NCBI RefSeq assembly: GCF_014873875.1
Contig: NZ_JADBEM010000001.1
Location: 8,494,001-8,558,000 of the forward strand
Length of the DNA: 64,000 nucleotides
DNA from: Actinopolymorpha pittospori
Lineage (GTDB): Bacteria; Actinomycetota; Actinomycetes; Propionibacteriales; Actinopolymorphaceae
Direction: 5' to 3'
In this document: positions 1-64,000 of the stretch, piece after piece
How the letters are laid out: the number at the start of each line of letters is the position of its first letter
Position numbering within the stretch: the stretch's first letter is position 1
Translations under genes and position numbers: made by a program
The notes under the pieces: model-generated
What the model was told of the DNA's origin: nothing
The model's database searches: none
Seen by the model: only the letters and a program-made list of their open reading frames with translations

Positions 1-1566
1 GGACGGCGGATCCGCAGGGTCCGGCACGGCCGTGACTCGCGGGTCCGCCTCCCCCGACCGTCGCCCGAAGGTGTCGTGGGCTCTCCTTCCACGCCCCTCA
101 CCTGACCCGGCTGACTCACCCGCCCCGCCCGCGCCGTCGCGCGGAAGTCGCACCTGCGCCCGTACGCCGGGACCAGCGTCACCGAGCGTGACCGTTCCCC
201 CGTGGAGGCGCACCAGCTCCCGGACGATGGCGAGCCCCAGCCCGCTGCCTCCGTCGTCGCGGGCCCGGGCGCCGTCGAGGCGGGTGAACCGGTCGAAGAC
301 CCGCTCCCGGTCCGGTTCCGGGATTCCCGGCCCGTCGTCGGCGACGGTGAGCAGGACCGCGCCGTCGGGGGCCTCCACGCTGACGCGGACGCCGGTCGTG
401 GCGTGGCGTACGGCGTTGTCGAGGAGGTTGCCGAGCAACTGCCGCAGCGCGTCCGGCGTACCCGTGACCCAACCCGGCTGGGCGGCGACCACACCGACCG
501 GGACCCGCGCGTCGGAGTAGCGCCCGACCACCTCGGCGGCGAGGGCGGCCACGTCGACGCGCGCGGTGGGCGGCGGGAGGGCGCCCTCGTCGGCGCGGGC
601 GAGCAGGAGAAGGTCGTTGGTGAGGCGGCCGAGCCGGTCGAGGTCGGTGAGCAGGTCGTTCGCGGTCTCCGTCCAGTCGGTGCCGGCGCCGAGCCGGTTG
701 GCCACCTCGAGCTGGGTTCGCATGCTGGCGAGCGGGCTGCGCAGTTCGTGCGCGGCGTCGGCGACGAACGCACGCTGCCGGAGCCGGGCCGCCTCCAGCC
801 GGCCGAGCATGTCGTTCAGCGTCACCGCGAGCCGATGCACCTCGTCGTCCCCGGCCGGTACGGGCAGCCGACGCGCCGAACTCGCCCCGGTGATCTCGGC
901 GGCGCCGCGACGCAGCGCCTCGACCGGTCGGAGCGTCCAGCCCACGACCCGCCAGGCGACCGCGGCGAGCAGGCCGACCAGGATGGGGAACGCCACCAGC
1001 AGAGTCGTCTTGAACACCGCGACCGACTCGCTCATGCCGCGTGCCGAGACCGCCACCAGCACGCTCCCGCCGGTCGGCCGGTCGACGGGCTGGGCCACGA
1101 CGCGCAGCGGACCCGTCGAACCCACCCGCTCGCCGCCGATCGTCTGGGGCCTGCCGGCTCGCGCGGAGGCAAGGACAGTGGGTTCCAGCAGCGGCACCAG
1201 CCGGTCGGCACCGGCTGACCCCGCCACGACCCGTCCACGGCCGTCGACGACCTGGACGAGTGAGGACGCGCCACCGATCGGGATGGGGTCGGACAGCCGC
1301 CCCGCCCGGACCAGCGCGGCGACGTCGCTCGCGGTCCCGCGTGCGCTCATGTCGAGATTGCGTTGCAGGCTGAAGGACAGCGTCTGCACCAGGACGAGGC
1401 CACCGAGGCCGAGGCCGACCGCGAGTCCGGCCGAACCGATCAGGATGAGGCGCGCGCGCAGGCTGGCGTGGTGCCACCGGTGGCGTACGGCGCTCAGGCC
1501 GCGCAGGGGTTCTGGTCGTACGCCGCCACCGCCGCGCCGCCGGCCCGCCCATCCTGGTCTCGTCAT
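1..1566 (-). CDS. Two-component sensor histidine kinase (C-terminus beyond window)
   Basis: Membrane sensor kinase, 522 codons visible with no stop before the window edge. The chosen ATG at 1566 lies 36 bp after the response-regulator stop. An N-terminal membrane helix (about residues 39-60) is followed by an extracytoplasmic stretch, a second helix and a HAMP-like linker (WTLRPVEAL). The H-box HELRSP has its phospho-accepting His at residue 273. The N-box ([10 protein letters not shown]) and the G boxes ([16 protein letters not shown]) make a complete HATPase domain. It pairs with the OmpR-type regulator just upstream in the same operon. Odd: about 60 further codons rich in Gly/Arg/Asp continue after the ATPase domain, so the protein has a long tail or the frame is altered near the end. 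The signal it senses cannot be told from sequence. Confidence 0.9.
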
Positions 1567-1602
1567 CCGAGACTCATCCGCATCCACGGGTCATCCGCGT
1601 CC

Positions 1603-2280
1603 TCACCCGACCTGGCTGCCCTCGTCGCCGACCAACCGGTAACCCGCGCCACGAACCGTCTCGAGCGCGCCTCGACCGATCTTGCGGCGGAGGTATCCCA
1701 CGTAGACCTCCACGACGTTGGGGTCGGTGTCCTCGGCGGCGTCCCAGACGTGGTCGAGCAACTCGATCTTGGGGACGACTTCGCCGACTCGCCGGATGAG
1801 GTACTCGAGCAACGCGTACTCCCGTGCCGTCAGCACCACCTCGGCACCGGAGAGGGTGACCCGGCGACTGGCCGGGTCGAGTGTGAGCGCACCCGCGGCG
1901 AGCACCGTCGGGCGTTCCGGCGCCCCGCGTCGCAGCAGGGCACGCAGCCTGGCGAGCAGCACGACGTAGGAGAACGGCTTGGTGAGGTAGTCGTCGGCGC
2001 CGGTGTCGAGGCCCTCGGCCTGGTCGTAGTCGCCGTCCTTGGCCGACAGCATCAGGACCGGCACCCAGTTGCGGTCCTCCCGAAGTGCGCGTACGACCTC
2101 GAACCCGGACATCTCCGGCAGCATGACGTCGAGCACCACGGCGTCGTAGTCGCCGTGTCTGGCCCGCTCCAGCCCGTCCCGCCCGTCGGTCGCGAGGTCG
2201 ACGGCGACCCCCTCGGCGGACAGGCCGCGCACCAGGGCCCGACCAAGCCGGGGTTCGTCCTCCACCAGGAGCAGTCGCAC
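1603..2280 (-). CDS. OmpR/PhoB-family response regulator
   Basis: DNA-binding response regulator of 225 aa, the usual OmpR-family length. The N-terminal receiver domain has acidic residues at 8-9, the phosphorylated Asp51 (VVLDVMLPEM) and Lys101 (YLTKPF). The C-terminal winged-helix domain carries the family pattern LTAREYALLEYL and ends at GAGYRLV. A GTG at 2280 is chosen because it begins directly at the receiver fold; the open frame extends upstream to 2616 but that part has no homology. It is the first gene of the operon with the kinase and is divergent from the LolA-like/ABC operon, which is a reasonable target (inference). Confidence 0.92.
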   Translation of the reverse strand: MRLLLVEDEPRLGRALVRGLSAEGVAVDLATDGRDGLERARHGDYDAVVLDVMLPEMSGFEVVRALREDRNWVPVLMLSAKDGDYDQAEGLDTGADDYLTKPFSYVVLLARLRALLRRGAPERPTVLAAGALTLDPASRRVTLSGAEVVLTAREYALLEYLIRRVGEVVPKIELLDHVWDAAEDTDPNVVEVYVGYLRRKIGRGALETVRGAGYRLVGDEGSQVG

Positions 2281-2491
2281 GGGCCCCAGCCTGACATGTC
2301 GCTGCCCACCGAGGAACTCTCCGGCACGGAGGTACGACAGGACACCGCGCGTTCTCAGCGTGCTCACAGGAGGGTTGTCGCAGGATGGACGCACCGCTTC
2401 GTGGCCCCCTCCTGGGCAGGGCACGCGGCGGCCGCCGCCGGTCCAGTCGATGCCGGCGGCGCGGTGTATCCGTCGAGGAGGTGGAGGGGTT

Positions 2492-3652
2492 TTGTTCGCG
2501 TCACGTCCCGCCCTGCGCTGGTTTGCTCCGGCGGCGGTTCTCGCCCTGGTCCTGCTGGTCGGCACGGCCGGCACGCTGTTTCGCGCCAACGCCGCCGGCG
2601 CACTGCCCGAACGCACCGCCGCCCAGCTCCTCGTCGACCTTCAGAAGGCCAACCCTGACGGGTTCTCCGGAACGATCTCGCAGCAGGCCGACCTCGGGCT
2701 CCCCCAGCTTCCCGGCATCGGCGGGGGTGACGACAGCTCCGACCTGTCCGCTCTGGTGAGCGGAAGTCACACCCTGAAGGTGTGGTATGACGGACCGGAG
2801 CGGTCCAGGATCGCGCTGCTCGGCACCCTCGGTGAGTCCGATCTCATCCGCGACGGCAAGGACGTCTGGGTGTGGTCCAGCACGTCGAAGACGGCGACCC
2901 ACACCGTCCTGCCGGCCGGCAAGTCGGCGCCCGCGAAGTCGGTTCCCGACCTGCCGCGGACCCCGCAGGAGGCCGCCGACCAGGCCCTGAAGGCGCTCGA
3001 TCCGAGCACGAAGGTCACGACGGACGGCACCGCCAGCGTGGCGGGCCGCGCCGCCTACCAGTTGATCCTCGCCCCCCGCGACGCCTCCTCCCTGGTGGGC
3101 CAGGTGCGGCTCGCGATCGACAGCGAGCAGCACATCCCGCTCCAGGTCCAAGTCTTCGCGAAGGGCGCCGGGACGCCCGCGATCCAGGTCGGCTTCACCC
3201 AGATCAGCTTCACCAAGCCCAGTGCCGAACACTTCCGCTTCGCACCGCCTCCCGGCACCAAGGTGACCGAGGGGAAGGCCGGCGACGAAGCGCACCCGCG
3301 CGGAGATCGAACCGCGCCCGGTAACGACAGCCACGCCCGCGGCGACCAGCAGAACGCACGCGAGCGGGGAGCGGACAAGGGCACCGGAGCGAAGGCCGCC
3401 GCCGAAGGGCCGTCGGTGGTCGGCAAGGGCTGGACCGCCGTGGTGACGGCGAAGATGCCCACCGAGGCACGCCATGCCGATTCCGAGTTCCGACCGATCC
3501 TCGACCGGCTGCCGCGGGTGAGCGGCACCTGGGGCAGCGGGCGACTCCTGTCCGGGGCGCTCTTCTCCGTCCTGGTGACCGACGACGGTCGGGTGCTGGC
3601 CGGTGCCGTCAGCCCGCAGCACCTCTACTCCGTCGCCGGGACAGGACAGTGA
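2492..3652 (+). CDS. LolA/RseB-like secreted or membrane-anchored protein
   Basis: Protein of 386 aa resembling the actinobacterial proteins annotated as outer-membrane lipoprotein carrier LolA or as RseB-like. The TTG at 2492 is preferred because a strong purine-rich ribosome site (GGAGGTGGAGG) sits just upstream; an ATG at 2450 is the alternative. The N-terminus has a basic stretch and a hydrophobic helix (about residues 8-35), so the protein is exported or anchored outside. The core (residues about 40-240) has alternating strands such as HTLKVWYDG and DVWVWSS typical of the half-barrel fold. A charged, disordered insert (about 245-290) precedes a last domain. It overlaps the ABC ATPase gene by 4 bp (GTGA), so translation is coupled. 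A role as extracytoplasmic partner of the transporter or as a sensor-modulating protein is inferred. Confidence 0.72.
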   Translation: MFASRPALRWFAPAAVLALVLLVGTAGTLFRANAAGALPERTAAQLLVDLQKANPDGFSGTISQQADLGLPQLPGIGGGDDSSDLSALVSGSHTLKVWYDGPERSRIALLGTLGESDLIRDGKDVWVWSSTSKTATHTVLPAGKSAPAKSVPDLPRTPQEAADQALKALDPSTKVTTDGTASVAGRAAYQLILAPRDASSLVGQVRLAIDSEQHIPLQVQVFAKGAGTPAIQVGFTQISFTKPSAEHFRFAPPPGTKVTEGKAGDEAHPRGDRTAPGNDSHARGDQQNARERGADKGTGAKAAAEGPSVVGKGWTAVVTAKMPTEARHADSEFRPILDRLPRVSGTWGSGRLLSGALFSVLVTDDGRVLAGAVSPQHLYSVAGTGQ

Positions 3653-4614
3653 CCGAATCGCCCTCCGCGGTGGTGACGGCCGAAGGTGCGGCGATCCGCA
3701 CCTTCGACCTCACCAAGCGGTTCCGTTCCGGACAGGTCGCGGTCAGGGATCTGTCCCTCACCGTGCCGTCCGGATCCGTCTACGGCTTCCTCGGCCCCAA
3801 CGGCTCGGGCAAGACAACGACGATCCGGATGCTGCTCGGCCTGGTGCGGCCGACGGCCGGCCGGCACGAGCTTCTGGGTCGGCCGATGCCGGGCGGAGCC
3901 GCCGGCGCCCTGCCCCGGATCGGTGCGTTGGTGGAGGGCCCGGCCTTCCACCCGTACCTGTCCGGACGCGCCAACCTGCGCCGACTGGACGCCGCGGACC
4001 GTACGGCGGACCCGGCCACAGCCGGCACCCGCGTCGACGAGGCCCTGGACCGGGTCGGCCTGCTGGCCGCGGCACGCAAGCGCTATCGCGCCTACTCCCT
4101 CGGCATGCGGCAGCGCCTCGCGCTCGCCGGCGTCCTCCTGCAACCACGTGACCTGCTCGTCCTGGACGAACCCACCAACGGGCTCGACCCGCAGGGAACC
4201 CGCGAGGTCCGGTCACTGCTCCTCGACCTCGCCCGGGACGGTACGACGATCATGCTCTCCACCCACCTGCTCTCGGAGGTCGAGCAGATCTGCACCCATG
4301 TGGGCGTCATGCACGTGGGCGCGTTGGTGGCCCAGGAGCGCCTCGCCGACCTGCGCGGCGGCACCCAGGCACGAGTGCGCGTCGAGACCAGCCGGCCGGA
4401 CCTCGCCAAGGACACCTTGCGCAGGTTCGGCTTGACAGAACTACGGGTGGAGGGTCCAGCCGTGACCGCCCTGATCGGCGACCTCGCGCCGGAGAAGCTG
4501 GTGCCGGCGCTGGTCGAGGACGGCGTACCCGTGCGGGCGTTCGGGGTCATGACGCCGGGCCTTGAGGACGTGTTCGTCTCCTTGACCGGGGAGGGCTTCG
4601 ATGTCAGTGGCTGA
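3649..4614 (+). CDS. ABC transporter ATP-binding protein
   Basis: Cytoplasmic ATPase of 321 aa of the ABC-2 (CcmA/NatA/DrrA-like) type. Visible motifs: Walker A GPNGSGKTT (about residues 49-57), signature YSLGMRQRL, Walker B LLVLDEPTNGLD, and the switch His in STHLLSEV. The C-terminal 90 residues form the extension seen in ABC-2 exporters. Its GTG start overlaps the previous stop by 4 bp and its end overlaps the permease start by 14 bp, so the three genes form one tightly coupled operon. Substrate unknown; a lipid, peptide or antibiotic export function is typical of the family. Confidence 0.93.
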   Translation: MTESPSAVVTAEGAAIRTFDLTKRFRSGQVAVRDLSLTVPSGSVYGFLGPNGSGKTTTIRMLLGLVRPTAGRHELLGRPMPGGAAGALPRIGALVEGPAFHPYLSGRANLRRLDAADRTADPATAGTRVDEALDRVGLLAAARKRYRAYSLGMRQRLALAGVLLQPRDLLVLDEPTNGLDPQGTREVRSLLLDLARDGTTIMLSTHLLSEVEQICTHVGVMHVGALVAQERLADLRGGTQARVRVETSRPDLAKDTLRRFGLTELRVEGPAVTALIGDLAPEKLVPALVEDGVPVRAFGVMTPGLEDVFVSLTGEGFDVSG

Positions 4615-5494
4615 GGCACGTCCAGGGGACGCCGGGCCCGTGAGCGGGACACGCCCGCGCCCGACCTCCACGCCGAGACGACCGGTCAGCCCGCGGTTCT
4701 TCGGCTCCGAACTCCTGCTGCTCTTCGGTCGCCGTCGCAACTGGGCCGGCCTCGCCGTCCTGGCCGCCGTACCCCTCATCATCGCCGTGGCCTCGAAGGT
4801 CACCGACAGCGGAAGCGGCGGCGGTCCGAACTTCTTCAGCGGTATCACCTCCAACGGGCTCTTCGTCGCCCTGGCCGCCCTCACCGTCGAGCTTCCGTTG
4901 TTCCTTCCGCTGGCCGTGTCGGCCATCTCGGGTGACGCGATCGCCGGGGAGGCCAACCAGGGAACGCTGCGCGCGCTGCTCACGGTGCCGGTACGTCGTT
5001 CCCGCCTGCTGGCGGTGAAGTACGCCGGCATCGTGGTGTTCGCGCTCGCCTCGACCCTGCTGGTGGCGGTGGTCGGAGCGGTGGCCGGACTCGCGTTGTT
5101 CGGCGGTGGTCCGCTTCTCCTGCTCTCGGGGGTCGAGGTCGGGTTCGGCGCCGGGCTCTGGCGACTGCTGCTGGTCTGCTGCTACATCGCGTTCTGCCTG
5201 GCCACGCTCGGCGCGGTCGGGTTGTTCGTGTCGACGCTCACCGAGCAACCGATCGGCGCCACCATCGCCACCATGATCGTGGCCATCACGAGTCAGATCC
5301 TGAACAACATCCCGCAACTCGACTGGCTGCACCCGTACCTGCTCAGCCACTACTGGCTGGCGTTCGGCGACCTGCTGCGCTCCCCCATCAGCTTCGAGTC
5401 GATCACACCGGGCCTGTGGCTCGGCACGGGCTACATCCTGGTCTTCCTGGCGGCCGCCTGGGCGAGGTTCGCCGGCCGCGACGTCACCAGCTGA
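4601..5494 (+). CDS. ABC-2 type transporter permease
   Basis: Membrane protein of 297 aa. A 30-residue Pro/Arg-rich cytoplasmic start precedes about six membrane helices, including WAGLAVLAAVPLIIAV near the start and LGTGYILVFLAAAWARF at the end. The pattern AGEANQGTLRALLTVPVRRSRLL between the second and third helices is the cytoplasmic coupling segment typical of ABC-2 permeases acting with NatA-like ATPases. The ATG at 4601 lies inside the end of the ATPase gene. It is the last gene of the operon and converges on the PurA-like gene. Confidence 0.92.
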   Translation: MSVAEARPGDAGPVSGTRPRPTSTPRRPVSPRFFGSELLLLFGRRRNWAGLAVLAAVPLIIAVASKVTDSGSGGGPNFFSGITSNGLFVALAALTVELPLFLPLAVSAISGDAIAGEANQGTLRALLTVPVRRSRLLAVKYAGIVVFALASTLLVAVVGAVAGLALFGGGPLLLLSGVEVGFGAGLWRLLLVCCYIAFCLATLGAVGLFVSTLTEQPIGATIATMIVAITSQILNNIPQLDWLHPYLLSHYWLAFGDLLRSPISFESITPGLWLGTGYILVFLAAAWARFAGRDVTS

Positions 5495-5499
5495 GGCGG

Positions 5500-5525
5500 G
5501 GCGTTCGTCCCCACCGCCGAACGTC
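5500..5525. terminator. Hairpin between convergent genes
   Basis: An 8-bp stem with one wobble pair (GGCGTTCG with CGAACGTC, 10-nt loop) lies in the 60-bp gap between the permease stop and the PurA-like stop. There is no T-run, so this is only a candidate terminator. Confidence 0.35.
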
Positions 5526-5554
5526 GGGCCGGCGTCCCGTCGCCGGTCGGCCTG

Positions 5555-6562
5555 TCAGCGTAGGTCGATCATGTCCCGCAGCCGCGGACCCGTGTCGAGC
5601 AGGACGACCGGCGCGCCGGTGTCCTGCTCGACCTGGGCGATCAGTTCTCGCACCGGCGCGGTGATGGCGGCGGGGTCGCTCGCCCCTCGCATGGCCGGAT
5701 CCACGTGGTCGCAGAAGGTCAGTGCGATCTGGGTCGGGCCGTTGAGCATCGCCGCGTACGCCAACAACTCCCGATCCAGGCGGCCCGCCTTGCGCCGAGG
5801 CCGTCCGGTCACCACGCCGTACTCCGCGATGCCGCGACGCAGCACCTCCGCCTCGCTCAGTTCGTAGGGCAACGGGCCCGCACCGACGCGCGTCGGCAGC
5901 GCCTTCACCACCATGAGGACGTCCTGGACCAGACGCCAGTTGAGGCCGACGTCGTCCATCGCCGCCGCGGCCGTGCAGTTGTCCGACGTGGTGTAGGGAT
6001 ACTCGTCACTGAACGCCAACGACAGCAGGGTCCCCTGCGAACCCTCGACGAGAACGAGGTCGTCGCGCGCCACGTCGTTCACCCGCCGCGCGACGTCGGT
6101 GACGTACGGCGCGAGGTCTGGTTCGTCACGGGCCTGGCGAGCCCGCCGCAGCACGAAGTCGGCGCGGGCGGCGCCGTTTCCGGTGCAGGTCGAGCCGACC
6201 GTCGCGGCGAGGTGTGCGTCGGCGCGCTCGGCCTCCACGTGCTCGGGCGCGATCAGTGCGCAGCGTCCGTCCACGAGGGCCCGGCCGGCGAGGCCGAAGC
6301 GGTCCACCTCGGCCGCGAACACCTCCGGGTCGACGAGGACGCCGGACCCCACCGCGACCGTGGTTTCCGGGTTGATCCAGCCGGTCGGCAGCTGACGTGC
6401 CCGGACGAGCGTTCCGTCGTCCAGCGTCACGCTGGCGCCGGCGTTCGTCCCGACGCCGGCGCGGACCGCCAACGGCGCCTTGTCGCGGACCGCGAGGTGG
6501 GCACAGACCTTGCCCTTGCCCGAATCGCCCCACAGGGCGTCGACGATGATGACCGCACCCAT
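5555..6562 (-). CDS. Short adenylosuccinate synthetase paralogue (PurA family, atypical)
   Basis: Protein of 335 aa in the PurA fold; bacterial PurA is about 430 aa, so this is nearer the short archaeal/phage-PurZ size. Family features: WGDSGKGK at 11-18 with the catalytic Asp13, EGSQGTLL at 173-180, TTSDNCTA at 191-198, RVGAGPLPYEL at 225-235 (nucleotide loop) and VTGRPRR at 251-257 (aspartate loop). Departures: the catalytic His of NAGH is Ala43 (NAGA), the GGH before it is GVGT, and the guanine-site KLD is FCD (283-285). ATG start with ribosome site AAGGGAG. It lies downstream of, and on the same strand as, a TrmB-type regulator, not in a purine cluster. It probably makes or breaks a C-N bond with an Asp-like substrate on an IMP-like nucleotide, but the true reaction is unknown; housekeeping purA is expected elsewhere. 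Confidence 0.8.
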   Translation of the reverse strand: MGAVIIVDALWGDSGKGKVCAHLAVRDKAPLAVRAGVGTNAGASVTLDDGTLVRARQLPTGWINPETTVAVGSGVLVDPEVFAAEVDRFGLAGRALVDGRCALIAPEHVEAERADAHLAATVGSTCTGNGAARADFVLRRARQARDEPDLAPYVTDVARRVNDVARDDLVLVEGSQGTLLSLAFSDEYPYTTSDNCTAAAAMDDVGLNWRLVQDVLMVVKALPTRVGAGPLPYELSEAEVLRRGIAEYGVVTGRPRRKAGRLDRELLAYAAMLNGPTQIALTFCDHVDPAMRGASDPAAITAPVRELIAQVEQDTGAPVVLLDTGPRLRDMIDLR

Positions 6563-6685
6563 GACAACACTCCCTTGCGCTCCGGCCGATCGCGTGACCG
6601 GCCTTGTGTGATGGGGGTTTCGCGTCGTTCGACGCGCGTGCGGAAGACCTCTGTTGAGACTCCGTGCTGAAAGACTCAGCGCAGA

Positions 6686-6707
6686 GCTACTCGTGCTGGG
6701 CTACTCG
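6686..6707. promoter_or_regulatory. Direct repeat of GCTACTCG upstream of the PurA-like gene
   Basis: Two exact copies of GCTACTCG (6686-6693 and 6700-6707) are 14 bp apart, at the very end of the TrmB-like gene and about 125-145 bp upstream of the PurA-like start. On the minus strand they read CGAGTAGC, close to the GGAGTAGT half-site of the palindrome in front of the regulator. Possible second binding site of the same regulator (inference). Confidence 0.35.
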
Positions 6708-7549
6708 AAGGGATTGAGTTCCTCGACCGTGGCGGCGTCGGCGCCGAACCCCACGACCGACATGAGCGCGCTGGCCTGCTCGGCCGGCAGCAGCTTCGAC
6801 CGCAGTTCGACGAGATGCAGGCCGAACGCGTCCTCGAGTTCGGGACGCAACCGCTCGTAGATCGCGGCGAGGTAGGCCTCGTCCCGGATGAGCTTCTCGA
6901 CCACCCGCAGGAGGGCCGGGTGTTCGGTGTAGACCGCGGCCGCCGGTTCGTCCAGCGACGCGATCAGCGCGGTCGTCGAGTCGACCGCGAGCGTGAGGAG
7001 GTGCCCGCCGACGGTCTTGGCGGGTGCCTCGTGGCGATAGACCTCGCCGAAGTCGACAGGTACGTCGCCGAAGACGTTGACGACGACCTGGCACCCGGAC
7101 CGGGCGGCCGCGCGCAGCGGCGTACCCAGCCAGTCCAGGTCGTCGGCCCACAGGCAGATGGCGACGCGTTCGCGCGCGTCGGAGACCAGGGCACCGGCGC
7201 GTTCGAGCACGGACTCCCGCCCCCGCAGACTCCAGAACGCCGTGGGCTCGGCCGGTCGTGCCAGGGCGGCGAGGTCGACGATCAGCGAGTCGCAGCGCTG
7301 CGCGGTGTCCTGCTTGATCCGGCCCAGCACGTGCGCCGGCGGCTTCGCCAGGAAGCGTGCGGGCGTGTCGGTGACCTGCTCGGCGATGTCGCGCTCGACG
7401 AGGGTCGCGAGCACCTGGTAGACGTTCGCGCGTTGCAGGCCCGCCACCTTGGCGAGCTCGTAACCGGTCGCCGAGGGCTGGCGCAGCAGGGCGACGTAGA
7501 CGCGGGCCTCCTGGGAGGAGAACCCCACTCGCACGAGTTCGTCGATCAC
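6701..7549 (-). CDS. TrmB-type transcriptional regulator
   Basis: Regulator of 282 aa. The N-terminal winged helix (about 1-75) matches the TrmB/HTH pattern: GFSSQEARVYVALLRQP followed by SATGYELAKVAGLQRANVYQVL. A linker leads to a C-terminal domain like the phospholipase-D-type sensor half of TrmB proteins (FWSLRGRESVLERA, then LWADDLDWLG). The GTG at 7549 is chosen because it fits the domain start; the frame is open upstream but runs through the palindrome at 7571-7592. TrmB proteins often sense sugars or nucleotides, but no ligand can be predicted here. It is upstream of and collinear with the PurA-like gene with a 138-bp gap. Confidence 0.85.
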   Translation of the reverse strand: MIDELVRVGFSSQEARVYVALLRQPSATGYELAKVAGLQRANVYQVLATLVERDIAEQVTDTPARFLAKPPAHVLGRIKQDTAQRCDSLIVDLAALARPAEPTAFWSLRGRESVLERAGALVSDARERVAICLWADDLDWLGTPLRAAARSGCQVVVNVFGDVPVDFGEVYRHEAPAKTVGGHLLTLAVDSTTALIASLDEPAAAVYTEHPALLRVVEKLIRDEAYLAAIYERLRPELEDAFGLHLVELRSKLLPAEQASALMSVVGFGADAATVEELNPFE

Positions 7550-7570
7550 ATGCAGGAACCCTAGGGCAGG

Positions 7571-7592
7571 AGTAGTAGCGTTCGCAACTACT
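7571..7592. promoter_or_regulatory. 22-bp near-palindrome, likely regulator operator
   Basis: AGTAGT at 7571 and ACTACT at 7592 flank AGCGTTCGCA; 18 of 22 positions are symmetric and the symmetry extends outward to GG/CC (7569-7594). It lies 22 bp upstream of the TrmB-like start, a typical place for autoregulation. Confidence 0.55.
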
Positions 7593-7650
7593 CCCGCCCT
7601 GTGTTGTCGAGTCCCGCGATGGTCCCGCCCGGAGCGAGGCCACCCCGACG

Positions 7651-8718
7651 TCAGCTCCGCGGAGCGAACACCACCCAGACCTGGCCCGGCGCGAAGGTCA
7701 TCGGCTGACCCGCCGCGGTGGTGAACGACGTCCCACTGGTGGCGCTGGGCCGTGACCACCGGGCGTCGTAGGACCGGCCGTCGCGGAGCACCAGCGCCCG
7801 GCCCGATCCGACCGACTTCGTGTAGGGCGACTTGTTCCCCCACTTGTCGCCGAACCTGGACGGGCTGATGTCGACGTACTGCACGACGACCGTCGACGGG
7901 CGGGCCGGCGTGCCGTCGGCGGCGCCGAAGGGCTTGCCGTCCATGGCGACGGACCAGCGCCCCGCACTCGCCGACCAGGTGAAGCCCACCTTGAACGCGG
8001 AGTAGCGCACCGTCTCGCTCGTGTCGGCACGACCACCTGCGGGCGCGGCACCGAAGCGGAAGCCGATGTCGTGCGCCTTGCTGGCCTTCGGCGCCCGCGC
8101 GAGCAGGTCGGCCGGCCTGGCGTAGAGGTTGTGCGGAGCGGGCTTCGCGGTTCCGCGGAAGTACGGCGAGCCCGCGTGCGCCGGCGAGAGGTCCGTGACC
8201 GGCGCCTTCGCGATCAGCGGCAGCACCTTGCTGTTGGCGCCCGAGTAGGCGAACGCCGGCGTCCCGAACTGGCGCAACAACTCCAGATCGGATTCGCGGG
8301 CGCTGCGGATCGGCCCCACTGTGGACGGCAGCCGGGACGAGAACACCGCCATGCCCCGGGCGAGACCAGCTTCGACAGGCTCGATGTAGATGAGGTCGGC
8401 CTTGGAAAGACCCGTCTGCGGGCGGGCGGCCGCCACGTTGTCGATCTTCACGGCGAGCACCGGCTTGCGGGCCGTCCCTGGCAGGCCGCTCAGCGGCTGG
8501 ATCGTGGCCGGGAGGCTCGCGGGCTGGGTCCGCGGGCCGGGCTTACTCGGACTCGCGGTCGGCGAGGGCGTGCTCGAGGTCGTGGCGGTCGGTGAGGCGC
8601 CCGGTGCGGCCTGGTCGTCGTGCGGGCCCAGATCACCGCATCCGGCGGCCGCGAGGAGGCTGATCGCGGCGACCGCGGCAAAAGCCGCGAAGGGTCTGTT
8701 TTTGTAATGAGCCGACAT
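7651..8718 (-). CDS. DUF3048-domain lipoprotein
   Basis: Secreted lipoprotein of 355 aa (YerB-like, DUF3048 family; function not established). The signal peptide ends in a lipobox, LLAAAGCGD, so Cys27 would be lipid-modified. A 45-residue Ser/Thr/Pro linker follows. The DUF3048 core begins at LSGLPG and contains KIDNVAAARPQTGL, the family signature IRSARESDLELLRQFG, and the C-terminal half ending in GQVWVVFAPRS. The ATG at 8718 was chosen because it gives the signal peptide; the frame runs upstream through ogt in a meaningless reading. Stands alone. Confidence 0.9.
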   Translation of the reverse strand: MSAHYKNRPFAAFAAVAAISLLAAAGCGDLGPHDDQAAPGASPTATTSSTPSPTASPSKPGPRTQPASLPATIQPLSGLPGTARKPVLAVKIDNVAAARPQTGLSKADLIYIEPVEAGLARGMAVFSSRLPSTVGPIRSARESDLELLRQFGTPAFAYSGANSKVLPLIAKAPVTDLSPAHAGSPYFRGTAKPAPHNLYARPADLLARAPKASKAHDIGFRFGAAPAGGRADTSETVRYSAFKVGFTWSASAGRWSVAMDGKPFGAADGTPARPSTVVVQYVDISPSRFGDKWGNKSPYTKSVGSGRALVLRDGRSYDARWSRPSATSGTSFTTAAGQPMTFAPGQVWVVFAPRS

Positions 8719-8866
8719 AGAACTGACTCTCGATTGGGGGTGGGACGCTTCGAAGTTGGACGGATCCGACAACGAAGCCAACAGAGTAAAGGGTGTCCAT
8801 CGGAGTCGAACCTCGCCGCCTGCCCTTTCTCGTTCCCACCCACTCGACAACCCAGTCCGCCGCCCC

Positions 8867-9397
8867 TTAGCCGAGGCGCCGCACCCCTTGTTCCAGATCC
8901 AGCAGGAACCGCTTCCTCGGCAGGCCGCCGCCATATCCGGTGAGGCCGCCGCCGGCCCCCACCACCCGATGGCACGGGATGATGATCCCGATCGGGTTGC
9001 GACCGTTCGCCAGCCCGACCGCGCGGGAGGCGCGCGGCGCACCGAGCCCGTCGGCGAGTTGCCCGTAGCTTCGGGTCTCGCCGTACGGAATCGCGCGCAG
9101 TTGCGCCCACACGCGTTCCTGGAACGCCGTACCGGCCGGTGCGAGGGGCAGGTCGAACGTCTGGAGCCGACCGTCGAAGTAGGCCTCCAGTTGCGCGGCG
9201 ACCTCACCGAACGGCTCGGTGTCGGGGTCGGGCTCCCCGAAGGTCTCCTGCGGCGGCCGGTGCCGCTGGTCCTGCATGTAGAGCCCGGCAAGGACGCCGT
9301 CGGTCGCGACGAGGGTGAGCGGACCGACCGGGCTGTCCACGACGGTGTGCGTGCGGTGTCCGGTCGTGGCGCGGGTGGCCGCCCGGGTGGTGCTCAT
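8867..9397 (-). CDS. ogt: Methylated-DNA-protein cysteine methyltransferase
   Basis: DNA repair suicide protein of 176 aa that moves methyl groups from O6-methylguanine onto its own cysteine. The acceptor Cys142 lies in the diagnostic motif IPCHRVVG; the DNA-binding helix (YGETRSYGQLA) and the closing GYGGGLPRKRFLL are intact. The ATG at 9397 follows ribosome site AGGAG. It is just downstream of the Ada-AlkA gene on the same strand (73-bp gap), so the two probably form an alkylation-repair unit. Confidence 0.96.
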   Translation of the reverse strand: MSTTRAATRATTGHRTHTVVDSPVGPLTLVATDGVLAGLYMQDQRHRPPQETFGEPDPDTEPFGEVAAQLEAYFDGRLQTFDLPLAPAGTAFQERVWAQLRAIPYGETRSYGQLADGLGAPRASRAVGLANGRNPIGIIIPCHRVVGAGGGLTGYGGGLPRKRFLLDLEQGVRRLG

Positions 9398-9470
9398 GAG
9401 GGCGTTTCTCCTACCAGGGTTGGTGATGGTGACGAGACGGTGGCTGACTGGACCAGGGCCGCCCCGCGGG

Positions 9471-10952
9471 TCAGGCCACGGCGGCGCTCGGCAGCCGGTT
9501 GATCGGATGGTCGCCGGTGGCCCAGAGGTACTGCACGGCGTAGGAACGCCAGGGCTGCCAGGCGCTCGCGTGCTGGGTGAGGCCGGCGGGGGTGGTGGGC
9601 AGGCCGAGTTCGCGGGCCGCGATCCGAACCCCCAGGTCACCGGGCAGGAAGGCGTCCGGATCCCCGAGCGCGCGCATCGTGATCGTCTCGATGGTCCAGG
9701 GTCCGAACCCGGGCAGCGCGGCCAGCTGTGCCCGCGCCCGATGCCAGTCGCCCCCGACGGACAGGTCGATCTCCCCCGCGGCGAGGGCGGCGACCAGAGT
9801 CGTGAGCGTCGTACGCCGGCTGCCCGGGACCGCGAGCGAGGCTGGATCGAGCGACGCGAGCGCCTCGAGGTCGGGGAAGAGGTGCGTGAGCCCACCGCCC
9901 GGATCCTCGATCGGTTCGCCGTACGCCGTCACCAACCGGCCCGCGTGCGTCCGCGCCGCCGCGGTCGAGACCTGCTGGCCGAGGACGGCCCGCACGGCCA
10001 TCTCCGCGCCGTCGACCGCACGCGGAACCCGCCGACCCGGGCTCTTGTCGACGTACGGCGCGAGGACCGGATCCGCGCGCAGCACCTCGTCGACCGCCAC
10101 CGGATCGGCGTCGAGGTCGAGCATCCACCGACATCTCGTGATCGCGTGCGACAGGTCCCGCAGGTCGGTCAGCCGAAGCTGGCATCCGATGTGGTCGGGC
10201 TCTGGCCGCAGGGAGACGACGCCGTGGCCATGCGGGAGCCGCAGCGTCCGGCGGAACGCTCCGTCCCGCCACTCCTCCACGCCGGGGACGCCGGTCGCCG
10301 CGAGGTGGCCGAACAGGTTGTCCGGGCACAGCGGCGTGCGGAACGGAAGGCGCAGCGAGAGCTGGCCGGGCGTCGCGCCCGAGCGTCCGTTCGCGGATCG
10401 CCGTCGGAGTTCGGTCGGGGTGAGCCCGAACACCTCGCGGACGGTGTCGTTGAACGTCCGGACGCTCGCGAACCCGGCCGCGAACGCGACGTCGCTCATG
10501 GGCAGCGTGCTCGTCTCGATCAGCAGCCGTGCCGTCTGTGCGCGCTGCGCGCGGGCGAGCGCGAGGGGTCCGGTGCCGAGTTCGGCGAGGAGCTGCCGTT
10601 CGACCTGCCGGGTGCTGTAGCCGAGTCGGGTCGCGAGACCCGGAACGCCGTCCCGGTCGACCACGCCGTCGGCGATCAGCCGCATCGCCCGCGCGACGAG
10701 GTCGGCGCGGGTGTTCCACGCCGGGGAGCCCGGGCTCGCGTCGGGACGGCAGCGCTTGCAGGCCCGGAAGCCGTTGTGCTGCGCGGCCGCCGCCGTCGGG
10801 TAGAAGCGCATGTTGGCGACCTTCGGCGGCACCACCGGGCAGCTCGGCCGGCAGTAGATGCCGGTGGTGAGCACCGCGGTGAAGAACCAGCCGTCGAAGC
10901 GGGCGTCCTTGGACTGCACGGCCCGCACGCAGCGGTCGAAGTCAGTGTGCAC
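9471..10952 (-). CDS. Ada-AraC/AlkA fusion: alkylation regulator and 3-methyladenine glycosylase
   Basis: Fusion of 493 aa. The N-terminal Ada zinc domain has all four cysteines (YCRPSC and CKRC) that bind zinc and accept methyl from phosphotriesters. An AraC-type DNA-binding domain follows (about 90-190; ATRLGYSTRQVERQL and VAFAAGFASVRTFN). The C-terminal AlkA glycosylase (about 205-493) has LGQQVSTAAARTHAGRL, the helix-hairpin-helix LPGFGPWTIET and the catalytic Asp in FLPGDLGV. It lacks the Ada C-terminal methyltransferase; that activity is in the adjacent ogt. The GTG at 10952 is chosen by alignment to usual Ada starts. Likely both regulates and repairs, with methylation of the Ada domain as the switch (family knowledge). 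Confidence 0.95.
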   Translation of the reverse strand: MHTDFDRCVRAVQSKDARFDGWFFTAVLTTGIYCRPSCPVVPPKVANMRFYPTAAAAQHNGFRACKRCRPDASPGSPAWNTRADLVARAMRLIADGVVDRDGVPGLATRLGYSTRQVERQLLAELGTGPLALARAQRAQTARLLIETSTLPMSDVAFAAGFASVRTFNDTVREVFGLTPTELRRRSANGRSGATPGQLSLRLPFRTPLCPDNLFGHLAATGVPGVEEWRDGAFRRTLRLPHGHGVVSLRPEPDHIGCQLRLTDLRDLSHAITRCRWMLDLDADPVAVDEVLRADPVLAPYVDKSPGRRVPRAVDGAEMAVRAVLGQQVSTAAARTHAGRLVTAYGEPIEDPGGGLTHLFPDLEALASLDPASLAVPGSRRTTLTTLVAALAAGEIDLSVGGDWHRARAQLAALPGFGPWTIETITMRALGDPDAFLPGDLGVRIAARELGLPTTPAGLTQHASAWQPWRSYAVQYLWATGDHPINRLPSAAVA

Positions 10953-11074
10953 TCCGCCAACATAGTCGGCGGTCAGCGCGTTGATTGGCGGGAATCCGAC
11001 GTCATGGTCGGGCGCGACCACCAGGTCGTTTTCCTGCCAGCCCAGCCCCGGCAACCGTTGGTTGACTGCACGTC

Positions 11075-11911
11075 ATGACACAGATCGAGACCGCTCAGTA
11101 CTTCCGATCCCTGCACCGCCGCGCCGGCCTCCCGCTCCTGCTGCCGAACGCGTGGGACGTCGCGAGCGCGCGGCTCGTCGCGCAGGCCGGCGCGGCCGCC
11201 GTGGCGACCACCAGCGCCGGCGTCTCCTGGAGCCACGGCGTGGCGGACGGTGAGCACCTGGGCCGGGATCGCGCGCTCGACCTGATCACTCGCGTGGTCG
11301 CCGCGGTCGACGTACCGGTCACCGCCGATGTCGAGGGCGGGTACGCGGAGGAGCCGTCGGGTGTGGCCGAGACGATCCGAGGTGTCATCGCGGCGGGCGC
11401 GGCCGGGGTCAACCTCGAGGACGCTCACCACGGTTCGGGCCTGCCGCTGCGGCCGGTGGAGGCGCAGGTCGAGCGGATCGCGGCGGCCCGGGCGGTGGCC
11501 GACGCCGAGGGCGTGCCGCTGTTCGTCAACGCCCGCGTCGACACCTATGTGGGGGCCGTCGGCGACCCGGCCCTGCGGCTGGAGGAGACGCTGTCGCGTG
11601 CGGGCGCCTACGTGGCCGCCGGAGCGGACGGCATCTTCGTCCCGGGCGTCACCGATCCAGAACTCGTGTCCGCCCTCGTCGCCGGGATCGACGCACCGGT
11701 GAACGTCCTGGCCGGTCCGGGCGCACCCACCACTGCAGAACTCGCCCGCCTCGGCGTCGCCCGGATCAGCCTCGGCTCCTCGATCGCGGAGGCCGCTTAC
11801 GCCGTCGTACGACGGAGTACGAAGGAACTCCTCGCGACCGGCAGCTACACCGCTCTGACCGACGCGCTGGACTACGCCGACGTCAACACGCTGTTGCGCT
11901 CGCGTCCCTGA
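11075..11911 (+). CDS. Isocitrate lyase/PEP mutase family protein
   Basis: TIM-barrel enzyme of 278 aa in the isocitrate lyase/phosphoenolpyruvate phosphomutase superfamily. Recognisable: LLPNAWDVASARL at the start, VTADVEGGYAE (metal-binding acidic residues), GVNLEDAHHGSG, and NARVDTYV. The KKCGH loop of true isocitrate lyase is not seen, so it is more like the oxaloacetate/PEP-type lyases whose substrates are mostly unknown. Divergent from the Ada-AlkA gene (122-bp gap), convergent with the F420 gene and closed by a hairpin. No phosphonate genes are nearby. Confidence 0.85.
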   Translation: MTQIETAQYFRSLHRRAGLPLLLPNAWDVASARLVAQAGAAAVATTSAGVSWSHGVADGEHLGRDRALDLITRVVAAVDVPVTADVEGGYAEEPSGVAETIRGVIAAGAAGVNLEDAHHGSGLPLRPVEAQVERIAAARAVADAEGVPLFVNARVDTYVGAVGDPALRLEETLSRAGAYVAAGADGIFVPGVTDPELVSALVAGIDAPVNVLAGPGAPTTAELARLGVARISLGSSIAEAAYAVVRRSTKELLATGSYTALTDALDYADVNTLLRSRP

Positions 11912-11928
11912 CCCGGTGCGGGAAACGC

Positions 11929-11974
11929 GGCGAGGGGCCTCCCGCACGAATGCTCGTACGGGAGACCCCTCGCC
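11929..11974. terminator. Bidirectional hairpin terminator
   Basis: Long stem: GGCGAGGGG at 11929 pairs with CCCCTCGCC at 11974, extended by CTCCCG with CGGGAG, around a 14-nt loop. It lies between the convergent PEP-mutase-family and luciferase-like genes. No T-run, as is common in high-GC actinobacteria. Confidence 0.75.
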
Positions 11975-12018
11975 CGCGGACCTTCAGGACACGAGGGCCC
12001 GCTGCCGTGCTACCGCGT

Positions 12019-12993
12019 TCAGCTGAACCGCGGGATGACCTCTTCGGCGAACCGGTGCAACGGCTCGTGGTCGTAGGCCACACCCGGGATGTAGGTGATG
12101 AGGTAGTCGGAGCCGGCCTCGACCAGCGACTGCACCTTGTCGGCGATCTCGTCCGACGTACCGATCAGCGCGGACTTCGCGAACTGCTCGTAGCTCGTAC
12201 GTCCACGCGCCTTGACGGTGGCCTTCTCCGGGTCCTCGCCCTTCGCGATCGGGAAGACGTTGATGCTGGTCGACTTGATGATCGAGTTGTAGTCGCGGCC
12301 CAGCTTCTCGCAGTGCTCCCGAAGGATGTTGGCCTTGTGTCGGAAGGCCTCGGGGTCGCCCCCACCGATGTTCGCGGCGTCACCGAACTGCGCGACGAGC
12401 TTCAGCGTGACCTTCTCGCCACCGCCACCGATCCAGAACGACGGGTGCGGCTTGCGGACACCCTTCGGCTCGTTGATCGGCTTGTCGATCGAGTAGTACT
12501 TGCCGTTGAAGACGGGCTCGTCCTCGGTCCACATCTTGTAGATGATCTCGGTGGCCTCGCGGAACGCACCCATCCGGTCCCGCAGCTCCGGCCACTCGTA
12601 GCCGTAGGCCTTCCACTCGTGCTCGTACCAGCCGGCGCCGAATCCGGCGTAGAGCCGGCCGTTGCTCGCGACGTCGACCGTGGAGGCGATCTTCGCGTAC
12701 AGCGACGGGTGGCGGTAGCCGTTGCAGCCGACCATCTGCCCGACGTTGATCCGCTGGGTGTCGCGGACGAGCGTCGCCGTGATCGTCCAGGCTTCGAACG
12801 TCGTGTTCTGGGTGGGCTCAGGCACCGTGTGGAAGTGGTCGAAGACCCAGATCGAGTCCCACGGTCCCGCGTCCGCCGCCTTGGCAACCGCGGTCATCGC
12901 TTCGTACTGCTCGACCGGGTCGGCGATCTCGGTGAGATCCATCCGCCAACCCTGTGGTACGAACACACCAAAACGCGCAGCCATGCGCACCAT
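12019..12993 (-). CDS. Luciferase-like F420-dependent oxidoreductase
   Basis: TIM-barrel flavin enzyme of 324 aa in the LLM class, F420-dependent group. Features: RFGVFVPQGWRMDL start, WDSIWVFDHFH, the GFGAGWYEHEW motif typical of the F420 group, FWIGGGGEKVTLKL, and a C-terminal DEIADKVQSLVEAGSDYLI. The ATG at 12993 has AAGGGA upstream; a second ATG nine bases on is possible. Substrate unknown. The cofactor pathway is represented in this window by cofC. Confidence 0.9.
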   Translation of the reverse strand: MVRMAARFGVFVPQGWRMDLTEIADPVEQYEAMTAVAKAADAGPWDSIWVFDHFHTVPEPTQNTTFEAWTITATLVRDTQRINVGQMVGCNGYRHPSLYAKIASTVDVASNGRLYAGFGAGWYEHEWKAYGYEWPELRDRMGAFREATEIIYKMWTEDEPVFNGKYYSIDKPINEPKGVRKPHPSFWIGGGGEKVTLKLVAQFGDAANIGGGDPEAFRHKANILREHCEKLGRDYNSIIKSTSINVFPIAKGEDPEKATVKARGRTSYEQFAKSALIGTSDEIADKVQSLVEAGSDYLITYIPGVAYDHEPLHRFAEEVIPRFS

Positions 12994-13162
12994 CGTCCCT
13001 TCTTCGTACCCGCTTACCGGATACCTCAATTTGGGACCTTACCGACAGCCGGCAAACGTCCTGGGTCCGGACCGTGACCAGCCAGCGTGCGCGTGGCCGG
13101 AATCGGACGGGGCGCGGCCGGCATCGGACACGAACAGAAGAGGGACGGTCACCCACAGCCCG

Positions 13163-14899
13163 TCAGCCCTCACGACCAGCGTCATGACCACCGCCATGAC
13201 CGTGGGCATCATCACGGGCACGCTCACGGGGAGGGGCGGGGAGGACGAGGACCTCGTCCACCAGGTCACGTGGCACCTCGCGATGGGTGATCAGAACGAC
13301 GGTCCGTCCCGCGGTGGCGGCCAGCAGGTCACGGGTCAGCTCCGTCGCCGCCGGCTCCTCGAGGTGCTCTGTGGGTTCGTCCAGGATCACCACTGGAGCG
13401 TCCGCGAGCAGGCAGCGGGCCAGTGCGAGACGTTGGCGTTCTCCGCCGGAGAGGCGTTCACCGTGCTCGCCCACCCTGGTCCCGAGCCCGTCCGGGAAGC
13501 TCTCCACCCAGTCCAGCAGCCGCGCCCCTCGTAACGCGTCCCGTACGTCCTCATCGCCGGCGCCGGGACGGGCGAGCCGGACGTTCTCGGCGATGGTGGT
13601 GTCGAAGATGTGCGCGTCCTGCGCGCACAGGCTCACGACCGACCGGACGTCGTCCGCGCGCAGGCGCCGCACGTCCACCCCGTTCACCATGATCCGCCCG
13701 GCGGCCGGCTCCACGAAACGGACGAGTGCCTGCGCGAGCGTGCTCTTCCCACAGCCGCTCGGCCCGACCACGGCCACCCGCCGGCCCGGCCGCAAGTCCA
13801 GGTTGACGTTCCTCAGCACCCACGGTCCGGAGTCCGACCAGCGTACGGACAGCCTCTCCACCCGGACGTGGTACGGCGGTGCCGGAAGCGGATCCGGGAC
13901 CGCGGGCTCCCGCACCGGTTCCACCGCCGAGCGGATCTGCGCGAGCCGAGCCAGTGCGGGCCGGACCCGGCCCGCGGTAGCGGCGGCACCCGGCAGGCCC
14001 GCGAACACGTCCGCGAGTGCCAGTGGAACGAGCGCGAGGACGGCGAGCAGCACCGGGTCGAGCCGACCCGACCCGACCGCCGGCACGCCGAACGCGAGCC
14101 CGGCCCAACTGGCGGCACCGACGAGTAGGACCAGCGTGCCGGCTCCGAGCCCGGTGCTCCACGCGGCTCTGCGCTCGGCTCGCCGTAGTCGCGCGTCGCT
14201 TTCCCCGACCCGGGCCAGGGCGGCGTCGGCCGCGCCATAGGCGAGCAGGTCGGGCGCCGCGTCGAGGAGTTCGGTCGTGGTGGCGGCGAGCACGCCGCGT
14301 TCGGGGGCGACCGAGGCTTCGGCCCGGCGTCCGGCGCGCGCGACCAGCCAGGGAACGCCGAGGAGGCAGAGTCCCACCGCGGCCGCGGTCGCCGCACCCG
14401 CGACGGGCAGGATCACCGCGAGCAGGGCGGCGGTGGCGGCCCCGGTCACTCCCGCCGCGGTCACCGGGAGGGCGATCCGGAGTACGACGTCGAGCACCGC
14501 GTCGACGTCGCCGACCAGCCGCGTCAGCAGGTCCCCGGAACGGAACGCCGCGAGGCCCGAGGGCGCGATCCGTTCGATCCGCTCGTACGCGCGGGCTCGC
14601 ACGTCGCCGAGCAACCGGTACGCCGCGTCGTGGGCGAGCAGCCGCTCCGCGTAGCGGAGCACGCCGCGGCCGAGTCCGAACGCCCGGACGGCCACGATCG
14701 CCACCATCAACACGAGCACCGGCGGATGCTGGGCGGCCCGCGAGATCAGCCAGGCCGACGTCGCCAGCAGGGCGACCCCGCTCGCGGCCGCAGCGACGCC
14801 GGCGCCTGCCGCGAGGGTCAGGCGCGGCCACCGCTTCACCAGGCGCCACCAGCCGCCCATCGGGCGCCCGCGAGTCGCGTGGATGCTCCCGGCGCTCAT
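13163..14899 (-). CDS. cydC: Thiol reductant ABC exporter subunit CydC
   Basis: Half of the heterodimeric CydDC ABC exporter needed to assemble cytochrome bd (exports glutathione/cysteine or supports haem loading). 578 aa: six membrane helices in the first 300 residues, then an ATPase with Walker A GPSGCGKST, signature LSGGERQRLALAR and Walker B VVILDEPTEHLE. The ATG overlaps the cydD stop (ATGA). Last gene of cydABDC. The C-terminal tail is rich in His/Gly (HGHGGGH), unusual and possibly metal-binding. Confidence 0.95.
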   Translation of the reverse strand: MSAGSIHATRGRPMGGWWRLVKRWPRLTLAAGAGVAAAASGVALLATSAWLISRAAQHPPVLVLMVAIVAVRAFGLGRGVLRYAERLLAHDAAYRLLGDVRARAYERIERIAPSGLAAFRSGDLLTRLVGDVDAVLDVVLRIALPVTAAGVTGAATAALLAVILPVAGAATAAAVGLCLLGVPWLVARAGRRAEASVAPERGVLAATTTELLDAAPDLLAYGAADAALARVGESDARLRRAERRAAWSTGLGAGTLVLLVGAASWAGLAFGVPAVGSGRLDPVLLAVLALVPLALADVFAGLPGAAATAGRVRPALARLAQIRSAVEPVREPAVPDPLPAPPYHVRVERLSVRWSDSGPWVLRNVNLDLRPGRRVAVVGPSGCGKSTLAQALVRFVEPAAGRIMVNGVDVRRLRADDVRSVVSLCAQDAHIFDTTIAENVRLARPGAGDEDVRDALRGARLLDWVESFPDGLGTRVGEHGERLSGGERQRLALARCLLADAPVVILDEPTEHLEEPAATELTRDLLAATAGRTVVLITHREVPRDLVDEVLVLPAPPRERARDDAHGHGGGHDAGREG

Positions 14900-16686
14900 G
14901 CGGGTACCCCCGCGAACGCCAGGGGCACCCGACCGGGTCGGGAGGTCGGGCACTTCCGCAGAGAGACCTCCACGACCCGGTCAGCCAGAGGGAGAAGGGC
15001 CGGCCGGTGGGTGACGAGGACGGTAGCGCAGCCCGCGGCCCGTAGCCGCCGGAGATGGCTGCCCACCCGGTCCTCGGTGACCGGATCCAGGCCCGCGGTC
15101 GGCTCGTCCAGGAGGAGCAGGCAGCCCTGGCCGGCCTGGGTCCGCGCGGCGACGCGGGCGAAGGCGCGGGCCAGAGCGACCCGTCGCACCTGACCGGCGG
15201 ACAGTCCCGAGCCCCGCTCCCCCACCACCAGGGCGGGGTCGAGGTCGTCCGCACCGGCCGCCGCCAGGGCTTCGCGCACCTGAACCTCCGTCGCGTTCGG
15301 TGCGCCGAGGCGGACGTTGTGGGCGACCGTCCCGGCCAGCAGGTACGGACGTTGGGGCACCCACGCGAGCCCCGTTCGCCACCGCTCGATGTCGATGTCG
15401 GACAGCTCGACCCGCGTACCGAGGGAGCCGGCGCGCTCGACCTCGCCGCTCCCGAGGAGTACCCGGCCCGAGGCTGGTACGACGAAGCCGAGCAGGACCG
15501 CGAGCAAGGTCGACTTGCCGGCTCCGCTCGGGCCGGCCAGGGCGACGGTCTCGCCGGGCCGAACCTCGAACGACACACCGGACAGCACCGGCCCCTCCCG
15601 GCCCGCACGCACCACCTCCAGGTCCTCGACCGTCAAGGTCGTCCTGCCTGGCTCCGGACCGACCCGTCGCCCGGACGGGTGCACCGGGGTGTCCAGGACC
15701 CGGAACGCCTCCTCCGCCGCGGCGAGGCCGTCCGCGCTGGCGTGGTAGTGCGTGCCGACCAGCCGGAGCGGTAGGTACGCCTCCGGCGCGAGGACGAGCA
15801 CCAGCACGGCGGTCCGCAGGTCGAGGTTGCCCTCGACCAGGCGGAGGCCGACACCGACCGCCACCAGCGCCACCGAGAGGGTGGCCAGGAGCTCCAGCAC
15901 GAGGGCGGAGAGGAACGCGATCCGCAACGTCGCGAGGGATTCCCGCCGGTGCTGGTCGGACACCTCACGCAGCGCCCGGGCCTGCGCTTTCGCCCGACCG
16001 AAGACCTTGAGCGTGGGCAGTCCGGCGACGACGTCGGCGAAATGGTGTGCCAGGACGGCCAGTGCCCGCCACCGGCGCCGCGTCCTGGCCCGGGTGGCGA
16101 GCCCGACCAGCACCATGAAGACCGGGATCAACGGCAGCGTGAGCGCCACGGTGAGGGCCGAGAGCAGGTCGGCACCGACCATCCAGGTGACGACGGCCGC
16201 CGGGACGACCACCGCGAGGATGAGTTGCGGCAGGTAACGGGCGAAGTATCCGTCCAGCGCGTCGAGTCCCGACGTCACCAACGTGGTGAGGGTGGTACGA
16301 CGTTCACCGACCAGCCAGGACGGCCCCAGCTCGAACACTCGCGCCAGCAGCCGCGCTCGCAAGGTCGACTTGACGGCGGCCGAGGAGCGGTGCGCGGCCA
16401 CCTCCTGCGCCCAGGCGAGTGCCGCCCGCGCGACGACGACGATCCCGAGCGCGACCAACAGGTGCCAGACCCCGGCCAGCCCTGTCGCCCCGCCGGAGAA
16501 CGAGCGACTGATCACGTCGGCCAGCAGCGTCGCCTGCGCGATCACCAGGCCCGCGGTCAGGGCGGAGATGCCGGTCGACAGCCCGACGTAGACCGCGCTC
16601 GCCCTGGCGTACCGCAACAGGCGCGGATCAAGCGGTGCGACCCCGCGCCGCGACGACCGGTTCCGCCGGCCGGTCCGGCCGCTCAT
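14896..16686 (-). CDS. cydD: Thiol reductant ABC exporter subunit CydD
   Basis: Partner of CydC, 596 aa. A basic N-terminus precedes a six-helix membrane domain and an ATPase with Walker A GPSGAGKST, signature LSAGQVRRVALARAF and Walker B LLLLDEPTAGLD. ATG at 16686 overlaps the cydB stop by 4 bp (ATGA) and its own stop overlaps cydC the same way, so cydB-D-C is translationally coupled. The frame is open upstream to 16977, but that part lies within cydB and is not coding. Confidence 0.95.
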   Translation of the reverse strand: MSGRTGRRNRSSRRGVAPLDPRLLRYARASAVYVGLSTGISALTAGLVIAQATLLADVISRSFSGGATGLAGVWHLLVALGIVVVARAALAWAQEVAAHRSSAAVKSTLRARLLARVFELGPSWLVGERRTTLTTLVTSGLDALDGYFARYLPQLILAVVVPAAVVTWMVGADLLSALTVALTLPLIPVFMVLVGLATRARTRRRWRALAVLAHHFADVVAGLPTLKVFGRAKAQARALREVSDQHRRESLATLRIAFLSALVLELLATLSVALVAVGVGLRLVEGNLDLRTAVLVLVLAPEAYLPLRLVGTHYHASADGLAAAEEAFRVLDTPVHPSGRRVGPEPGRTTLTVEDLEVVRAGREGPVLSGVSFEVRPGETVALAGPSGAGKSTLLAVLLGFVVPASGRVLLGSGEVERAGSLGTRVELSDIDIERWRTGLAWVPQRPYLLAGTVAHNVRLGAPNATEVQVREALAAAGADDLDPALVVGERGSGLSAGQVRRVALARAFARVAARTQAGQGCLLLLDEPTAGLDPVTEDRVGSHLRRLRAAGCATVLVTHRPALLPLADRVVEVSLRKCPTSRPGRVPLAFAGVPA

Positions 16687-17642
16687 CCGACCACCCGCTT
16701 GCGGAACACCCAGTAGCTCCAGCCCTGGTAGGCGAGCACCGCGGGAACGAACAGCGCGCCTGCCCAGGTGAGGATGCGCATCCCGTACGCCGGTGAGGCG
16801 GCGTTCATGATCGTCAGGTCGTGGCCGAGGGTCGAGGGCATGAGCGCCGGGAAGGCGGAGGCGAACACCGCGACCACGGTCAACCCCACCGCGACGGTCG
16901 TCGCGAGGAAGGCCCAGCCGTCCCGCCGGACGAGCACCCCCGCGAGGAGCCCGGCCCCCGCGATCAGGACGAGCCACTCGGCCGGTCCTTCACGCACACC
17001 GGTCCAGGCGAGGAAGCCGCCACCAAGAACGATCGCCGGCATCGCCGTCGCGACCACGGCCCGCCCGGCCCGGTCCCGTAGCGCGCCGGTGGTCCGCAGC
17101 CGCAGGAAAACCGCGCCGTGCAGGAGACACATCGCGAGAAGTGCCAGCCCACCGAGGACCGCGTAGGGCCGTAGCAGTTCGCCCAGGCCCCCGACGAGGA
17201 CGCCCCGCGCGTCCAACGGCAGCCCGTGCGCGGCGCCCGCCAGTGCGATCCCCCACGCCAGTGGTGGCAGGGCGGAACCCACCGCGATCCCGAGGTCGCA
17301 GCGACGCCGCCAGGTCCGGTCGTCGTGCTTGCCCCGGAACTCAAGTGCCACGCCGCGCAGGATCAACGCGACGAGAATCACCACGAGCGGGAGGTAGTAC
17401 GCGCTGGTCAGACTGGCGTACCACCCAGGGAAGGCCGCGAACGTCGCGCCCCCGGCCACGACGAGCCACACCTCGTTGCCGTCCCAGAACGGCCCGATGG
17501 TCGACAGCAGGGTTCCTCGCTCGGACTCGGTCCGCCCGAGCACCCGGGCGAGCACGCCGACACCGAAGTCGAAGCCCTCCAGGACGAAGTAGCTCGACCA
17601 GAAGAACACGATCAGCCCGAACCACAAGGTGGCGAGATCCAT
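16683..17642 (-). CDS. cydB: Cytochrome bd ubiquinol/menaquinol oxidase subunit II
   Basis: Membrane subunit of the high-affinity terminal oxidase, 319 aa with about eight helices. The family motifs FVLEGFDFGVG near the start and GPFWDGNEVWLV are present. The ATG at 17642 is preferred over the GTG at 17651 because AGGAG is spaced well for it. It starts 16 bp after cydA. With CydA it reduces oxygen to water at low oxygen tension. Confidence 0.97.
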   Translation of the reverse strand: MDLATLWFGLIVFFWSSYFVLEGFDFGVGVLARVLGRTESERGTLLSTIGPFWDGNEVWLVVAGGATFAAFPGWYASLTSAYYLPLVVILVALILRGVALEFRGKHDDRTWRRRCDLGIAVGSALPPLAWGIALAGAAHGLPLDARGVLVGGLGELLRPYAVLGGLALLAMCLLHGAVFLRLRTTGALRDRAGRAVVATAMPAIVLGGGFLAWTGVREGPAEWLVLIAGAGLLAGVLVRRDGWAFLATTVAVGLTVVAVFASAFPALMPSTLGHDLTIMNAASPAYGMRILTWAGALFVPAVLAYQGWSYWVFRKRVVG

Positions 17643-17657
17643 CGGTCGCACTCCTGC

Positions 17658-19121
17658 TCAGTAGGCGAACGTCATCGGTCGGTCGGCTTCGTCGGGATCG
17701 GCCTCGTCGCCGGCGCGCCTCGCGTCCCCTCCGCCGGAGTCGTCACCTCCGGCCGGAGGGTCGCCCTCGGCCGCTCCGGGCAGGTGTCGCGCCAGCCGGC
17801 GCAGGAGGCCGAACTCGACCACCGCGAGGACGGCGTACACCACGGTGAAGGCCAGCAGCGAGAACCAGACCTGCCAGGCGGTGGTGCCCGGTGACACGCC
17901 GTCGGCGGTCTTGAACAGGCCGAACGCAAGCCAGGGTTGACGGCCGCCCTCGGTGAACAGCCAGCCGAAGCTGTTCGCCAGCAGGGGAAGGAAGGGGACG
18001 GTGAGCGCGACCCTTGGCACCCACCGGTTCGCGAGCAACCCTGGTCGGCGCAGGAGGAGCAGGCCGACCAGCGCCAGGAAGGCGGCGAGCATGCCGAACC
18101 CGATCATCAGCCGGAAGCTCCAGTACGTCACCGGCACGTTCGGTACGTAGTCACCAGGCCCGTAGGTCGCGGCGTACTGCTGCTGCAGCGGGTTGATCCC
18201 CTCCACCTTGCCGGAGAAGCTCCCGGTCGCGAGGAACGACAGGACCTCCGGCACCCGGAAGCTCCACAGTTCCCGGTCACCGGCGACGTTCCCGAGCGTC
18301 AGGAGGGAGAACCCGGCCGGCTGCTCGGTGTGGAAGAGTCCCTCGGCCGCGGCCACCTTCACGGGCTGCAGCGACGTCATCAGCTTCATCATCGAGTCGC
18401 CCGTGATCGCCACACCGAGCGCGGCCACCAGGACCACCGAGCAACCCACCCTGGCGGCCGAACGGAACGCGGCCAGGACGTGTGCGGGTGCGCCCGGGCG
18501 CGCCAGGTGCCAGAACGCGACCCCCGCGACCAGTGCCCCGCCGGTGAGGAAGCAGGCCGCGGCGGTGTGCAGGCCGGCCTCGACCGCGGTCGGATTGGTC
18601 AGCAGCGCGACGAAGTCGGTCAACTCGATCCGCCCCGTGGCCGGGTCGAGCCGATACCCGACCGGGTGCTGCATCCACGCGTTGACCATGAGGATGACGT
18701 ACGCCGAGATCTGCGTTCCGATGGCGACCAACCAGATGCAGGCGAGGTGCACGCCCTTCGGAAGCCGGTCCCAGCCGAAGACCCACAGGCCGAGGAACGT
18801 CGCCTCCAGGAAGAACGCGAGCAGACCCTCGATCGCCAGTGGGACGCCGAAGACGTCTCCGACGAAGCGTGAGTAGGCGCTCCAGTTCATACCGAACTGG
18901 AACTCCTGGATGAGTCCGGTCACGATGCCCATGGCGAAGTTGACGATGAACAACTTCCCGAAGAACTTCGTCAGGGCGAGATAGCGCTCCGCCTTGGTGA
19001 TCAACCACGTCGTCTGCAGCCCGGCGATGATCGCCGAGAGGCCGATCGAGAGCGGCACGAACAGAAAGTGGTAGACGGTGGTGATCCCGAACTGCCACCG
19101 CGCCAGGTCGACTACGCCCAT
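17658..19121 (-). CDS. cydA: Cytochrome bd oxidase subunit I
   Basis: Haem-bearing subunit of cytochrome bd, 487 aa. Seen: WQFGITTVYHFLFVPLSIGL near the start (haem b595 His), FFLEATFLGLW, the quinol-side segment after LMTSLQPVKVAAAEG, and GWLFTEGGRQPW near the end. The C-terminal 50 residues are charged and disordered. First gene of cydABDC. Two overlapping 17-bp palindromes sit 8-39 bp upstream of its ATG over the likely promoter. No clear ribosome site, so the 5' leader may be very short. Confidence 0.97.
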   Translation of the reverse strand: MGVVDLARWQFGITTVYHFLFVPLSIGLSAIIAGLQTTWLITKAERYLALTKFFGKLFIVNFAMGIVTGLIQEFQFGMNWSAYSRFVGDVFGVPLAIEGLLAFFLEATFLGLWVFGWDRLPKGVHLACIWLVAIGTQISAYVILMVNAWMQHPVGYRLDPATGRIELTDFVALLTNPTAVEAGLHTAAACFLTGGALVAGVAFWHLARPGAPAHVLAAFRSAARVGCSVVLVAALGVAITGDSMMKLMTSLQPVKVAAAEGLFHTEQPAGFSLLTLGNVAGDRELWSFRVPEVLSFLATGSFSGKVEGINPLQQQYAATYGPGDYVPNVPVTYWSFRLMIGFGMLAAFLALVGLLLLRRPGLLANRWVPRVALTVPFLPLLANSFGWLFTEGGRQPWLAFGLFKTADGVSPGTTAWQVWFSLLAFTVVYAVLAVVEFGLLRRLARHLPGAAEGDPPAGGDDSGGGDARRAGDEADPDEADRPMTFAY

Positions 19122-19128
19122 GCCGAGA

Positions 19129-19160
19129 TACTACCGAATGTAGTACGACGCGTTGTCGTA
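19129..19160. promoter_or_regulatory. Two overlapping BlaI-type operators at the cydA promoter
   Basis: Site 1 at 19129-19145 is TACTACCGAATGTAGTA; site 2 at 19144-19160 is TACGACGCGTTGTCGTA. Both have 6-bp arms with perfect symmetry and a 5-bp spacer and share two bases. Site 2 has exactly the arms of the palindrome on the blaI promoter (20489-20505). On the minus strand a TACATT -10-like box lies within site 1, so binding should block cyd transcription. Confidence 0.7.
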
Positions 19161-19219
19161 ACTTACGTCACAGCGCGGAACCGAGCCGGCAAAGGCCCAG
19201 CGAGCGAGGGGTGGGTGAG

Positions 19220-19246
19220 GGAAGGCTGGGTGATTAAAGGCTGGGT
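19220..19246. repeat. 12-bp direct repeat upstream of cydA
   Basis: AAGGCTGGGTGA occurs at 19220-19231 and again at 19235-19246, between the cydA promoter and the acyltransferase stop. Purine-rich surroundings; purpose unknown. Confidence 0.5.
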
Positions 19247-19271
19247 GAGCGAGGGCGGCGGTTGGTCGGCG

Positions 19272-20384
19272 TCAGGAACCAGGGGTGCGCCGCCGGGGCC
19301 GGAAGGCCCACTTCATGCCGGGCTCGATCGCCCAGTGGGTGACCGCTCGCACCGGAGGGGTCGACAGAAGCAGCGCGAGCACGACACCGGCGAGCGCCAC
19401 CGCCGCCACGCCGAGGTTGCTGTGCAGGGCCGGGTGGTCGTACCAGCCGAGATAGGTGCTGAGCTTCACCGGGATGCCGTGCAGGAGGTAGACGTACATC
19501 GTCACGGCCCCAAGTGAGGTGAACCACATCCGGCGCGAGGGCACCAGCGCGAAGAACGCCGCCGACAGGATCGTCGCGCAGACCAGCATGCCCATCCGCA
19601 TGGCCGTACCGGTGAGGTTGTCGACCCCGAGGTAGTCGTTGCTACGACGCCAGAAGATCCACTCCATGCTCATCCGGCTCTGTGCCCAGGAGGCCACGAC
19701 CAGGCCGCCGACCAGCACCACGACGGCGAGCACGCGCACCCCGCGGCGTCGGAGGTAGACGAAGTACTCGGGCTTGCACAGCATGCCGAGCACGAAGAAC
19801 GGAAGCAGGCTGAGCACCCGACCGGTCTCGAGAACTCCCGGAAGATCCTGCAGGCCGGCAACGAGCGAGATCGCGACCGCGACCGCGAGCGGCCAACGGA
19901 TCCGCAGCCAGACCGGCGCCGAAAGCCGCCAGGCGCACAACGCCAGCAGGAACCACACCAGGAAGTACGGGTCGAGCAAGGTGAGGTTGACGTCGCTGCC
20001 GCCGACGAATCTCGCCAGCAGCTCATAGACCAACTGGAAGACGATGAACGGCACCACCAGCTGGGTGATCAGCTTGCGCACCTTGTCCGGCGAGGACGGG
20101 AAACGCCGGGAGAAGTAACCGGCCACGATGATGAAGACCGGCATGTGGAACATGTACAGGAACAGGTAGAAGGTGCGCGCCGCGGGTACGTCGCGGAGTG
20201 CCTCGATCGCGTGTCCGGCGACGACCAGCACGATCGCCAGGTATTTCACGTTGTCGTAGAAGGGATCGCGAACCTTCGACGATCCGGAGACAGAGGCGGC
20301 CGCCGACGGGTCAGCTGGACGTGAGGCTGGCTCGACGGTACGTGAATCGGGCTGAACCGTGGATGTCGCCATCAACCTGACCAT
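19272..20384 (-). CDS. Membrane acyltransferase family protein (acyltransferase-3 type)
   Basis: Integral membrane protein of 370 aa with about ten helices. After a 45-residue disordered Ser/Pro-rich start comes RDPFYDNVKYLAIVLVVAGHAIE, which has the conserved Asn and His of the acyltransferase-3 fold. Later segments include YLFLYMFHMPVFIIVAGYF and VTMYVYLLHGIP. The family O-acetylates sugars, cell-wall or lipid groups, but the closest members (fucose 4-O-acetylase-like) have no firm substrate. ATG at 20384 with ribosome site GGAGAG. Divergent from blaI, and the operator at 20489 lies 105 bp upstream. Confidence 0.85.
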   Translation of the reverse strand: MVRLMATSTVQPDSRTVEPASRPADPSAAASVSGSSKVRDPFYDNVKYLAIVLVVAGHAIEALRDVPAARTFYLFLYMFHMPVFIIVAGYFSRRFPSSPDKVRKLITQLVVPFIVFQLVYELLARFVGGSDVNLTLLDPYFLVWFLLALCAWRLSAPVWLRIRWPLAVAVAISLVAGLQDLPGVLETGRVLSLLPFFVLGMLCKPEYFVYLRRRGVRVLAVVVLVGGLVVASWAQSRMSMEWIFWRRSNDYLGVDNLTGTAMRMGMLVCATILSAAFFALVPSRRMWFTSLGAVTMYVYLLHGIPVKLSTYLGWYDHPALHSNLGVAAVALAGVVLALLLSTPPVRAVTHWAIEPGMKWAFRPRRRTPGS

Positions 20385-20488
20385 ACCGACACTCTCCGTT
20401 TGTCTCAAAGCCACCGTGGGCGGCGACTCCAGATCACCTCCGTCGTCGAGACCGGTCCGGACGGCCCGCGACGGTCGACGCGAGGGAG

Positions 20489-20505
20489 TACGACACGTCG
20501 TCGTA
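20489..20505. promoter_or_regulatory. BlaI-type operator on the blaI promoter
   Basis: TACGACACGTCGTCGTA, a 17-bp perfect-arm palindrome (TACGAC, 5-bp spacer, GTCGTA) identical in arms to site 2 upstream of cydA. It overlaps the predicted -10 box, as expected for autorepression. Confidence 0.7.
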
Positions 20506-20509
20506 GAAT
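20504..20509 (+). promoter_or_regulatory. -10 box of blaI; transcript probably leaderless
   Basis: TAGAAT fits the actinobacterial TANNNT -10 pattern. Transcription would begin about 7 bases later, essentially at the ATG at 20517, and there is no ribosome site before that ATG, so a leaderless mRNA is likely. Confidence 0.5.
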
Positions 20510-20516
20510 CGGCCCC

Positions 20517-20921
20517 ATGGCACGGCTGGGCAATCTCGAACGCGAGGTCATGGAACGGGTCTGGTCATCGACGGAGCCGGTGACGGTGCGCGAGGTGCAC
20601 GAAGCTCTCGCGCAGGAACGTGATCTGGCTTACACCACGGTGATGACGGTGCTCGACCGACTCGCGAAGAAGGGCGTCGTCCAACGCGTCCGCGACGGCC
20701 GTGCCTACCGCTACGAAGCGGCCGCGGGCAAGGACCAGCTCGTCGCCGACCTCATGCGCGAGGCGCTCGACGGGGCCGGCAACGACGCCAACCGCGCCGC
20801 GGCACTCGTTCGCTTCGTCGACCAGGCGACACCGGAGGAGACGGCCGCGCTCCGCGAGGCCCTCGCCGAACTCGACGTGGTCGTCGATCCCCCACGCCGC
20901 CGACGCACACCGCGGAGCTGA
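20517..20921 (+). CDS. blaI: BlaI/MecI/CopY-family transcriptional repressor
   Basis: Winged-helix repressor of 134 aa. The DNA-binding half (about 1-75) shows the family pattern: LGNLEREVMERVWSS, PVTVREVHEALA, LAYTTVMTVLDRLAKKGVV and RDGRAYRYEA. The C-terminal helices serve as the dimer and cleavage region. It sits two bases from an M56 peptidase gene, the classic BlaI-BlaR pairing in which the peptidase inactivates the repressor. Start ATG 20517 is supported by the family alignment and the -10 box. Target genes probably include itself and cydABDC, from shared palindromes (inference). No beta-lactamase gene is in the window. Confidence 0.95.
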   Translation: MARLGNLEREVMERVWSSTEPVTVREVHEALAQERDLAYTTVMTVLDRLAKKGVVQRVRDGRAYRYEAAAGKDQLVADLMREALDGAGNDANRAAALVRFVDQATPEETAALREALAELDVVVDPPRRRRTPRS

Positions 20922-20923
20922 CG

Positions 20924-21835
20924 ATGACGCCGGTCGCCCTGGGCATGCTCGCGTTGCTGCTCACCTGGCCCGTACCGGAACTCCTCGGCCGTGCGCGCTG
21001 GCCCATGCGGGTGCCGCGCGCCGCCATCGTGTTGTGGCAGGCCCTCGCCCTCGCCGCGGTCCTCGCGGCGCTCGGAGCCGGGCTCAGCCTCGGCATGAAC
21101 GTCCTGCTCCAGCCCGACCGTGGTGCCGTGGCGATCGTGCTGCACTCGTTGGTGACGCTCCTCACCTGCATGGTGTTCGTCCGGCTGGTCTGGGCGACGG
21201 TGAAGGTCGCGGTTCGCACCCGGGCCCGGCGGCGCCACCACCGCATGCTGGTCGACCTGCTGGCCACCCCGGGCCGGCGCGTCCACCACGGTGATCTCGT
21301 GGTGCCCGGCATCCGGGTCCTGTCGGAGAACACGCCCTTCGCCTACTGCCTGCCCAGCGTCCGCGAGTCGCGGGTCGTGGTCTCCTCCGGCACGCTGGAC
21401 CAGCTCGAGCCGGAGGAGTTGCGTGCCGTTCTCAGCCACGAGCTCGCCCACCTGCGGGCCCGTCACGACCTCGTGCTGGAGGCGTTCACGGCCCTGCGCG
21501 AGGCCTTTCCCCGCTGGGTGCGCAGTCGTACGGCACTCGAACAGGGCCACCTCCTGATCGAGATGCTCGCCGACGACGCCGCCCGCCGTCGGGTGGGGGC
21601 ACCGCCGGTCGCTCGGGCACTGGTCGCCCTCGCGTCCACGCCGTCGGCTCCCACCGGCGGACTGGCCGCGGGTGGGGTCGGCACCCTGGCACGGGTACGC
21701 CGGCTCGCGATGCCGAGCGAGTCCCACCGGGCGCTGGCCCTCGCGACGTATCTCGCCGCGGGCGGACTCGTCGTCGTTCCGACCGTCACGCTCGCCATAC
21801 CGTGGCTGTCCGGGCTCGCCGAACTGCTGCGCTGA
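20924..21835 (+). CDS. M56-family membrane metallopeptidase (BlaR1-like)
   Basis: Membrane zinc protease of 303 aa. Several helices (near residues 5-20, 30-60, 67-92 and the C-terminal 270-300) surround a peptidase segment with HExxH as LSHELAHLRARHD. Unlike staphylococcal BlaR1 it has no penicillin-binding sensor domain, as in the short mycobacterial BlaR-like proteins. The partner repressor gene ends 2 bp upstream. What signal activates it is not visible; an envelope or respiratory cue is conceivable given the cyd link. Confidence 0.92.
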   Translation: MTPVALGMLALLLTWPVPELLGRARWPMRVPRAAIVLWQALALAAVLAALGAGLSLGMNVLLQPDRGAVAIVLHSLVTLLTCMVFVRLVWATVKVAVRTRARRRHHRMLVDLLATPGRRVHHGDLVVPGIRVLSENTPFAYCLPSVRESRVVVSSGTLDQLEPEELRAVLSHELAHLRARHDLVLEAFTALREAFPRWVRSRTALEQGHLLIEMLADDAARRRVGAPPVARALVALASTPSAPTGGLAAGGVGTLARVRRLAMPSESHRALALATYLAAGGLVVVPTVTLAIPWLSGLAELLR

Positions 21836-21940
21836 GCGCACCTGCCTCCACGGCGTTCTCCGACCGGTTCCGGGCCGCGATCTCCGTAGCTTCGCGCGGT
21901 TCTGGCCCGTTTCGACGTTCTCCTCCGAGGAACTCCTCGG

Positions 21941-22111
21941 TCACGCCGCGTCGTCTAGTCGACGGCGTTCGGCGGGATTTCGCAGCAGCCTGTGACGTTC
22001 GTCCTCGTCGACCGGCTTGCGGGCTCTCGCCTTGCCCGCGAGGGCGACGCACGCCATGACCACCAGCGCGAGCGTCATGATCGCCAGCAGCGACCCGATG
22101 AGAGCAATCAC
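21941..22111 (-). CDS. Small single-helix membrane protein, unknown function
   Basis: A 56-aa protein: a hydrophobic N-terminal helix (IALIGSLLAIMTLALVVMA) followed by a basic then acidic tail (KARARKPVDEDERHRLL). The GTG at 22111 has GGAAGGGA upstream; an ATG five bases earlier is in another frame and stops at once. No family recognised. It lies downstream of the substrate-binding protein gene on the same strand with a 92-bp gap. Confidence 0.55.
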   Translation of the reverse strand: MIALIGSLLAIMTLALVVMACVALAGKARARKPVDEDERHRLLRNPAERRRLDDAA

Positions 22112-22203
22112 AGCATGAGAGTTCCCTTCCCGGGTGGGACGAAACTCCAGCCACCTCCGCCCCGCCCGTCCCCCGCGCCCCGCGATCATTCCCGGGGAAG
22201 GGG

Positions 22204-23226
22204 TCAGGTCAGCGCCTTCACGACCTCCCGTACGCAGCGCTCGGCCGAGAGCGGTCCACCGAAGAGCCACGCACCCGATCCGAGGCGGTGCACGCGACCC
22301 GTCCGGACGAACTCCAGCCCCTTCCAGGTCGAGCCGTCGGCGACCTGCCCCGTGAAGATGTTGTCCCGCGCATCGGAGAGGTAGAGGAAGTCCGCCATCG
22401 CCACGGAGTTCAGCGCGGGTACGCCGACCGTGGTGAAGCCGTACTGATCGGGGTCGCCCTTCCAGTCGTTGTGGAGGCCGAGGCGTTCCAGCACTTCGCT
22501 CGCCAACGAACTCCGCGCGAACATCCGCAGCGTCGGGACGCCCCGGTCGGAGTACCCCTCGGCGAGCGCGAACGGCATGTCAGCCTTCCCGGCCTCCGCC
22601 AGGTCCCGCCTGCCCGCGGCGATCGTCGCGTCGAGCCGAATCAGCGTCGCCGCCGCGAGGTCGGACCGCCCGACGGCGCGCGCGAGTTCGGTGAACGTCG
22701 TCCGCATCTCCTCCCAGGCGGACATATCGGCGCGGTACGGGTCGAACACGAGCACCGGAGCGATCTTCCGCAGTCCGCTGACCCACCTCTGCGCCCGGGT
22801 CCGGTCGACCACGATCAGGTCGGGACGCAGGGCGCGGATCTTCGTCGCGTCGGGCTGCCCGCGCGGCCCGACGTCGGCGGTCTTCGAGGAAAGTCTCGCG
22901 GCCGGGTCCGCGCCGACCCAGCTGGCATAGCCGGCCCGGTCCGCCACGCCGACGGGTTGGACGCCGACGGCGACGAGGTTCTCCGCGTAGGGCCAGTCCA
23001 GGGCGACCACCCGGGTGGCCGCCGCCCGCAGCCGCACCTGTCCCGTAACGTCCCTGACCGTCACCGGGGGAACCTTCGGCCGCGCGGACGGAGCGGGTCG
23101 GGACGTGCCGGTCGCCGTCGGCGACGCGGTGGGTTCGTCCCGGTCCGCCCGGCCGTTGGTGCAGGCCGTGAGCCCCACGGTGAGGAGTACGCCGACCACC
23201 AGCGCGAGTGCACGTCGTACGGACAC
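22204..23226 (-). CDS. Iron-siderophore-type ABC transporter substrate-binding lipoprotein
   Basis: Lipoprotein of 340 aa, class III (FecB/FhuD-like) binding protein. The signal peptide ends at a lipobox (TVGLTACTN), then a Ser/Thr/Pro linker. The core has VRDVTGQVRL, TRVVALDWPYAENLVAVGVQPVGVAD (split here into the usual two strands), IRALRPDLIVVDRTRA and KIAPVLVFDP, all typical of this class. GTG start 23226. No permease or ATPase gene is adjacent, so it either serves a transporter encoded elsewhere or is an orphan. Downstream of smc on the same strand (146-bp gap with short CCGCCGCAT repeats). Confidence 0.88.
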   Translation of the reverse strand: MSVRRALALVVGVLLTVGLTACTNGRADRDEPTASPTATGTSRPAPSARPKVPPVTVRDVTGQVRLRAAATRVVALDWPYAENLVAVGVQPVGVADRAGYASWVGADPAARLSSKTADVGPRGQPDATKIRALRPDLIVVDRTRAQRWVSGLRKIAPVLVFDPYRADMSAWEEMRTTFTELARAVGRSDLAAATLIRLDATIAAGRRDLAEAGKADMPFALAEGYSDRGVPTLRMFARSSLASEVLERLGLHNDWKGDPDQYGFTTVGVPALNSVAMADFLYLSDARDNIFTGQVADGSTWKGLEFVRTGRVHRLGSGAWLFGGPLSAERCVREVVKALT

Positions 23227-23372
23227 GGCAGTCGCCTCTCGGTGTGAGGGAGTTCGCTAGGAGGTGCTTACCCCGCGCCCATGATCGCCGACCCGGGCCG
23301 GTTGCCGCTGGTCCATCCCTATCCGCCGCATCCGCCGCATCCGCCGCGCCGACCCGCGAACCGCCGCGCCGG

Positions 23373-26300
23373 TCAGGCCGACTCCGCCTCCCGGATCCGC
23401 TGGCTGATCACGGCGGAAACCCCGTCACCCCTCATCGACACGCCGTACAGCGCGTCGGCGACCTCCATGGTCCGCTTCTGGTGGGTGACGACCAGCAGCT
23501 GGCTGGTCTCCCGCAGCTCCTCATAGATCTCCAGCAGCCGGCCGAGGTTGGTGTCGTCCAGCGCCGCCTCCACCTCGTCGAGGAGGTAGAAGGGGCTCGG
23601 ACGCGCCTTGAACAGCGCCACCAGGAACGCCACCGCGACCAGCGACCGCTCACCGCCGGACAGCAGCGAGAGTCGCTTGACCTTCTTGCCCGGCGGACGG
23701 GCCTCGACCTCCACGCCGGTGGAGAGCATGTCGTCGGGGTTGGTGAGGATCAGCCGCCCCTCCCCGCCGGGGAACAGCCGGTTGAAGACGTGCTGGAACT
23801 GCGTCTCGACGTCGCGGTAGGCGGCGGTGAACACCTGTTCGACCCGGTCGTCGACCTCCCGGACGATCTCGAGCAGGTCCTTACGGGTCGCCTTCAGGTC
23901 CTCGAGTTGGCGGGAGAGGAACGTGTGACGCTCCTCCATCGCGGCGAACTCCTCCAGTGCCAGCGGGTTGACCTTGCCCAGCAGGGTGAGCTGGCGTTCG
24001 GCGGCCTTGAGGCGCTTGGTCTGCTCCGCCCGGTCGTAGGGCCGCGGCTCATCCTCGGACTCCTCCTCGCCGGGGGCGGGCGGAGACGGCGGAACGGGTA
24101 TGTCGGGACCGTAGTCGCGCATCAGAGTCTCCGGGTCGACGCCGAGCTCCTCGACCGCGCGGGTCTCCAGCTGTTCGATCCGCAGCCGCTGCTCGGCCCG
24201 GGCCATCTCGTCCCGGTGCACCGAGTCGGTCAGCGCGTCCAGCTCACTGGCCAGGGCACGGACCCGCTGCCGCACGGAGTTGATCTGCGCCTCGCGCGCG
24301 GTCCGGGCCTGCTCCGCCTCCTGACGCTCCCGCCCGGCGGCGGCCAGCGACGACTCGAGCCGGCCGAGAACCTGGCGTACGGCGGCGAGGACGGCACCGG
24401 CCACCTGGGCCTCACGGACCCGGCGCTCCCGGCGCAGCCGCGCCCGTTCCCGGGCCGCTCGCTCCTCCCGGGCCGCGCGCTCCAGGGAGTCGGCGCGCCC
24501 GGACAGCGCCCGGCCCCGCTCCTCAGCGGTACGCAGCCCGAGCCGGGCCTCCATCTCCCGCTGGCGCGCGTCCCGGCTCTCCTCGGCGAGTTGGTCGCGC
24601 TCCTCGGTCGAGGGCTCCTCGTCCGGGGCGTCCTCCGCCGTCGACAGCCGCTCCTGCAGCTCGCTCAGGCCGCTCTGGTCGCGCTCGACGGCCTCGCGCG
24701 CCTGGTCCATGGCGGTGCCGAGGCGCTCGGCCTCGGCCTGGGCCGAGCGCGCCGCGGATCCCAGCTCGCCGAGCCGCTCCGCGACGGCGGCGAGTTCGGC
24801 GTCGGACTCGTGCAGCCGGGAGAGCGCGTCCTCGACCTGGCGGGCGGCGGCCGCGCGCTCCTCCTCGGCGGTGGCGCGTTCGGTCCGCAACCGTTCGGCA
24901 CGCCCGCTCGCCTCCCGCAGCCGCTCCGTCGCGTCGTCGACGGCGGCCTGCACCTCCAGCAGGCTGGGCTGGGCGGCCGAGCCGCCATGACCCAGGTGGG
25001 AGCCCAGCAGGTCGCCGTCGCGGGTCACCGCCAGCACGTCGGGATGGTCGGCCACCAGGGCGCGGGCCGCGGCGAGATCCTCGACGACGGCGATCTTGGT
25101 GAGCAGGCGTACGAGCGCCGGAAGGACGTCGTGCGGCGCGCTCGCGACATCGACGGCGTAGCGTGCGCCGGGCGGCAGGCTCGGCCAGCCGTGCGGGTCG
25201 GAATCCGGACCGGGTGCCGCACCACCGACCACGAGGCCGGAGCGGCCGAGATCCTCCTCGCGTAGGTGCCGTAGGGCACCGACGGCAGCGTCGATCGACT
25301 CCACGGCCACCGCGTCCGCGGCGCGACCGAGCGCACCGGCCACGGCGGCCTCGTAGCCGGGCTCGACCGTCAGCAACGCCGCGACCGACCCCAGGACACC
25401 GGAGACATGCTCCGTCGCGGCGAGGAGTTCCGCCGCACCGTCCTTGCGGGCCAGGCCGAGTTCGAGGGCTTCCTTCCGGGCGGCGAGTGCGGCTCGCTCG
25501 CGCTCCGCCTCCTGCTCCTCCCGCCGGAGCTCGACCAGGCGCTCCTCGAGAGCCTCCAGGGCGGCGGACGCGGTCTCGTGGACCTCGTCCAGGCCCCGCT
25601 CGCCGGCGTCCAGGCTCGCCACGTCGGTCTCCAACGCGGTGAACTCCGCGTGTGCCGCCTCGGCACGGGCCTCCGCCTCCGTGCGGGCGGCCGTCAGCCG
25701 CTGGATCTCGGCCTCGCGGGTCTCCAGCCTGCTTCGGACGGTGTTGACCTGACCGGTCAGACGAGCGAGTCCCTCGCGACGATCGGCGGCCGCCCGGGTC
25801 AAGGCGGCGATCCGGCGTTCCTCCTCCGCGTGCGCGCGTTCGGTGGCCTGCCGGCGTCCGACCGCCTCGTCGAGGGCGTCGCGGTGCCCCTCGATCTCGG
25901 CCTCGATCGCCGCCTCCTCCTCGCGGACGCGGAGAGCCTGCGCCTCGAGTTCGTCTGGATCGCGGCCGGGACGCTCCTCCTCGCGCGCCTCCGCGAGGTG
26001 CCGGCTGCGCTCGGCGGCCAGGCTGGCGGTGCCCCCCAGCCGCTCCTTCAGGCTGGACAGGCGGTACCAGGTCTCCTGGGCCCGGGCCACGCGCGGCGCG
26101 TCCTCGCGGAGCGCCTCGTCGAGTTCGGCCTCCTCGGCGTGGACGACGCTGAGGTCGCGCTCCACCGTCGCCCGGCGTTCGCGGACGGCGTTCTCGTCGG
26201 CGACCTCGCGGGCAAGGGTGGAGGTGATCTGCACGAGGTCGTCGGCGAGCAGGCGTAGCCGCGCGTCACGGGCGTCGGCCTGGATCACCGCCGCCTTCCG

Positions 26301-26936
26301 CGCCGCCTCGGCCTGCTTGCCGAGCGGCCGCAACGCGCGCCTGATCTCGCTGAGCAGGTCCTGGAGCCGGGTGAGGTTTCCCTCGGTGGCGTCCAGCTTG
26401 CGCAGCGCCTTCTCCTTGCGCTTGCGGTGCTTGAGAACGCCGGCCGCCTCCTCGACGAAGCCGCGCCGGTCCTCAGGCGTCGCGTGCAGGATCGAGTCGA
26501 GTCGGCCCTGACCGACGATGACGTGCATCTCACGACCGATGCCGGAGTCGGAGAGGAGTTCCTGGACGTCGAGCAGCCGGGAGGTCCGGCCGTTGATGGA
26601 GTACTCCGAACCACCGTTGCGGAACATGATCCGGCTGATCGTGACCTCGGCATAGTCGATCGGCAGGGCGCCGTCGGTGTTGTCGATGGTCAGGACGACC
26701 TCGGCCCGCCCGAGCGGGGCCCGGCCGGCCGTGCCGGCGAAGATGACGTCCTCCATCTTGCCGCCGCGCAGGCTCTTGGCCCCCTGCTCGCCCATCACCC
26801 AGGCGATAGCGTCGACGACGTTGCTCTTGCCCGATCCATTGGGTCCCACGACGCAGGTGATGCCGGGCTCGAAGTGCAGGGTCGTCGAGGAAGCGAACGA
26901 CTTGAACCCGCGGAGTGTCAGGCTCTTGAGGTACAA
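23373..26936 (-). CDS. smc: Chromosome segregation protein SMC
   Basis: Core ATPase of bacterial condensin, 1187 aa. N-terminal Walker A GPNGSGKSN at 31-39, long coiled coil rich in Glu/Arg/Ala, hinge around residues 510-660, second coiled coil, and a C-terminal head with signature LLSGGERSL and Walker B FYLLDEVEAALDD. It works with ScpA/ScpB to organise the chromosome. Here mutM and rnc lie upstream as in other actinobacteria, but ftsY does not follow downstream. Confidence 0.98.
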   Translation of the reverse strand: MYLKSLTLRGFKSFASSTTLHFEPGITCVVGPNGSGKSNVVDAIAWVMGEQGAKSLRGGKMEDVIFAGTAGRAPLGRAEVVLTIDNTDGALPIDYAEVTISRIMFRNGGSEYSINGRTSRLLDVQELLSDSGIGREMHVIVGQGRLDSILHATPEDRRGFVEEAAGVLKHRKRKEKALRKLDATEGNLTRLQDLLSEIRRALRPLGKQAEAARKAAVIQADARDARLRLLADDLVQITSTLAREVADENAVRERRATVERDLSVVHAEEAELDEALREDAPRVARAQETWYRLSSLKERLGGTASLAAERSRHLAEAREEERPGRDPDELEAQALRVREEEAAIEAEIEGHRDALDEAVGRRQATERAHAEEERRIAALTRAAADRREGLARLTGQVNTVRSRLETREAEIQRLTAARTEAEARAEAAHAEFTALETDVASLDAGERGLDEVHETASAALEALEERLVELRREEQEAERERAALAARKEALELGLARKDGAAELLAATEHVSGVLGSVAALLTVEPGYEAAVAGALGRAADAVAVESIDAAVGALRHLREEDLGRSGLVVGGAAPGPDSDPHGWPSLPPGARYAVDVASAPHDVLPALVRLLTKIAVVEDLAAARALVADHPDVLAVTRDGDLLGSHLGHGGSAAQPSLLEVQAAVDDATERLREASGRAERLRTERATAEEERAAAARQVEDALSRLHESDAELAAVAERLGELGSAARSAQAEAERLGTAMDQAREAVERDQSGLSELQERLSTAEDAPDEEPSTEERDQLAEESRDARQREMEARLGLRTAEERGRALSGRADSLERAAREERAARERARLRRERRVREAQVAGAVLAAVRQVLGRLESSLAAAGRERQEAEQARTAREAQINSVRQRVRALASELDALTDSVHRDEMARAEQRLRIEQLETRAVEELGVDPETLMRDYGPDIPVPPSPPAPGEEESEDEPRPYDRAEQTKRLKAAERQLTLLGKVNPLALEEFAAMEERHTFLSRQLEDLKATRKDLLEIVREVDDRVEQVFTAAYRDVETQFQHVFNRLFPGGEGRLILTNPDDMLSTGVEVEARPPGKKVKRLSLLSGGERSLVAVAFLVALFKARPSPFYLLDEVEAALDDTNLGRLLEIYEELRETSQLLVVTHQKRTMEVADALYGVSMRGDGVSAVISQRIREAESA

Positions 26937-27132
26937 CGCGCGGCTCCTCGGTACTGGCCGCCGCTCAGTGTTCCCTCAAGCCGGTGTGCGGCGCGGTCGG
27001 ACGTCCGCGGCGCGCTCGCCGAGAGCCGGCCCGGGTGGGACCCTGCGCGGAGGTCTGGGGGCGGGAAAGACCTTCGCCCGACGATACCCGGGACCGTCCC
27101 GAGCCTCGACGCCGACGCGGCGGGCAAACTAA

Positions 27133-27160
27133 ACGGGACGCCTCAAATGAGGCGTCCCGT
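27133..27160 (-). terminator. Perfect 12-bp hairpin terminator
   Basis: ACGGGACGCCTC and its exact complement enclose loop AAAT. On the minus strand the stem is followed by TTTAGTTTG, so it should end transcription of the 65-aa gene upstream and insulate smc. Confidence 0.85.
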
Positions 27161-27210
27161 CCGTACTGGTGTCTTTCGAGGCTGGTCCGCGGACGAGTCC
27201 GGGATCTCCC

Positions 27211-27408
27211 TCACGTCAGAGCGGGCTCGTGCTGCGCTTCGATCGTGAGCAGTTGCCCGTCGTGGGCCACTGCGCTCAGGGAGTCGTTTTCAGCCTGGAG
27301 TCGCATCACGTGCGCCTCCAGCTCCGAAACTCGCTTCTGCAGACGTCGCACCTCGGAGACCAGACGGGGGTCGGGGCCACCGACGTGGCCGAGGAGCGCT
27401 TTCGCCAT
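27211..27408 (-). CDS. Small conserved-type coiled-coil protein, unknown function
   Basis: A 65-aa protein starting MAKALLGHVGGPDPRLV and continuing as a heptad-like helix (VRRLQKRVSELEAHVMRLQAEN). Ribosome site GGAGGACCCCCT directly precedes the ATG and a perfect terminator follows, so it is a real monocistronic gene. I recall small proteins with this start in actinobacterial genomes, without a known role. Likely a dimeric scaffold or accessory factor (inference). Confidence 0.75.
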   Translation of the reverse strand: MAKALLGHVGGPDPRLVSEVRRLQKRVSELEAHVMRLQAENDSLSAVAHDGQLLTIEAQHEPALT

Positions 27409-28224
27409 AGGGGGTCCTCCACGCTGAGAGACCGATCGATGGATCGCTATGTCACAGCACTCAAGCGGGGCAGGGAGTGCTGGCGGTGCATCTAGAGTCT
27501 CACCAGACCGTCGTGCCGTCAAGGTGACCGGACGACGACGCACTGTAGCTAACTGATCGCGCTCCCCACTTATCCTCGGAATTCACCAGGAGCGCGCAAG
27601 CCGGACACAGAAACCGGATCCCTTACAGGTAAGGAGATTCGCGCGCACAGTCCACACGGCCGGCGGCCCCCCGAGTGCACGCCTCCCGTGCGGAACATCG
27701 CTCAACACCCTTCGCGCGTGTCTTACGGCACGAATGACGTTTGTCACACCCCGGCCAAACTCAAGATCATCTCCCACGTAGCGCCCCCGGTTGTCTTCAT
27801 TCTCTGACGACAGGAGCCCAAACCTCCTTCTGGTAAAGGCGATGCGAGTGATCCCAGTGATGCGGGTCGTTGGACACCCAAGGACAGGTGCGGGTCAGGC
27901 CGAACGAGGGCCGACACACCCTCGTCGTCGTCAGCGCCGCCGCTACGGCGACGTTCCGTCACCGGTCACGCTCCGTCGCACCTGACGGGGTCGTGCGGCC
28001 GGCCTACCCGGATCGAGCGGACGAGACACCGGACCGTCCCGATGGAATCGGTGCCAGAAGCCCCGAAAAAATCCGGACTCGCTGTCTCACGTCGGCGTCT
28101 CACGAACGAAGACGGTGTCCCATCAAGCGAACGACCTGCCCGGACATGTCTTCCAACGTGGCACGTGGGGCTCCGCCCGGCGCGCCGACCGACGCCGCTC
28201 CGTCTCGGTTACCGGATATGCGTC
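27409..28224. other. 815-bp region without a recognisable gene
   Basis: Between the 65-aa gene and mutM. Short open frames exist on both strands but have no ribosome site, no family resemblance and poor third-position GC. Base composition is less GC-rich than around it in parts. No known structured RNA (SRP, tmRNA, RNase P cores) was recognised. It should hold the promoter of the 65-aa gene and perhaps an unannotated small RNA. Confidence 0.5.
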
Positions 28225-29082
28225 TCACCAACGCCCGTGTCGCGGCCGAGGCTGGCAACGAGGGCAGGTGTAGGAGGAACGGTTCATGAACGGATCCCGT
28301 CGGATGGGTGAACCACAGCGCTCACAGGGTTCGGCCTCGCGTCCGTACACCGCGAGTGAGCGTTCGAAGTAGCCACTTTCGCCGTTGACGTTGATGTACA
28401 GCCGGTCGAACGACGTGCCACCGGCCAACAGCGCGGCGCCCATGACCTCGCGGACCGCCGCGAGCAGGCGTACGACGTCGGGCCGGCGCATCGTGTCCGT
28501 GGCTCGTGCGTAGTGCAGGCGGGCACGCCACAACGCCTCGTCGGCGTAGATGTTCCCCACCCCGGAGATCAGGTTCTGGTCAAGCAAGGCCCGCTTGACA
28601 CCGGTCCGTCGACGGCGGAGCGCCGCGACGAACGCGTCGTCGTCGAACTCCGGATCGATCGGGTCACGGGCGATGTGCGCGATCTCCGCCGGGAGTTCGG
28701 CGCCGCCCGGGCTGATGGAGAGCCCACCGAACATGCGCTGGTCGACGAAGCGCAGGTCCAGGGCCGGCTGGTCGGCGAAGCTGAACCGCACCCGCAGGTG
28801 CGTCTCGTCGGGGGCGTCCTTCGGTCGGACGAGGAACTGACCGCTCATCCCGAGGTGGGCGAGCAGCCCGTCACCGGAGTCCAGCGGAAGCCAGAGGTAC
28901 TTACCGCGCCTGCGGGCGCCGGTGACGCGCCGGCCGAGCAACTGGTCGATGAAGTCCTGTGAGCCGGCCAGGTGCCGGCGGATCGGACGCGGGTGCCGCA
29001 CCTCGACACTGGCGATCACGTGACCGACGACGTGCTCCTCGAGGCCACCGCGGACCACCTCGACCTCAGGCAACTCAGGCAC
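28225..29082 (-). CDS. mutM: Formamidopyrimidine-DNA glycosylase
   Basis: Base-excision repair enzyme removing 8-oxoguanine and FaPy, 285 aa. Mature N-terminus PELPEVEVV gives the catalytic Pro and Glu; the Lys in RRGKYLW is conserved; the H2TH region is [20 protein letters not shown]; and a C-terminal zinc finger has CERC and CPRC. GTG start 29082 supported by this N-terminus and GGAG upstream. Part of the rpmF-rnc-mutM-smc block. Confidence 0.97.
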
Positions 29083-29107
29083 GGGCGCCGAGCTCCATCT
29101 CGCGACG

Positions 29108-29878
29108 TCAGGCGGAGGGGGACCCGGAGGTCCCCTTGGCTTCGGTCCGCCGCTCCGCGGAACCGTCGGTGCTCTCCCCGAGCATCGCGCGGATCCCGGT
29201 CCACGCCGCCTCGGCGGCCTGTTGCTCGGCTTCCTTCTTGCTCCGCCCGGTGCCGAGGCCGTAGTCGGTACCACCGACGACCACGTGGGCGGTGAAGACC
29301 TTCTCGTGGTCTGGTCCGCGCTCCTCGACGACGTACTCCGGCACGCCGAGGGCCGCGCGGGCGGTCAGCTCCTGCAGGCTCGTCTTCCAGTCGAGGCCGG
29401 CACCAAGACGTGCCGACGACTCGAGCAGCGGATCGAAGAGCCGGTGCACGAACTCCGTGGCGAGCGGGAAGCCGCCGGCGAGGTACACCGCGCCGATCAC
29501 GGCCTCCACCGCGTCACCGAGGATCGAGGACTTGTCCCGCCCCCCGGTGGTCTCCTCGCCCCGACCGAGCCGGAGGTACTTGCCGAGGTCGAGGGCGCGC
29601 GCCACGTCGGCGAGCGCCCGCATGTTGACCACGGCCGCGCGCAGCTTCGCGAGCTGCCCCTCCGACAGGTCGGGATGGGTGCGGAACAACGCGTCGGTGA
29701 TGACCAGTCCGAGGACGGCGTCGCCCAGGAACTCCAACCGTTCGTTGGTGGGCAGGCCGCCGTTCTCGTAGGCGTACGAGCGATGTGTGAGCGCACGCTC
29801 CAGCAGGGCGCTGTCGAGCACCAGACCGAGCTTGGCGTTCAGCTCGTCGTACGCCTCACTTCCCCCGACGCGGTCCAC
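29108..29878 (-). CDS. rnc: Ribonuclease III
   Basis: Double-strand-specific RNase that processes rRNA precursors, 256 aa. The catalytic signature [15 protein letters not shown] and the second acidic helix ([19 protein letters not shown]) are intact; the dsRNA-binding domain is at about 160-235 ([11 protein letters not shown] to [13 protein letters not shown]). GTG at 29878 starts 8 bp after rpmF; its ribosome site is weak, which suggests coupling with rpmF. mutM follows 25 bp downstream. Confidence 0.96.
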
Positions 29879-29886
29879 GGCGAAAC

Positions 29887-30078
29887 TCAGACGTCGAGAA
29901 CCTGACGGCGCCCGGCGCGGGGGCCGTACTGGCCGCACTGCGGGCACGCGCGGTGCGGCAGGTGCGAGGACCGGCACGCCGGGTTGGCGCAGGTGACCAG
30001 CTGGGGCACGGATGCCTTCCACTGCGCCCGCCGGCTACGGGTGTTGCTCCGCGAAACCCTCCGCTTCGGAACGGCCAC
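29887..30078 (-). CDS. rpmF: 50S ribosomal protein L32
   Basis: 63-aa ribosomal protein, too short for some gene finders. [20 protein letters not shown] start, then four cysteines (CANPAC and CPQC), so it is the zinc-binding form. GTG start with a strong AAGGAG. Between yceD and rnc, the usual order. Confidence 0.97.
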
Positions 30079-30091
30079 GCCACTACTCCTT

Positions 30092-30685
30092 TTACCTAGG
30101 GTCGTCGGGCTTGCCCGCGACCTCATCTGTGTCGTCCAGCGCCAAACCGGCGAGTGCCGACCAACGGGGGTCGACCGCCGCCTCGTGCTGGTGGTCAGGA
30201 TCGTCGGCCAGGCGCGCACCGCACAGAGTGCAGAGCCCCGGGCAGTCGTCGCTGCACACCGGTTGGAACGGCAGCGCAAGCACCACCGCGTCCCGTACGA
30301 CCGGCTCGAGGTCGAGAAGATCACCCTCGAGACGGCTGGCCTCGTCGTCCTCGATGTCGCTTTCCGGGAACGCGTACAGCTCCTGGAAGTCGACTTCGAG
30401 CGTCTGCTCCAGTGGCTCCAGGCAGCGTACGCACTCCCCGGCGAGCAGCACCCGCGCCGTTCCCGACGCGAGCACACCCTCCATCACCGACTCGAGCCGC
30501 ATCCGCAGCTCCAGTTCGGTGCCCTCGGGTACGCCGAGCACATCGGTGCCGAGTCCAGCCGGTGCGGGCACAGAACGCTGCAGCTTGCGCTGGGCCCCCG
30601 GGCGGCGGCCGAGCTCGCGAGTGTCGAGCACGAGCGGCGCCTGAGGGTCAACGGTGCTCAAGGCGTCCTTGCTTTCTGATCGCAT
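30092..30685 (-). CDS. YceD/DUF177 family protein
   Basis: 197-aa conserved protein always found next to rpmF and thought to act in 23S rRNA or large-subunit biogenesis. The central pattern [20 protein letters not shown] and the late Cys cluster ([13 protein letters not shown]) are typical of DUF177. It starts the rpmF-rnc-mutM group, ending 13 bp before rpmF. Confidence 0.93.
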
Positions 30686-30764
30686 GACGGAACCGGCCCC
30701 GATGGAGACCGATTAACGAGGGTACCCGAGGGCGGTAGGCCCGCTCAACGCCGCCCCGCTCGAC

Positions 30765-31412
30765 TCACTCACCGGGCAGCGGCAGCGCGTCCTCGTCGAC
30801 GGTGTAGGTGTCGAGTCCGCTCCGGTCACGGAGACGCTCGCGTCCTCGTGTCACAGCGTCCAGAGTCTTGTGCAGAGAGTGTTCGAAACGGCTGAGCTTC
30901 TGATCGACGTACTCGTCGACCTCCCGGCGCGCCGCGGGGTCATCACCTCGACGTCCACCTCGGCCTGGTTCGGCGGCCCGCAGCTCCTCGCGGCCGCGCC
31001 CCACCGAGGCGAGGGTCTTCTGCAGCGCGATCTCGAAGCCCGCGAGTTTGTGGTCGACATAGTCGTCGACCTCCCGCCGCAAGGCCTCCGCCTCCTCCTC
31101 GGCCCGGGCGGTCAGCTCCTCGGCAGCCTTGCGGGCGTCGCGGTAGACGTCGGTGCGCTGGAGCAGATCGGCCCGCTCCCGCTCCCACTCCTCGAGGAGT
31201 CGCTGCGCCTCCGCGCGGCCCTCGGCGACGATCGCGTCGCGCTCCTCGGTGACCTTGCGCGCCTCGGCGAGCTCGGGCGGCAGCAGGCGCTCCACCTCGG
31301 CGAGGCCGGAGAGGAGCTCCGTCCGGTTGACGATGCACGACGCGGACAGCGGCATGGATCGCCCCTTCTCGACGGTCCTGCGGAGTTCGTCGAGCTTGTC
31401 CTGCACGTCCAC
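30765..31412 (-). CDS. SepIVA-like coiled-coil cell-division protein
   Basis: 215-aa helical protein rich in Glu/Arg/Leu. DKLDELRRTVEKGRSMPLSASCIVNR opens with the conserved segment of this family; a long coiled coil covers about 50-190, with two similar blocks (YVDHKLAGFEIALQKTL and YVDQKLSRFEHSLHKTL). Position between coaD and yceD matches sepIVA of mycobacteria, a DivIVA-domain septation factor; automatic annotations often call it ATP synthase subunit B. The GTG at 31412 with AAAGGA upstream is chosen. Function by synteny and fold only. Confidence 0.78.
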   Translation of the reverse strand: MDVQDKLDELRRTVEKGRSMPLSASCIVNRTELLSGLAEVERLLPPELAEARKVTEERDAIVAEGRAEAQRLLEEWERERADLLQRTDVYRDARKAAEELTARAEEEAEALRREVDDYVDHKLAGFEIALQKTLASVGRGREELRAAEPGRGGRRGDDPAARREVDEYVDQKLSRFEHSLHKTLDAVTRGRERLRDRSGLDTYTVDEDALPLPGE

Positions 31413-31532
31413 CGTGTGTCCTTTCGCTCCCCCCGGCCCGCTCGGCGATCTCACGCCAAGGCGGGTCCCGGTGCTTTCTCGTCTCCGGTCACGCGAGCGA
31501 GCGTCGGCTCACTTCTCGCGCTCCCCTGCCGC

Positions 31533-32015
31533 CTAGCGGACCTCCCCGAGGCGCTCGGTCAGGCGGCGCAACACGTGGTCGGGCACCAGGCCCGAAACGT
31601 CACCGCCGTACGTGGCGACCTCTTTGACCAGACTCGATGAGAGGAAAGAGTACTCGGGACTGGTCGGAACGAAGACCGTTTCGACACCGGTGAGCCGCAG
31701 GTTCATCTGTGCCATCTGCAGCTCGTAGTCGAAGTCGCCGACCGCGCGCAGGCCCTTCACGATCGCCTGGATCCCCTGCTCGCGGCAGAAGTCGACGAGC
31801 AGGCCGTTGAACGTCGTGACGCGCACCTCCGGCAGGTCCTTGGTCACCTCGCGGAGCAGCTCGACCCGCTCGGTCGCGGTGAAGAGCCCGGCCTTGTGCG
31901 GGTTGGTGCCCACCGCGACGGTGAGGTCGTCGAAGAGCCGGGCACCTCGGACGATGATGTCGAGGTGTCCGTTGGTCACCGGGTCGAACGACCCCGGGCA
32001 GACGGCTCGGTGCAC
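31533..32015 (-). CDS. coaD: Phosphopantetheine adenylyltransferase
   Basis: Fourth step of CoA synthesis (ATP plus 4'-phosphopantetheine to dephospho-CoA), 160 aa. T/HxGH motif region GSFDPVTNGHLDII and the C-terminal YSFLSSSLVKEVA are intact. GTG start 32015. Upstream rsmD is the expected neighbour. Confidence 0.97.
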   Translation of the reverse strand: MHRAVCPGSFDPVTNGHLDIIVRGARLFDDLTVAVGTNPHKAGLFTATERVELLREVTKDLPEVRVTTFNGLLVDFCREQGIQAIVKGLRAVGDFDYELQMAQMNLRLTGVETVFVPTSPEYSFLSSSLVKEVATYGGDVSGLVPDHVLRRLTERLGEVR

Positions 32016-32102
32016 TGACGGCTCCCACTGTCGGCGACTCTGGCGGACCGGTGCGAGGACCCCGAGGGGTCCCCGAGGGACTCCGATGGAACTCCGATGG
32101 AA

Positions 32103-32678
32103 TCAGTCCCCGCCCGCGGCGCGACCGTACCAAAGGGTCGTGTCGCCGTACTTCCGCATCCGGTCGGAAACGAACCCCGGCGGCCAGGTGAACTCCGCCG
32201 TTCGAGACGAGCGTTCCACGACGATCGCGGCGTCGGGCTCGAGCCAGCCGTGGGCGGCGAGCTCGGTGAGGACGCCGGCCACGGCCGCGGCGGTCATGGC
32301 GTACGGCGGGTCGACGTAGACCACGTCGAAGGGCGCCGAGTCCGGTGGTGCACCGGCGACCAGTCGCTCGACCTTGCCGACCACGACCCTGCCACCGGGC
32401 AGGCCGATCGTGCGCAGGTTGTCCCGGATCACGTTGACCGCCCGGCGGTTGGACTCCACCAGGACCGCCGCTGCCGCTCCACGGGACAGGGCTTCGATAC
32501 CGACGGCCCCGCTCCCGGCGTACAGGTCCAGGAACCGGCGGCCGGCGAGGTGCCCGAGGTCGGCCTCCAGCGACGCGAACAGCGCCTCCCGGACCCGGTC
32601 GGACGTCGGTCGGGTGTCTCGCCCCTCGGGGACGGACAGCCGCCGCCCGCGGGCCTCTCCTGCGACGATGCGACTCAT
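32103..32678 (-). CDS. rsmD: 16S rRNA (guanine-N2)-methyltransferase RsmD
   Basis: 191-aa SAM-dependent enzyme modifying 16S rRNA G966. SRIVAGEARGRRL start, SAM site FLDLYAGSGAVGIEALSRGA and catalytic VDPPYAM. Same strand as coaD with an 87-bp gap. Confidence 0.96.
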   Translation of the reverse strand: MSRIVAGEARGRRLSVPEGRDTRPTSDRVREALFASLEADLGHLAGRRFLDLYAGSGAVGIEALSRGAAAAVLVESNRRAVNVIRDNLRTIGLPGGRVVVGKVERLVAGAPPDSAPFDVVYVDPPYAMTAAAVAGVLTELAAHGWLEPDAAIVVERSSRTAEFTWPPGFVSDRMRKYGDTTLWYGRAAGGD

Positions 32679-32823
32679 CGCCGCTCATCCTCTCGCACGC
32701 CTCCCCCGCGCCGGCAGGTTCCTCGCCGAGGACGGGCGCGCGGGCGGCCCGCGTGCACGAGCCGCCGATCGACGATGATCCGAAGGGCGGCCCGAACGCC
32801 CCGCCGTGGCCTAGGGTCATCGC

Positions 32824-33510
32824 GTGTACCCGCGTGCGGTCATCTTCGACTTCTTCGGGACGCTCTCCCAGAGCGCCTCGACCACCGAGCGCTCCCGCGA
32901 CCACGCCAAGGTCGCGGCGGCCCTCGGCGTGCCGACCAAGGACTACGAGGCGGCGCTGCGCCGGTCCTGGCCCGATCGCGCCCGCGGCGCCCTCGGGGAT
33001 CTGGCGGGCACGATGCGCTGGCTCGCCCGCGCCTGCGGCGTCGAGATCGACGACGCGACCTGCGCGGCCGCGTGTGCCGCCCGGATCGCGACGCAGCGCG
33101 ACTACGTCCGGCTCCGACCGGAGGCCGAGCCGACCCTGCGGGCGCTCCGGGACCGGGGTGTCCCGATCGGGGTGGTGAGCGACTGCACGCAGGAGTTGCC
33201 GGCCGCCTGGGACACCTTCCCCATCGCGCCGTACGTCGACGCACCGGTCTTCTCGGTGGAGGTCGGGCTGAAGAAGCCGGACCCGGCGATCTTCCTGCTC
33301 GTCTGCGAGCGGCTGGGTGTGGAGCCCTCGGACTGCGTCTACGTCGGTGACGGCGACAGCAACGAACTCCCCGGCGCGGAGGCGGTGGGGATGCGCGCCC
33401 TGCGGCTGGTTGCGCCCGACCACGCCGGGGCGCAGGTCTTCGACCCGATCACCTGGACCGGCGCGTGCCTAACCGACCTGCGAGACGTCCTCACCCTCGC
33501 CAGCGGGTAG
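32824..33510 (+). CDS. HAD-family hydrolase
   Basis: 228-aa Rossmann-like phosphatase/dehalogenase. Motif I is FDFFGTL, where the usual second Asp is Phe, a pattern seen in haloacid-dehalogenase-type members; motif II VVSDC; motif III Lys in KKPDPAIF; motif IV VYVGDGDSNEL. A helical cap is inserted after motif I. Substrate unknown. GTG start, leader lacks a strong ribosome site. Divergent from rsmD, convergent with recG. Confidence 0.88.
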   Translation: MYPRAVIFDFFGTLSQSASTTERSRDHAKVAAALGVPTKDYEAALRRSWPDRARGALGDLAGTMRWLARACGVEIDDATCAAACAARIATQRDYVRLRPEAEPTLRALRDRGVPIGVVSDCTQELPAAWDTFPIAPYVDAPVFSVEVGLKKPDPAIFLLVCERLGVEPSDCVYVGDGDSNELPGAEAVGMRALRLVAPDHAGAQVFDPITWTGACLTDLRDVLTLASG

Positions 33511-33528
33511 CGGTGTCCTGCTGGCGAG
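33496..33528. terminator. Hairpin between convergent HAD and recG genes
   Basis: CTCGCCAGC at 33496 pairs perfectly with GCTGGCGAG at 33528 around a 15-nt loop; the left arm includes the last codons of the HAD gene. Confidence 0.6.
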
Positions 33529-33595
33529 GAGGACACGCGTAGCGGTGTCGTACGAGTGACGACGGCAACGCCGCCAGCGCGGATGCGGGGGCCCG

Positions 33596-35860
33596 CTAGG
33601 TCTTCTCGAGGTAGTCGGCGCGGTCGTCGTCGTAGAGGGCCGCGACAGCCTCCCGCAACGCCGGCAGCCGGGCGAGGCCCGGGTCGGCCGTCACGACCGC
33701 GGTCGCGTCGGCGCGGGCGTCGGCGATCACCTTCTCGTCCCGGATCACCGCCAGCATCCGCAGGCTCGACCGGCGGCCGGACTGGTCGGCGCCGAGGACG
33801 TCACCCTCGCGGCGCTGCTCGAGGTCGAGTCGACTGAGCTCGAACCCGTCGGTCGTGGAGGCGACCGCGTCCAGGCGGGTGCGGGCCGGCGTTCCCTCGG
33901 CGGCACCGGTGACCAGCAGGCACAGCCCCGGATAGCCGCCGCGCCCGACTCGGCCGCGAAGCTGGTGCAGCTGGGAGACCCCGAACCAGTCGGCGTCCAT
34001 CACGACCATCGTCGAGGCGTTGGGTACGTCGACGCCGACCTCGATCACGGTCGTGGCGACCAGGACGTCGATCTCCCCCGCGGCGAACCTCCGCATCACC
34101 GCGTCCTTGGCGTCCGACGGCAACCGCCCGTGCAGAACGTCGACCCGAAGACCCGCGAGGGGGCCGTCCGCGAGTTCGGCGGCGAGATCGACCAGCGCGA
34201 TGGCGTCAGGGCGGCTGGAGGGCGCCCGGTCGGGCTTGCCCTGGCCACCCTGGATCAGCTTGAGCACCGGTGGCCGGGTGCCGTCAGGCTCGACGAGGGA
34301 TGCCTCCTCTGGTTCGTCGTCGCCGATCCGGGGGCACACGACGTAGACCTGGCGGCCCGTCTCGACCTCCTGGCGGATCCGCCGCCAGACGTGGTCGAGC
34401 CAGGTGGGCTTCTCGGCGAGCGGTACGACGTTGGTCTGGATGGGTGCGCGGCCGCTCGGCAGCTCGGTGAGCGTCGACACCTCGAGATCGCCGAAGACCG
34501 TCATGGCGACCGTGCGCGGGATCGGGGTGGCCGTCATCACCAGGACGTGCGGCGGGGCTCCGCCGGCCTTGCCGGTGAGCGCCGCGCGTTGTTCGACCCC
34601 GAACCGGTGCTGCTCGTCGATCACCACCAGTCCCAGGTCGGCGAACTGCACCTTGTCCTCGAGCAGCGCGTGGGTCCCGACGACCAGGCCCGCCTCGCCG
34701 GAGGCCGCTTCGAGCAGGGCCTTCCGGCGCACCGCGGTGCTCTGGCCACCGGTGAGCAGCGCCACCCGGGTGCCGTTGTCGGCACCGCCGATGAAGCCGC
34801 GCTCGGCCAGCGGACCGAGCAGTTGGGTGATCGAGCGGTAGTGCTGCTGGGCGAGCACCTCGGTGGGGGCGAGCAGCGCCGCCTGGCCGCCATCGTCCAC
34901 CACCGTCAGCATCGCCCGGAGGGCGCAGACGGTCTTTCCGCTGCCGACCTCTCCCTGCAGGAGCCGCTGCATGGGGTGGTCGCGGGCGAGGTCGGCGCTG
35001 ATGGCGGCACCGACTTCGCGCTGGCCCGCGGTGAGCTCGAAGGGCAGCCGGGCGTCGAAGGCGGCGAGCACGCCGTCGGCCACCGCCTCGCGGGGCTTCG
35101 CCGCGAGCTCACGCGCGGCGGAACGTCGCCGGGCCAGCTCGGTCTGGAGGACGAAGGCCTCCTCGAAGCGGAACCTCGCCCGCGCGGCCTGGACGTCGTC
35201 CCAGGTGTCGGGCCGGTGCAGGCCGTAGAACGCGTCCCGGAGGCCCGGCAGGCCGTGCCGCTCGCGTACGTCCGGTGGGATCGGGTCGGGAGGGGTGTCG
35301 AGCGCGTCGAGCACCCGGCGGACACAGCGGGCGATGCCCCAGGTCGCGAGCTGGGAGGTCGCGGGGTAGATCGGCATCAACCGGCCCGCGAACGCCTCGA
35401 CCAGGGTGTCGTCGTCGGACTCCTCGTCGCTGAGGAGGACGAAGTCAGGGTGGGTGAGCTGCCGGGTGCCGCGGTAGCTGTCGACCTTCCCCGCGAACAG
35501 ACCCCGCATGCCGACCTGCAGCTGGGTGCCCCGCCACTTCTGGTTGAAGAAGGTCAGGGACAGTTTGCCCTTGCCGTCGGTGACGACCACCTGGACGAGC
35601 GTGCCCTTGCGGTTGCGCATCGGCCGACTCTGGACCGAGGCGATCTCGGCCATCACCGTCGCGTCCTCGCCCGCCTGCAGGGCGTTGAGGTCGGTGAGCT
35701 CGCCGCGCTGGACGTATCGGCGCGGGTAGTGGCGCAGCAGGTCACCCACCGTCACCAGGTCGAGCCGCTCACGCAGGGCCTTCCCGGTGGCCGGACTCAC
35801 CACGCTCGCGAGCTGTGTCCCCAGGGTGGTCTTCGCCGTGATCGGGAGTACCTTCGCCAT
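33596..35860 (-). CDS. recG: ATP-dependent DNA helicase RecG
   Basis: Branch-migrating helicase that reverses stalled forks, 754 aa. N-terminal wedge/OB domain (about 1-200), helicase domain with Walker A GEVGSGKT and motif II as [10 protein letters not shown], motif [13 protein letters not shown], and C-terminal [20 protein letters not shown] start at 35860. It sits between rpmB and rsmD as in related genomes. Confidence 0.97.
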
Positions 35861-35945
35861 CGCCCCGTCTGCCTCCTCGCCGCTCCCGGTCGACGTGTCT
35901 CCACTCTTCGGAAGAGGCTAGCGACACCCGCCCCCAGCAGCCCGG

Positions 35946-35976
35946 TTGGCGTATCCGGGCGGGTGTCGGATACTCT
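35946..35976 (+). promoter_or_regulatory. Possible rpmB promoter
   Basis: TTGGCG at 35946 and TACTCT at 35971 resemble -35 and -10 boxes with a rather long 19-bp spacer, 73 bp upstream of rpmB in the divergent recG-rpmB gap. Confidence 0.35.
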
Positions 35977-36048
35977 CAACCGGTTGTCCCGTGCACCGCG
36001 TGCCCTGGGCAGCGGTCCATATCCTCATCTTGCTCGGGAGAGTCTCCG

Positions 36049-36234
36049 GTGGCTGCCGTCTGCGACGTTTGTAGCAAGGGACCCAGCTTCGGCAACAACG
36101 TGTCGCACTCACACCGCCGCACGCGTCGACGGTTCGACCCCAACATCCAGCGGGTTCGTGCGACCGTCAACGGCACACCGAAGCGGCTCAATGTGTGCAC
36201 TTCCTGCCTGAAGGCGGGCAAGGTCAGTCGCTGA
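36049..36234 (+). CDS. rpmB: 50S ribosomal protein L28
   Basis: 61-aa ribosomal protein. [21 protein letters not shown] and [11 protein letters not shown] are diagnostic; CxxC pairs at both ends (CDVC and CTSC) mark the zinc-binding form. GTG start with GGGAG upstream. Monocistronic and followed by a strong terminator. Confidence 0.98.
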
Positions 36235-36256
36235 CCCTGCCCTCACGCGTCCAATC

Positions 36257-36284
36257 GGCCGGCTGCCCCTCGGGGCGGCCGGCC
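36257..36284 (+). terminator. Intrinsic terminator of rpmB
   Basis: GGCCGGC and GCCGGCC arms with inner GCCCC/GGGGC form a near-perfect 13-bp stem with a tiny loop, followed by TTTTGCC. Also lies just past the thiL stop from the other side. Confidence 0.88.
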
Positions 36285-36304
36285 TTTTGCCATGCCCGGC
36301 GCGG

Positions 36305-37393
36305 TCAGCGGAAGTGGTCGTGGCCGGCCGGACCGGCGTACGCGCCGCCGTCGACCGTCACCAGCGGGGCCTCACCCGTGCCGGACATTTCGCCCCTGAC
36401 GGACTCCTCCCCGGTCGCCGGGTGATCGCCCGCGTGAGCGGTCGAGTCGGCGGTCGGCTCAGCGGCGGCTGCGTGCACCTTGCCGATCACGCGCCAGTGC
36501 TCCGGGAGTAGGACGTCCGGACCGAACGTCGCGACCAGGGCGTGGTCCTCACCGCCGGTCAGGACGAATGCCAGCGGATCGGCACCGATCGCCGCGGCGA
36601 CCGCCTGGAGCGGCTCGGCGACCTCCATGGTGCGGGAGTCCACGTCGATGCGGACGCCACTCGCCTCGGCGATGTGACCGAGGTCGGCGAGCAGGCCGTC
36701 GCTCACGTCGATCAGGGCGCTCGCACCCAGTGCCGCCGCCTCCGGACCCGCGTCGTACGGCGGCTCGGGGCGCCGGTGTGCCTCGACCACCACCCGGGGC
36801 GAGCGGAACCCGCGACCGAGCACCGCCAGCCCGGCCGCGGACCAGCCGAGGCGTCCGCACACCGCGACCACGTCTCCGGGACGCGCACCGGACCTGGTCA
36901 CCGGCGGCCGCCCCGCGAGCGTGCCGAGCGCGGTGATGGAGATGACCACGAGGCCGGAGGACACCACGTCGCCGCCCGCGACGGAGGCGCCCACGACCGC
37001 GCACTCGTCCCGCAGGCCGTCGGCGAAGGACAGCGCCCACGAGGCCGGTAGGTCCCCCGGCGCACCGAAACTGACCAGCAACGCGGTGGGTACGGCGCCC
37101 ATGGCCGCGACGTCGGCGAGGTTCTGCGCGGCGGCCTTGCGACCCACGTCGTAGGGCTCGGACCAGTCGCGACGGAAGTGCCGGCCCTCGACCAGCATGT
37201 CGGTGGTGGCGACCACCCGGCCGTCGGCGGCGGCCACCACGGCCGCGTCGTCGCCGGGGCCGAGCAGGACGTCGGCGTTCGACGGCAGGCGTTCGCGGAG
37301 AGCGGCGATCAGGCCGAACTCCCCCAGCGTGGCGAGGGTCTCCCCCTCCGCCGGCTGCTGTCGACCCGCCTGGGATCCGTTCGTCCCGCTCAC
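36305..37393 (-). CDS. thiL: Thiamine-monophosphate kinase
   Basis: Makes thiamine diphosphate from thiamine monophosphate, 362 aa. LATLGEFGLI start, metal site LLGPGDDAAVV, TDMLVEGRHF, NLADVAAMGA, and SALIDVSDGLLADLGHIAEASG are all characteristic. The GTG at 37393 is chosen for spacing from GGGAG. About 45 extra C-terminal residues (Glu/Thr/Gly-rich) break up the last strand region before the final VTVDGGAY. Confidence 0.95.
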   Translation of the reverse strand: MSGTNGSQAGRQQPAEGETLATLGEFGLIAALRERLPSNADVLLGPGDDAAVVAAADGRVVATTDMLVEGRHFRRDWSEPYDVGRKAAAQNLADVAAMGAVPTALLVSFGAPGDLPASWALSFADGLRDECAVVGASVAGGDVVSSGLVVISITALGTLAGRPPVTRSGARPGDVVAVCGRLGWSAAGLAVLGRGFRSPRVVVEAHRRPEPPYDAGPEAAALGASALIDVSDGLLADLGHIAEASGVRIDVDSRTMEVAEPLQAVAAAIGADPLAFVLTGGEDHALVATFGPDVLLPEHWRVIGKVHAAAAEPTADSTAHAGDHPATGEESVRGEMSGTGEAPLVTVDGGAYAGPAGHDHFR

Positions 37394-37648
37394 CCGCACC
37401 GCTCCCTGTCTGGCCCGCGGCACCGTACCCCGGCACGGCGACGGGCCGTCGATCTGGATCTGCTTCCATCGTGCCGCCCAGGCCGCCGCTTCCACGGCCC
37501 GGCCCCGGCGCAGGACCTTAGACTTCCTGGCCGAGGCATACACGGCGGTGGTTGCCGCGATAGCGTGCACACCGACGTGACCCGACCCGGAGCATCGCGA
37601 CGACGCTACCGTGTGGTGCGGGCCCACGAGCCGGGAGGACGTGCAGCG

Positions 37649-37882
37649 ATGGTCCAGGCCTACATCCTCATCCAGACCGAGGTCGGCAAGGCGGCGGAGG
37701 TCGCCGAGCACATCTCGCATATCGCGGGCGTCACCCTCGCCGAGGACGTCACCGGGCCCTACGACGTGATCGTGCGGGCCGAGGCCAGCAACGTCGACGA
37801 ACTCGGCCGGCTCGTCGTCGCGCAGGTCCAGGGGGTGTCCGGCATCACCCGGACTCTCACCTGCCCCGTCGTCCACATCTGA
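37649..37882 (+). CDS. Lrp/AsnC-type ligand-binding (RAM) domain protein
   Basis: 77-aa stand-alone RAM domain (VQAYILIQTEVGKAAEVAEHI to GITRTLTCPVV) without a DNA-binding half. Such proteins bind amino acids or pair with full Lrp regulators. GGAGG upstream of the ATG. It is divergent from thiL and directly upstream of the DUF3515 gene, the standard actinobacterial order. Confidence 0.9.
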   Translation: MVQAYILIQTEVGKAAEVAEHISHIAGVTLAEDVTGPYDVIVRAEASNVDELGRLVVAQVQGVSGITRTLTCPVVHI

Positions 37883-38362
37883 GTGGCGCCGGTGAAGCGA
37901 GCCACGTGGCGGGGTGCGGGAGGCGGGGCGCTCCTGTGCCTCCTCGCGGTCTCCGGATGTGGCGCCTCCTCGGTCACCGTGGAACCTCCGCATCCGACCG
38001 GCACGGCCGCCACCACCTGCCGCTCGTTGATGGCGGCCCTGCCCGCGAAGGTGCTCGACCAGCCGAGCCGTCCGGTCCAGCCGGAGGGTGCGCTCGCCGC
38101 CACATGGGGCGACCCGCCGATCCTGTTGCGCTGCGGCGTCCCTCGCCCGGCGAAGCTGCGTTCCAACTCCACCTGCCTCGAGGTGGAGGGCGTCGGATGG
38201 TTCGCCGAGAAGGCCGCCCGCGGATACATCTTCACGACCGTGGGCAGGTCGGCGTACGTCGAGATGTCGGTCCCCTCGGCCTACGAGCCGCCCGCCAACG
38301 CCCTCGTGGACGTCGGTGAGGCGATCAGGCGGACGGTGCCCGTCCGTACCGCCTGCGTCTGA
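37883..38362 (+). CDS. DUF3515 lipoprotein
   Basis: 159-aa predicted lipoprotein; signal peptide ends LLAVSGCGA (lipobox). The DUF3515 core has TTCRSLMAALPAKVLDQ, AATWGDPPILLRCGVPRP and WFAEKAARGYIFTTVGR. GTG immediately follows the preceding stop; a GTG nine bases later is also possible. Conserved next to ddl and thiL in actinobacteria; function unknown, with an envelope location implied. Confidence 0.92.
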   Translation: MAPVKRATWRGAGGGALLCLLAVSGCGASSVTVEPPHPTGTAATTCRSLMAALPAKVLDQPSRPVQPEGALAATWGDPPILLRCGVPRPAKLRSNSTCLEVEGVGWFAEKAARGYIFTTVGRSAYVEMSVPSAYEPPANALVDVGEAIRRTVPVRTACV

Positions 38363-38417
38363 TCTCCGGCCGCGGAGCCTCCCCCCCAGCGCCCTCCCAC
38401 CGGGTCCCCACCGGCAG

Positions 38418-38456
38418 GGGGTTCCCTGACGCGGTGGCCGTGCGCCAGGGAACCCC
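38418..38456. terminator. Hairpin between DUF3515 and ddl
   Basis: GGGGTTCCCTG and CAGGGAACCCC form a perfect 11-bp stem with a 17-nt loop between the convergent genes. The rest of the 230-bp gap shows no gene. Confidence 0.7.
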
Positions 38457-38593
38457 TCCTACGGACCTCGCCGGCTACGGCGGGCGTCCCGCCCGGAGGT
38501 CCGGGCAGCACTGGCCCGCCCGGGGACAGGGAGACGCTGAGCGCGTTCGCTGTCCCCGGCGGCGAGGTGGTCGTGGGGTCTCGCGGACCGGCC

Positions 38594-39748
38594 CTACCGC
38601 AGCCCGGTCGGGCGGCGCAGGGCGAGCTGGATCAGGTGGTCACAGAGCGCGGCGTAGTCGAGTCCGCTCGCCGCCCACATCCTTGGAAACATGGAGTACG
38701 GCGTGAAGCCGGGCATGGTGTTGATCTCGTTGAGCAGCAGGGTGCCGTCGGCGCTGAGGAAGAAGTCGACCCGGGCAAGGCCTTCGACGCCGAGTGCCTC
38801 GAACGCCGTCACCGCGAACTCCCGCACCCGGGCGGTCAGCTGCTCGTCCAGCGCGGCCGGGAGCTGCAGGTCGACGTGGGTCTCGTCGTCGAGGTACTTC
38901 GCCTCGAAGTCGTAGAAGTCGTACTCGCTGTCGTAGCGGATCTCGGCGACGACGCTGGCCTGGGCCCGGCCACCCTCCAGGCCCTCGATGACGCCGCACT
39001 CGAGCTCCCGGGCGCCCTCGACGGCGGCCTCGACGAGCACCTTGGGGTCGAACTCCTGCGCCTTCTCCACGGCCGCGGCCAGGTCGGCGGGATCGGTCAC
39101 CTTCGTGATGCCGATGCTCGACCCGCCCCGGGCCGGCTTGACGAAGACAGGAAAGCCCAGTGAGGCGACCGACTCCGCGCAGGCCGCCGGATCGGCTTCC
39201 CACTGGGCCGGCTTGATGAGGGTGTACGGCACGACCGGGAAACCCTGCGCCTGGAAGACGAGCTTGGCGAAGTGCTTGTCCATCGCCACGGCGCTCGCGA
39301 GGACCCCGGCCCCGACATAGCGGACGTCGGCCATCTCCAGGAGCCCTTGCAGGGTGCCGTCCTCGCCGAACGGACCGTGCAACAAGGGGAACACGACGTC
39401 AACCTCGCCCAGCGTCCCGGGAACCGAGCCCGGGTCGAGCGACACCAGCTCACCGCCATGATCGTTGGCGAGCACGACCGTGGTGCCCTTCTCGTCGACC
39501 TCGGGCAGGCGGCCCGTCTGGATCGCGAGGCGCTCGGGCTCGTCCTTCTCCAGGACCCAGCGGCCTTCCATGGTGATACCGATGGGGATCACGTCGTAAC
39601 GTTCCCGGTCCAGGGCCCGGAGCACACTGCCCGCGGTCGAGCACGAGACGGCGTGCTCCGAGCTACGCCCACCGAAGATGATGGCCACGCGTGGCTTGCG
39701 TCCGGCCTGCGGTGCGCCGGAGGCCTGGGTGCGCTCTTGCTCGCTCAC
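38594..39748 (-). CDS. ddl: D-alanine--D-alanine ligase
   Basis: ATP-grasp enzyme making the D-Ala-D-Ala dipeptide of peptidoglycan, 384 aa. FGGRSSEHAVSCSTA, LLHGPFGEDGTLQGLLE, VKPARGGSSIGITKV and NEINTMPGFTPYSMFP are intact. GTG at 39748; a TTG two codons upstream is possible. Active-site sequence EDGT fits a normal DdlA. Confidence 0.97.
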   Translation of the reverse strand: MSEQERTQASGAPQAGRKPRVAIIFGGRSSEHAVSCSTAGSVLRALDRERYDVIPIGITMEGRWVLEKDEPERLAIQTGRLPEVDEKGTTVVLANDHGGELVSLDPGSVPGTLGEVDVVFPLLHGPFGEDGTLQGLLEMADVRYVGAGVLASAVAMDKHFAKLVFQAQGFPVVPYTLIKPAQWEADPAACAESVASLGFPVFVKPARGGSSIGITKVTDPADLAAAVEKAQEFDPKVLVEAAVEGARELECGVIEGLEGGRAQASVVAEIRYDSEYDFYDFEAKYLDDETHVDLQLPAALDEQLTARVREFAVTAFEALGVEGLARVDFFLSADGTLLLNEINTMPGFTPYSMFPRMWAASGLDYAALCDHLIQLALRRPTGLR

Positions 39749-39821
39749 CGACAAGACCCTACCGGTCCCCCATGAGACGGGGTGACCGGTCGGATGGGAC
39801 CGCCTCGGGAAGAATCGCCGT

Positions 39822-40970
39822 ATGCCCGACTTCGAGCCCAGCCTCAGTCCCGACACCCTCGCGGTCACCGCCGGACGGCCGCCGCACACGCCGGACGCGC
39901 CACTCAACCAGCCGGTGGTTCTCGCGTCCACCTACGTCGCCGGCGGCGAGATGGAGTACGGCCGCTACGACAACCCGACCTGGACGGCGTTCGAGGAGGT
40001 TCTCGGCGCCCTGGAAGGCGGCCGGGCGCTGGCCTACGCCTCCGGCCTCGCCGCCGTCGCGACCGTCCTGGACCTGGTGCCGGTCGGCGGGGTCGTCGTG
40101 GCGCCCCGCCATGCCTACCTCGGGACCCTTGGCCAGTTGGGCGATCTGGTGGACGCCGGCCGCCTCAGCGCCGCGCCGTTGGTCGACGTCGCCGACACCG
40201 AGGCGGTGCTGGAGCTCGTACCCGGCGCCGACCTGGTGATCCTCGAGTCGCCGACCAACCCGGCGCTGGAGGTCGCCGACCTCGCCGCACTGTGCGCGGG
40301 TGTGCGTGAGGCGGGCGCCGTCGTGGTCGTCGACAACACCTTCGCCACGCCACTGCTCCAACGTCCGCTGGAGATCGGGGCCGACATCGTCCTCCACTCG
40401 GCCACGAAGTACCTCGCGGGCCACAGCGACCTCGTCCTGGGCGCCCTGGTGACCGCTCCTACGCCGCGTGGCGAGCAGTTGCACGAACTGTTGCTGAACC
40501 ACCGCAAGAAGATCGGCGCCATCCCGGGCACGTTCGAGACCTGGCTCGCCCTGCGGGGGCTGCGCACCCTGCACCTGCGCGTCGAGCGGGCGGCTGCCAA
40601 CGCGGCCGAACTCGCCCGACGGCTCGCCGACCACCCCGCGATCGAGCGGGTGCGGTATCCGGGCCTGCCATCGGATCCGGGGCATCGTCGCGCCAGCGAG
40701 CAGATGAAGGGATACGGCGCGGTGATCTCGATCGAGGTACGCGGTGGCGCCGAGGCGGCGGACCGTCTCACCCGCTCCACTCGCCTGTGGGTACACGCGA
40801 CGAGCCTCGGCGGGGTGGAGTCGACCTTCGAACGCCGGCGCCGCTGGGCGGGTGAGATCGCCACTATTCCGGACAACCTGGTCCGGATGAGTGTCGGCAT
40901 CGAGAACGTCGAGGACCTGTGGGCCGACCTTTCGACCGCACTCGACGGCGTACTCGCCTCCCAGGCATAG
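39822..40970 (+). CDS. Cystathionine gamma-lyase/synthase-family PLP enzyme
   Basis: 382-aa gamma-family PLP enzyme. Substrate loop YGRYDNPTW, SGLAAVATV, ESPTNPALEVAD, and PLP Lys196 in HSATKYLAGHSD. Annotated as cystathionine gamma-lyase in relatives; gamma-synthase or methionine lyase activity cannot be excluded. It sits between ddl and plsC, where gpsA is usual. ATG start with GGGAAG upstream. Confidence 0.9.
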   Translation: MPDFEPSLSPDTLAVTAGRPPHTPDAPLNQPVVLASTYVAGGEMEYGRYDNPTWTAFEEVLGALEGGRALAYASGLAAVATVLDLVPVGGVVVAPRHAYLGTLGQLGDLVDAGRLSAAPLVDVADTEAVLELVPGADLVILESPTNPALEVADLAALCAGVREAGAVVVVDNTFATPLLQRPLEIGADIVLHSATKYLAGHSDLVLGALVTAPTPRGEQLHELLLNHRKKIGAIPGTFETWLALRGLRTLHLRVERAAANAAELARRLADHPAIERVRYPGLPSDPGHRRASEQMKGYGAVISIEVRGGAEAADRLTRSTRLWVHATSLGGVESTFERRRRWAGEIATIPDNLVRMSVGIENVEDLWADLSTALDGVLASQA

Positions 40971-41030
40971 GCCCATCGCCGCGAGGCGCTCCGCCCATCC
41001 GGGCGGGCGGGGCCACTCCCGGTCAGGAAC

Positions 41031-41783
41031 TCATGACTGTTTGGCCCGCTTTTTGTACGGGTTGCCGATCGTCGGCAAGTCCATCTTGCCCGGGTCGAAA
41101 CGGACCGCCGGCGGAAGCTCGGAGCGCAGGGTGGCGACGAGCCGGGTGAGAGTCTCCATCAGCTCACCCGTCGCCTTCTTCAGGACGGCCGGAGTGGGCC
41201 GAAGTCCACGGTAGGCGGACAGATCGAGCGCCGGTCCGGCGAGCATCCGCATCGTCTTGCGCGGCAGCAACCTCGGGAACTTCGCATAGGGCATCAGCAC
41301 CTCGTGTGCGCCCCACTGCGCGATGGGAACGATCTCACAGCCCGTCCGCAGGGCGATCCGGATGGCACCGGTCTTGCCGACCATCGGCCACAGCTGCGGG
41401 TCGCGGGTGATCGTTCCTTCCGGATAGACGACGACGCACTCGCCGCGATCTATTGCGAGGCAGGCCTCCTCGAGGGCGTCGCCGGCCGTGCGCTTCTCCC
41501 GGTGCACGGGGATCTGGCCGGCCGACCGCAGGAACCTGCCCACCAACGGGATGCCGAAGAGGCTCGCCTTCGCCAGGAACCGGGCGGCCCGCCCCTGATC
41601 ATGGATGAAGAGTCCCACGGCCACCGGGTCGAAGTAGGACAAGTGATTGGTGACGGCGATGAAGCCGCCTTCCCGCGGAAGGTTCTCAGCTCCGCGCCAA
41701 TCACGCTTCGTCAGTGCCGCCATGGCGGGCCGCAGGGCGGCCGCGGCGATGTCGTAGCACCGGCCAGTGGTGGGCAAGGGCAC
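41031..41783 (-). CDS. plsC: 1-acyl-sn-glycerol-3-phosphate acyltransferase
   Basis: 250-aa membrane-associated enzyme making phosphatidic acid. HX4D motif is NHLSYFDP; the acceptor site VVYPEGTITRDP follows. GTG 41783 with strong AGGAGGAAAGC. Divergent from cofC. The usual partner gpsA is not next to it. Confidence 0.92.
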   Translation of the reverse strand: MPLPTTGRCYDIAAAALRPAMAALTKRDWRGAENLPREGGFIAVTNHLSYFDPVAVGLFIHDQGRAARFLAKASLFGIPLVGRFLRSAGQIPVHREKRTAGDALEEACLAIDRGECVVVYPEGTITRDPQLWPMVGKTGAIRIALRTGCEIVPIAQWGAHEVLMPYAKFPRLLPRKTMRMLAGPALDLSAYRGLRPTPAVLKKATGELMETLTRLVATLRSELPPAVRFDPGKMDLPTIGNPYKKRAKQS

Positions 41784-41963
41784 GCTTTCCTCCTCGTCGA
41801 CCCCTCACGTCGAACGCGAGGATGTGCAGCGACTGCTGGGGCATCCGGGCAGGCGCGCACTGTCCGGGCGCCCACGTCGCTCGCCACAGTGTGAACGACG
41901 TCCGCATCGGTGTCGAACGGTGGGTCGACCCTTCCTTGCACCGGGCTGAGAGGATCGGGGTCG

Positions 41964-42650
41964 ATGTCAACGCAAGAACGTCTCGCCCAGCCGTCGGGTT
42001 CCGTCGGCTGGAGCCTCGTCGTCCCCGTGAAGCCGGCCGCGATCGGAAAGTCCCGGCTCGCGCCGTTCGCCGGTCAGCACCGCACCGGGCTCGCGCGAGC
42101 GATGGCGATCGACACCATCGGCGCCGCGCTCGCCTGCCCCAGTGTGACGGAGGTTCTGGCGATCACGCCGGACCCCGAATCGGGCGCCGTGCTGGCCGAA
42201 CTCGGTGCCCTCGTGGTCCCCGACGAACCCACCGGTGGGCTGAATGCCGCCCTCGGCCACGGGTGTGCGCTCGCCCGCGCCCGCAGGCCCGACTGCGCCG
42301 TCGCGGCGATGCTGGCCGACCTGCCCGCCCTACGTCCGCAGGAGTTGGCACTCGCCCTCGCCGCGGCGCAGGCGCATCCCACGTCGTTCGTCGGCGACGC
42401 CGCCGGGATCGGCACGACTCTGTACTGCGCGAACCAGGGAGTGGCGTTCGCACCGCGGTTCGGCGGCCCGTCACGAGCCGCCCATCTCTCCTCCGGAGCC
42501 GTCGAACTCCTCCTGCCGACGATCCCGTCCGTACGCAAGGACGTCGACACCGAGGAGGATCTCCACCAGGCCAGGGATCTCGGCGTCGGCCCACGAACCG
42601 ACGCCGCCCTGACGGCGCTGCTTCGACCGGTGGATCCTGGAGCCGACTAG
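41964..42650 (+). CDS. cofC: 2-phospho-L-lactate (or PEP) guanylyltransferase
   Basis: F420 cofactor biosynthesis, 228 aa. WSLVVPVKPAAIGKSRLAPFAGQHR has the nucleotide-binding start; AMLADLPALRPQEL carries the metal Asp; RKDVDTEEDLHQARDLG ends the fold. In actinobacteria the substrate may be phosphoenolpyruvate instead of phospholactate. ATG 41964 chosen after GAGAGG. Supplies cofactor for enzymes such as the luciferase-like gene at 12.0-13.0 kb. Confidence 0.93.
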   Translation: MSTQERLAQPSGSVGWSLVVPVKPAAIGKSRLAPFAGQHRTGLARAMAIDTIGAALACPSVTEVLAITPDPESGAVLAELGALVVPDEPTGGLNAALGHGCALARARRPDCAVAAMLADLPALRPQELALALAAAQAHPTSFVGDAAGIGTTLYCANQGVAFAPRFGGPSRAAHLSSGAVELLLPTIPSVRKDVDTEEDLHQARDLGVGPRTDAALTALLRPVDPGAD

Positions 42651-42679
42651 GTCGTGTCCTGATCCGCAGGACACGACCT
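42649..42679 (+). terminator. Terminator of cofC
   Basis: AGGTCGTGTCCT and AGGACACGACCT form a perfect 12-bp stem with a 7-nt loop; the left arm includes the end of the stop codon. Confidence 0.8.
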
Positions 42680-42776
42680 GGGACACGGCCCAGCCCATGG
42701 CGCCGGGTGGACGAAAGGATCACCCTTCGACTCACCCGGCCCCCATGATCGGGGCACAGGCCATAGGCTGCGATCC

Positions 42777-42986
42777 ATGCAGGCAACGGTGCGTACCTTC
42801 GACCCCGCCACCCGCGCGGGCACGGTGCTGGTCGACGACGGCGTCGAGTTGAGCTACGACGCCGACGCCCTCACCGGCACCGGCCTGCGCCACCTACGAC
42901 TTGGACAGCGGGTCCAGATCGAGGTGGATGGCAGCGGACCCACCACCCGGGTGCGGTCGCTGCGCATCTACACACTGCGGGAATGA
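42777..42986 (+). CDS. Small OB-fold (cold-shock-like) protein, unknown function
   Basis: 69-aa protein: MQATVRTFDPATRAGTVL with a hydrophobic/aromatic beta pattern resembling a cold-shock OB fold, then GQRVQIEVDG. The aromatic RNP motifs of CspA are not present. A similar small gene is familiar to me near cofC/hup in actinobacteria. It stands alone, ends 112 bp before hup converges. Confidence 0.72.
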   Translation: MQATVRTFDPATRAGTVLVDDGVELSYDADALTGTGLRHLRLGQRVQIEVDGSGPTTRVRSLRIYTLRE

Positions 42987-43043
42987 TCTTCACGCCCTGG
43001 TGGACCTTCGCGGGCCGGCCAGGACCTGACCGGGGACAAGCGA

Positions 43044-43073
43044 AGGGCCGACGCCTCCAGGAGGCTCGGCCCT
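43044..43073. terminator. Bidirectional terminator between OB-fold gene and hup
   Basis: AGGGCCGA and TCGGCCCT arms with an inner GCCTC/GAGGC stem and a 3-nt loop. Reading plus, CTGCTTTG follows; reading minus, TTCGCTTG. Confidence 0.8.
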
Positions 43074-43098
43074 CTGCTTTGTCTGGTGCGTTGGCGCG

Positions 43099-43641
43099 TC
43101 AACGCTTCGCAGTACGCTTCGCCGGCGTCCGCTTGGCAGTCGTCTTCTTCGCCGTGGTCTTCTTGGCCGTCGTGGTGCTCGGCGTCTTCTTGGCGGTCGT
43201 CGCCTTCTTCGCGACGCCGGTCGTCCGCTTGGCGGGCGCCCGGGTGGCGGCGGCCTTCTTGGCCGGAGCCTTCGTCGCGGTGGTCTTGGTGGCTGCCGCC
43301 CGCGGCGTAGCGGCCTTCTTGGCCGTCGTCGCGGCGGCGGTCGCCGAGACCCGCGGCAGCTTCTTGCTGCCGGAGACGACGGCCTTCAGTTCCGCCCCAG
43401 CGCGGAACTTCGGAACCGAGGTCTTCTTCGCACGCTTCCGCTCGCCCGTACGAGGGTTGCGGACCATGCGAGCCGGACGGTCGATCTTCTCGAAAGCGCC
43501 GAAGCCGGTAATGGCTACCTTGTCACCTGCCGCCACAGCGCGCGTAATCACGTCGATGATCGACTCGAGCGCGTGCTGGGCTTCCTTCTTGTTGCCGTCA
43601 AAGCGCGGTGCCAGCGCCTCGACCAGCTGAGACTTGTTCAC
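43099..43641 (-). CDS. hup: HU-family DNA-binding protein with lysine-rich tail
   Basis: 180-aa nucleoid protein. Residues 1-90 are a normal HU (MNKSQLVEALAPRFDGNKKEA, GFGAFEKIDRPARMVRNPRTGE); residues about 100-180 are an Ala/Lys/Thr/Pro-rich, histone-H1-like tail with PAKK-like repeats, as in mycobacterial HupB and Streptomyces HupS. The tail boosts DNA bundling in those species. GTG start with GGAGGG. Strong promoter-like boxes lie upstream. Confidence 0.97.
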   Translation of the reverse strand: MNKSQLVEALAPRFDGNKKEAQHALESIIDVITRAVAAGDKVAITGFGAFEKIDRPARMVRNPRTGERKRAKKTSVPKFRAGAELKAVVSGSKKLPRVSATAAATTAKKAATPRAAATKTTATKAPAKKAAATRAPAKRTTGVAKKATTAKKTPSTTTAKKTTAKKTTAKRTPAKRTAKR

Positions 43642-43700
43642 TGTTTCCCTCCGTGAACGGGGTAGTACGAGCCTGCGCTCGATTCATGCGCACGTTAGGG

Positions 43701-43730
43701 AATGTAGCGCCGTTACTCAATCACCGTCAG
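43701..43730 (-). promoter_or_regulatory. hup promoter
   Basis: On the minus strand CTGACG (43730-43725) and TACATT (43706-43701) give -35 and TANNNT -10 boxes with an 18-bp spacer, about 60 bp upstream of the hup GTG. Confidence 0.6.
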
Positions 43731-44333
43731 CGCCACCTCCCCGATATCGACTCCGATCCTGCCCCCTTTGTGCCCGGTTCAGCCCTCTCGAACGCGTCCG
43801 ACTGCGACTTTCGGGAGCCCTTTCCACGGGTCGCGTCCGCCCTGCAGGGGTTGGGAATGCGGCATCCCGCGGAGGCCTCCGGTCCGCTCGACGCGAGCAT
43901 CGCGAGGAACCGCGACCGCCTCGCGTGACCGGCCGGGGCGAGATACCGAGACGCCAGGATTCTCTTGCCTGGTAGGGAAAACGTCGCCCTGGCGCGCGAC
44001 CGCACAGGTGGCTTCACCGCCCTTCCGACCCTCAGGATCGGCCACCTCCGACCCCACCGCGAGAGGGTCGGCGGCCGGCCGGCCGACCGACCAGGTCCCG
44101 CGATGCCCACCAGACAAGGAACCCCGGGCACACCAGCACCACGACCGCCCGGACGGCCGGGGGAAATTTGCAAAAAAACTTGTGAAGTCTCCCCCGCTTC
44201 GGCGTGTCGCGCACCGGCATGTCGCCCCCAGAACGCAGGAAGCCCGGCGCCAAGGCCTTCGAAGCGGGCCTTGGAGCCGGGCTGGAAGCGTTCCCAGACG
44301 GCGGTCTCCGGCGGGCGGAAACCTCGCCGAGTC
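43731..44333. other. 600-bp hup-leuD gap without a gene
   Basis: No frame here has a ribosome site or family resemblance. It contains an AT-rich patch near 44164-44190 with seven As (seven Ts reading minus) and the leuCD terminator at 44241-44283. Confidence 0.5.
44241..44283 (-). terminator. Terminator of the leuCD operon
   Basis: AGCCCGGCGCCAAGGCC at 44241 pairs with GGCCTTGGAGCCGGGCT at 44283: a 17-bp stem with one mismatch and a 9-nt loop, 51 bp past the leuD stop. Confidence 0.82.
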
Positions 44334-44945
44334 CTACGTGGCGACCGGAAGGGTGGTCGGCCGGATGCTGGGTCGACGGGCTTCGTAGGCGTCGATGTCG
44401 CTCGCGTGGGAGAGCGTCAGGCTGATGTCGTCGAGCCCTTCGAGCAACCGCCAACGGGTGTAGTCGTCGATGTCGAAGGAGTCCCGAATCGCACCTTCGC
44501 CCGAACCCGCGAGCACCAGACGGTTCTCCAGGTCGATCGTCACGCCGACGTCCGGCTGCTCCTCGATCAACGACCACAGGCGTTCGACGACCTTCTGGTC
44601 GACGAGGGCGGCGAGCAGGCCGGCCTTTCCGGCGTTCCCGCGGAAGATGTCGCCGAAGCGGGACGACAGCACCACCCGGAAGCCGTAGTCCTGCAGAGCC
44701 CACACGGCGTGCTCGCGGGAGGAGCCGGTGCCGAAGTCGGGCCCGGCGACGAGGATCGAGGCGCCCGCGTGCTCAGGTTGGTTGAGCACGAAGGACGGGT
44801 CGTTGCGCCAGGCGGCGAAGAGCCCGTCCTCGAAGCCGGTGCGGGTGACCCGCTTGAGGTAGACCGCCGGGATGATCTGGTCGGTGTCGACGTTGGCGCG
44901 CCGAAGCGGCAGGGCCTTGCCGGTGTGCAGGGTGAACTTGTCCAT
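44334..44945 (-). CDS. leuD: 3-isopropylmalate dehydratase small subunit
   Basis: 203-aa swivel-domain subunit of isopropylmalate isomerase (leucine synthesis; also citraconate step of the citramalate route). [14 protein letters not shown] start, [17 protein letters not shown] and YDFRVVLS-like [18 protein letters not shown] are typical. Starts 15 bp after leuC. Confidence 0.97.
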
Positions 44946-44960
44946 GTCGGTGGCTCCCGG

Positions 44961-46373
44961 TCAGACGGTGGCGTTCGGCAGGTCGGCCGGCGCGGCGAGA
45001 TGCCCCGCGACGGCCGTCGCGGCGGCGACGAGCGGGGAGACAAGGTGGGTCCGGCCGCCCTTTCCCTGCCTACCTTCGAAGTTGCGGTTGGAGGTCGAGG
45101 CGCTGCGCTCGCCCGGAGCGAGCTGGTCGGGGTTCATGCCGAGGCACATCGAGCACCCGGCCGCCCGCCACTCGGCGCCTGCCTCCTTGAAGATCACGTC
45201 GAGCCCCTCGGACTCGGCCTGCAGCCGCACCCGACCGGACCCGGGAACCACCAGCATGCGTACGCCCTCAGCGACCGAACGACCACGGACGACTTCCGCG
45301 GCCGCGCGCAGGTCCTCGATCCGGCCGTTGGTGCAGGAACCGAGGAAGACCGTTTCGACCTTGATGTCGCGCATCGGCGTGCCGGCCTGGAGTCCCATGT
45401 AGGCAAGGGCCCGCTCGGCCGACGCCTGGCCCTCGGGGGTGTCGAAGTCCGCCGGAGCCGGGACATCCGCACCGAGCGGCACGCCCTGGCCGGGGTTGGT
45501 GCCCCAGGTGACGAACGGCGTGACGGTGCTCGCGTCGAGGACCACCTCACGGTCGAACGTCGCGTCGTCGTCGGTGCGCAGGCTCCGCCAGTACTCGACC
45601 GCGGCGTCCCAGTCCTTGCCCTTCGGGGCGTGCGGCCGCCCTTCCAGGTAGGCGAAGGTCGTCTCGTCGGGTGCGACGAGGCCAGCCTTGGCGCCCCACT
45701 CGATGGACATGTTGCAGACCGTCATCCGGCCTTCCATCGACATCGTGCGGAACGCCTCGCCGCGGTACTCGACGACGTGGCCCTGACCGCCGCCCGTACC
45801 CACCTTGGCGATGAGGGTCAGCACGAGGTCCTTCGGCGTCACGCCTTCGGGCAGCACGCCGTCGACGGTGACCGCCATCGTCTTGGGCCGGCTCTGCGTG
45901 AGGGTCTGGGTGGCGAGCACGTGCTCGACCTCACTGGTGCCGATACCGAACGCCAGCGCGCCGAACGCTCCGTGCGTGGAGGTGTGGGAGTCGCCGCAGA
46001 CGATCGTCATGCCGGGCTGGGTGAGTCCGAGCTGGGGTCCGACGACGTGCACGATGCCCTGGTCCGCGTCACCGAGTGGGTGCAGACGAATGCCGAACTC
46101 CTCGCAGTTGCGGCGAAGGGTCTCGACCTGCGTGCGGGAAACCGGGTCGGCGATCGGCTGGTCGATGTCCACTGTGGGCACGTTGTGGTCTTCGGTCGCG
46201 ATCGTCAGGTCTCGACGACGGACCTGCCGGCCGGCCAGCCGCAGGCCGTCGAACGCCTGCGGGCTGGTCACTTCGTGGACCAGGTGGAGATCGATGTAGA
46301 GGAGGTCGGGCTCGCCCTCACCGCGCCGTACGACGTGTTCCTCCCACACCTTCTCCGCGAGGGTGGTCCCCAT
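44961..46373 (-). CDS. leuC: 3-isopropylmalate dehydratase large subunit
   Basis: 470-aa 4Fe-4S aconitase-family subunit. Cluster cysteines lie in [14 protein letters not shown] and [34 protein letters not shown] is the family signature. Strong AGG ribosome site before the ATG. Divergent from ndgR with a palindrome in the gap. Confidence 0.98.
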
Positions 46374-46461
46374 CTTCTGCCTCCAGGCTTGTGCGTGCTC
46401 CGAAAGTCCTCCGGACCGCTTTTGGACCGCCCGGCCGGTCTTTTTCCGCCGGCGGGCTTGC

Positions 46462-46478
46462 GTCTCGCAATTCGAGAC
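46462..46478. promoter_or_regulatory. Palindrome in the leuC-ndgR gap, likely NdgR operator
   Basis: GTCTCGCAATTCGAGAC has perfect 6-bp arms and a 5-bp centre, 15 bp before the ndgR ATG and 89 bp upstream of leuC. NdgR proteins of Streptomyces bind this same divergent region. Confidence 0.6.
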
Positions 46479-46492
46479 TGCAATATCGAGTC

Positions 46493-47212
46493 ATGGACAA
46501 CTCTAGCGGAGTCGGCGTTCTTGACAAGGCGGCGCTCGTACTCGGGGCCCTGGAAGCCGGTCCCGCCACCCTCGCTGGGCTGGTGCAGGTCACCGGGCTC
46601 GCTCGCCCGACCGCACACCGCCTCGCGGTCGCCCTGGAACACCATCGTCTGGTCGCGCGCGACATGCAAGGGCGGTTCATCCTGGGACCCCGGCTCGGCG
46701 AGCTCGCCGCCGCGGCCGGTGAGGACCGCCTGTTGGCGGCCGCCGGCCCCGTTCTGGCCCGGCTGCGCGACATCACCGGTGAGTCCGCCCAGTTGTTCCG
46801 CCGCCAGGGCGAGGGACGTGTCTGTGTCGCCGCCGCGGAGCGGCCGACCGGACTCCGGGACAGCATCCCTGTCGGCACCCAGTTGACGATGCACGCGGGC
46901 TCGGCCGCGCAGATCCTGCTTGCCTGGGAGGAGCCTGAGCGCCTGCACCGCGGCCTGCAGGGTGCGAAGTTCACCGCGGCCACACTGGCCGCCGTACGCC
47001 GTCGTGGTTGGGCGCAGAGCGTCGGTGAACGGGAGGCCGGCGTCGCCTCGGTCTCCTCCGGGATCCGCTCGCCCTCCGGCAAGGTGGTCGCCGCGGTCTC
47101 CGTCTCCGGCCCGCTGGAGCGACTGTCCCGCCAGCCCGGCCGGATGCATGCGCCCGCGGTGATGGCCGCGGCCGAGCGACTGTCGGAAGCCCTGCGCCGC
47201 GCGGCCGAATGA
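46493..47212 (+). CDS. ndgR: IclR-family regulator NdgR (leucine/amino acid control)
   Basis: 239-aa regulator. N-terminal winged helix (LDKAALVLGALEAGPATLAGL, ARPTAHRLAVALEHHRLV), then IclR ligand domain with SGIRSPSGKVVAAVSVSGP. Divergent from leuC, the hallmark context of NdgR/LtbR, which controls leuCD and other amino acid genes. ATG at 46493. Ends in a strong terminator. Confidence 0.93.
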   Translation: MDNSSGVGVLDKAALVLGALEAGPATLAGLVQVTGLARPTAHRLAVALEHHRLVARDMQGRFILGPRLGELAAAAGEDRLLAAAGPVLARLRDITGESAQLFRRQGEGRVCVAAAERPTGLRDSIPVGTQLTMHAGSAAQILLAWEEPERLHRGLQGAKFTAATLAAVRRRGWAQSVGEREAGVASVSSGIRSPSGKVVAAVSVSGPLERLSRQPGRMHAPAVMAAAERLSEALRRAAE

Positions 47213-47216
47213 CGAA

Positions 47217-47246
47217 GGAGGGGCCGCCCGAAAGGGCGGCCCCTCC
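47217..47246 (+). terminator. Terminator of ndgR
   Basis: GGAGGGGCCGCCC and its exact complement around GAAA: perfect 13-bp stem, 5 bp past the stop. Confidence 0.85.
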
Positions 47247-47252
47247 AACGCG

Positions 47253-47282
47253 AAAGACCCCCTCCAGATGGAGGGGGTCTTT
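47253..47282 (-). terminator. Terminator of the tRNA pair (bidirectional)
   Basis: AAAGACCCCCTCC and its exact complement around AGAT: perfect 13-bp stem. T-rich ends on both strands; it lies 8 bp past tRNA-Glu reading minus. Confidence 0.82.
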
Positions 47283-47289
47283 CACCTTG

Positions 47290-47362
47290 TAGCCCCGACC
47301 GGATTCGAACCGGCGCTACCGCCTTGAGAGGGCGGCGTGCTAGGCCGCTACACAACGGGGCC
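47290..47362 (-). tRNA. tRNA-Glu (anticodon CTC)
   Basis: 73-nt cloverleaf: acceptor GGCCCCG with CGGGGCT, anticodon stem CCGCC/GGCGG enclosing CTCTCAA, T-arm GCCGG-TTCGAAT-CCGGT. 3' CCA not encoded. Confidence 0.96.
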
Positions 47363-47407
47363 GTGGAAGCGAGCTGAACTCTAGCAACTGCCTCACCAGC
47401 TCACTCG

Positions 47408-47479
47408 CTGGGGTACTAGGACTCGAACCTAGACTAACGGAATCAGAATCCGTCGGGCTGCCAATTACCCCATACCCCA
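47408..47479 (-). tRNA. tRNA-Gln (anticodon CTG)
   Basis: 72-nt cloverleaf: acceptor TGGGGTA with TACCCCA, anticodon stem ACGGA/TCCGT enclosing TTCTGAT, T-arm CTAGG-TTCGAGT-CCTAG, discriminator G. 3' CCA not encoded. 45 bp from tRNA-Glu and probably co-transcribed. Confidence 0.96.
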
Positions 47480-47560
47480 ATGGCAAGGCCCTCCGCCGTG
47501 AAGCAGGTGGGCCGCGAAGCAGAATACCCGAGGTGGGGCACTGACCCCAAAGCGACCGGG

Positions 47561-48142
47561 TCACTGCGTGGTCGAGGGCCTCTTTCCGCGCCCAGATCCC
47601 TGCCCCGCTTCGGCCTGGAAGCGCTCGATCCGGGCCAGCGCCCACCGTGCCCACTCCAAGAAGGCGTCGTACTGGCGGACCCCGAACTCCGCCGCGAACC
47701 GGCCGAACTGCGTCGGCGAGCTCGCGTCCTCCTCCGACTCGATGTGGGCCACGATCGCGCGGATCTCGTCGCGTTGCCTGGCCGCCCGCTCGACGTACCC
47801 GCGCAGCAGGTCCTGTGCGAGCGGGGGCTCCAGCGCCGACAGCATGAACATCCGCAGGATCTCCTCGCTGCGTACGCGTGAGTCCCTGGTCGGGCTGAGC
47901 ATCCAGTCCTGGAGGGCGTCGCGCCCGGCGTCGCTGATCGCGTAGGTGCGGCTTCCGCGCGCACCCTCGGCGATCACCTCGATCAGCCCGTCGCCCGCGA
48001 GCTTGTTCAGCTCCGGGTAGATCTGGCTGTGGTTGGCGTGCCAGGCGTACTTCTCCAGCGACTGCGCGAAGCGCTGGGTCAGGGCGTACCCACTCCCGGG
48101 CTCCACGGCGAGCAACCCCAACAACGCGAACCGCAGCGACAC
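47561..48142 (-). CDS. PadR-family transcriptional regulator
   Basis: 193-aa regulator. PadR winged helix (LRFALLGLLAVEPGSGYALTQ, WHANHSQIYPELNKLAGDGLI) and a C-terminal helical dimer domain (PadR C-terminal type). GTG at 48142 chosen because AAGGAGG is six bases upstream. A consensus PadR palindrome lies 41-66 bp upstream, between it and the divergent GNAT gene. PadR family members usually sense phenolics or drugs and repress detoxification genes. Confidence 0.93.
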   Translation of the reverse strand: MSLRFALLGLLAVEPGSGYALTQRFAQSLEKYAWHANHSQIYPELNKLAGDGLIEVIAEGARGSRTYAISDAGRDALQDWMLSPTRDSRVRSEEILRMFMLSALEPPLAQDLLRGYVERAARQRDEIRAIVAHIESEEDASSPTQFGRFAAEFGVRQYDAFLEWARWALARIERFQAEAGQGSGRGKRPSTTQ

Positions 48143-48182
48143 CGCGACCTCCTTCGACTTTCCGCACACTTTACTGTCAACC

Positions 48183-48208
48183 TCGACATGTAAGGATTGA
48201 CATGTCGA
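48183..48208. promoter_or_regulatory. Consensus PadR operator
   Basis: TCGACATGT and ACATGTCGA are perfect 9-bp inverted arms 8 bp apart, containing ATGT-N8-ACAT, the known PadR box. Placed to control both padR and the GNAT gene. Confidence 0.75.
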
Positions 48209-48295
48209 ATCTTACGTCTCATAGTCGTCGTGTCAGCCGGCCCCTCCCGAGTGAGCGGCCCGGGATCGGAAGCGGCGACGGGGAAGGGGGCCGCG

Positions 48296-48904
48296 ATGAG
48301 GCCGACGACGCGAGTGGCCGGGAGAGCGGACGTTCGTGGGCTGGCGAGCGTGTTCGCCCAGGCGTTCCACGACGACCCGGTGATGGCGTGGATCCTGCCC
48401 GAGGAGCGGGCGCGGACGGTCGGCCTGCCGCGGCTGTTCGCGACGATGCTGCGCCACTTCTACCTGCCCTACGGCGCCACCGATCTCGCGGCTCAGGACA
48501 CCGCACGCGACCCGCTGGGTGGCGCGGTGTGGACCCCGCCCGGACACTGGCAGCCCACCCGCTGGCGCGGTCTCCGCGCCATCCCGGGTCTGGCCCGCGC
48601 CACCGGCCGAAGGGGGCGCGCCGGCGTCAGGGTGACCGAGGCCCTGGAACGCGCGCATCCGCACGATCCGCACTGGTACCTCGCCATCGTGGGCGTGAGC
48701 CCGGCCGCCCAGGGCACGGGCATCGGTGGTGAGCTGATCCGGGCCAGGCTGGCCACCTGCGACCAACTGGGGATGCCGGCCTACCTCGAGGCCAGCAAGG
48801 CCGGCCTGGTCGGCTACTACGAACGGTTCGACTTCCGGGTCACCCGCGAGATCACGATTCCCGGCGGCCCGTCCCTGTGGGCCATGCGCCGCGAGCCGCG
48901 CTGA
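48296..48904 (+). CDS. GNAT-family N-acetyltransferase
   Basis: 202-aa acetyltransferase. Acetyl-CoA site LAIVGVSPAAQGTGIGGELI (motif A) and YLEASKAGLVGYYERFDF (motif B) are clear. The ATG at 48296 has GGGAAGGGGG upstream. Probably the main PadR target; GNATs of this type often modify drugs or small amines. Substrate unknown. Confidence 0.9.
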   Translation: MRPTTRVAGRADVRGLASVFAQAFHDDPVMAWILPEERARTVGLPRLFATMLRHFYLPYGATDLAAQDTARDPLGGAVWTPPGHWQPTRWRGLRAIPGLARATGRRGRAGVRVTEALERAHPHDPHWYLAIVGVSPAAQGTGIGGELIRARLATCDQLGMPAYLEASKAGLVGYYERFDFRVTREITIPGGPSLWAMRREPR

Positions 48905-49038
48905 CCAGACCCCGCGTCGCTCGGCCACATCCGAGGCCGCGGGAGGCGGCCCGGACGGCCGCTCCCCCAGGACCATCCACGACCGCCCAGGACCATCCAG
49001 GGTCGCTTCGCCCTGCCACGAGTCACGCCGGAGGACAC

Positions 49039-50541
49039 ATGTCAACGACAGCTTGGCCGAACGCTGAGCCGCCCGGGAACGCTCGGACCCCCGAGCCTCC
49101 CGAGACCGCCGACGCGCCGAGCCTCCGCCTGCCCGGGTTCCTCGCCCCGGTGCCGGACGAGATCGACGCGGTCGACCTGCCGGTCACCGGAACACTGCCG
49201 CCCGAGCTTTCCGGTCGCTACCTGCGCAACGGCCCCAACCCCGCACCGGGCGAACCCGCTCCGCACTGGTTCGTCGGCTCGGGCATGCTGCACGGCGTAC
49301 GGATCCACGCCGGCCGGGCGGAGTGGTACCGCAACCGCTGGGTGCGCACCCGCGCCCGCGAGGGCACGCCGCCCGTCCGCCCCGACGGCAGCCGCGACCT
49401 CGCGGTGAATTCCGCCAACACCCACGTGATCGAGCACGCCGGACGGCTGCTCGCGCTGTGCGAGGGTGGCCTGCCCTACCAACTGAACAAGGACCTCGAC
49501 ACCGTCGGTCCGTACGACTTCGACGGTGCCCTGACGACCGCGATGACGGCCCACCCCAAGCAGGATCCGGTCACCGGTGAGCTGTTCTTCTTCGGCTACG
49601 GGGTTCGGCCGCCGTACGTCACCTACCACCGGCTGTCGGCGACCGGCTCGCTCGACCTCAGCGTTCCGGTGGAGGTGCCAGGTCCGACGATGATGCACGA
49701 CTTCGCCATCACCGCCCACCACGTCGTCTGGCTGGACCTCCCCCTCGCCTTCGACCACACCCTGGTGGGGCGCGGCATGCCCTACCGCTGGAACGACGAC
49801 TACGGCGCCCGGCTTGGCGTGATGGACCGGGACGGGCGCTCGGCGGTGCGGTGGTTCGAGATCGACCCGTGTTACGTCTTCCATGTGGGCAACGCGCGCG
49901 AGGACGCCGAGGGCCGGATCGTGCTCGACGCGGTGCGATACGACCGGCGGGCCTGGGACGCCGCGTGGTCGGGCATCGGTGGCAGCACCGAACCCGTCGC
50001 CGCGGCGGCCGCGGGCAGCAGCACCGGCCTCGTCACCGCCGCCGCGGGCACCGGCGTGAGTTCCTTGCACCGTTGGGTTCTGGACCCCGCGACCGGGCGT
50101 GCGCACGAGCGTCGCCTGGACGACCAGGGAGTGGAGTTCCCCACCATCGACGACGCGCGGACCGGACTCGACAACCGCTACCTGTACGCCGTCAGTTCGG
50201 GCGCCTCCGAGACGAGCCGCGCCGACGTGGTGAAGTACGACGTCGCGTCGATGACCAGTGAGCGGCACGAGTTGGCGGCGGATCTCGTACCCGGTGAGGC
50301 GGTCTTCGTTCCCGCGGCCAAGCGGGGCAACGAGGACGACGGTTGGCTGCTCACCATCGTCACCGACCGGGCCGGCCGGGGTTCGGAGTTGCTCGTCCTG
50401 GACGCGACCGACGTCACCGGCCCCGCCGTCGCCTCGATCCGCCTGCCCCGTAAGGTCCCCGCGGGATTCCACGGCTCCTGGATTCCCGACTCGGACCCAC
50501 CGCCGCTCGCGGGCGACGCGCCGACGCCGGACGCCGCCTGA
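49039..50541 (+). CDS. Carotenoid oxygenase family protein
   Basis: 500-aa iron(II) beta-propeller dioxygenase. The four iron His can be placed: TAHPKQDP, MMHDFAIT, YVFHVGNA and GFHGSW. Start GRYLRNGPNP is a family signature. It cleaves double bonds in carotenoids, stilbenes or lignin-like phenylpropenes; no carotenoid genes nearby, so the substrate is open. Strong GGAGGACAC before the ATG. The membrane protein gene follows closely. Confidence 0.94.
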   Translation: MSTTAWPNAEPPGNARTPEPPETADAPSLRLPGFLAPVPDEIDAVDLPVTGTLPPELSGRYLRNGPNPAPGEPAPHWFVGSGMLHGVRIHAGRAEWYRNRWVRTRAREGTPPVRPDGSRDLAVNSANTHVIEHAGRLLALCEGGLPYQLNKDLDTVGPYDFDGALTTAMTAHPKQDPVTGELFFFGYGVRPPYVTYHRLSATGSLDLSVPVEVPGPTMMHDFAITAHHVVWLDLPLAFDHTLVGRGMPYRWNDDYGARLGVMDRDGRSAVRWFEIDPCYVFHVGNAREDAEGRIVLDAVRYDRRAWDAAWSGIGGSTEPVAAAAAGSSTGLVTAAAGTGVSSLHRWVLDPATGRAHERRLDDQGVEFPTIDDARTGLDNRYLYAVSSGASETSRADVVKYDVASMTSERHELAADLVPGEAVFVPAAKRGNEDDGWLLTIVTDRAGRGSELLVLDATDVTGPAVASIRLPRKVPAGFHGSWIPDSDPPPLAGDAPTPDAA

Positions 50542-50580
50542 ATGCCCACCGCCCCCACGAAAGCGACGGAGAACCACGTG

Positions 50581-51363
50581 ATGACCACGCCGGGCACCCC
50601 TGCCGCGCGCAGCGACACAGCCCCCGACCAGGTTCACGACCCGAGCACCAACAACAACCCGAACGGCGCCAACGACCCGAACGGCGCCGACAACGCGCCG
50701 GCCGGGACCGACCGGATGGGACTTCGCCCCGTCATTCTCAGCTTGGTGTGGGACGTCGGCCTGTCCATCGGCGCCTACTACCTGTGCCGCGCCCTGGGCG
50801 CCAGCACCTACGTGTCCCTGCTCGTCGGGACACTGGTGGCCGGCGTACGGGTGGCTTACGTCGCGATTCGGGCTCGCCACTTCGACGCCTTCGCCGGCTT
50901 CATGGTCGGCGTGTTCGGCATCGGGCTGATCCTCTCGTTCCTGTCAGGAGACGATCGCTTCCTGCTATTGAAGGACTCCTTCGGCACCGCCGCGGCCGGC
51001 CTCGCCTTCCTCGGCAGCTGTGTCATCGGACGTCCGCTGATCTACTACGCGGCGCAGCGGTTCGCCGCGCCGACACCGCAGGGGCGGGAGCAGTGGGAGG
51101 CCCTGTGGGCGACCTCTGCGCCGTTCCGCCGGACGTTCGTCGTCCTGTCGGCGGTCTGGGGCATCGGGCTCCTCGTGGAGGCCGCCGTCCGCGTCGTCCT
51201 GGTGTACGTCCTGCCGGTCGACGTCATGGCCGGCCTGTCGTCGGTCCTCAGCATCGCCGCCTTCGCGCTGCTGATGACCTGGAACATGTGGTACTCGCGA
51301 CGGGCTCAGGCACGCGGGCGGGCGCGAGCCGCCGCGGCGGCCGAAGCCGCCCCGGCCGCCTGA
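50581..51363 (+). CDS. VC0807-type conserved membrane protein
   Basis: About 260 aa. A disordered start with Asn/Asp/Pro-rich repeats (NPNGANDPNGAD) precedes about six helices beginning LRPVILSLVWDVGLSIGAYYL; the DDRFLLLKDSFGTAAAGL segment is typical of this family (intracellular-septation-like). GTG 50578 and ATG 50542 are other possible starts; GGAG favours 50578/50581. Likely co-transcribed with the carotenoid oxygenase. Role unknown. Confidence 0.8.
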   Translation: MTTPGTPAARSDTAPDQVHDPSTNNNPNGANDPNGADNAPAGTDRMGLRPVILSLVWDVGLSIGAYYLCRALGASTYVSLLVGTLVAGVRVAYVAIRARHFDAFAGFMVGVFGIGLILSFLSGDDRFLLLKDSFGTAAAGLAFLGSCVIGRPLIYYAAQRFAAPTPQGREQWEALWATSAPFRRTFVVLSAVWGIGLLVEAAVRVVLVYVLPVDVMAGLSSVLSIAAFALLMTWNMWYSRRAQARGRARAAAAAEAAPAA

Positions 51364-51387
51364 GAGGAGCCTCGCGCGATGCGGGGG

Positions 51388-51425
51388 GCGCTGCCTGGCA
51401 CGCACAAGGCGTCGCCAGGCAGCGC
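51388..51425. terminator. Strong hairpin between membrane protein gene and gltX
   Basis: GCGCTGCCTGGC and GCCAGGCAGCGC form a perfect 12-bp stem with a 14-nt loop between convergent genes. A second palindrome CCCCCGCGGGGG lies at 51477-51488. Confidence 0.8.
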
Positions 51426-51493
51426 TGCGGGACTCACCGGCCCGCGGTGGTCGCACGGCTCGTCGGGTTGTCCGAGCCCCCGCGGGGGTCTGC

Positions 51494-52990
51494 TCAGACG
51501 CCGACGTGCTCGTCGAGGGCCTGCTGGATACGGCTGAGCGTGCGGTCTCGTCCGAGCAGGGCGAGCGACTCGAACAGCGGCGGCGACACCCGCCGGCCGG
51601 TCGCCGCCACCCGGACGGGACCGAACGCGTGTTTCGGGCGACGACCGAGTTCGTCGACGAGGGCCTGCCGCAGCACCCGCTCGATGGCGTCCTTCTCCCA
51701 GACCAGGAGGGTGCGCAGCGCCGCGTCGGCCGCCTCGAGCACGGCTTTGGCGTCCTCGGTGAGGACGCGGGCCGCCGCCTCGGGATCGACCTCGAAGTGC
51801 CGGTCGGGCGCCAGGAGGAACGCCAACAGCTCCGCCGCCTCGCTGAGGTGGACGACGCGCTCCTGGATCAGTGGTGCCGCGGCCGCCACGACACCCGCCT
51901 GCTCCTCCGTGGGGGTGTCGGTGACGAGACCGGCCCGGGCGAGGAAGGGCGTGATCCGAAGAACGAAATCGGTGGGGTCGAGGGCGCGGATCTTGTGCCC
52001 GTTGATGGCGTCCAGCTTGCGCGGGTCGAGCCGGCCGGCGGTCGTACCGACCCGCTCGAGATCGAAGAGCTTGACGAGTTCGGCCAGCGTGAGGTCCTCC
52101 CGGTCGCCACCGGGCGACCAGCCGAGCAGCGCGAGGTAGTTGACGACGGCCTCCGGAAGGTAGCCGTGGTCGCGGTACCACGCGACGGAGGACGTGCCGT
52201 AGCCCTTCGACAACGGCTTGCCGTCGGACTCCAGGACGTGGGGTGTGTGGGCGTAGACGGGGATGTCCGCCTCGGCGGTGCCCATGGCCCGAAAGATCGC
52301 GATCTGCCGGGGTGCGGAGGCGAGGAGGTCGTCGCCACGGACGATGTGGGTGATCTCCATCATCGAGTCGTCGACCGCCGCGGCCAGGTTGTAGAGCGGG
52401 TAGCCGTTGGCCCGCATGATCACGAAGTCGGGGACGTTCGCGTGGTCGAAGAGCACCTCACCACGGATGGCGTCGCGCACCACCGTGCTCCCGGTGGGCA
52501 TCCGGAAACGGACGACCGGCAGCCGGCCCCCCTTCTGGAACGCCGACACCTGACTCGACGCGAGTTCGCGGCAGCGGCCGCTGTAGCCGGGCGGCAGGCC
52601 CTGTTGCCGCTGCTCCTCCCGCTCCGCGTCGAGCTCCTCCTGCGTGCAGTAGCAGTAGTAGGCGTTGCCCGCGGCGAGGAACCGCTGCACCCAGGAGCGG
52701 TAGAGCGGGAGGCGTTCACTTTGCTGGTAGGGACCGAAGTCGCCGCCGACCTCGATCCCCTCGTCCCAGTCCAGCCCGAGCCAGCGAAGCGTGTCCGCCG
52801 CGGCGGCGATCGCCTCGGGCGTCACGCGGGAGCGGTCGGTGTCCTCGATCCGGAAGACGAACTGACCACCGGTGTGCCGGGCCCAGGCCCAGGCGTACAA
52901 CGCGGTCCGGAGGTTGCCGACATGGAGGTCACCACTGGGTGAGGGCGCGAACCTCGTTCGCACCCGCCCAGATGAGCCCTCCCTAGTCAT
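51494..52990 (-). CDS. gltX: Glutamyl-tRNA synthetase (divergent type)
   Basis: Charges tRNA with glutamate, 498 aa. HIGH motif as APSPSGDLHVGNLRTALY; FRIEDTDRSR; KMSKS equivalent is KPLSKGYG, keeping only the catalytic second Lys. The C-terminal anticodon domain is present. Start overlaps the end of the upstream FAH gene by 8 bp. Sequence differs from the FCPSPTG...KKLSKRD type I know from Streptomyces and Mycobacterium GltX, suggesting a different lineage or a replacement. tRNA-Glu is nearby. Confidence 0.93.
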   Translation of the reverse strand: MTREGSSGRVRTRFAPSPSGDLHVGNLRTALYAWAWARHTGGQFVFRIEDTDRSRVTPEAIAAAADTLRWLGLDWDEGIEVGGDFGPYQQSERLPLYRSWVQRFLAAGNAYYCYCTQEELDAEREEQRQQGLPPGYSGRCRELASSQVSAFQKGGRLPVVRFRMPTGSTVVRDAIRGEVLFDHANVPDFVIMRANGYPLYNLAAAVDDSMMEITHIVRGDDLLASAPRQIAIFRAMGTAEADIPVYAHTPHVLESDGKPLSKGYGTSSVAWYRDHGYLPEAVVNYLALLGWSPGGDREDLTLAELVKLFDLERVGTTAGRLDPRKLDAINGHKIRALDPTDFVLRITPFLARAGLVTDTPTEEQAGVVAAAAPLIQERVVHLSEAAELLAFLLAPDRHFEVDPEAAARVLTEDAKAVLEAADAALRTLLVWEKDAIERVLRQALVDELGRRPKHAFGPVRVAATGRRVSPPLFESLALLGRDRTLSRIQQALDEHVGV

Positions 52991-53762
52991 GTCTGATCAC
53001 CCGGTTGGTCAGGGTGCCGAGGCCCTCGATGGTCACCGAGACCTCGTCCCCCACCTGCATCGGCCCGACGCCGGCCGGGGTGCCGGTGAGCAGGACGTCG
53101 CCGGGCAGCAGCGTCATGAAGGTGCTGACGTAGGCGATCAGGGACGGCACGTCGTTGATCATCTGGGACGTACGCCCGGACTGGCGTACCTCGCCACCCA
53201 CCGTCGTGGTCAGGGCTAGGTCGGAGAAGTCGAGATCGGTCTCGATCCAGGGACCGAGCGGGCAGAACGTGTCGTAACCCTTCGCGCGCGCCCACTGACC
53301 GTCACGTTTTTGCAGGTCGCGGGCGGTGACGTCGTTGGCGCAGGTGTAGCCGAAGATCACCTCGGCGGCGCGTTCCTTCGGCACGTGCCGGCAGATCCGC
53401 CCGATGATGACGGCCAGCTCGCCCTCGTAGTTGAGGTCGCTGGTCGGCGGCGGGTAGACGATGCCGTCGCCGGGGCCGATCACGGAGGTGTTGGGCTTGA
53501 GGAACACCAGGGGCTCGGCCGGCACCTCGTTGCCGAGTTCGGCCGCGTGCTCGGCGTAGTTGCGACCGATCCCGATCACCTTGCTACGCGGGATGATCGG
53601 CGCGAGCAACCGGACGTCGGCCTGCGGCACGCGCTCACCGGTCAGCTGGACGGGGCGGTAGAGCGGGTCTCCGTCGAGTACGGCGAGCACCTCGGCACCC
53701 GGGTCACCCTCGACCGCGGCATACCTCGGGTCGTCACCAGCACTGAAGCGTGCGATGCGCAA
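52983..53762 (-). CDS. Fumarylacetoacetate hydrolase-family protein
   Basis: 259-aa enzyme of the FAH superfamily. A short N-terminal domain (MRIARFSAGDDPRYAAVEG) precedes the FAH core: KVIGIGRNYAEHAAELG, FLKPNTSVIGPGD, NYEGELAVIIG, GYTCANDVTARDLQKRDGQW, and LLTGTPAGVGPM. Metal-binding Glu/Asp visible. TTG start with GGAGG upstream. Same order as the gene next to gltX in Mycobacterium. Acts on a beta-diketone or oxaloacetate-like acid; substrate not defined. Confidence 0.92.
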   Translation of the reverse strand: MRIARFSAGDDPRYAAVEGDPGAEVLAVLDGDPLYRPVQLTGERVPQADVRLLAPIIPRSKVIGIGRNYAEHAAELGNEVPAEPLVFLKPNTSVIGPGDGIVYPPPTSDLNYEGELAVIIGRICRHVPKERAAEVIFGYTCANDVTARDLQKRDGQWARAKGYDTFCPLGPWIETDLDFSDLALTTTVGGEVRQSGRTSQMINDVPSLIAYVSTFMTLLPGDVLLTGTPAGVGPMQVGDEVSVTIEGLGTLTNRVIRHD

Positions 53763-53932
53763 AAGACTCCAGCCTCCAAAAGTGCGACGAATGGGCTTTC
53801 GCAGCCTATCGGGCCCGGCCCGTGGCGGCCTGGCGTGTGCGCCACGGCCGGGCCGGCATCGGCTGGCCGGAGCGGGCGGGAAGCCCCTCCCAGCCCGGCC
53901 GTCGACGCTGACGACGCGGGTACGGTGGCCGG

Positions 53933-54937
53933 GTGCGACCGTCCGACCCGCCCGCGCCGACGCCGGTGCCCACCGAAGTGCCGGAGGCGACCTGGCTCGC
54001 CCGCCAGGCCGCCCATGAACGCCGCGTGGACGCGTGGGTGGCTCCCCATCGCGGCCGGCGCAAGGATCAGCGGCGGCATCCGGTCGAGGACTTCCTCTTC
54101 ACCTACTACTCCCACCGGCCGGCCCGGCTGCGGCGCTGGCACCCCGGCGCGGGTGTCGTCCTCGCCGGCGAGGCGGCCCGGCGGACGTTCCTGCACGGCC
54201 GCGACTACGTCGAGGTGGCCGGCGGGGTCATGATCGATCCGGCCGTGCTCGCCGGGCGGGCGGACGCGATCCGCTGGATCCGGGATCTGCTGACCGCCAC
54301 GCGGGGACGCCCGGCGAGCTTCGGCTGCTTCGGTCTGCACGAGTGGGCGATGGTCTATCGGCTCCCCCAGGAGCGGGTCCGGCACGCGGGCTGGCCGCTG
54401 CGGCTCGGCGCCGAGGGCACCGACCGGGTGGTCGAGTCCCAGCGGATCCGCTGCTCCCACTTCGACGCGTACCGGTTCTTCACCGAGCCGGCCAGCCCGC
54501 TCAACACCCTGCGGCCCACGCGGGAGACCCAGCTCGACCTCGAACAGCCTGGCTGCCTGCACGCCAACATGGATCTGTACAAGTGGGCCTACAAGCTGGC
54601 CCCGCACGTCCCGTCGGAGCTGGTCGCCGACTGCTTCGAGCTGGCCCGGGAGATCCGTACCCTCGACATGCGTGCCTCGCCGTACGACCTGCGCGCTCTC
54701 GGCCACGAACCGGTCCCGATCGAGACACCCGAGGGTCGGGCGGAGTACGCCGGGGCCCAGCGCGACTTCTCGGTGCGGGCCCAGGCGCTCCGGGACCGGC
54801 TGATCGATGCCTGCGACGGCCTGCTCAGCCTGATCGACCCGCTGGCCCGGGCCCGCTCGGACCGGCCGGGGCCTCAGGCCCGCTCGGACTGCTCGGACTG
54901 CTCGGACTGCTCGACCCCGGCCCGGACCAGGCCGTAG
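53933..54937 (+). CDS. Conserved actinobacterial protein (often labelled 3-methyladenine DNA glycosylase)
   Basis: 334-aa cytoplasmic protein. Conserved-looking blocks: HPVEDFLFTYYSHRPARLRRWHPG, FGLHEWAMVYR, LRLGAEGTDRVVES and LHANMDLYKWAYKLAP. Relatives carry a 3-methyladenine glycosylase label, which I cannot support from motifs: no helix-hairpin-helix is visible. GTG start without good ribosome site. Its last 64 bp overlap the end of convergent cimA, and both proteins end in a repeat-encoded tail. Confidence 0.72.
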   Translation: MRPSDPPAPTPVPTEVPEATWLARQAAHERRVDAWVAPHRGRRKDQRRHPVEDFLFTYYSHRPARLRRWHPGAGVVLAGEAARRTFLHGRDYVEVAGGVMIDPAVLAGRADAIRWIRDLLTATRGRPASFGCFGLHEWAMVYRLPQERVRHAGWPLRLGAEGTDRVVESQRIRCSHFDAYRFFTEPASPLNTLRPTRETQLDLEQPGCLHANMDLYKWAYKLAPHVPSELVADCFELAREIRTLDMRASPYDLRALGHEPVPIETPEGRAEYAGAQRDFSVRAQALRDRLIDACDGLLSLIDPLARARSDRPGPQARSDCSDCSDCSTPARTRP

Positions 54938-56481
54938 GTCACGCCGTCGACCAGCGCCTCCCAGGAGGCCTCGATGATGTTGTGGCCGACGCCGACGGTC
55001 TGCCAGGACTCCTCGCCGTCGGAGAGCTCGATCAGAACTCTGATAACGGCGTCCGTCCCGTGCCCGGCGTCCAGGATGCGCACGCGGTAGTCGATCAGGT
55101 CGAGCTTCTCCACCACGGGGTAGGACTGGCCGATCGCGCCACGCAACGCGGCGTCGAGCGCGTTCACCGGACCGTTGCCCTCGCCGGTCACGATGGCCCG
55201 CTCACCACCCGCGCTCAGCTTGACCGTCGCCTCCGACAGCGCCTCCTCATCCGGGCGGGAGTCGGTGATCACGCGCCAGGAGTCGACGTGGAAGAAGTTC
55301 GGCCGGGCGCCCTCGACCTCCTCGATGAGCAACAGCTCGAAGGAGGCGTCGGCCGCCTCGAAGGTGTAGCCCTGCGCCTCCATGGCCTTCACGCGCTCGG
55401 TGATCCTGGTCACGAGCGCCCGGTCGCCGGCGAGGTCGTAGCCGAGTTCGCGGCCCTTGAGCTCGATGCTCGCCCGTCCGGCCATGTCCGAGACCAGGAG
55501 TCGCATGTCGTTGCCGACGTCCTCGGGATCGGCGTGCTGGTAGAGGTTCGGGTCGACCTTGATCGCGCTCGCGTGCAGACCCGCCTTGTGCGTGAAGGCC
55601 GACGCGCCCACGTAGGGCTGCCGGGAGTACGGCGGCACGTTGGTCACCTCCGAGACCGCGTGCGCGATCCGGGTCGCCTCCCGCAGTGCCGCCGCGGGGA
55701 CGAGGTCGCGCCCACGCTTGAGCTGGAGGTTGGCGACGACGGTGACCAGGTCGGCGTTCCCGGTGCGCTCGCCGTACCCGTTGAGTGTGCCCTGCACGTG
55801 GCTCGCCCCCGCGTCGACCGCCGCGAGGGTGTTCGCGACCGCGCAGCCGGCGTCGTTGTGGCAGTGGATGCCGACCCGGGCGCCGGTGCCGGCGAGCACC
55901 GTCGACACGACGTCGCCCACCTGGTCGGGGAGCATCCCGCCGTTCGTGTCGCAGAGCGCCACGACCTCCACACCCGCCTCGGCGGCGACCCGCACGACCT
56001 CCAGCGCGTACGCCGGATTGTCGCGGTAACCGTCGAAGAAGTGCTCGGCGTCGACGAAGACCCGCTGCCCACCGGCGCGCAGGAACTCCACCGTGTCGCG
56101 GATCATGGCGAGGTTCTCCTCGAGCGTGGTCCGCAGGGCGAGTTCGACGTGCCGGTCGTGGCTCTTCGCCACCAGCGTCACGACGTCCGCGCGGGAGTCA
56201 CGCAACGCCCGCACCAGTGGGTCGTCCGCCGCCTTCATCCCCGCCCGCCGGGTGGCGCCGAACGCCGCGAGCGTGGCGTGGCGGAGTCGGAGTTCGTCAC
56301 CCGCCCGCCGGAAGAACTCCGTGTCCTTCGGATTGGCGCCCGGCCAGCCACCCTCGATGTAGCCGACGCCAAGCGCGTCGAGGTGCCCCGCAATGGCGAG
56401 CTTGTCCTCGACGGAGAGGCTGAGGCCCTCCTGCTGGGCCCCGTCACGCAGCGTCGTGTCGTACACGTGGAAGTCGCTCAT
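54874..56481 (-). CDS. cimA: (R)-citramalate synthase
   Basis: Condenses pyruvate with acetyl-CoA to citramalate, the threonine-independent entry to isoleucine. 535 aa: [12 protein letters not shown] start, catalytic [13 protein letters not shown], and the C-terminal regulatory LeuA-dimer domain (about 410-520). Distinguished from LeuA by length and GWPGANPKD loop. ATG at 56481 with AAGGAG. The last residues are (EQS)3 from a 9-bp repeat. Upstream lies an attenuator-like leader. Confidence 0.94.
54882..54913. repeat. 9-bp tandem repeat in convergent gene ends
   Basis: GCTCGGACT repeated three times plus a partial GCTCG. It encodes Ser-Asp-Cys triplets at the end of the plus-strand gene and Glu-Gln-Ser triplets at the end of CimA. 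Confidence 0.85.
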
Positions 56482-56534
56482 CGGAAGAAGCTCCTTGCGA
56501 ACCTGGATGTGGTCGGGAGGTGTGTCGGGGCCTG

Positions 56535-56568
56535 ACAAACAAAAAACCTCTCGCGGGGTGCGAGAGGT
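56535..56568 (-). terminator. Intrinsic terminator in the cimA leader (attenuator)
   Basis: On the minus strand ACCTCTCGC and GCGAGAGGT form a perfect 9-bp stem with a short loop, followed by TTTTTTGTTTG. It ends 54 bp before the cimA ATG, so a terminator lies in the 5' leader. A preceding GC-rich palindromic segment (GGCGCGCC ... GCGCGC) could form an alternative structure. Confidence 0.82.
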
Positions 56569-56599
56569 CTGCGCGCAGGACGGGACGTGTCCGGCGCGC

Positions 56600-56632
56600 C
56601 TAGGTAATGATCACCGTGAAGGTGGAGTACAT
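56600..56632 (-). CDS. Candidate cimA leader peptide (MYSTFTVIIT)
   Basis: Ten-residue ORF ending Val-Ile-Ile-Thr, placed 31 bp before the terminator arm. Ile/Val codons before a terminator are the hallmark of ilv-type attenuation, and isoleucine is the product of the citramalate route. An in-frame ATG six codons upstream would give a 16-residue form. Weakness: no good ribosome site. A competing frame (56478-56669, 63 codons) has a strong GGAGGGGAG site, reads through the terminator and ends in ATGA at cimA. Confidence 0.55.
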   Translation of the reverse strand: MYSTFTVIIT

Positions 56633-56725
56633 GCGGGCAGTCTCGCACATCCTGTTCGGACATGGTCACTCCCCTCCGCTGTAACCGAGGTGTCGCGAGC
56701 CGTCAGCGGACGGTCAGCTGTCCCC

Positions 56726-56755
56726 TTGTGACCTTCCGTCCTGGTTCGCTAGGGT
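56726..56755 (+). promoter_or_regulatory. Promoter of the ABC-F gene
   Basis: TTGTGA at 56726 and TAGGGT at 56750 (TANNNT) with an 18-bp spacer, leaving about an 80-nt leader before the ATG. Confidence 0.55.
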
Positions 56756-56842
56756 CGATCCGTGGGCATCTGATCGGAGTTCCCGACCTCTCGCCGCGTG
56801 GTGGTTCTCACCCGTAGGCCTCCTCCGAGTTCCTGGGATCCC

Positions 56843-58579
56843 ATGACGACGCCCTTCGCTTCTCCCGCCCTTTCCCGTGCCCCCGGTGCCCCTGTCCTGA
56901 AGGCTTCGGGGCTCACCAAGACCCATGACGGTGACCCGCTGTTCACCGATGTCAACCTCATCGTGAACGCCGGCGAGCGGATCGGTCTCGTCGGGCCGAA
57001 CGGTGCCGGCAAGTCGACCTTGCTCCGCATCCTCGCCGGCCGTGACCGGCCTGACCGCGGCACGGTGAGCTACGGGCCGCGCGACCGGGTTGGCTACCGC
57101 GACGCCGACATCCCCGACACCGAGACCACGGTCGGCGCGTTTCTCGACGCGGGTCTTGGTGAGATCGCGGGCATCGCGGCCCGGATGCGCGTGCTGGAGC
57201 ACGCCATGGCGGACTCCGGTGGCACGCACGACGCCGAGGACACCGACAACACGGAGAGGCCCGAGAACACCGAGGACGTCCTCGCGGAGTACGCCGCGGC
57301 ACAGGACAGGTTCGAGGTGCTCGGTGGCTGGGAGGCGCAGGCGCGTTCGGAGGAGGTCCGCGACCGGCTGGGTCTCGCCGACCTCGACCCGTCGCGACGC
57401 CTGGGCCAGACGAGCGGTGGCCAGCAGGCCCGGCTCATGCTCGCGCGCCTCCTGCTGGAGCAGCCGAGCGTGCTGCTGTTGGACGAACCGACGAACCATC
57501 TCGACGCCGCCGGGGTCAGCTGGCTCGGTGACTACCTCGTGCGCTACCGCGGCGTCGTCGTGGTGGTCACGCACGACCGCGCGTTCCTCGACCGGCTGGT
57601 GCATCGCGTCGTCGAACTCGACGTCCTCACCGACCAGGCCGAGGTCTACGAGGGCGGCTACACCGCATACCGGTTGGAGAAGCGGCGTCGCCGCGCGCGC
57701 CTGTTGGCTGACTGGGAAGCGCAGGAGAAGCACCACCGCAGGTTGAGCGCCGACATCGAACGCACTGCCAACCAGGCCTTGCGCACCGAACTCACCACGC
57801 ACAACGACCGGATGCGCCGCTACGCCAAGAAGGTCGCGAAGAAGGCGAAGGCGCGCGAGCGCAGACTGCGGCGGGAGATGACCTCGGCGAGCTGGATCGA
57901 GCGGCCGGAGGAACGCCCACCCCTGGTGCTCGACTTCGCGGGTTCGACGCCGCCCGACCAGGTGGTGCTCACTGCGCAGGCCCTGGTCGGCGACCGCGGC
58001 AACGGTCCGCTCTGGCAGGAGTTCTCGGCCCTGGTCCGAGGCGGCGAACGCGTCGTCGTGAGCGGTGAGAACGGTACCGGCAAGTCCACCTTGCTCGCGC
58101 TCCTCGCCGGTGAGTTGTCGCCCCTGCGAGGGCAGGCGACCCTGGGCGTGCGAGCCGGTGTGCTTCCGCAGGTGCATGACCAGCTGCCGTTGCGGATGCC
58201 GGTGCTCGACTACCTGCGCCGGCGGATTCCTCTCTACGAGGAGGACGCCGAGCGCCTGCTCGACTCCTACCTGTTCGACGAGGACCAGATCAGGCGCCCG
58301 CTCGGTACCCTCTCAGCCGGCGAGATTCGCCGGCTGCTGCTGGCCTGCCTGGTCAACGGCGGGCAGCAGCTCCTGCTCCTCGACGAACCCACCAACTATC
58401 TCGACTTCGACTCCCTCGACGTGCTGGACGACGCGCTCGCGGGATTCGGCGGGACAGTCGTCGCCGTCAGCCACGACGAGCGCTTCACCGAGAACTTCAG
58501 GCCCACCCAGCACTGGCGGCTCCTCCGCACGGCGCGGGGTCCGGCCACGTGGCAGGTGTCCACGTCGTCGGCGTCCTGA
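56843..58579 (+). CDS. ABC-F family ATPase
   Basis: 578-aa soluble protein with two ATPase domains and no membrane helices. Walker A GPNGAGKST and ENGTGKST; signatures TSGGQQARL and LSAGEIRRL; Walker B LLLDEPTNHLD and LLLDEPTNYLD. The linker is basic and helical (RRRRARLLADWEAQEKHHRR). ABC-F proteins act on the ribosome, either in translation quality control or antibiotic protection. No good ribosome site at the ATG, and an 80-nt leader, as in regulated ABC-F resistance genes; which role is unknown. Confidence 0.93.
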   Translation: MTTPFASPALSRAPGAPVLKASGLTKTHDGDPLFTDVNLIVNAGERIGLVGPNGAGKSTLLRILAGRDRPDRGTVSYGPRDRVGYRDADIPDTETTVGAFLDAGLGEIAGIAARMRVLEHAMADSGGTHDAEDTDNTERPENTEDVLAEYAAAQDRFEVLGGWEAQARSEEVRDRLGLADLDPSRRLGQTSGGQQARLMLARLLLEQPSVLLLDEPTNHLDAAGVSWLGDYLVRYRGVVVVVTHDRAFLDRLVHRVVELDVLTDQAEVYEGGYTAYRLEKRRRRARLLADWEAQEKHHRRLSADIERTANQALRTELTTHNDRMRRYAKKVAKKAKARERRLRREMTSASWIERPEERPPLVLDFAGSTPPDQVVLTAQALVGDRGNGPLWQEFSALVRGGERVVVSGENGTGKSTLLALLAGELSPLRGQATLGVRAGVLPQVHDQLPLRMPVLDYLRRRIPLYEEDAERLLDSYLFDEDQIRRPLGTLSAGEIRRLLLACLVNGGQQLLLLDEPTNYLDFDSLDVLDDALAGFGGTVVAVSHDERFTENFRPTQHWRLLRTARGPATWQVSTSSAS

Positions 58580-58645
58580 GCCGGGTCCGAGTGGTCCGAG
58601 TCAGATCCGGATCGGGGCCGGGGTGGGGCCGCTCGCGGCCGGTCC

Positions 58646-59689
58646 TCAGACGGTGTCCTGACGCCCCTGTCGGTCGCGGTGGTCCCGGCGGCCTGGTCGG
58701 TCCTGGAGTTCGGCCGGACCACGCCGGCGCACCAGCATGGCGCCGAGCGCGGTGCGCCGGTGCAGCACCGCGCGCCCGGCCCGGACGGTACTGATCAGGC
58801 CCGCCCCCCGCAGCGCCGCGGTGTGCGCGGACACCGTGGCGTTGCTCACCCCGAGCTGGCGGGCGAGCCCACTGGTGGTGTGTTCGTCGGCCAGCAGGAG
58901 CAGCAGGTCGAGCCGCGTACGCCCGAGCACACCGGCCAGGGCGGCCTCGGCGCTGTCGGCACCTGCCGGCCTCTCGGGTGAGAGCGGAATGCCCGGACCG
59001 GCCGCGTAGGTGACGACCACCGGCCGGTCCGGCTGGTCACAGACGAGTGGATGGCCGGTCCAGTGGAAGGTGGGGAGCAGCACCAGTCCCCGGCCGTCCA
59101 CGTCGATGTGCCGCTCGAACGGCGCGTCGAGTTCCCACTCCTGTTCCCGAAACAGCGCGCCCGGCACCAGCTCACCGAGCGCGTGCCCGATGCCGTGCTC
59201 GGCCACGGTCAGGGCGTGCCGGGTGAACTCCGCCTGGTGCAGGTCGCTCAGCTGATCCCAGACGGGTCGCAGGGCATGGTCGTACGCCGACCGATGGGCG
59301 CGGCGGAGAATCTGCCAGGCCTCGGCGTCGCCCCGGTGCAGCGCGCGGATCCAGGGCGGCGCCGCGGTCGGGTGCGGTGCGTACACCCGCTCGAGCTCGG
59401 CACGGACGAGGTCCGGGCGCCACGCCCGTGGGCTGTCCAGCGCCTCGTCCAACGTCTCGTCGTAGATGTCGAGGAAAGCCGGTGCGAGCCCGGCGGGGAC
59501 CAGGTCGCCGACCGGTGCCACGGCACGGGGCAGCGACCGGAGCATCCGTCGTCGCCACCGACCGAAGAGCAGGCCGTCGTCGCGACGGACCATCATGAGG
59601 AGGGCGCTGTTCAGCTCCAGGAGCGGTGCCGGTCGGGGCGAGAACCGGACGTGGGCGAAGTCGGCGGCGCTGAAGCGGATCCGGATCAC
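58646..59689 (-). CDS. DUF5937/ArsR-type winged-helix regulator
   Basis: 347-aa protein. The long N-terminal part (IRFSAADFAHVRFSPRPAPLLELNSAL) is the DUF5937-like sensing region; a C-terminal ArsR-type helix-turn-helix (HTTSGLARQLGVSNATVSAHTAALRGAGLI) follows, then a basic tail. GTG start right after GGGGAGTA. Divergent from the alpha/beta hydrolase gene, which may be its target. The signal is unknown. Confidence 0.88.
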   Translation of the reverse strand: MIRIRFSAADFAHVRFSPRPAPLLELNSALLMMVRRDDGLLFGRWRRRMLRSLPRAVAPVGDLVPAGLAPAFLDIYDETLDEALDSPRAWRPDLVRAELERVYAPHPTAAPPWIRALHRGDAEAWQILRRAHRSAYDHALRPVWDQLSDLHQAEFTRHALTVAEHGIGHALGELVPGALFREQEWELDAPFERHIDVDGRGLVLLPTFHWTGHPLVCDQPDRPVVVTYAAGPGIPLSPERPAGADSAEAALAGVLGRTRLDLLLLLADEHTTSGLARQLGVSNATVSAHTAALRGAGLISTVRAGRAVLHRRTALGAMLVRRRGPAELQDRPGRRDHRDRQGRQDTV

Positions 59690-59766
59690 TACTCCCCCTG
59701 GTGGCGTCGCGCAATCGTTTCGGGCCGGAGCTGAACCATCGTGCCCACCGCGGGCCGAACGGCAGC

Positions 59767-61035
59767 ATGCGGGTCATGTCCTACGAACTTCCGCAGCCAG
59801 CAGACCCGCGTCCCGCACGGCCCACCAGGCGAGCCCTCACCACGTCGGCCGTCCTGGCCGCGGCCCTCCTGGTCGTGGGCGGTCGGGACGTCGCGGTGGC
59901 CCGTGCCGCATCCGCCGACCTGCGCCTTCGGCTACCGGCGCCGACCGGACCCCACCCGGTGGGGCTCACCACGTGGTACCTCCTCGACCGATCCCGCCGC
60001 GATCCCTGGGACAGCACCATCCCCGTGCGGGAGCTGATGGTCTCGGTGTTCTACCCCGCCCGCGACGTCCGCCGCCACCCGGTGGTTCGACAGCTCGACC
60101 CCGGAGTCGCCGGGGTGTTCGGCATGTTCGTGCCGTACCGGTTTCCGGGAGTGCCCCCGACCGGAGTGGACTGGGCGGCCACCACGACCCACGCCCACCT
60201 GGACGCACCGGCACTCGCCGGGCGGCGACCGGTGCTGGTGTACAGCCCGGGCGGCGGGGATCCGCGCGGCCTGGGCAGCAGTGTCGCGGAGGATCTGGCC
60301 AGCCACGGCTGGGTGGTGGTGACGATGGACCATCCCGGCGACGCCGTCGCCGTCGAGTTCCCCGGCCCGACCGACTACCGGGACGCGGTTCGCCCGACCG
60401 TCTTCGTGACCGATCCCCGGACCGATCCGACGACCTTCCGCACCATGATCGACGCCCGGGTCGCGGACACGCGGTTCGTGCTGGACCAGGTGGAGGTGCT
60501 GGCCGGCGGAGGCAACCCGGACGCGATCGGACGAGCGGTGCCGAGCGGGCTCGCGCGTGCGGTCGACCCGCGAAAGATGGGTGTCTACGGTCACTCCGCC
60601 GGCGCTACCGCGGCCGCGCAGGCGATGTATGAGGATCGCCGGCTCGGCGCGGCGATCAACCTGGAGGGCTATCTCGACCATCCCGCGGAGCAGCCCGGCC
60701 AGGAGGGAGCGTTGTATCCGGTCGCGGAGTACGGCGTGGACCGACCGTTGCTGCTCTGGAGCAGCGAGGGCTTCCCCGACCGGGCGGGCATGGCACGCTC
60801 CTGGTCGGCGATGCTCGCTCATCCAGGCGGCTGGACCAGCCGGCGGGACTTCCGGAACGCCGCGCACTGGACGTTCACCGACTTCGCCGCCATCGCGCCC
60901 CAGGTGCAGGCCGCCGGGCTGATGACCGCCGCCGCGCGAGCCGACCTCGTGGGCACGATCGACCAGGCCGATGCGGTTCGGACGGTGCGTACCGGCGTAC
61001 GTGAGTTCTTCGCACGGCACCTGCGTCGTCCCTGA
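59767..61035 (+). CDS. Exported alpha/beta hydrolase (PAF-acetylhydrolase/lipase-like)
   Basis: 422-aa hydrolase. Arg-containing N-terminus then a hydrophobic stretch (ALTTSAVLAAALLVVGG) and Ala-x-Ala-like site suggest export. The nucleophile is in GVYGHSAGATAAAQAM (Ser about 275); HPGD and a late His (NAAHWTF) complete a likely triad. LMVSVFYPARD is typical of PAF-AH/chlorophyllase-like lipases. ATG 59767 (or 59776). Divergent from the DUF5937 regulator. Confidence 0.85.
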   Translation: MRVMSYELPQPADPRPARPTRRALTTSAVLAAALLVVGGRDVAVARAASADLRLRLPAPTGPHPVGLTTWYLLDRSRRDPWDSTIPVRELMVSVFYPARDVRRHPVVRQLDPGVAGVFGMFVPYRFPGVPPTGVDWAATTTHAHLDAPALAGRRPVLVYSPGGGDPRGLGSSVAEDLASHGWVVVTMDHPGDAVAVEFPGPTDYRDAVRPTVFVTDPRTDPTTFRTMIDARVADTRFVLDQVEVLAGGGNPDAIGRAVPSGLARAVDPRKMGVYGHSAGATAAAQAMYEDRRLGAAINLEGYLDHPAEQPGQEGALYPVAEYGVDRPLLLWSSEGFPDRAGMARSWSAMLAHPGGWTSRRDFRNAAHWTFTDFAAIAPQVQAAGLMTAAARADLVGTIDQADAVRTVRTGVREFFARHLRRP

Positions 61036-61196
61036 CGCGCGGTCGCCGCCGTCGTCCACGGCGCAACCGACGCCTGCCCGGGGCGACCACACAGCACGGC
61101 GGGCTGGCACGCGACCGAGACCTGGTGTCAATGGTCGCCTGCGCCAGCCCGCCGGCACTCACACGTGTGGCGTTCTCCCGCGGCCGCGGGTCGGGG

Positions 61197-61472
61197 TCAT
61201 CCGGACCCGGCCCTTGATCCCTCGGGCAGGGGCAGATCGAGCTCGGTCGGGTCGAACTCCCCGTCCTTCGCTCCGGAGAGGAATGCCTCCCACTCCCCTG
61301 GCGTGAAGACCAGCACTGGTCCGTCGGGGTCATGGGCGTTCCGCATGCCGATCAGCTCGTCCACGAAGGCGACTTCGATGTCGCCGCCGGCGGCTGCCGA
61401 ACGCCACTCCGCGCGGCCCAGGTCGAAGACCCCCTTGAGGGGGTGGGTGACGCCTTCCGTTTGTTCCGTCAT
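61197..61472 (-). CDS. DUF397 protein
   Basis: 91-aa protein with the DUF397 core WRSAAAGGDIEVAFVDELIGMRNA and VLVFTPGEWEAFLSGAKDGEFD. In Streptomyces and relatives such proteins usually pair with an XRE regulator next door (BldB/Abb-like or toxin-antitoxin-like units); none is adjacent here. Stands alone between the hydrolase and ilvE. Confidence 0.9.
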   Translation of the reverse strand: MTEQTEGVTHPLKGVFDLGRAEWRSAAAGGDIEVAFVDELIGMRNAHDPDGPVLVFTPGEWEAFLSGAKDGEFDPTELDLPLPEGSRAGSG

Positions 61473-61668
61473 TCGTGGGTACTCCCTGTCTGAGGATCAC
61501 CAGACGGCGACGGCGACGACCTTTGGGTGTTCCGGCGCCGCCGAAGCCCCCGTTGCGCACGGGAAAAGCTACTCCCTCTTCCCACAGACGCGCACGCAGA
61601 GTCCCCGGGTGTCGCACAGAGTGGCGACCAGCCTCGTTTCGGGGCGCCCCGAGGAACGCTCGGCGGGC

Positions 61669-62757
61669 TCAGCAGACCTTGTGCATCCAGCCGTAGCCGT
61701 CCTCGGCCCGGCCGTACTGGATGTCGAGCAGCTTCTCGCGGATCGCCATGGTGACGGGGCCGGCACCGCCGTCACCCATGACCACCTCGCCCTCGGGCGA
61801 GCGGAGCGAGCCGACCGGCGTGAGGACCGCGGCGGTTCCGCACGCGAAGACCTCCGTGATCCGACCGCTGTGGGCGCTGTCACGCCACTCGTCGATGCTG
61901 ATCCGGCGCTCCTCCACCTTGTGGCCCATGTCGCTGGCGATGACCTGGACCGCGTGGCGCGTGATGCCCTCGAGGATCGTGCCGAGCTCGGGAGTGACGA
62001 TCTGGCCGTCGTCGTAGACGAAGTAGAGGTTCATCCCGCCGAGTTCCTCGACCCAGCGGTGCTCGACCGCGTCCAGGAAGACCACCTGGTCACAGCCGTG
62101 CTCACTCGCCTCCTGCTGGGCGAGCAGGCTGCCGGCGTAGTTGCCGCCACACTTCGCCGCGCCGGTGCCGCCCACCGCCGCACGGGTGTATTCCTGCGAC
62201 AGCCAGATCGACACCGGCTTGACGCCCTTGGAGAAGTAGGCACCGGCCGGCGAGGCGATCACGGAGAAGGTCACCTCCCGCGCCGCGCGCACACCGAGGA
62301 AGACCTCGGAGGCGAACATGAACGGCCTGACGTAGAGGCTGGTCTCGCCTCCGGCCGGCACCCAGTCACGGTCGACGCTCACCAAGGTGTCCAGCGCGGT
62401 CAGGAAGTCCTCCGCGGGAAGCTCGGGCAGGGCCATCCGGTGCGCCGAACGCTGGAAGCGGGCGGCGTTGGCCTCCGGACGGAACGTCCAGATCGAGCCG
62501 TCCTCACGGCGGTATGCCTTGAGGCCCTCGAAGATCTCCTGCGCGTAATGAAGCACCGCGGTGGCCGGGTCGATCGTGAGCGGGCCGTAGGGCTTGAGGG
62601 TCGCGTCGTGCCACCCCTGCTCGGGCGTCCACGTCACGGTCACCATGTGGTCGGAGAAGTACTTTCCGAACCCCGGGTCGGCAAGGATCTCCGCCCGGCG
62701 CGCGGCCGGGACAGGAGACTCGTTGAGTTGCTTGCGGAACTCGAGGCTTGCGGTCAT
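61669..62757 (-). CDS. ilvE: Branched-chain amino acid aminotransferase
   Basis: Final step of Leu/Ile/Val synthesis, 362 aa, PLP fold type IV. SDHMVTVTWT start, YVRPFMFASE, PLP Lys in GAAKCGGNYAGS, and EVFACGTAAVLTPVG are intact. Downstream of leuB on the same strand but separated by a terminator, so it likely has its own promoter. Confidence 0.97.
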   Translation of the reverse strand: MTASLEFRKQLNESPVPAARRAEILADPGFGKYFSDHMVTVTWTPEQGWHDATLKPYGPLTIDPATAVLHYAQEIFEGLKAYRREDGSIWTFRPEANAARFQRSAHRMALPELPAEDFLTALDTLVSVDRDWVPAGGETSLYVRPFMFASEVFLGVRAAREVTFSVIASPAGAYFSKGVKPVSIWLSQEYTRAAVGGTGAAKCGGNYAGSLLAQQEASEHGCDQVVFLDAVEHRWVEELGGMNLYFVYDDGQIVTPELGTILEGITRHAVQVIASDMGHKVEERRISIDEWRDSAHSGRITEVFACGTAAVLTPVGSLRSPEGEVVMGDGGAGPVTMAIREKLLDIQYGRAEDGYGWMHKVC

Positions 62758-62861
62758 GGCTGCACCGTACCCAATCCTTGGTCAACCCGCGGTGGCGCGA
62801 AGCCCACGGGACCTCCGGCCGTCCGGAGGGTGGAGAGATCTATCGGTCAAACAAGACGAAA

Positions 62862-62891
62862 GGCGCCGCCCGCACGATGGCGGGCGGCGCC
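62862..62891 (-). terminator. Terminator of leuB
   Basis: GGCGCCGCCCGC and GCGGGCGGCGCC form a perfect 12-bp stem with a 6-nt loop, 27 bp past the leuB stop; CCTTTCGTCTTGTTTG follows on the minus strand. Confidence 0.85.
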
Positions 62892-62918
62892 TGGCTCCGA
62901 AGGCGAAAGCGTCGGAGC

Positions 62919-63974
62919 CTACGCGGTTACTCGGGCGGCGATGGCGTCGCCGATCTCGGTGGTCGTCCGGGCCGGCGCCCCGGCGCGAGCGGCGATGTCG
63001 GCCGTCGCGGCCTCCTCGATCCGGCGGGCCGCGGCCGGCTCGCCGAGGTGCTCCAGCAGCAACGCCGCCGACAGGATCGCTGCCGTCGGGTCGGCCTTGC
63101 CCTGGCCGGCGATGCCGGGTGCCGAGCCGTGCACCGGCTCGAACATCGAGGGAGCGGTGCGGTCGGGGTTGACGTTGCCGCTCGCGGCGAGGCCGATGCC
63201 GCCGGTCACGGCGGCCGCCAGGTCGGTGAGGATGTCGCCGAACAGGTTGTCGGTCACGATCACGTCGAACCGCTCGGGCTCGGTCACCAGGAAGATCGTC
63301 GCGGCGTCGACGTGGAGGTAGTCGACCTCGACCTCGGGGAACTCCGGCGCCACCTCGGCCACGACCCGCGCCCAGACACCACCGGCGTGCACGAGCACGT
63401 TGGTCTTGTGCACGAGGGTCAGCTTGCCCCGGCGGGCCCTGGCCCGCGCGAAGGCGTCGCGCACCACACGCTCGACGCCGAAGGCGGTGTTGATGCTGAC
63501 CTCGGTGGCCAACTCGTGCGGGGTGCCCTTGCGGACCGTGCCGCCGTTGCCGACGTAGAGACCCTCGGTGCCCTCGCGAACCACGACGAAGTCGATCGGG
63601 GCGTCGCTGGCGAGTGGGGTGGGAACGCCAGGGAAGCTCCGCGAGGGGCGGAGGTTGACGTAGTGGTCGAACTCGAAGCGCAGCCGCAGCAGCAGGCCGC
63701 GCTCGAGGATTCCGGAGGGAAGGTTGGGGTCACCCGGCCGGCCGCCGACGGCTCCGAGAAGGATCACGTCGTGGTCGCGTAGCTCGGCGAGCACCGAGTC
63801 GGGCAGCACCTCGCCGGTCGCGAGGTAGCGTTCCGCGCCCAGGTCGTAGCTGTTCGGCTCGATCTTGACGTCGTGTGCCGGGGCGACCGCCTCGAGGACC
63901 TTCAGTGCCTCAGCCGTGACCTCGGGACCGATGAAGTCGCCCGGGATCACCGCGAGGCGGATGCTCTGCGCCAT
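62919..63974 (-). CDS. leuB: 3-isopropylmalate dehydrogenase
   Basis: Third step of leucine synthesis, 351 aa. [14 protein letters not shown] start, [13 protein letters not shown], substrate Arg segment, [13 protein letters not shown], catalytic Asp region [17 protein letters not shown] and the NAD site [23 protein letters not shown] start; start and promoter are at the window edge. Confidence 0.97.
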
Positions 63975-64000
63975 AGGGTCACCGTACTTGTCCTGTCCAC

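Follow-up and report, generated by a model that had tools for sequence, protein, structure and literature searches.

A BlaI-type repressor and its membrane metalloprotease partner as predicted regulators of the cytochrome bd operon in Actinopolymorpha pittospori

Introduction

What could a BlaI-type repressor be doing next to a terminal oxidase operon? In Actinopolymorpha pittospori a blaI gene and the gene of a membrane metalloprotease lie close to cydABDC, and a sequence-only reading of this locus had proposed that the repressor controls the oxidase through operators shared by the two promoters. In this work we have followed up the proposal in the surrounding 64,000 nucleotides (contig NZ_JADBEM010000001.1, positions 8,494,001 to 8,558,000 of the forward strand; hereafter the window, whose own numbering is used), in the whole genome and in related genomes. 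Cytochrome bd serves actinobacterial respiration at low oxygen and survival of inhibitors of the main respiratory branch. The staphylococcal pairs BlaI/BlaR1 and MecI/MecR1 work via protease-triggered loss of the repressor, and BlaR1 and MecR1 carry an extracellular penicillin-binding sensor domain. What triggers BlaR-like proteases without such a sensor is a standing question, since beta-lactam binding as in BlaR1 is impossible for them. A two-gene switch that adjoins one target operon, in harmless organisms, is a setting in which the trigger of the protease can be probed.

Results

A pattern search of the window recovered all three palindromes of the earlier proposal, each of them exact and in its place. 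Two lie upstream of cydA on the minus strand: operator O1, TACTAC-N5-GTAGTA (TACTACCGAATGTAGTA, 19129-19145), and operator O2, TACGAC-N5-GTCGTA (TACGACGCGTTGTCGTA, 19144-19160), which are spaced by 15 bp and have 2 bp in common. The third, again TACGAC-N5-GTCGTA (TACGACACGTCGTCGTA, 20489-20505, plus strand), stands upstream of blaI. It also proved correct that such arms occur nowhere else in the window, where TACNAC-N5-GTNGTA has just these three exact matches; allowing up to two mismatches raises the count to 24, where 6.5 are expected, and 0 of 100 shuffles reached 24. O1 and O2 are both at the same place in all five congeneric genomes compared (L027-L031). O1 overlaps a -10-like TAGTAT (19133-19128, minus strand), which ends 6 nt ahead of the cydA ATG, and the blaI operator overlaps a -10-like TAGAAT (20504-20509), which ends 7 nt ahead of the blaI ATG. 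Judged by the actinobacterial -10 consensus and leaderless habit, both look like the -10 boxes of leaderless transcripts, and the blaI transcript is perhaps leaderless because its start follows the box by 7 nt. Since the predicted operators overlap these boxes, a bound repressor would directly block RNA polymerase. The blaI operator may also touch the promoter of a divergent acyltransferase gene.

The gene calls at the locus were borne out. CydA (17658-19121, minus strand; cytochrome bd subunit I, Pfam PF01654, 529 bits) and CydB (16683-17651, minus; subunit II, PF02322, 322 bits) score above their Pfam cut-offs, and the two genes that follow on the same strand encode ABC transporters, called cydD-like (14896-16650; ABC_membrane and ABC_tran) and cydC-like (13163-14905; ABC_tran and ABC_membrane) from these matches and their place in the cyd operon, the starts of both being uncertain. 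Between cydA and blaI lies the acyltransferase gene (19272-20372, minus; Acyl_transf_3, 84 bits). Judged by eye, A. alba (L072) and A. rutila (L073) have a similar open reading frame at this position; the gene is not part of the conserved module.

The blaI gene (20517-20921, plus strand) encodes a winged-helix repressor of 134 amino acids, whose membership of the Penicillinase_R family was upheld by a match to PF03965 of 102.4 bits (cut-off 22.6). As expected of the BlaI/MecI family, a putative palindromic operator is found at both its own and its predicted target promoter. Among solved structures its best relative is 2g9w, the BlaI of M. tuberculosis (E 2.4e-37, 131 bits; 59% identity over 118 aa), against just ~26 bits for the match to MecI. 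The genome has four Penicillinase_R proteins, and the three paralogues are 46, 34 and 35% identical to 2g9w. The window protein is thus closer than its paralogues to the M. tuberculosis-type BlaI (Rv1846c), and genomes of the Mycobacteriaceae-like family f7 have the same operator, as befits an orthologue. The deep branches of the BlaI tree are weak and poorly resolved, and orthology across families therefore rests also on operator and linkage.

The partner gene (20924-21835, plus strand) encodes a membrane metalloprotease of 303 amino acids. It has the motifs HELAH and EMLADD, and its hydrophobic segments fall within residues 4-97 and 270-299. The protein had been called an M56 protease, the type of BlaR1 and MecR1, and this label stood in part. 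The HExxH and ExxAD motifs speak for it; however, its weak M56 score of 22.8 bits lies below the Pfam Peptidase_M56 cut-off of 31, while the M48 score of 43.7 bits exceeds its cut-off of 20.3, and we refer to the protein as M48/M56-like. No penicillin-binding sensor domain was found in its 303 residues, the Pfam matches being M48/M56 alone and the end (270-299) being hydrophobic; a domain of the BlaR1 type would find no space there. That it is a zinc protease is indicated by the HExxH and acidic ligand motif residues, invariant in 7/7 aligned proteases, and HExxH together with ExxAD is present in the partner proteases of 30/30 loci of the order and 28/28 loci of the class. The predicted structure was uninformative (mean pLDDT 60.2, no PDB match with E < 0.001); a profile search of solved structures returned weak M48-type matches (HtpX, an M48 peptidase and Ste24p) and also ankyrin repeats, which we judged spurious. 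In all 58 partner proteases a segment AYC(L/I/V)P contains a cysteine, 30 residues ahead of HExxH, that never varies and that is missing from the two paralogous proteases of the A. pittospori genome. The same cysteine occurs in family f21, whose four examined cydA promoters have no site, and in G040, which has no cydA; it is therefore not a mark of cyd control alone. We regard it as a candidate sensing residue and not as evidence for cyd control.

Is the arrangement kept among relatives? The order Propionibacteriales was sampled with 57 genomes at a BlaI match threshold of E 1e-8; family codes (f1, f2 etc.) come from the classification, and names attached to them are inferences. cydA is present in 53 of the 57 genomes and a BlaI match in 47. 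Of the 53 cydA genomes, 44 have blaI within 2.5 kb of cydA and in divergent orientation, the gap being 68-245 bp in 37 of these and 1.3-2.05 kb in seven (G000-G005, G007). G006 has the two genes 2.39 Mb apart on the contig and has kept exact operators at both promoters. All 30 blaI loci fetched from the order, that of A. pittospori included, are preceded by an exact operator and followed by the gene of an HExxH protease. Of the first 30 cydA loci, 26 show an exact operator no more than 400 bp away, the other four being three second cydA copies and the cydA of G013, a genome with no BlaI match. Across the order, second copies of cydA had the site in 0 of 9 cases, the second cydA of A. pittospori among them.

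The operator at cydA follows the presence of BlaI. It is exact in 42 of the 46 cydA genomes with a BlaI match and in none of the seven without (Fisher 2e-6, kinship ignored), and conservation at cydA in relatives, a point on which the proposal might have failed, is thereby confirmed. The four misses despite a BlaI match are G021, G032 (one mismatch), G035 and G051; in the first three blaI adjoins cydA, yet there is no exact operator, and if G051 is counted as lacking a BlaI orthologue the figures become 42/45 and 0/8. Within the three genera that hold both BlaI states, the operator is found in 9/10 genomes with BlaI versus 0/7 without (p 4e-4, kinship again ignored). In 104/104 exact cydA sites from related genomes (kinship ignored here too), the left arm has G or T and the right arm A or C at its free position; these sites come from 72 cydA loci chosen for carrying a site, in a search that allowed any base at the free columns. 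Neighbouring cydA sites, those with one mismatch included, are often 15, 19, 22, 33 or 36 bp apart, a recurrence that makes cooperative loading possible.

Beyond the order, we used a class sample of 197 genomes, at least 119 of them with CydA and at least 114 with BlaI. Among the matches listed, blaI is divergent from cydA in all 15 genomes with cydA in f23, probably the Micromonosporaceae, in 5 of the 8 cydA genomes of f39, in one genome of f6 and in one of f31, with gaps of 97-296 bp; G237 is a sixth f39 genome with this arrangement (sequence of L219). Exact sites were found in the gap in 15/15 f23 genomes (13 via cydA loci, G163 and G209 via blaI loci), and Paractinoplanes (L076, L077), where the pair is likewise divergent, has two sites that are exact and a further one with a single mismatch. 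The gap palindrome of f39 and f6 is TTCTAC-N5-GTAGAA in 6/6 examined genomes (G185, also divergent, is outside this count), and its identical 17-bp geometry reads as though operator and repressor may have drifted together. Other arrangements occur. G146 and G238 (f40) have blaI, protease, cydA and a cydB-like gene (so labelled by eye) in one direction with one-mismatch sites alone before blaI, and a second, unlinked cydA with two exact sites. In G102 and G221 (f36) the order is cydA, cydB, ABC, blaI and protease, also co-directional, with exact operators before cydA only and ~1.65 kb free of script-called genes ahead of blaI.

Family f7 appears Mycobacteriaceae-like, since its 12 compared BlaI proteins are 79-93% identical to 2g9w. 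Here blaI is unlinked from cydA, and an exact site lies upstream of cydA in 14/14 genomes. The pattern also stands upstream of blaI in 11 of the 12 examined and, in 4/4 genomes examined, ahead of the gene that opens the atp operon (Pfam ATP-synt_I in two). A site reported for BlaI thus bears this very pattern. The exact cydA site was absent from f22 (Streptomyces-like, by inference; 0/6), f21 (0/4) and f33 (0/1); f20 has it in 1/10, the other nine having one mismatch, and f36 in 2/3. Among 26 further cydA loci of the class, 11 had no site (f24, two of f31, two of f16, f30, two of f29, f17, f20 and f35), the second cydA of G117 being one of them. Several of the site-less families have cydA and distant BlaI only. 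The three examined BlaI matches of f22 group with G000par2, a protease-less paralogue of the A. pittospori genome, and no protease gene was found near these three.

Could the palindrome simply be common? This check had been set beforehand, and the answer is no: the genome of 10,562,590 bp (10.56 Mb) has 6 exact places of TACNAC-N5-GTNGTA, which rules out a common repeat as its identity. A reversed control pattern has 15, and the exact pattern is therefore not enriched as such. Two promoters within 1.4 kb hold three of the 6 places, against an expectation of 0.0008-0.002 for this stretch. One-mismatch places number 163 genome-wide versus 410 for the control pattern, so a single one-mismatch site carries little weight. 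The fourth exact place lies upstream of a small membrane-protein gene and is conserved. Its product has 115 amino acids and about four hydrophobic segments, with no Pfam family over cut-off, and would be a third target: in 7/7 loci of the window's own family, f1, an exact operator precedes the matched start by 63-96 bp. The gene was matched in 34 genomes and 30 loci were fetched, and no site was found in the 23 other loci of the order. The fifth place is within an open reading frame whose homologue in G004 matches Pfam APH, and the sixth within a long reading frame that by eye is YD-repeat-like. The site in the APH-like gene is also present in that gene in G004, which fits coding conservation, and we treat both coding-sequence sites as chance. 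Ten further exact sites of congeners and family members, away from blaI, cydA and the small membrane-protein gene, lie inside script-called reading frames in nine cases and outside in one (L084). With neighbours judged by eye and exact sites only, none of the 6 places in the genome is at a beta-lactamase or penicillin-binding protein gene.

Discussion

The locus raised the question of what a BlaI-type switch controls beside an oxidase. BlaI (20517-20921) would be a dedicated repressor of the cytochrome bd operon, inactivated by its partner protease on a membrane or respiratory cue, a reading to which we give a probability of about 0.8. The central claim of the sequence-only reading, regulation of cydABDC by BlaI through shared operators, gains strong support, as far as genome comparison goes, from the conserved operators, the linkage, the co-loss and the retention of operators after unlinking. 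Beyond these sequence findings, to which the promoter position of the operators belongs, we infer DNA binding by BlaI, repression, proteolysis and a cue, in the following sequence. BlaI dimers would occupy the 17-bp operators, two at cydA and one at blaI, and would block transcription of both cydABDC and the blaI-protease operon. A membrane or respiratory cue would then reach the M48/M56-like protease, which would inactivate BlaI, most likely by cleavage, and the loss of BlaI would derepress the oxidase and the switch itself. Most likely, then, BlaI keeps cydABDC and its own operon repressed until the protease lifts the repression. The pairing recurs in several actinobacterial families, and the pair therefore probably controls respiration; its conserved partnership with cyd points to a respiratory or membrane-energy cue.

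Other explanations have to be set against this. It is hardly conceivable that the palindromes are chance matches or hairpin and terminator elements. The reversed control pattern is indeed commoner genome-wide, and the site of L014 is inside a long perfect hairpin; but in many conserved sites the two arms differ (TACTAC with GTCGTA), so that these are not built as hairpins, sites are kept upstream of cydA in several families, and chance is ruled out by conservation and co-loss. Could the operators serve a different regulator, either a BlaI paralogue or another factor, that co-regulates blaI and cyd, with the neighbouring BlaI being incidental? The genome does encode four proteins of this family, paralogue promoters bear related CTACTACA-like palindromes, and the paralogue of L011 has a one-mismatch site ~0.2 kb upstream. 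We nevertheless think this quite improbable: the cydA operator is gone where BlaI is gone within three genera, an operator stands at BlaI's own promoter in every one of the 30 fetched loci, no exact TACKAC-N5-GTMGTA lies within 250 bp of the three paralogues, and the same pattern is found at the reported mycobacterial target of BlaI.

The role of the protease is where doubt is larger. BlaI might control cyd and be released by a ligand, oxidation or dilution, with the protease acting on some different substrate. The weak M56 score and the missing sensor domain would fit this, cleavage of BlaI is our inference, and a passage of PMC5473688 has BlaR of M. tuberculosis acting downstream of WhiB4 and the redox state. 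Against it, the protease gene follows blaI in 30/30 loci of the order and 28/28 of the class with catalytic motifs intact, and it is textbook knowledge that the staphylococcal pairs lose their repressor by proteolysis. This explanation seems to us a minority prospect, though one to be taken seriously, and the protease as the probable inactivator of BlaI is suggested by homology (HExxH, ExxAD and membrane segments) and by the constant pairing of the two genes. Might the primary role instead be a cell-wall or beta-lactam response that counts cyd as a respiratory target, as has been suggested for M. tuberculosis? The mycobacterial BlaI regulon reportedly answers beta-lactams (Sala's work of 2009 is said to have found this), and, as described in part of PMC5473688, amoxicillin-clavulanate raised cydAB and blaI-blaR in M. 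tuberculosis and lowered some ATP synthase genes. The rise of the former and fall of some of the latter is not what one BlaI switch alone would predict. In A. pittospori, however, 0/6 exact places lie at a beta-lactamase gene (by eye), the sensor domain is missing, and cyd is the physically conserved partner across families, and we find a primary beta-lactam role unlikely. The earlier statement that control is exerted "not by beta-lactams" nonetheless went too far. The missing domain argues against direct binding of beta-lactams, and this much can be retained, whereas the mycobacterial relative is said to respond to beta-lactams despite its sensorless protease.

Dedicated control of cytochrome bd by BlaI remains the reading that we prefer. 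Perhaps the BlaI-protease pair of actinobacteria originally served to control cyd, the mycobacterial control of beta-lactamase and ATP synthase having come later, and perhaps the protease reads the respiratory state, possibly via the AYC cysteine, as a one-component membrane redox or respiratory switch. We offer this wider picture tentatively and would sooner bet against it than on it.

How does the locus compare with known systems? It shares with staphylococcal BlaI/BlaR1 and MecI/MecR1 a BlaI-family repressor and a membrane metalloprotease in one operon, together with palindromic operators over promoters and, as predicted here, autoregulation. It differs in that its protease of 303 aa is without the extracellular penicillin-binding sensor of BlaR1 and MecR1, in that the staphylococcal targets are resistance genes, and in the low similarity of the repressors (MecI ~26 bits as opposed to 131 for 2g9w). 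Rex of Streptomyces is likewise an actinobacterial repressor of cytochrome bd (in part of PMC7739888); it senses NADH/NAD+, however, and the six f22 cydA promoters are without a BlaI-type site. The same operon is regulated under respiratory or heme stress by Crp and SenX3-RegX3 in mycobacteria and by HrrA/SigC in Corynebacterium glutamicum, according to sections of PMC7739888, PMC7719681 and PMC7337898, by regulators unrelated to BlaI, and nowhere in their main texts do these three papers on cyd regulation use the word 'BlaI'. Since Crp and SenX3-RegX3 control mycobacterial cydAB (sections of PMC7739888 and PMC7719681), BlaI would be at most one input there.

The closest likeness is to BlaI-BlaR of M. 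tuberculosis (Rv1846c-Rv1845c), which has the closest solved relative of our repressor (2g9w, 59% identity) and, according to part of PMC5473688, also a sensorless protease partner. In the f7 genomes the operator pattern of Actinopolymorpha recurs at blaI, at cydA and at the operon of ATP synthase; their blaI is unlinked from cyd, whereas that of Actinopolymorpha is beside it. M. tuberculosis BlaI governs blaC-sigC and also ATP synthase, and none of the six exact sites of Actinopolymorpha is at a beta-lactamase gene (by eye) or at an ATP synthase gene. The abstract of the 2009 study is said to list five BlaI loci, cyd not among them. With reference to Sala 2009, a later account (PMC5473688, 2017) states in one passage that both the cytochrome bd promoter and that of ATP synthase are bound by M. 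tuberculosis BlaI; in part of PMC12565901, EMSA and qRT-PCR identify the mycobacterial ATP synthase operon as a BlaI target. Among the matches listed from the open-licence PMC literature, no title or start of an abstract describes a conserved blaI-protease-cyd module. The binding of M. tuberculosis BlaI at cytochrome bd having already been published, the part that seems new is the conserved, dedicated module, in which a BlaI/BlaR-like pair has a terminal oxidase as its conserved partner.

Another gene of the Actinopolymorpha pittospori genome carries the predicted BlaI-type operator TACNAC-N5-GTNGTA. An exact match at L014:4764-4780 (the locus around genome position 4579763) precedes a gene for a 115-aa membrane protein (L014:4860-5207) which belongs to no known Pfam family, and this upstream operator is kept in 7 of 7 loci of the window's family; in A. 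pittospori it lies within a long perfect hairpin. In three of four Mycobacteriaceae-like genomes (L299, L305, L315) the pattern was also seen shortly 5' of a DUF4383-like membrane protein gene, the label coming from a Pfam run on L299 only.

The window genome holds two additional blaI-protease pairs (L012, genome 225179; L013, genome 5016489), whose promoters carry CTACTACA-like palindromes with different spacing and whose proteases lack the cysteine of the AYC(L/I/V)P segment before HExxH. A further BlaI paralogue without a protease partner (L011, genome 8605071) adjoins an M23-like peptidase gene, so labelled by eye, and groups with three BlaI proteins of the Streptomyces-like family f22. 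The same genome contains a second cydAB-type cluster (L094, C1:3589000-3595500); its CydA is 56% identical to that of the window, and no operator was found in the upstream region examined. The genome measures 10.56 Mb, against 6.4-8.0 Mb in five congeners, and its assembly is flagged with 8.3% contamination. Near the window's protease gene lies a periplasmic-binding-protein-like lipoprotein gene (22204-23226, Peripla_BP_2), and by eye a similar ORF occupies this position in A. rutila.

Other arrangements were found in other families. Two f40 genomes have one cydA within a blaI-protease-cydA cluster (L220, L221) and another, located elsewhere, with two exact operators (L127, L128). At the divergent blaI-cydA pairs of families f39 and f6 (L222, L223, L219, L326, L327, L328) we observed the variant TTCTAC-N5-GTAGAA, which may have co-evolved with its own repressor.
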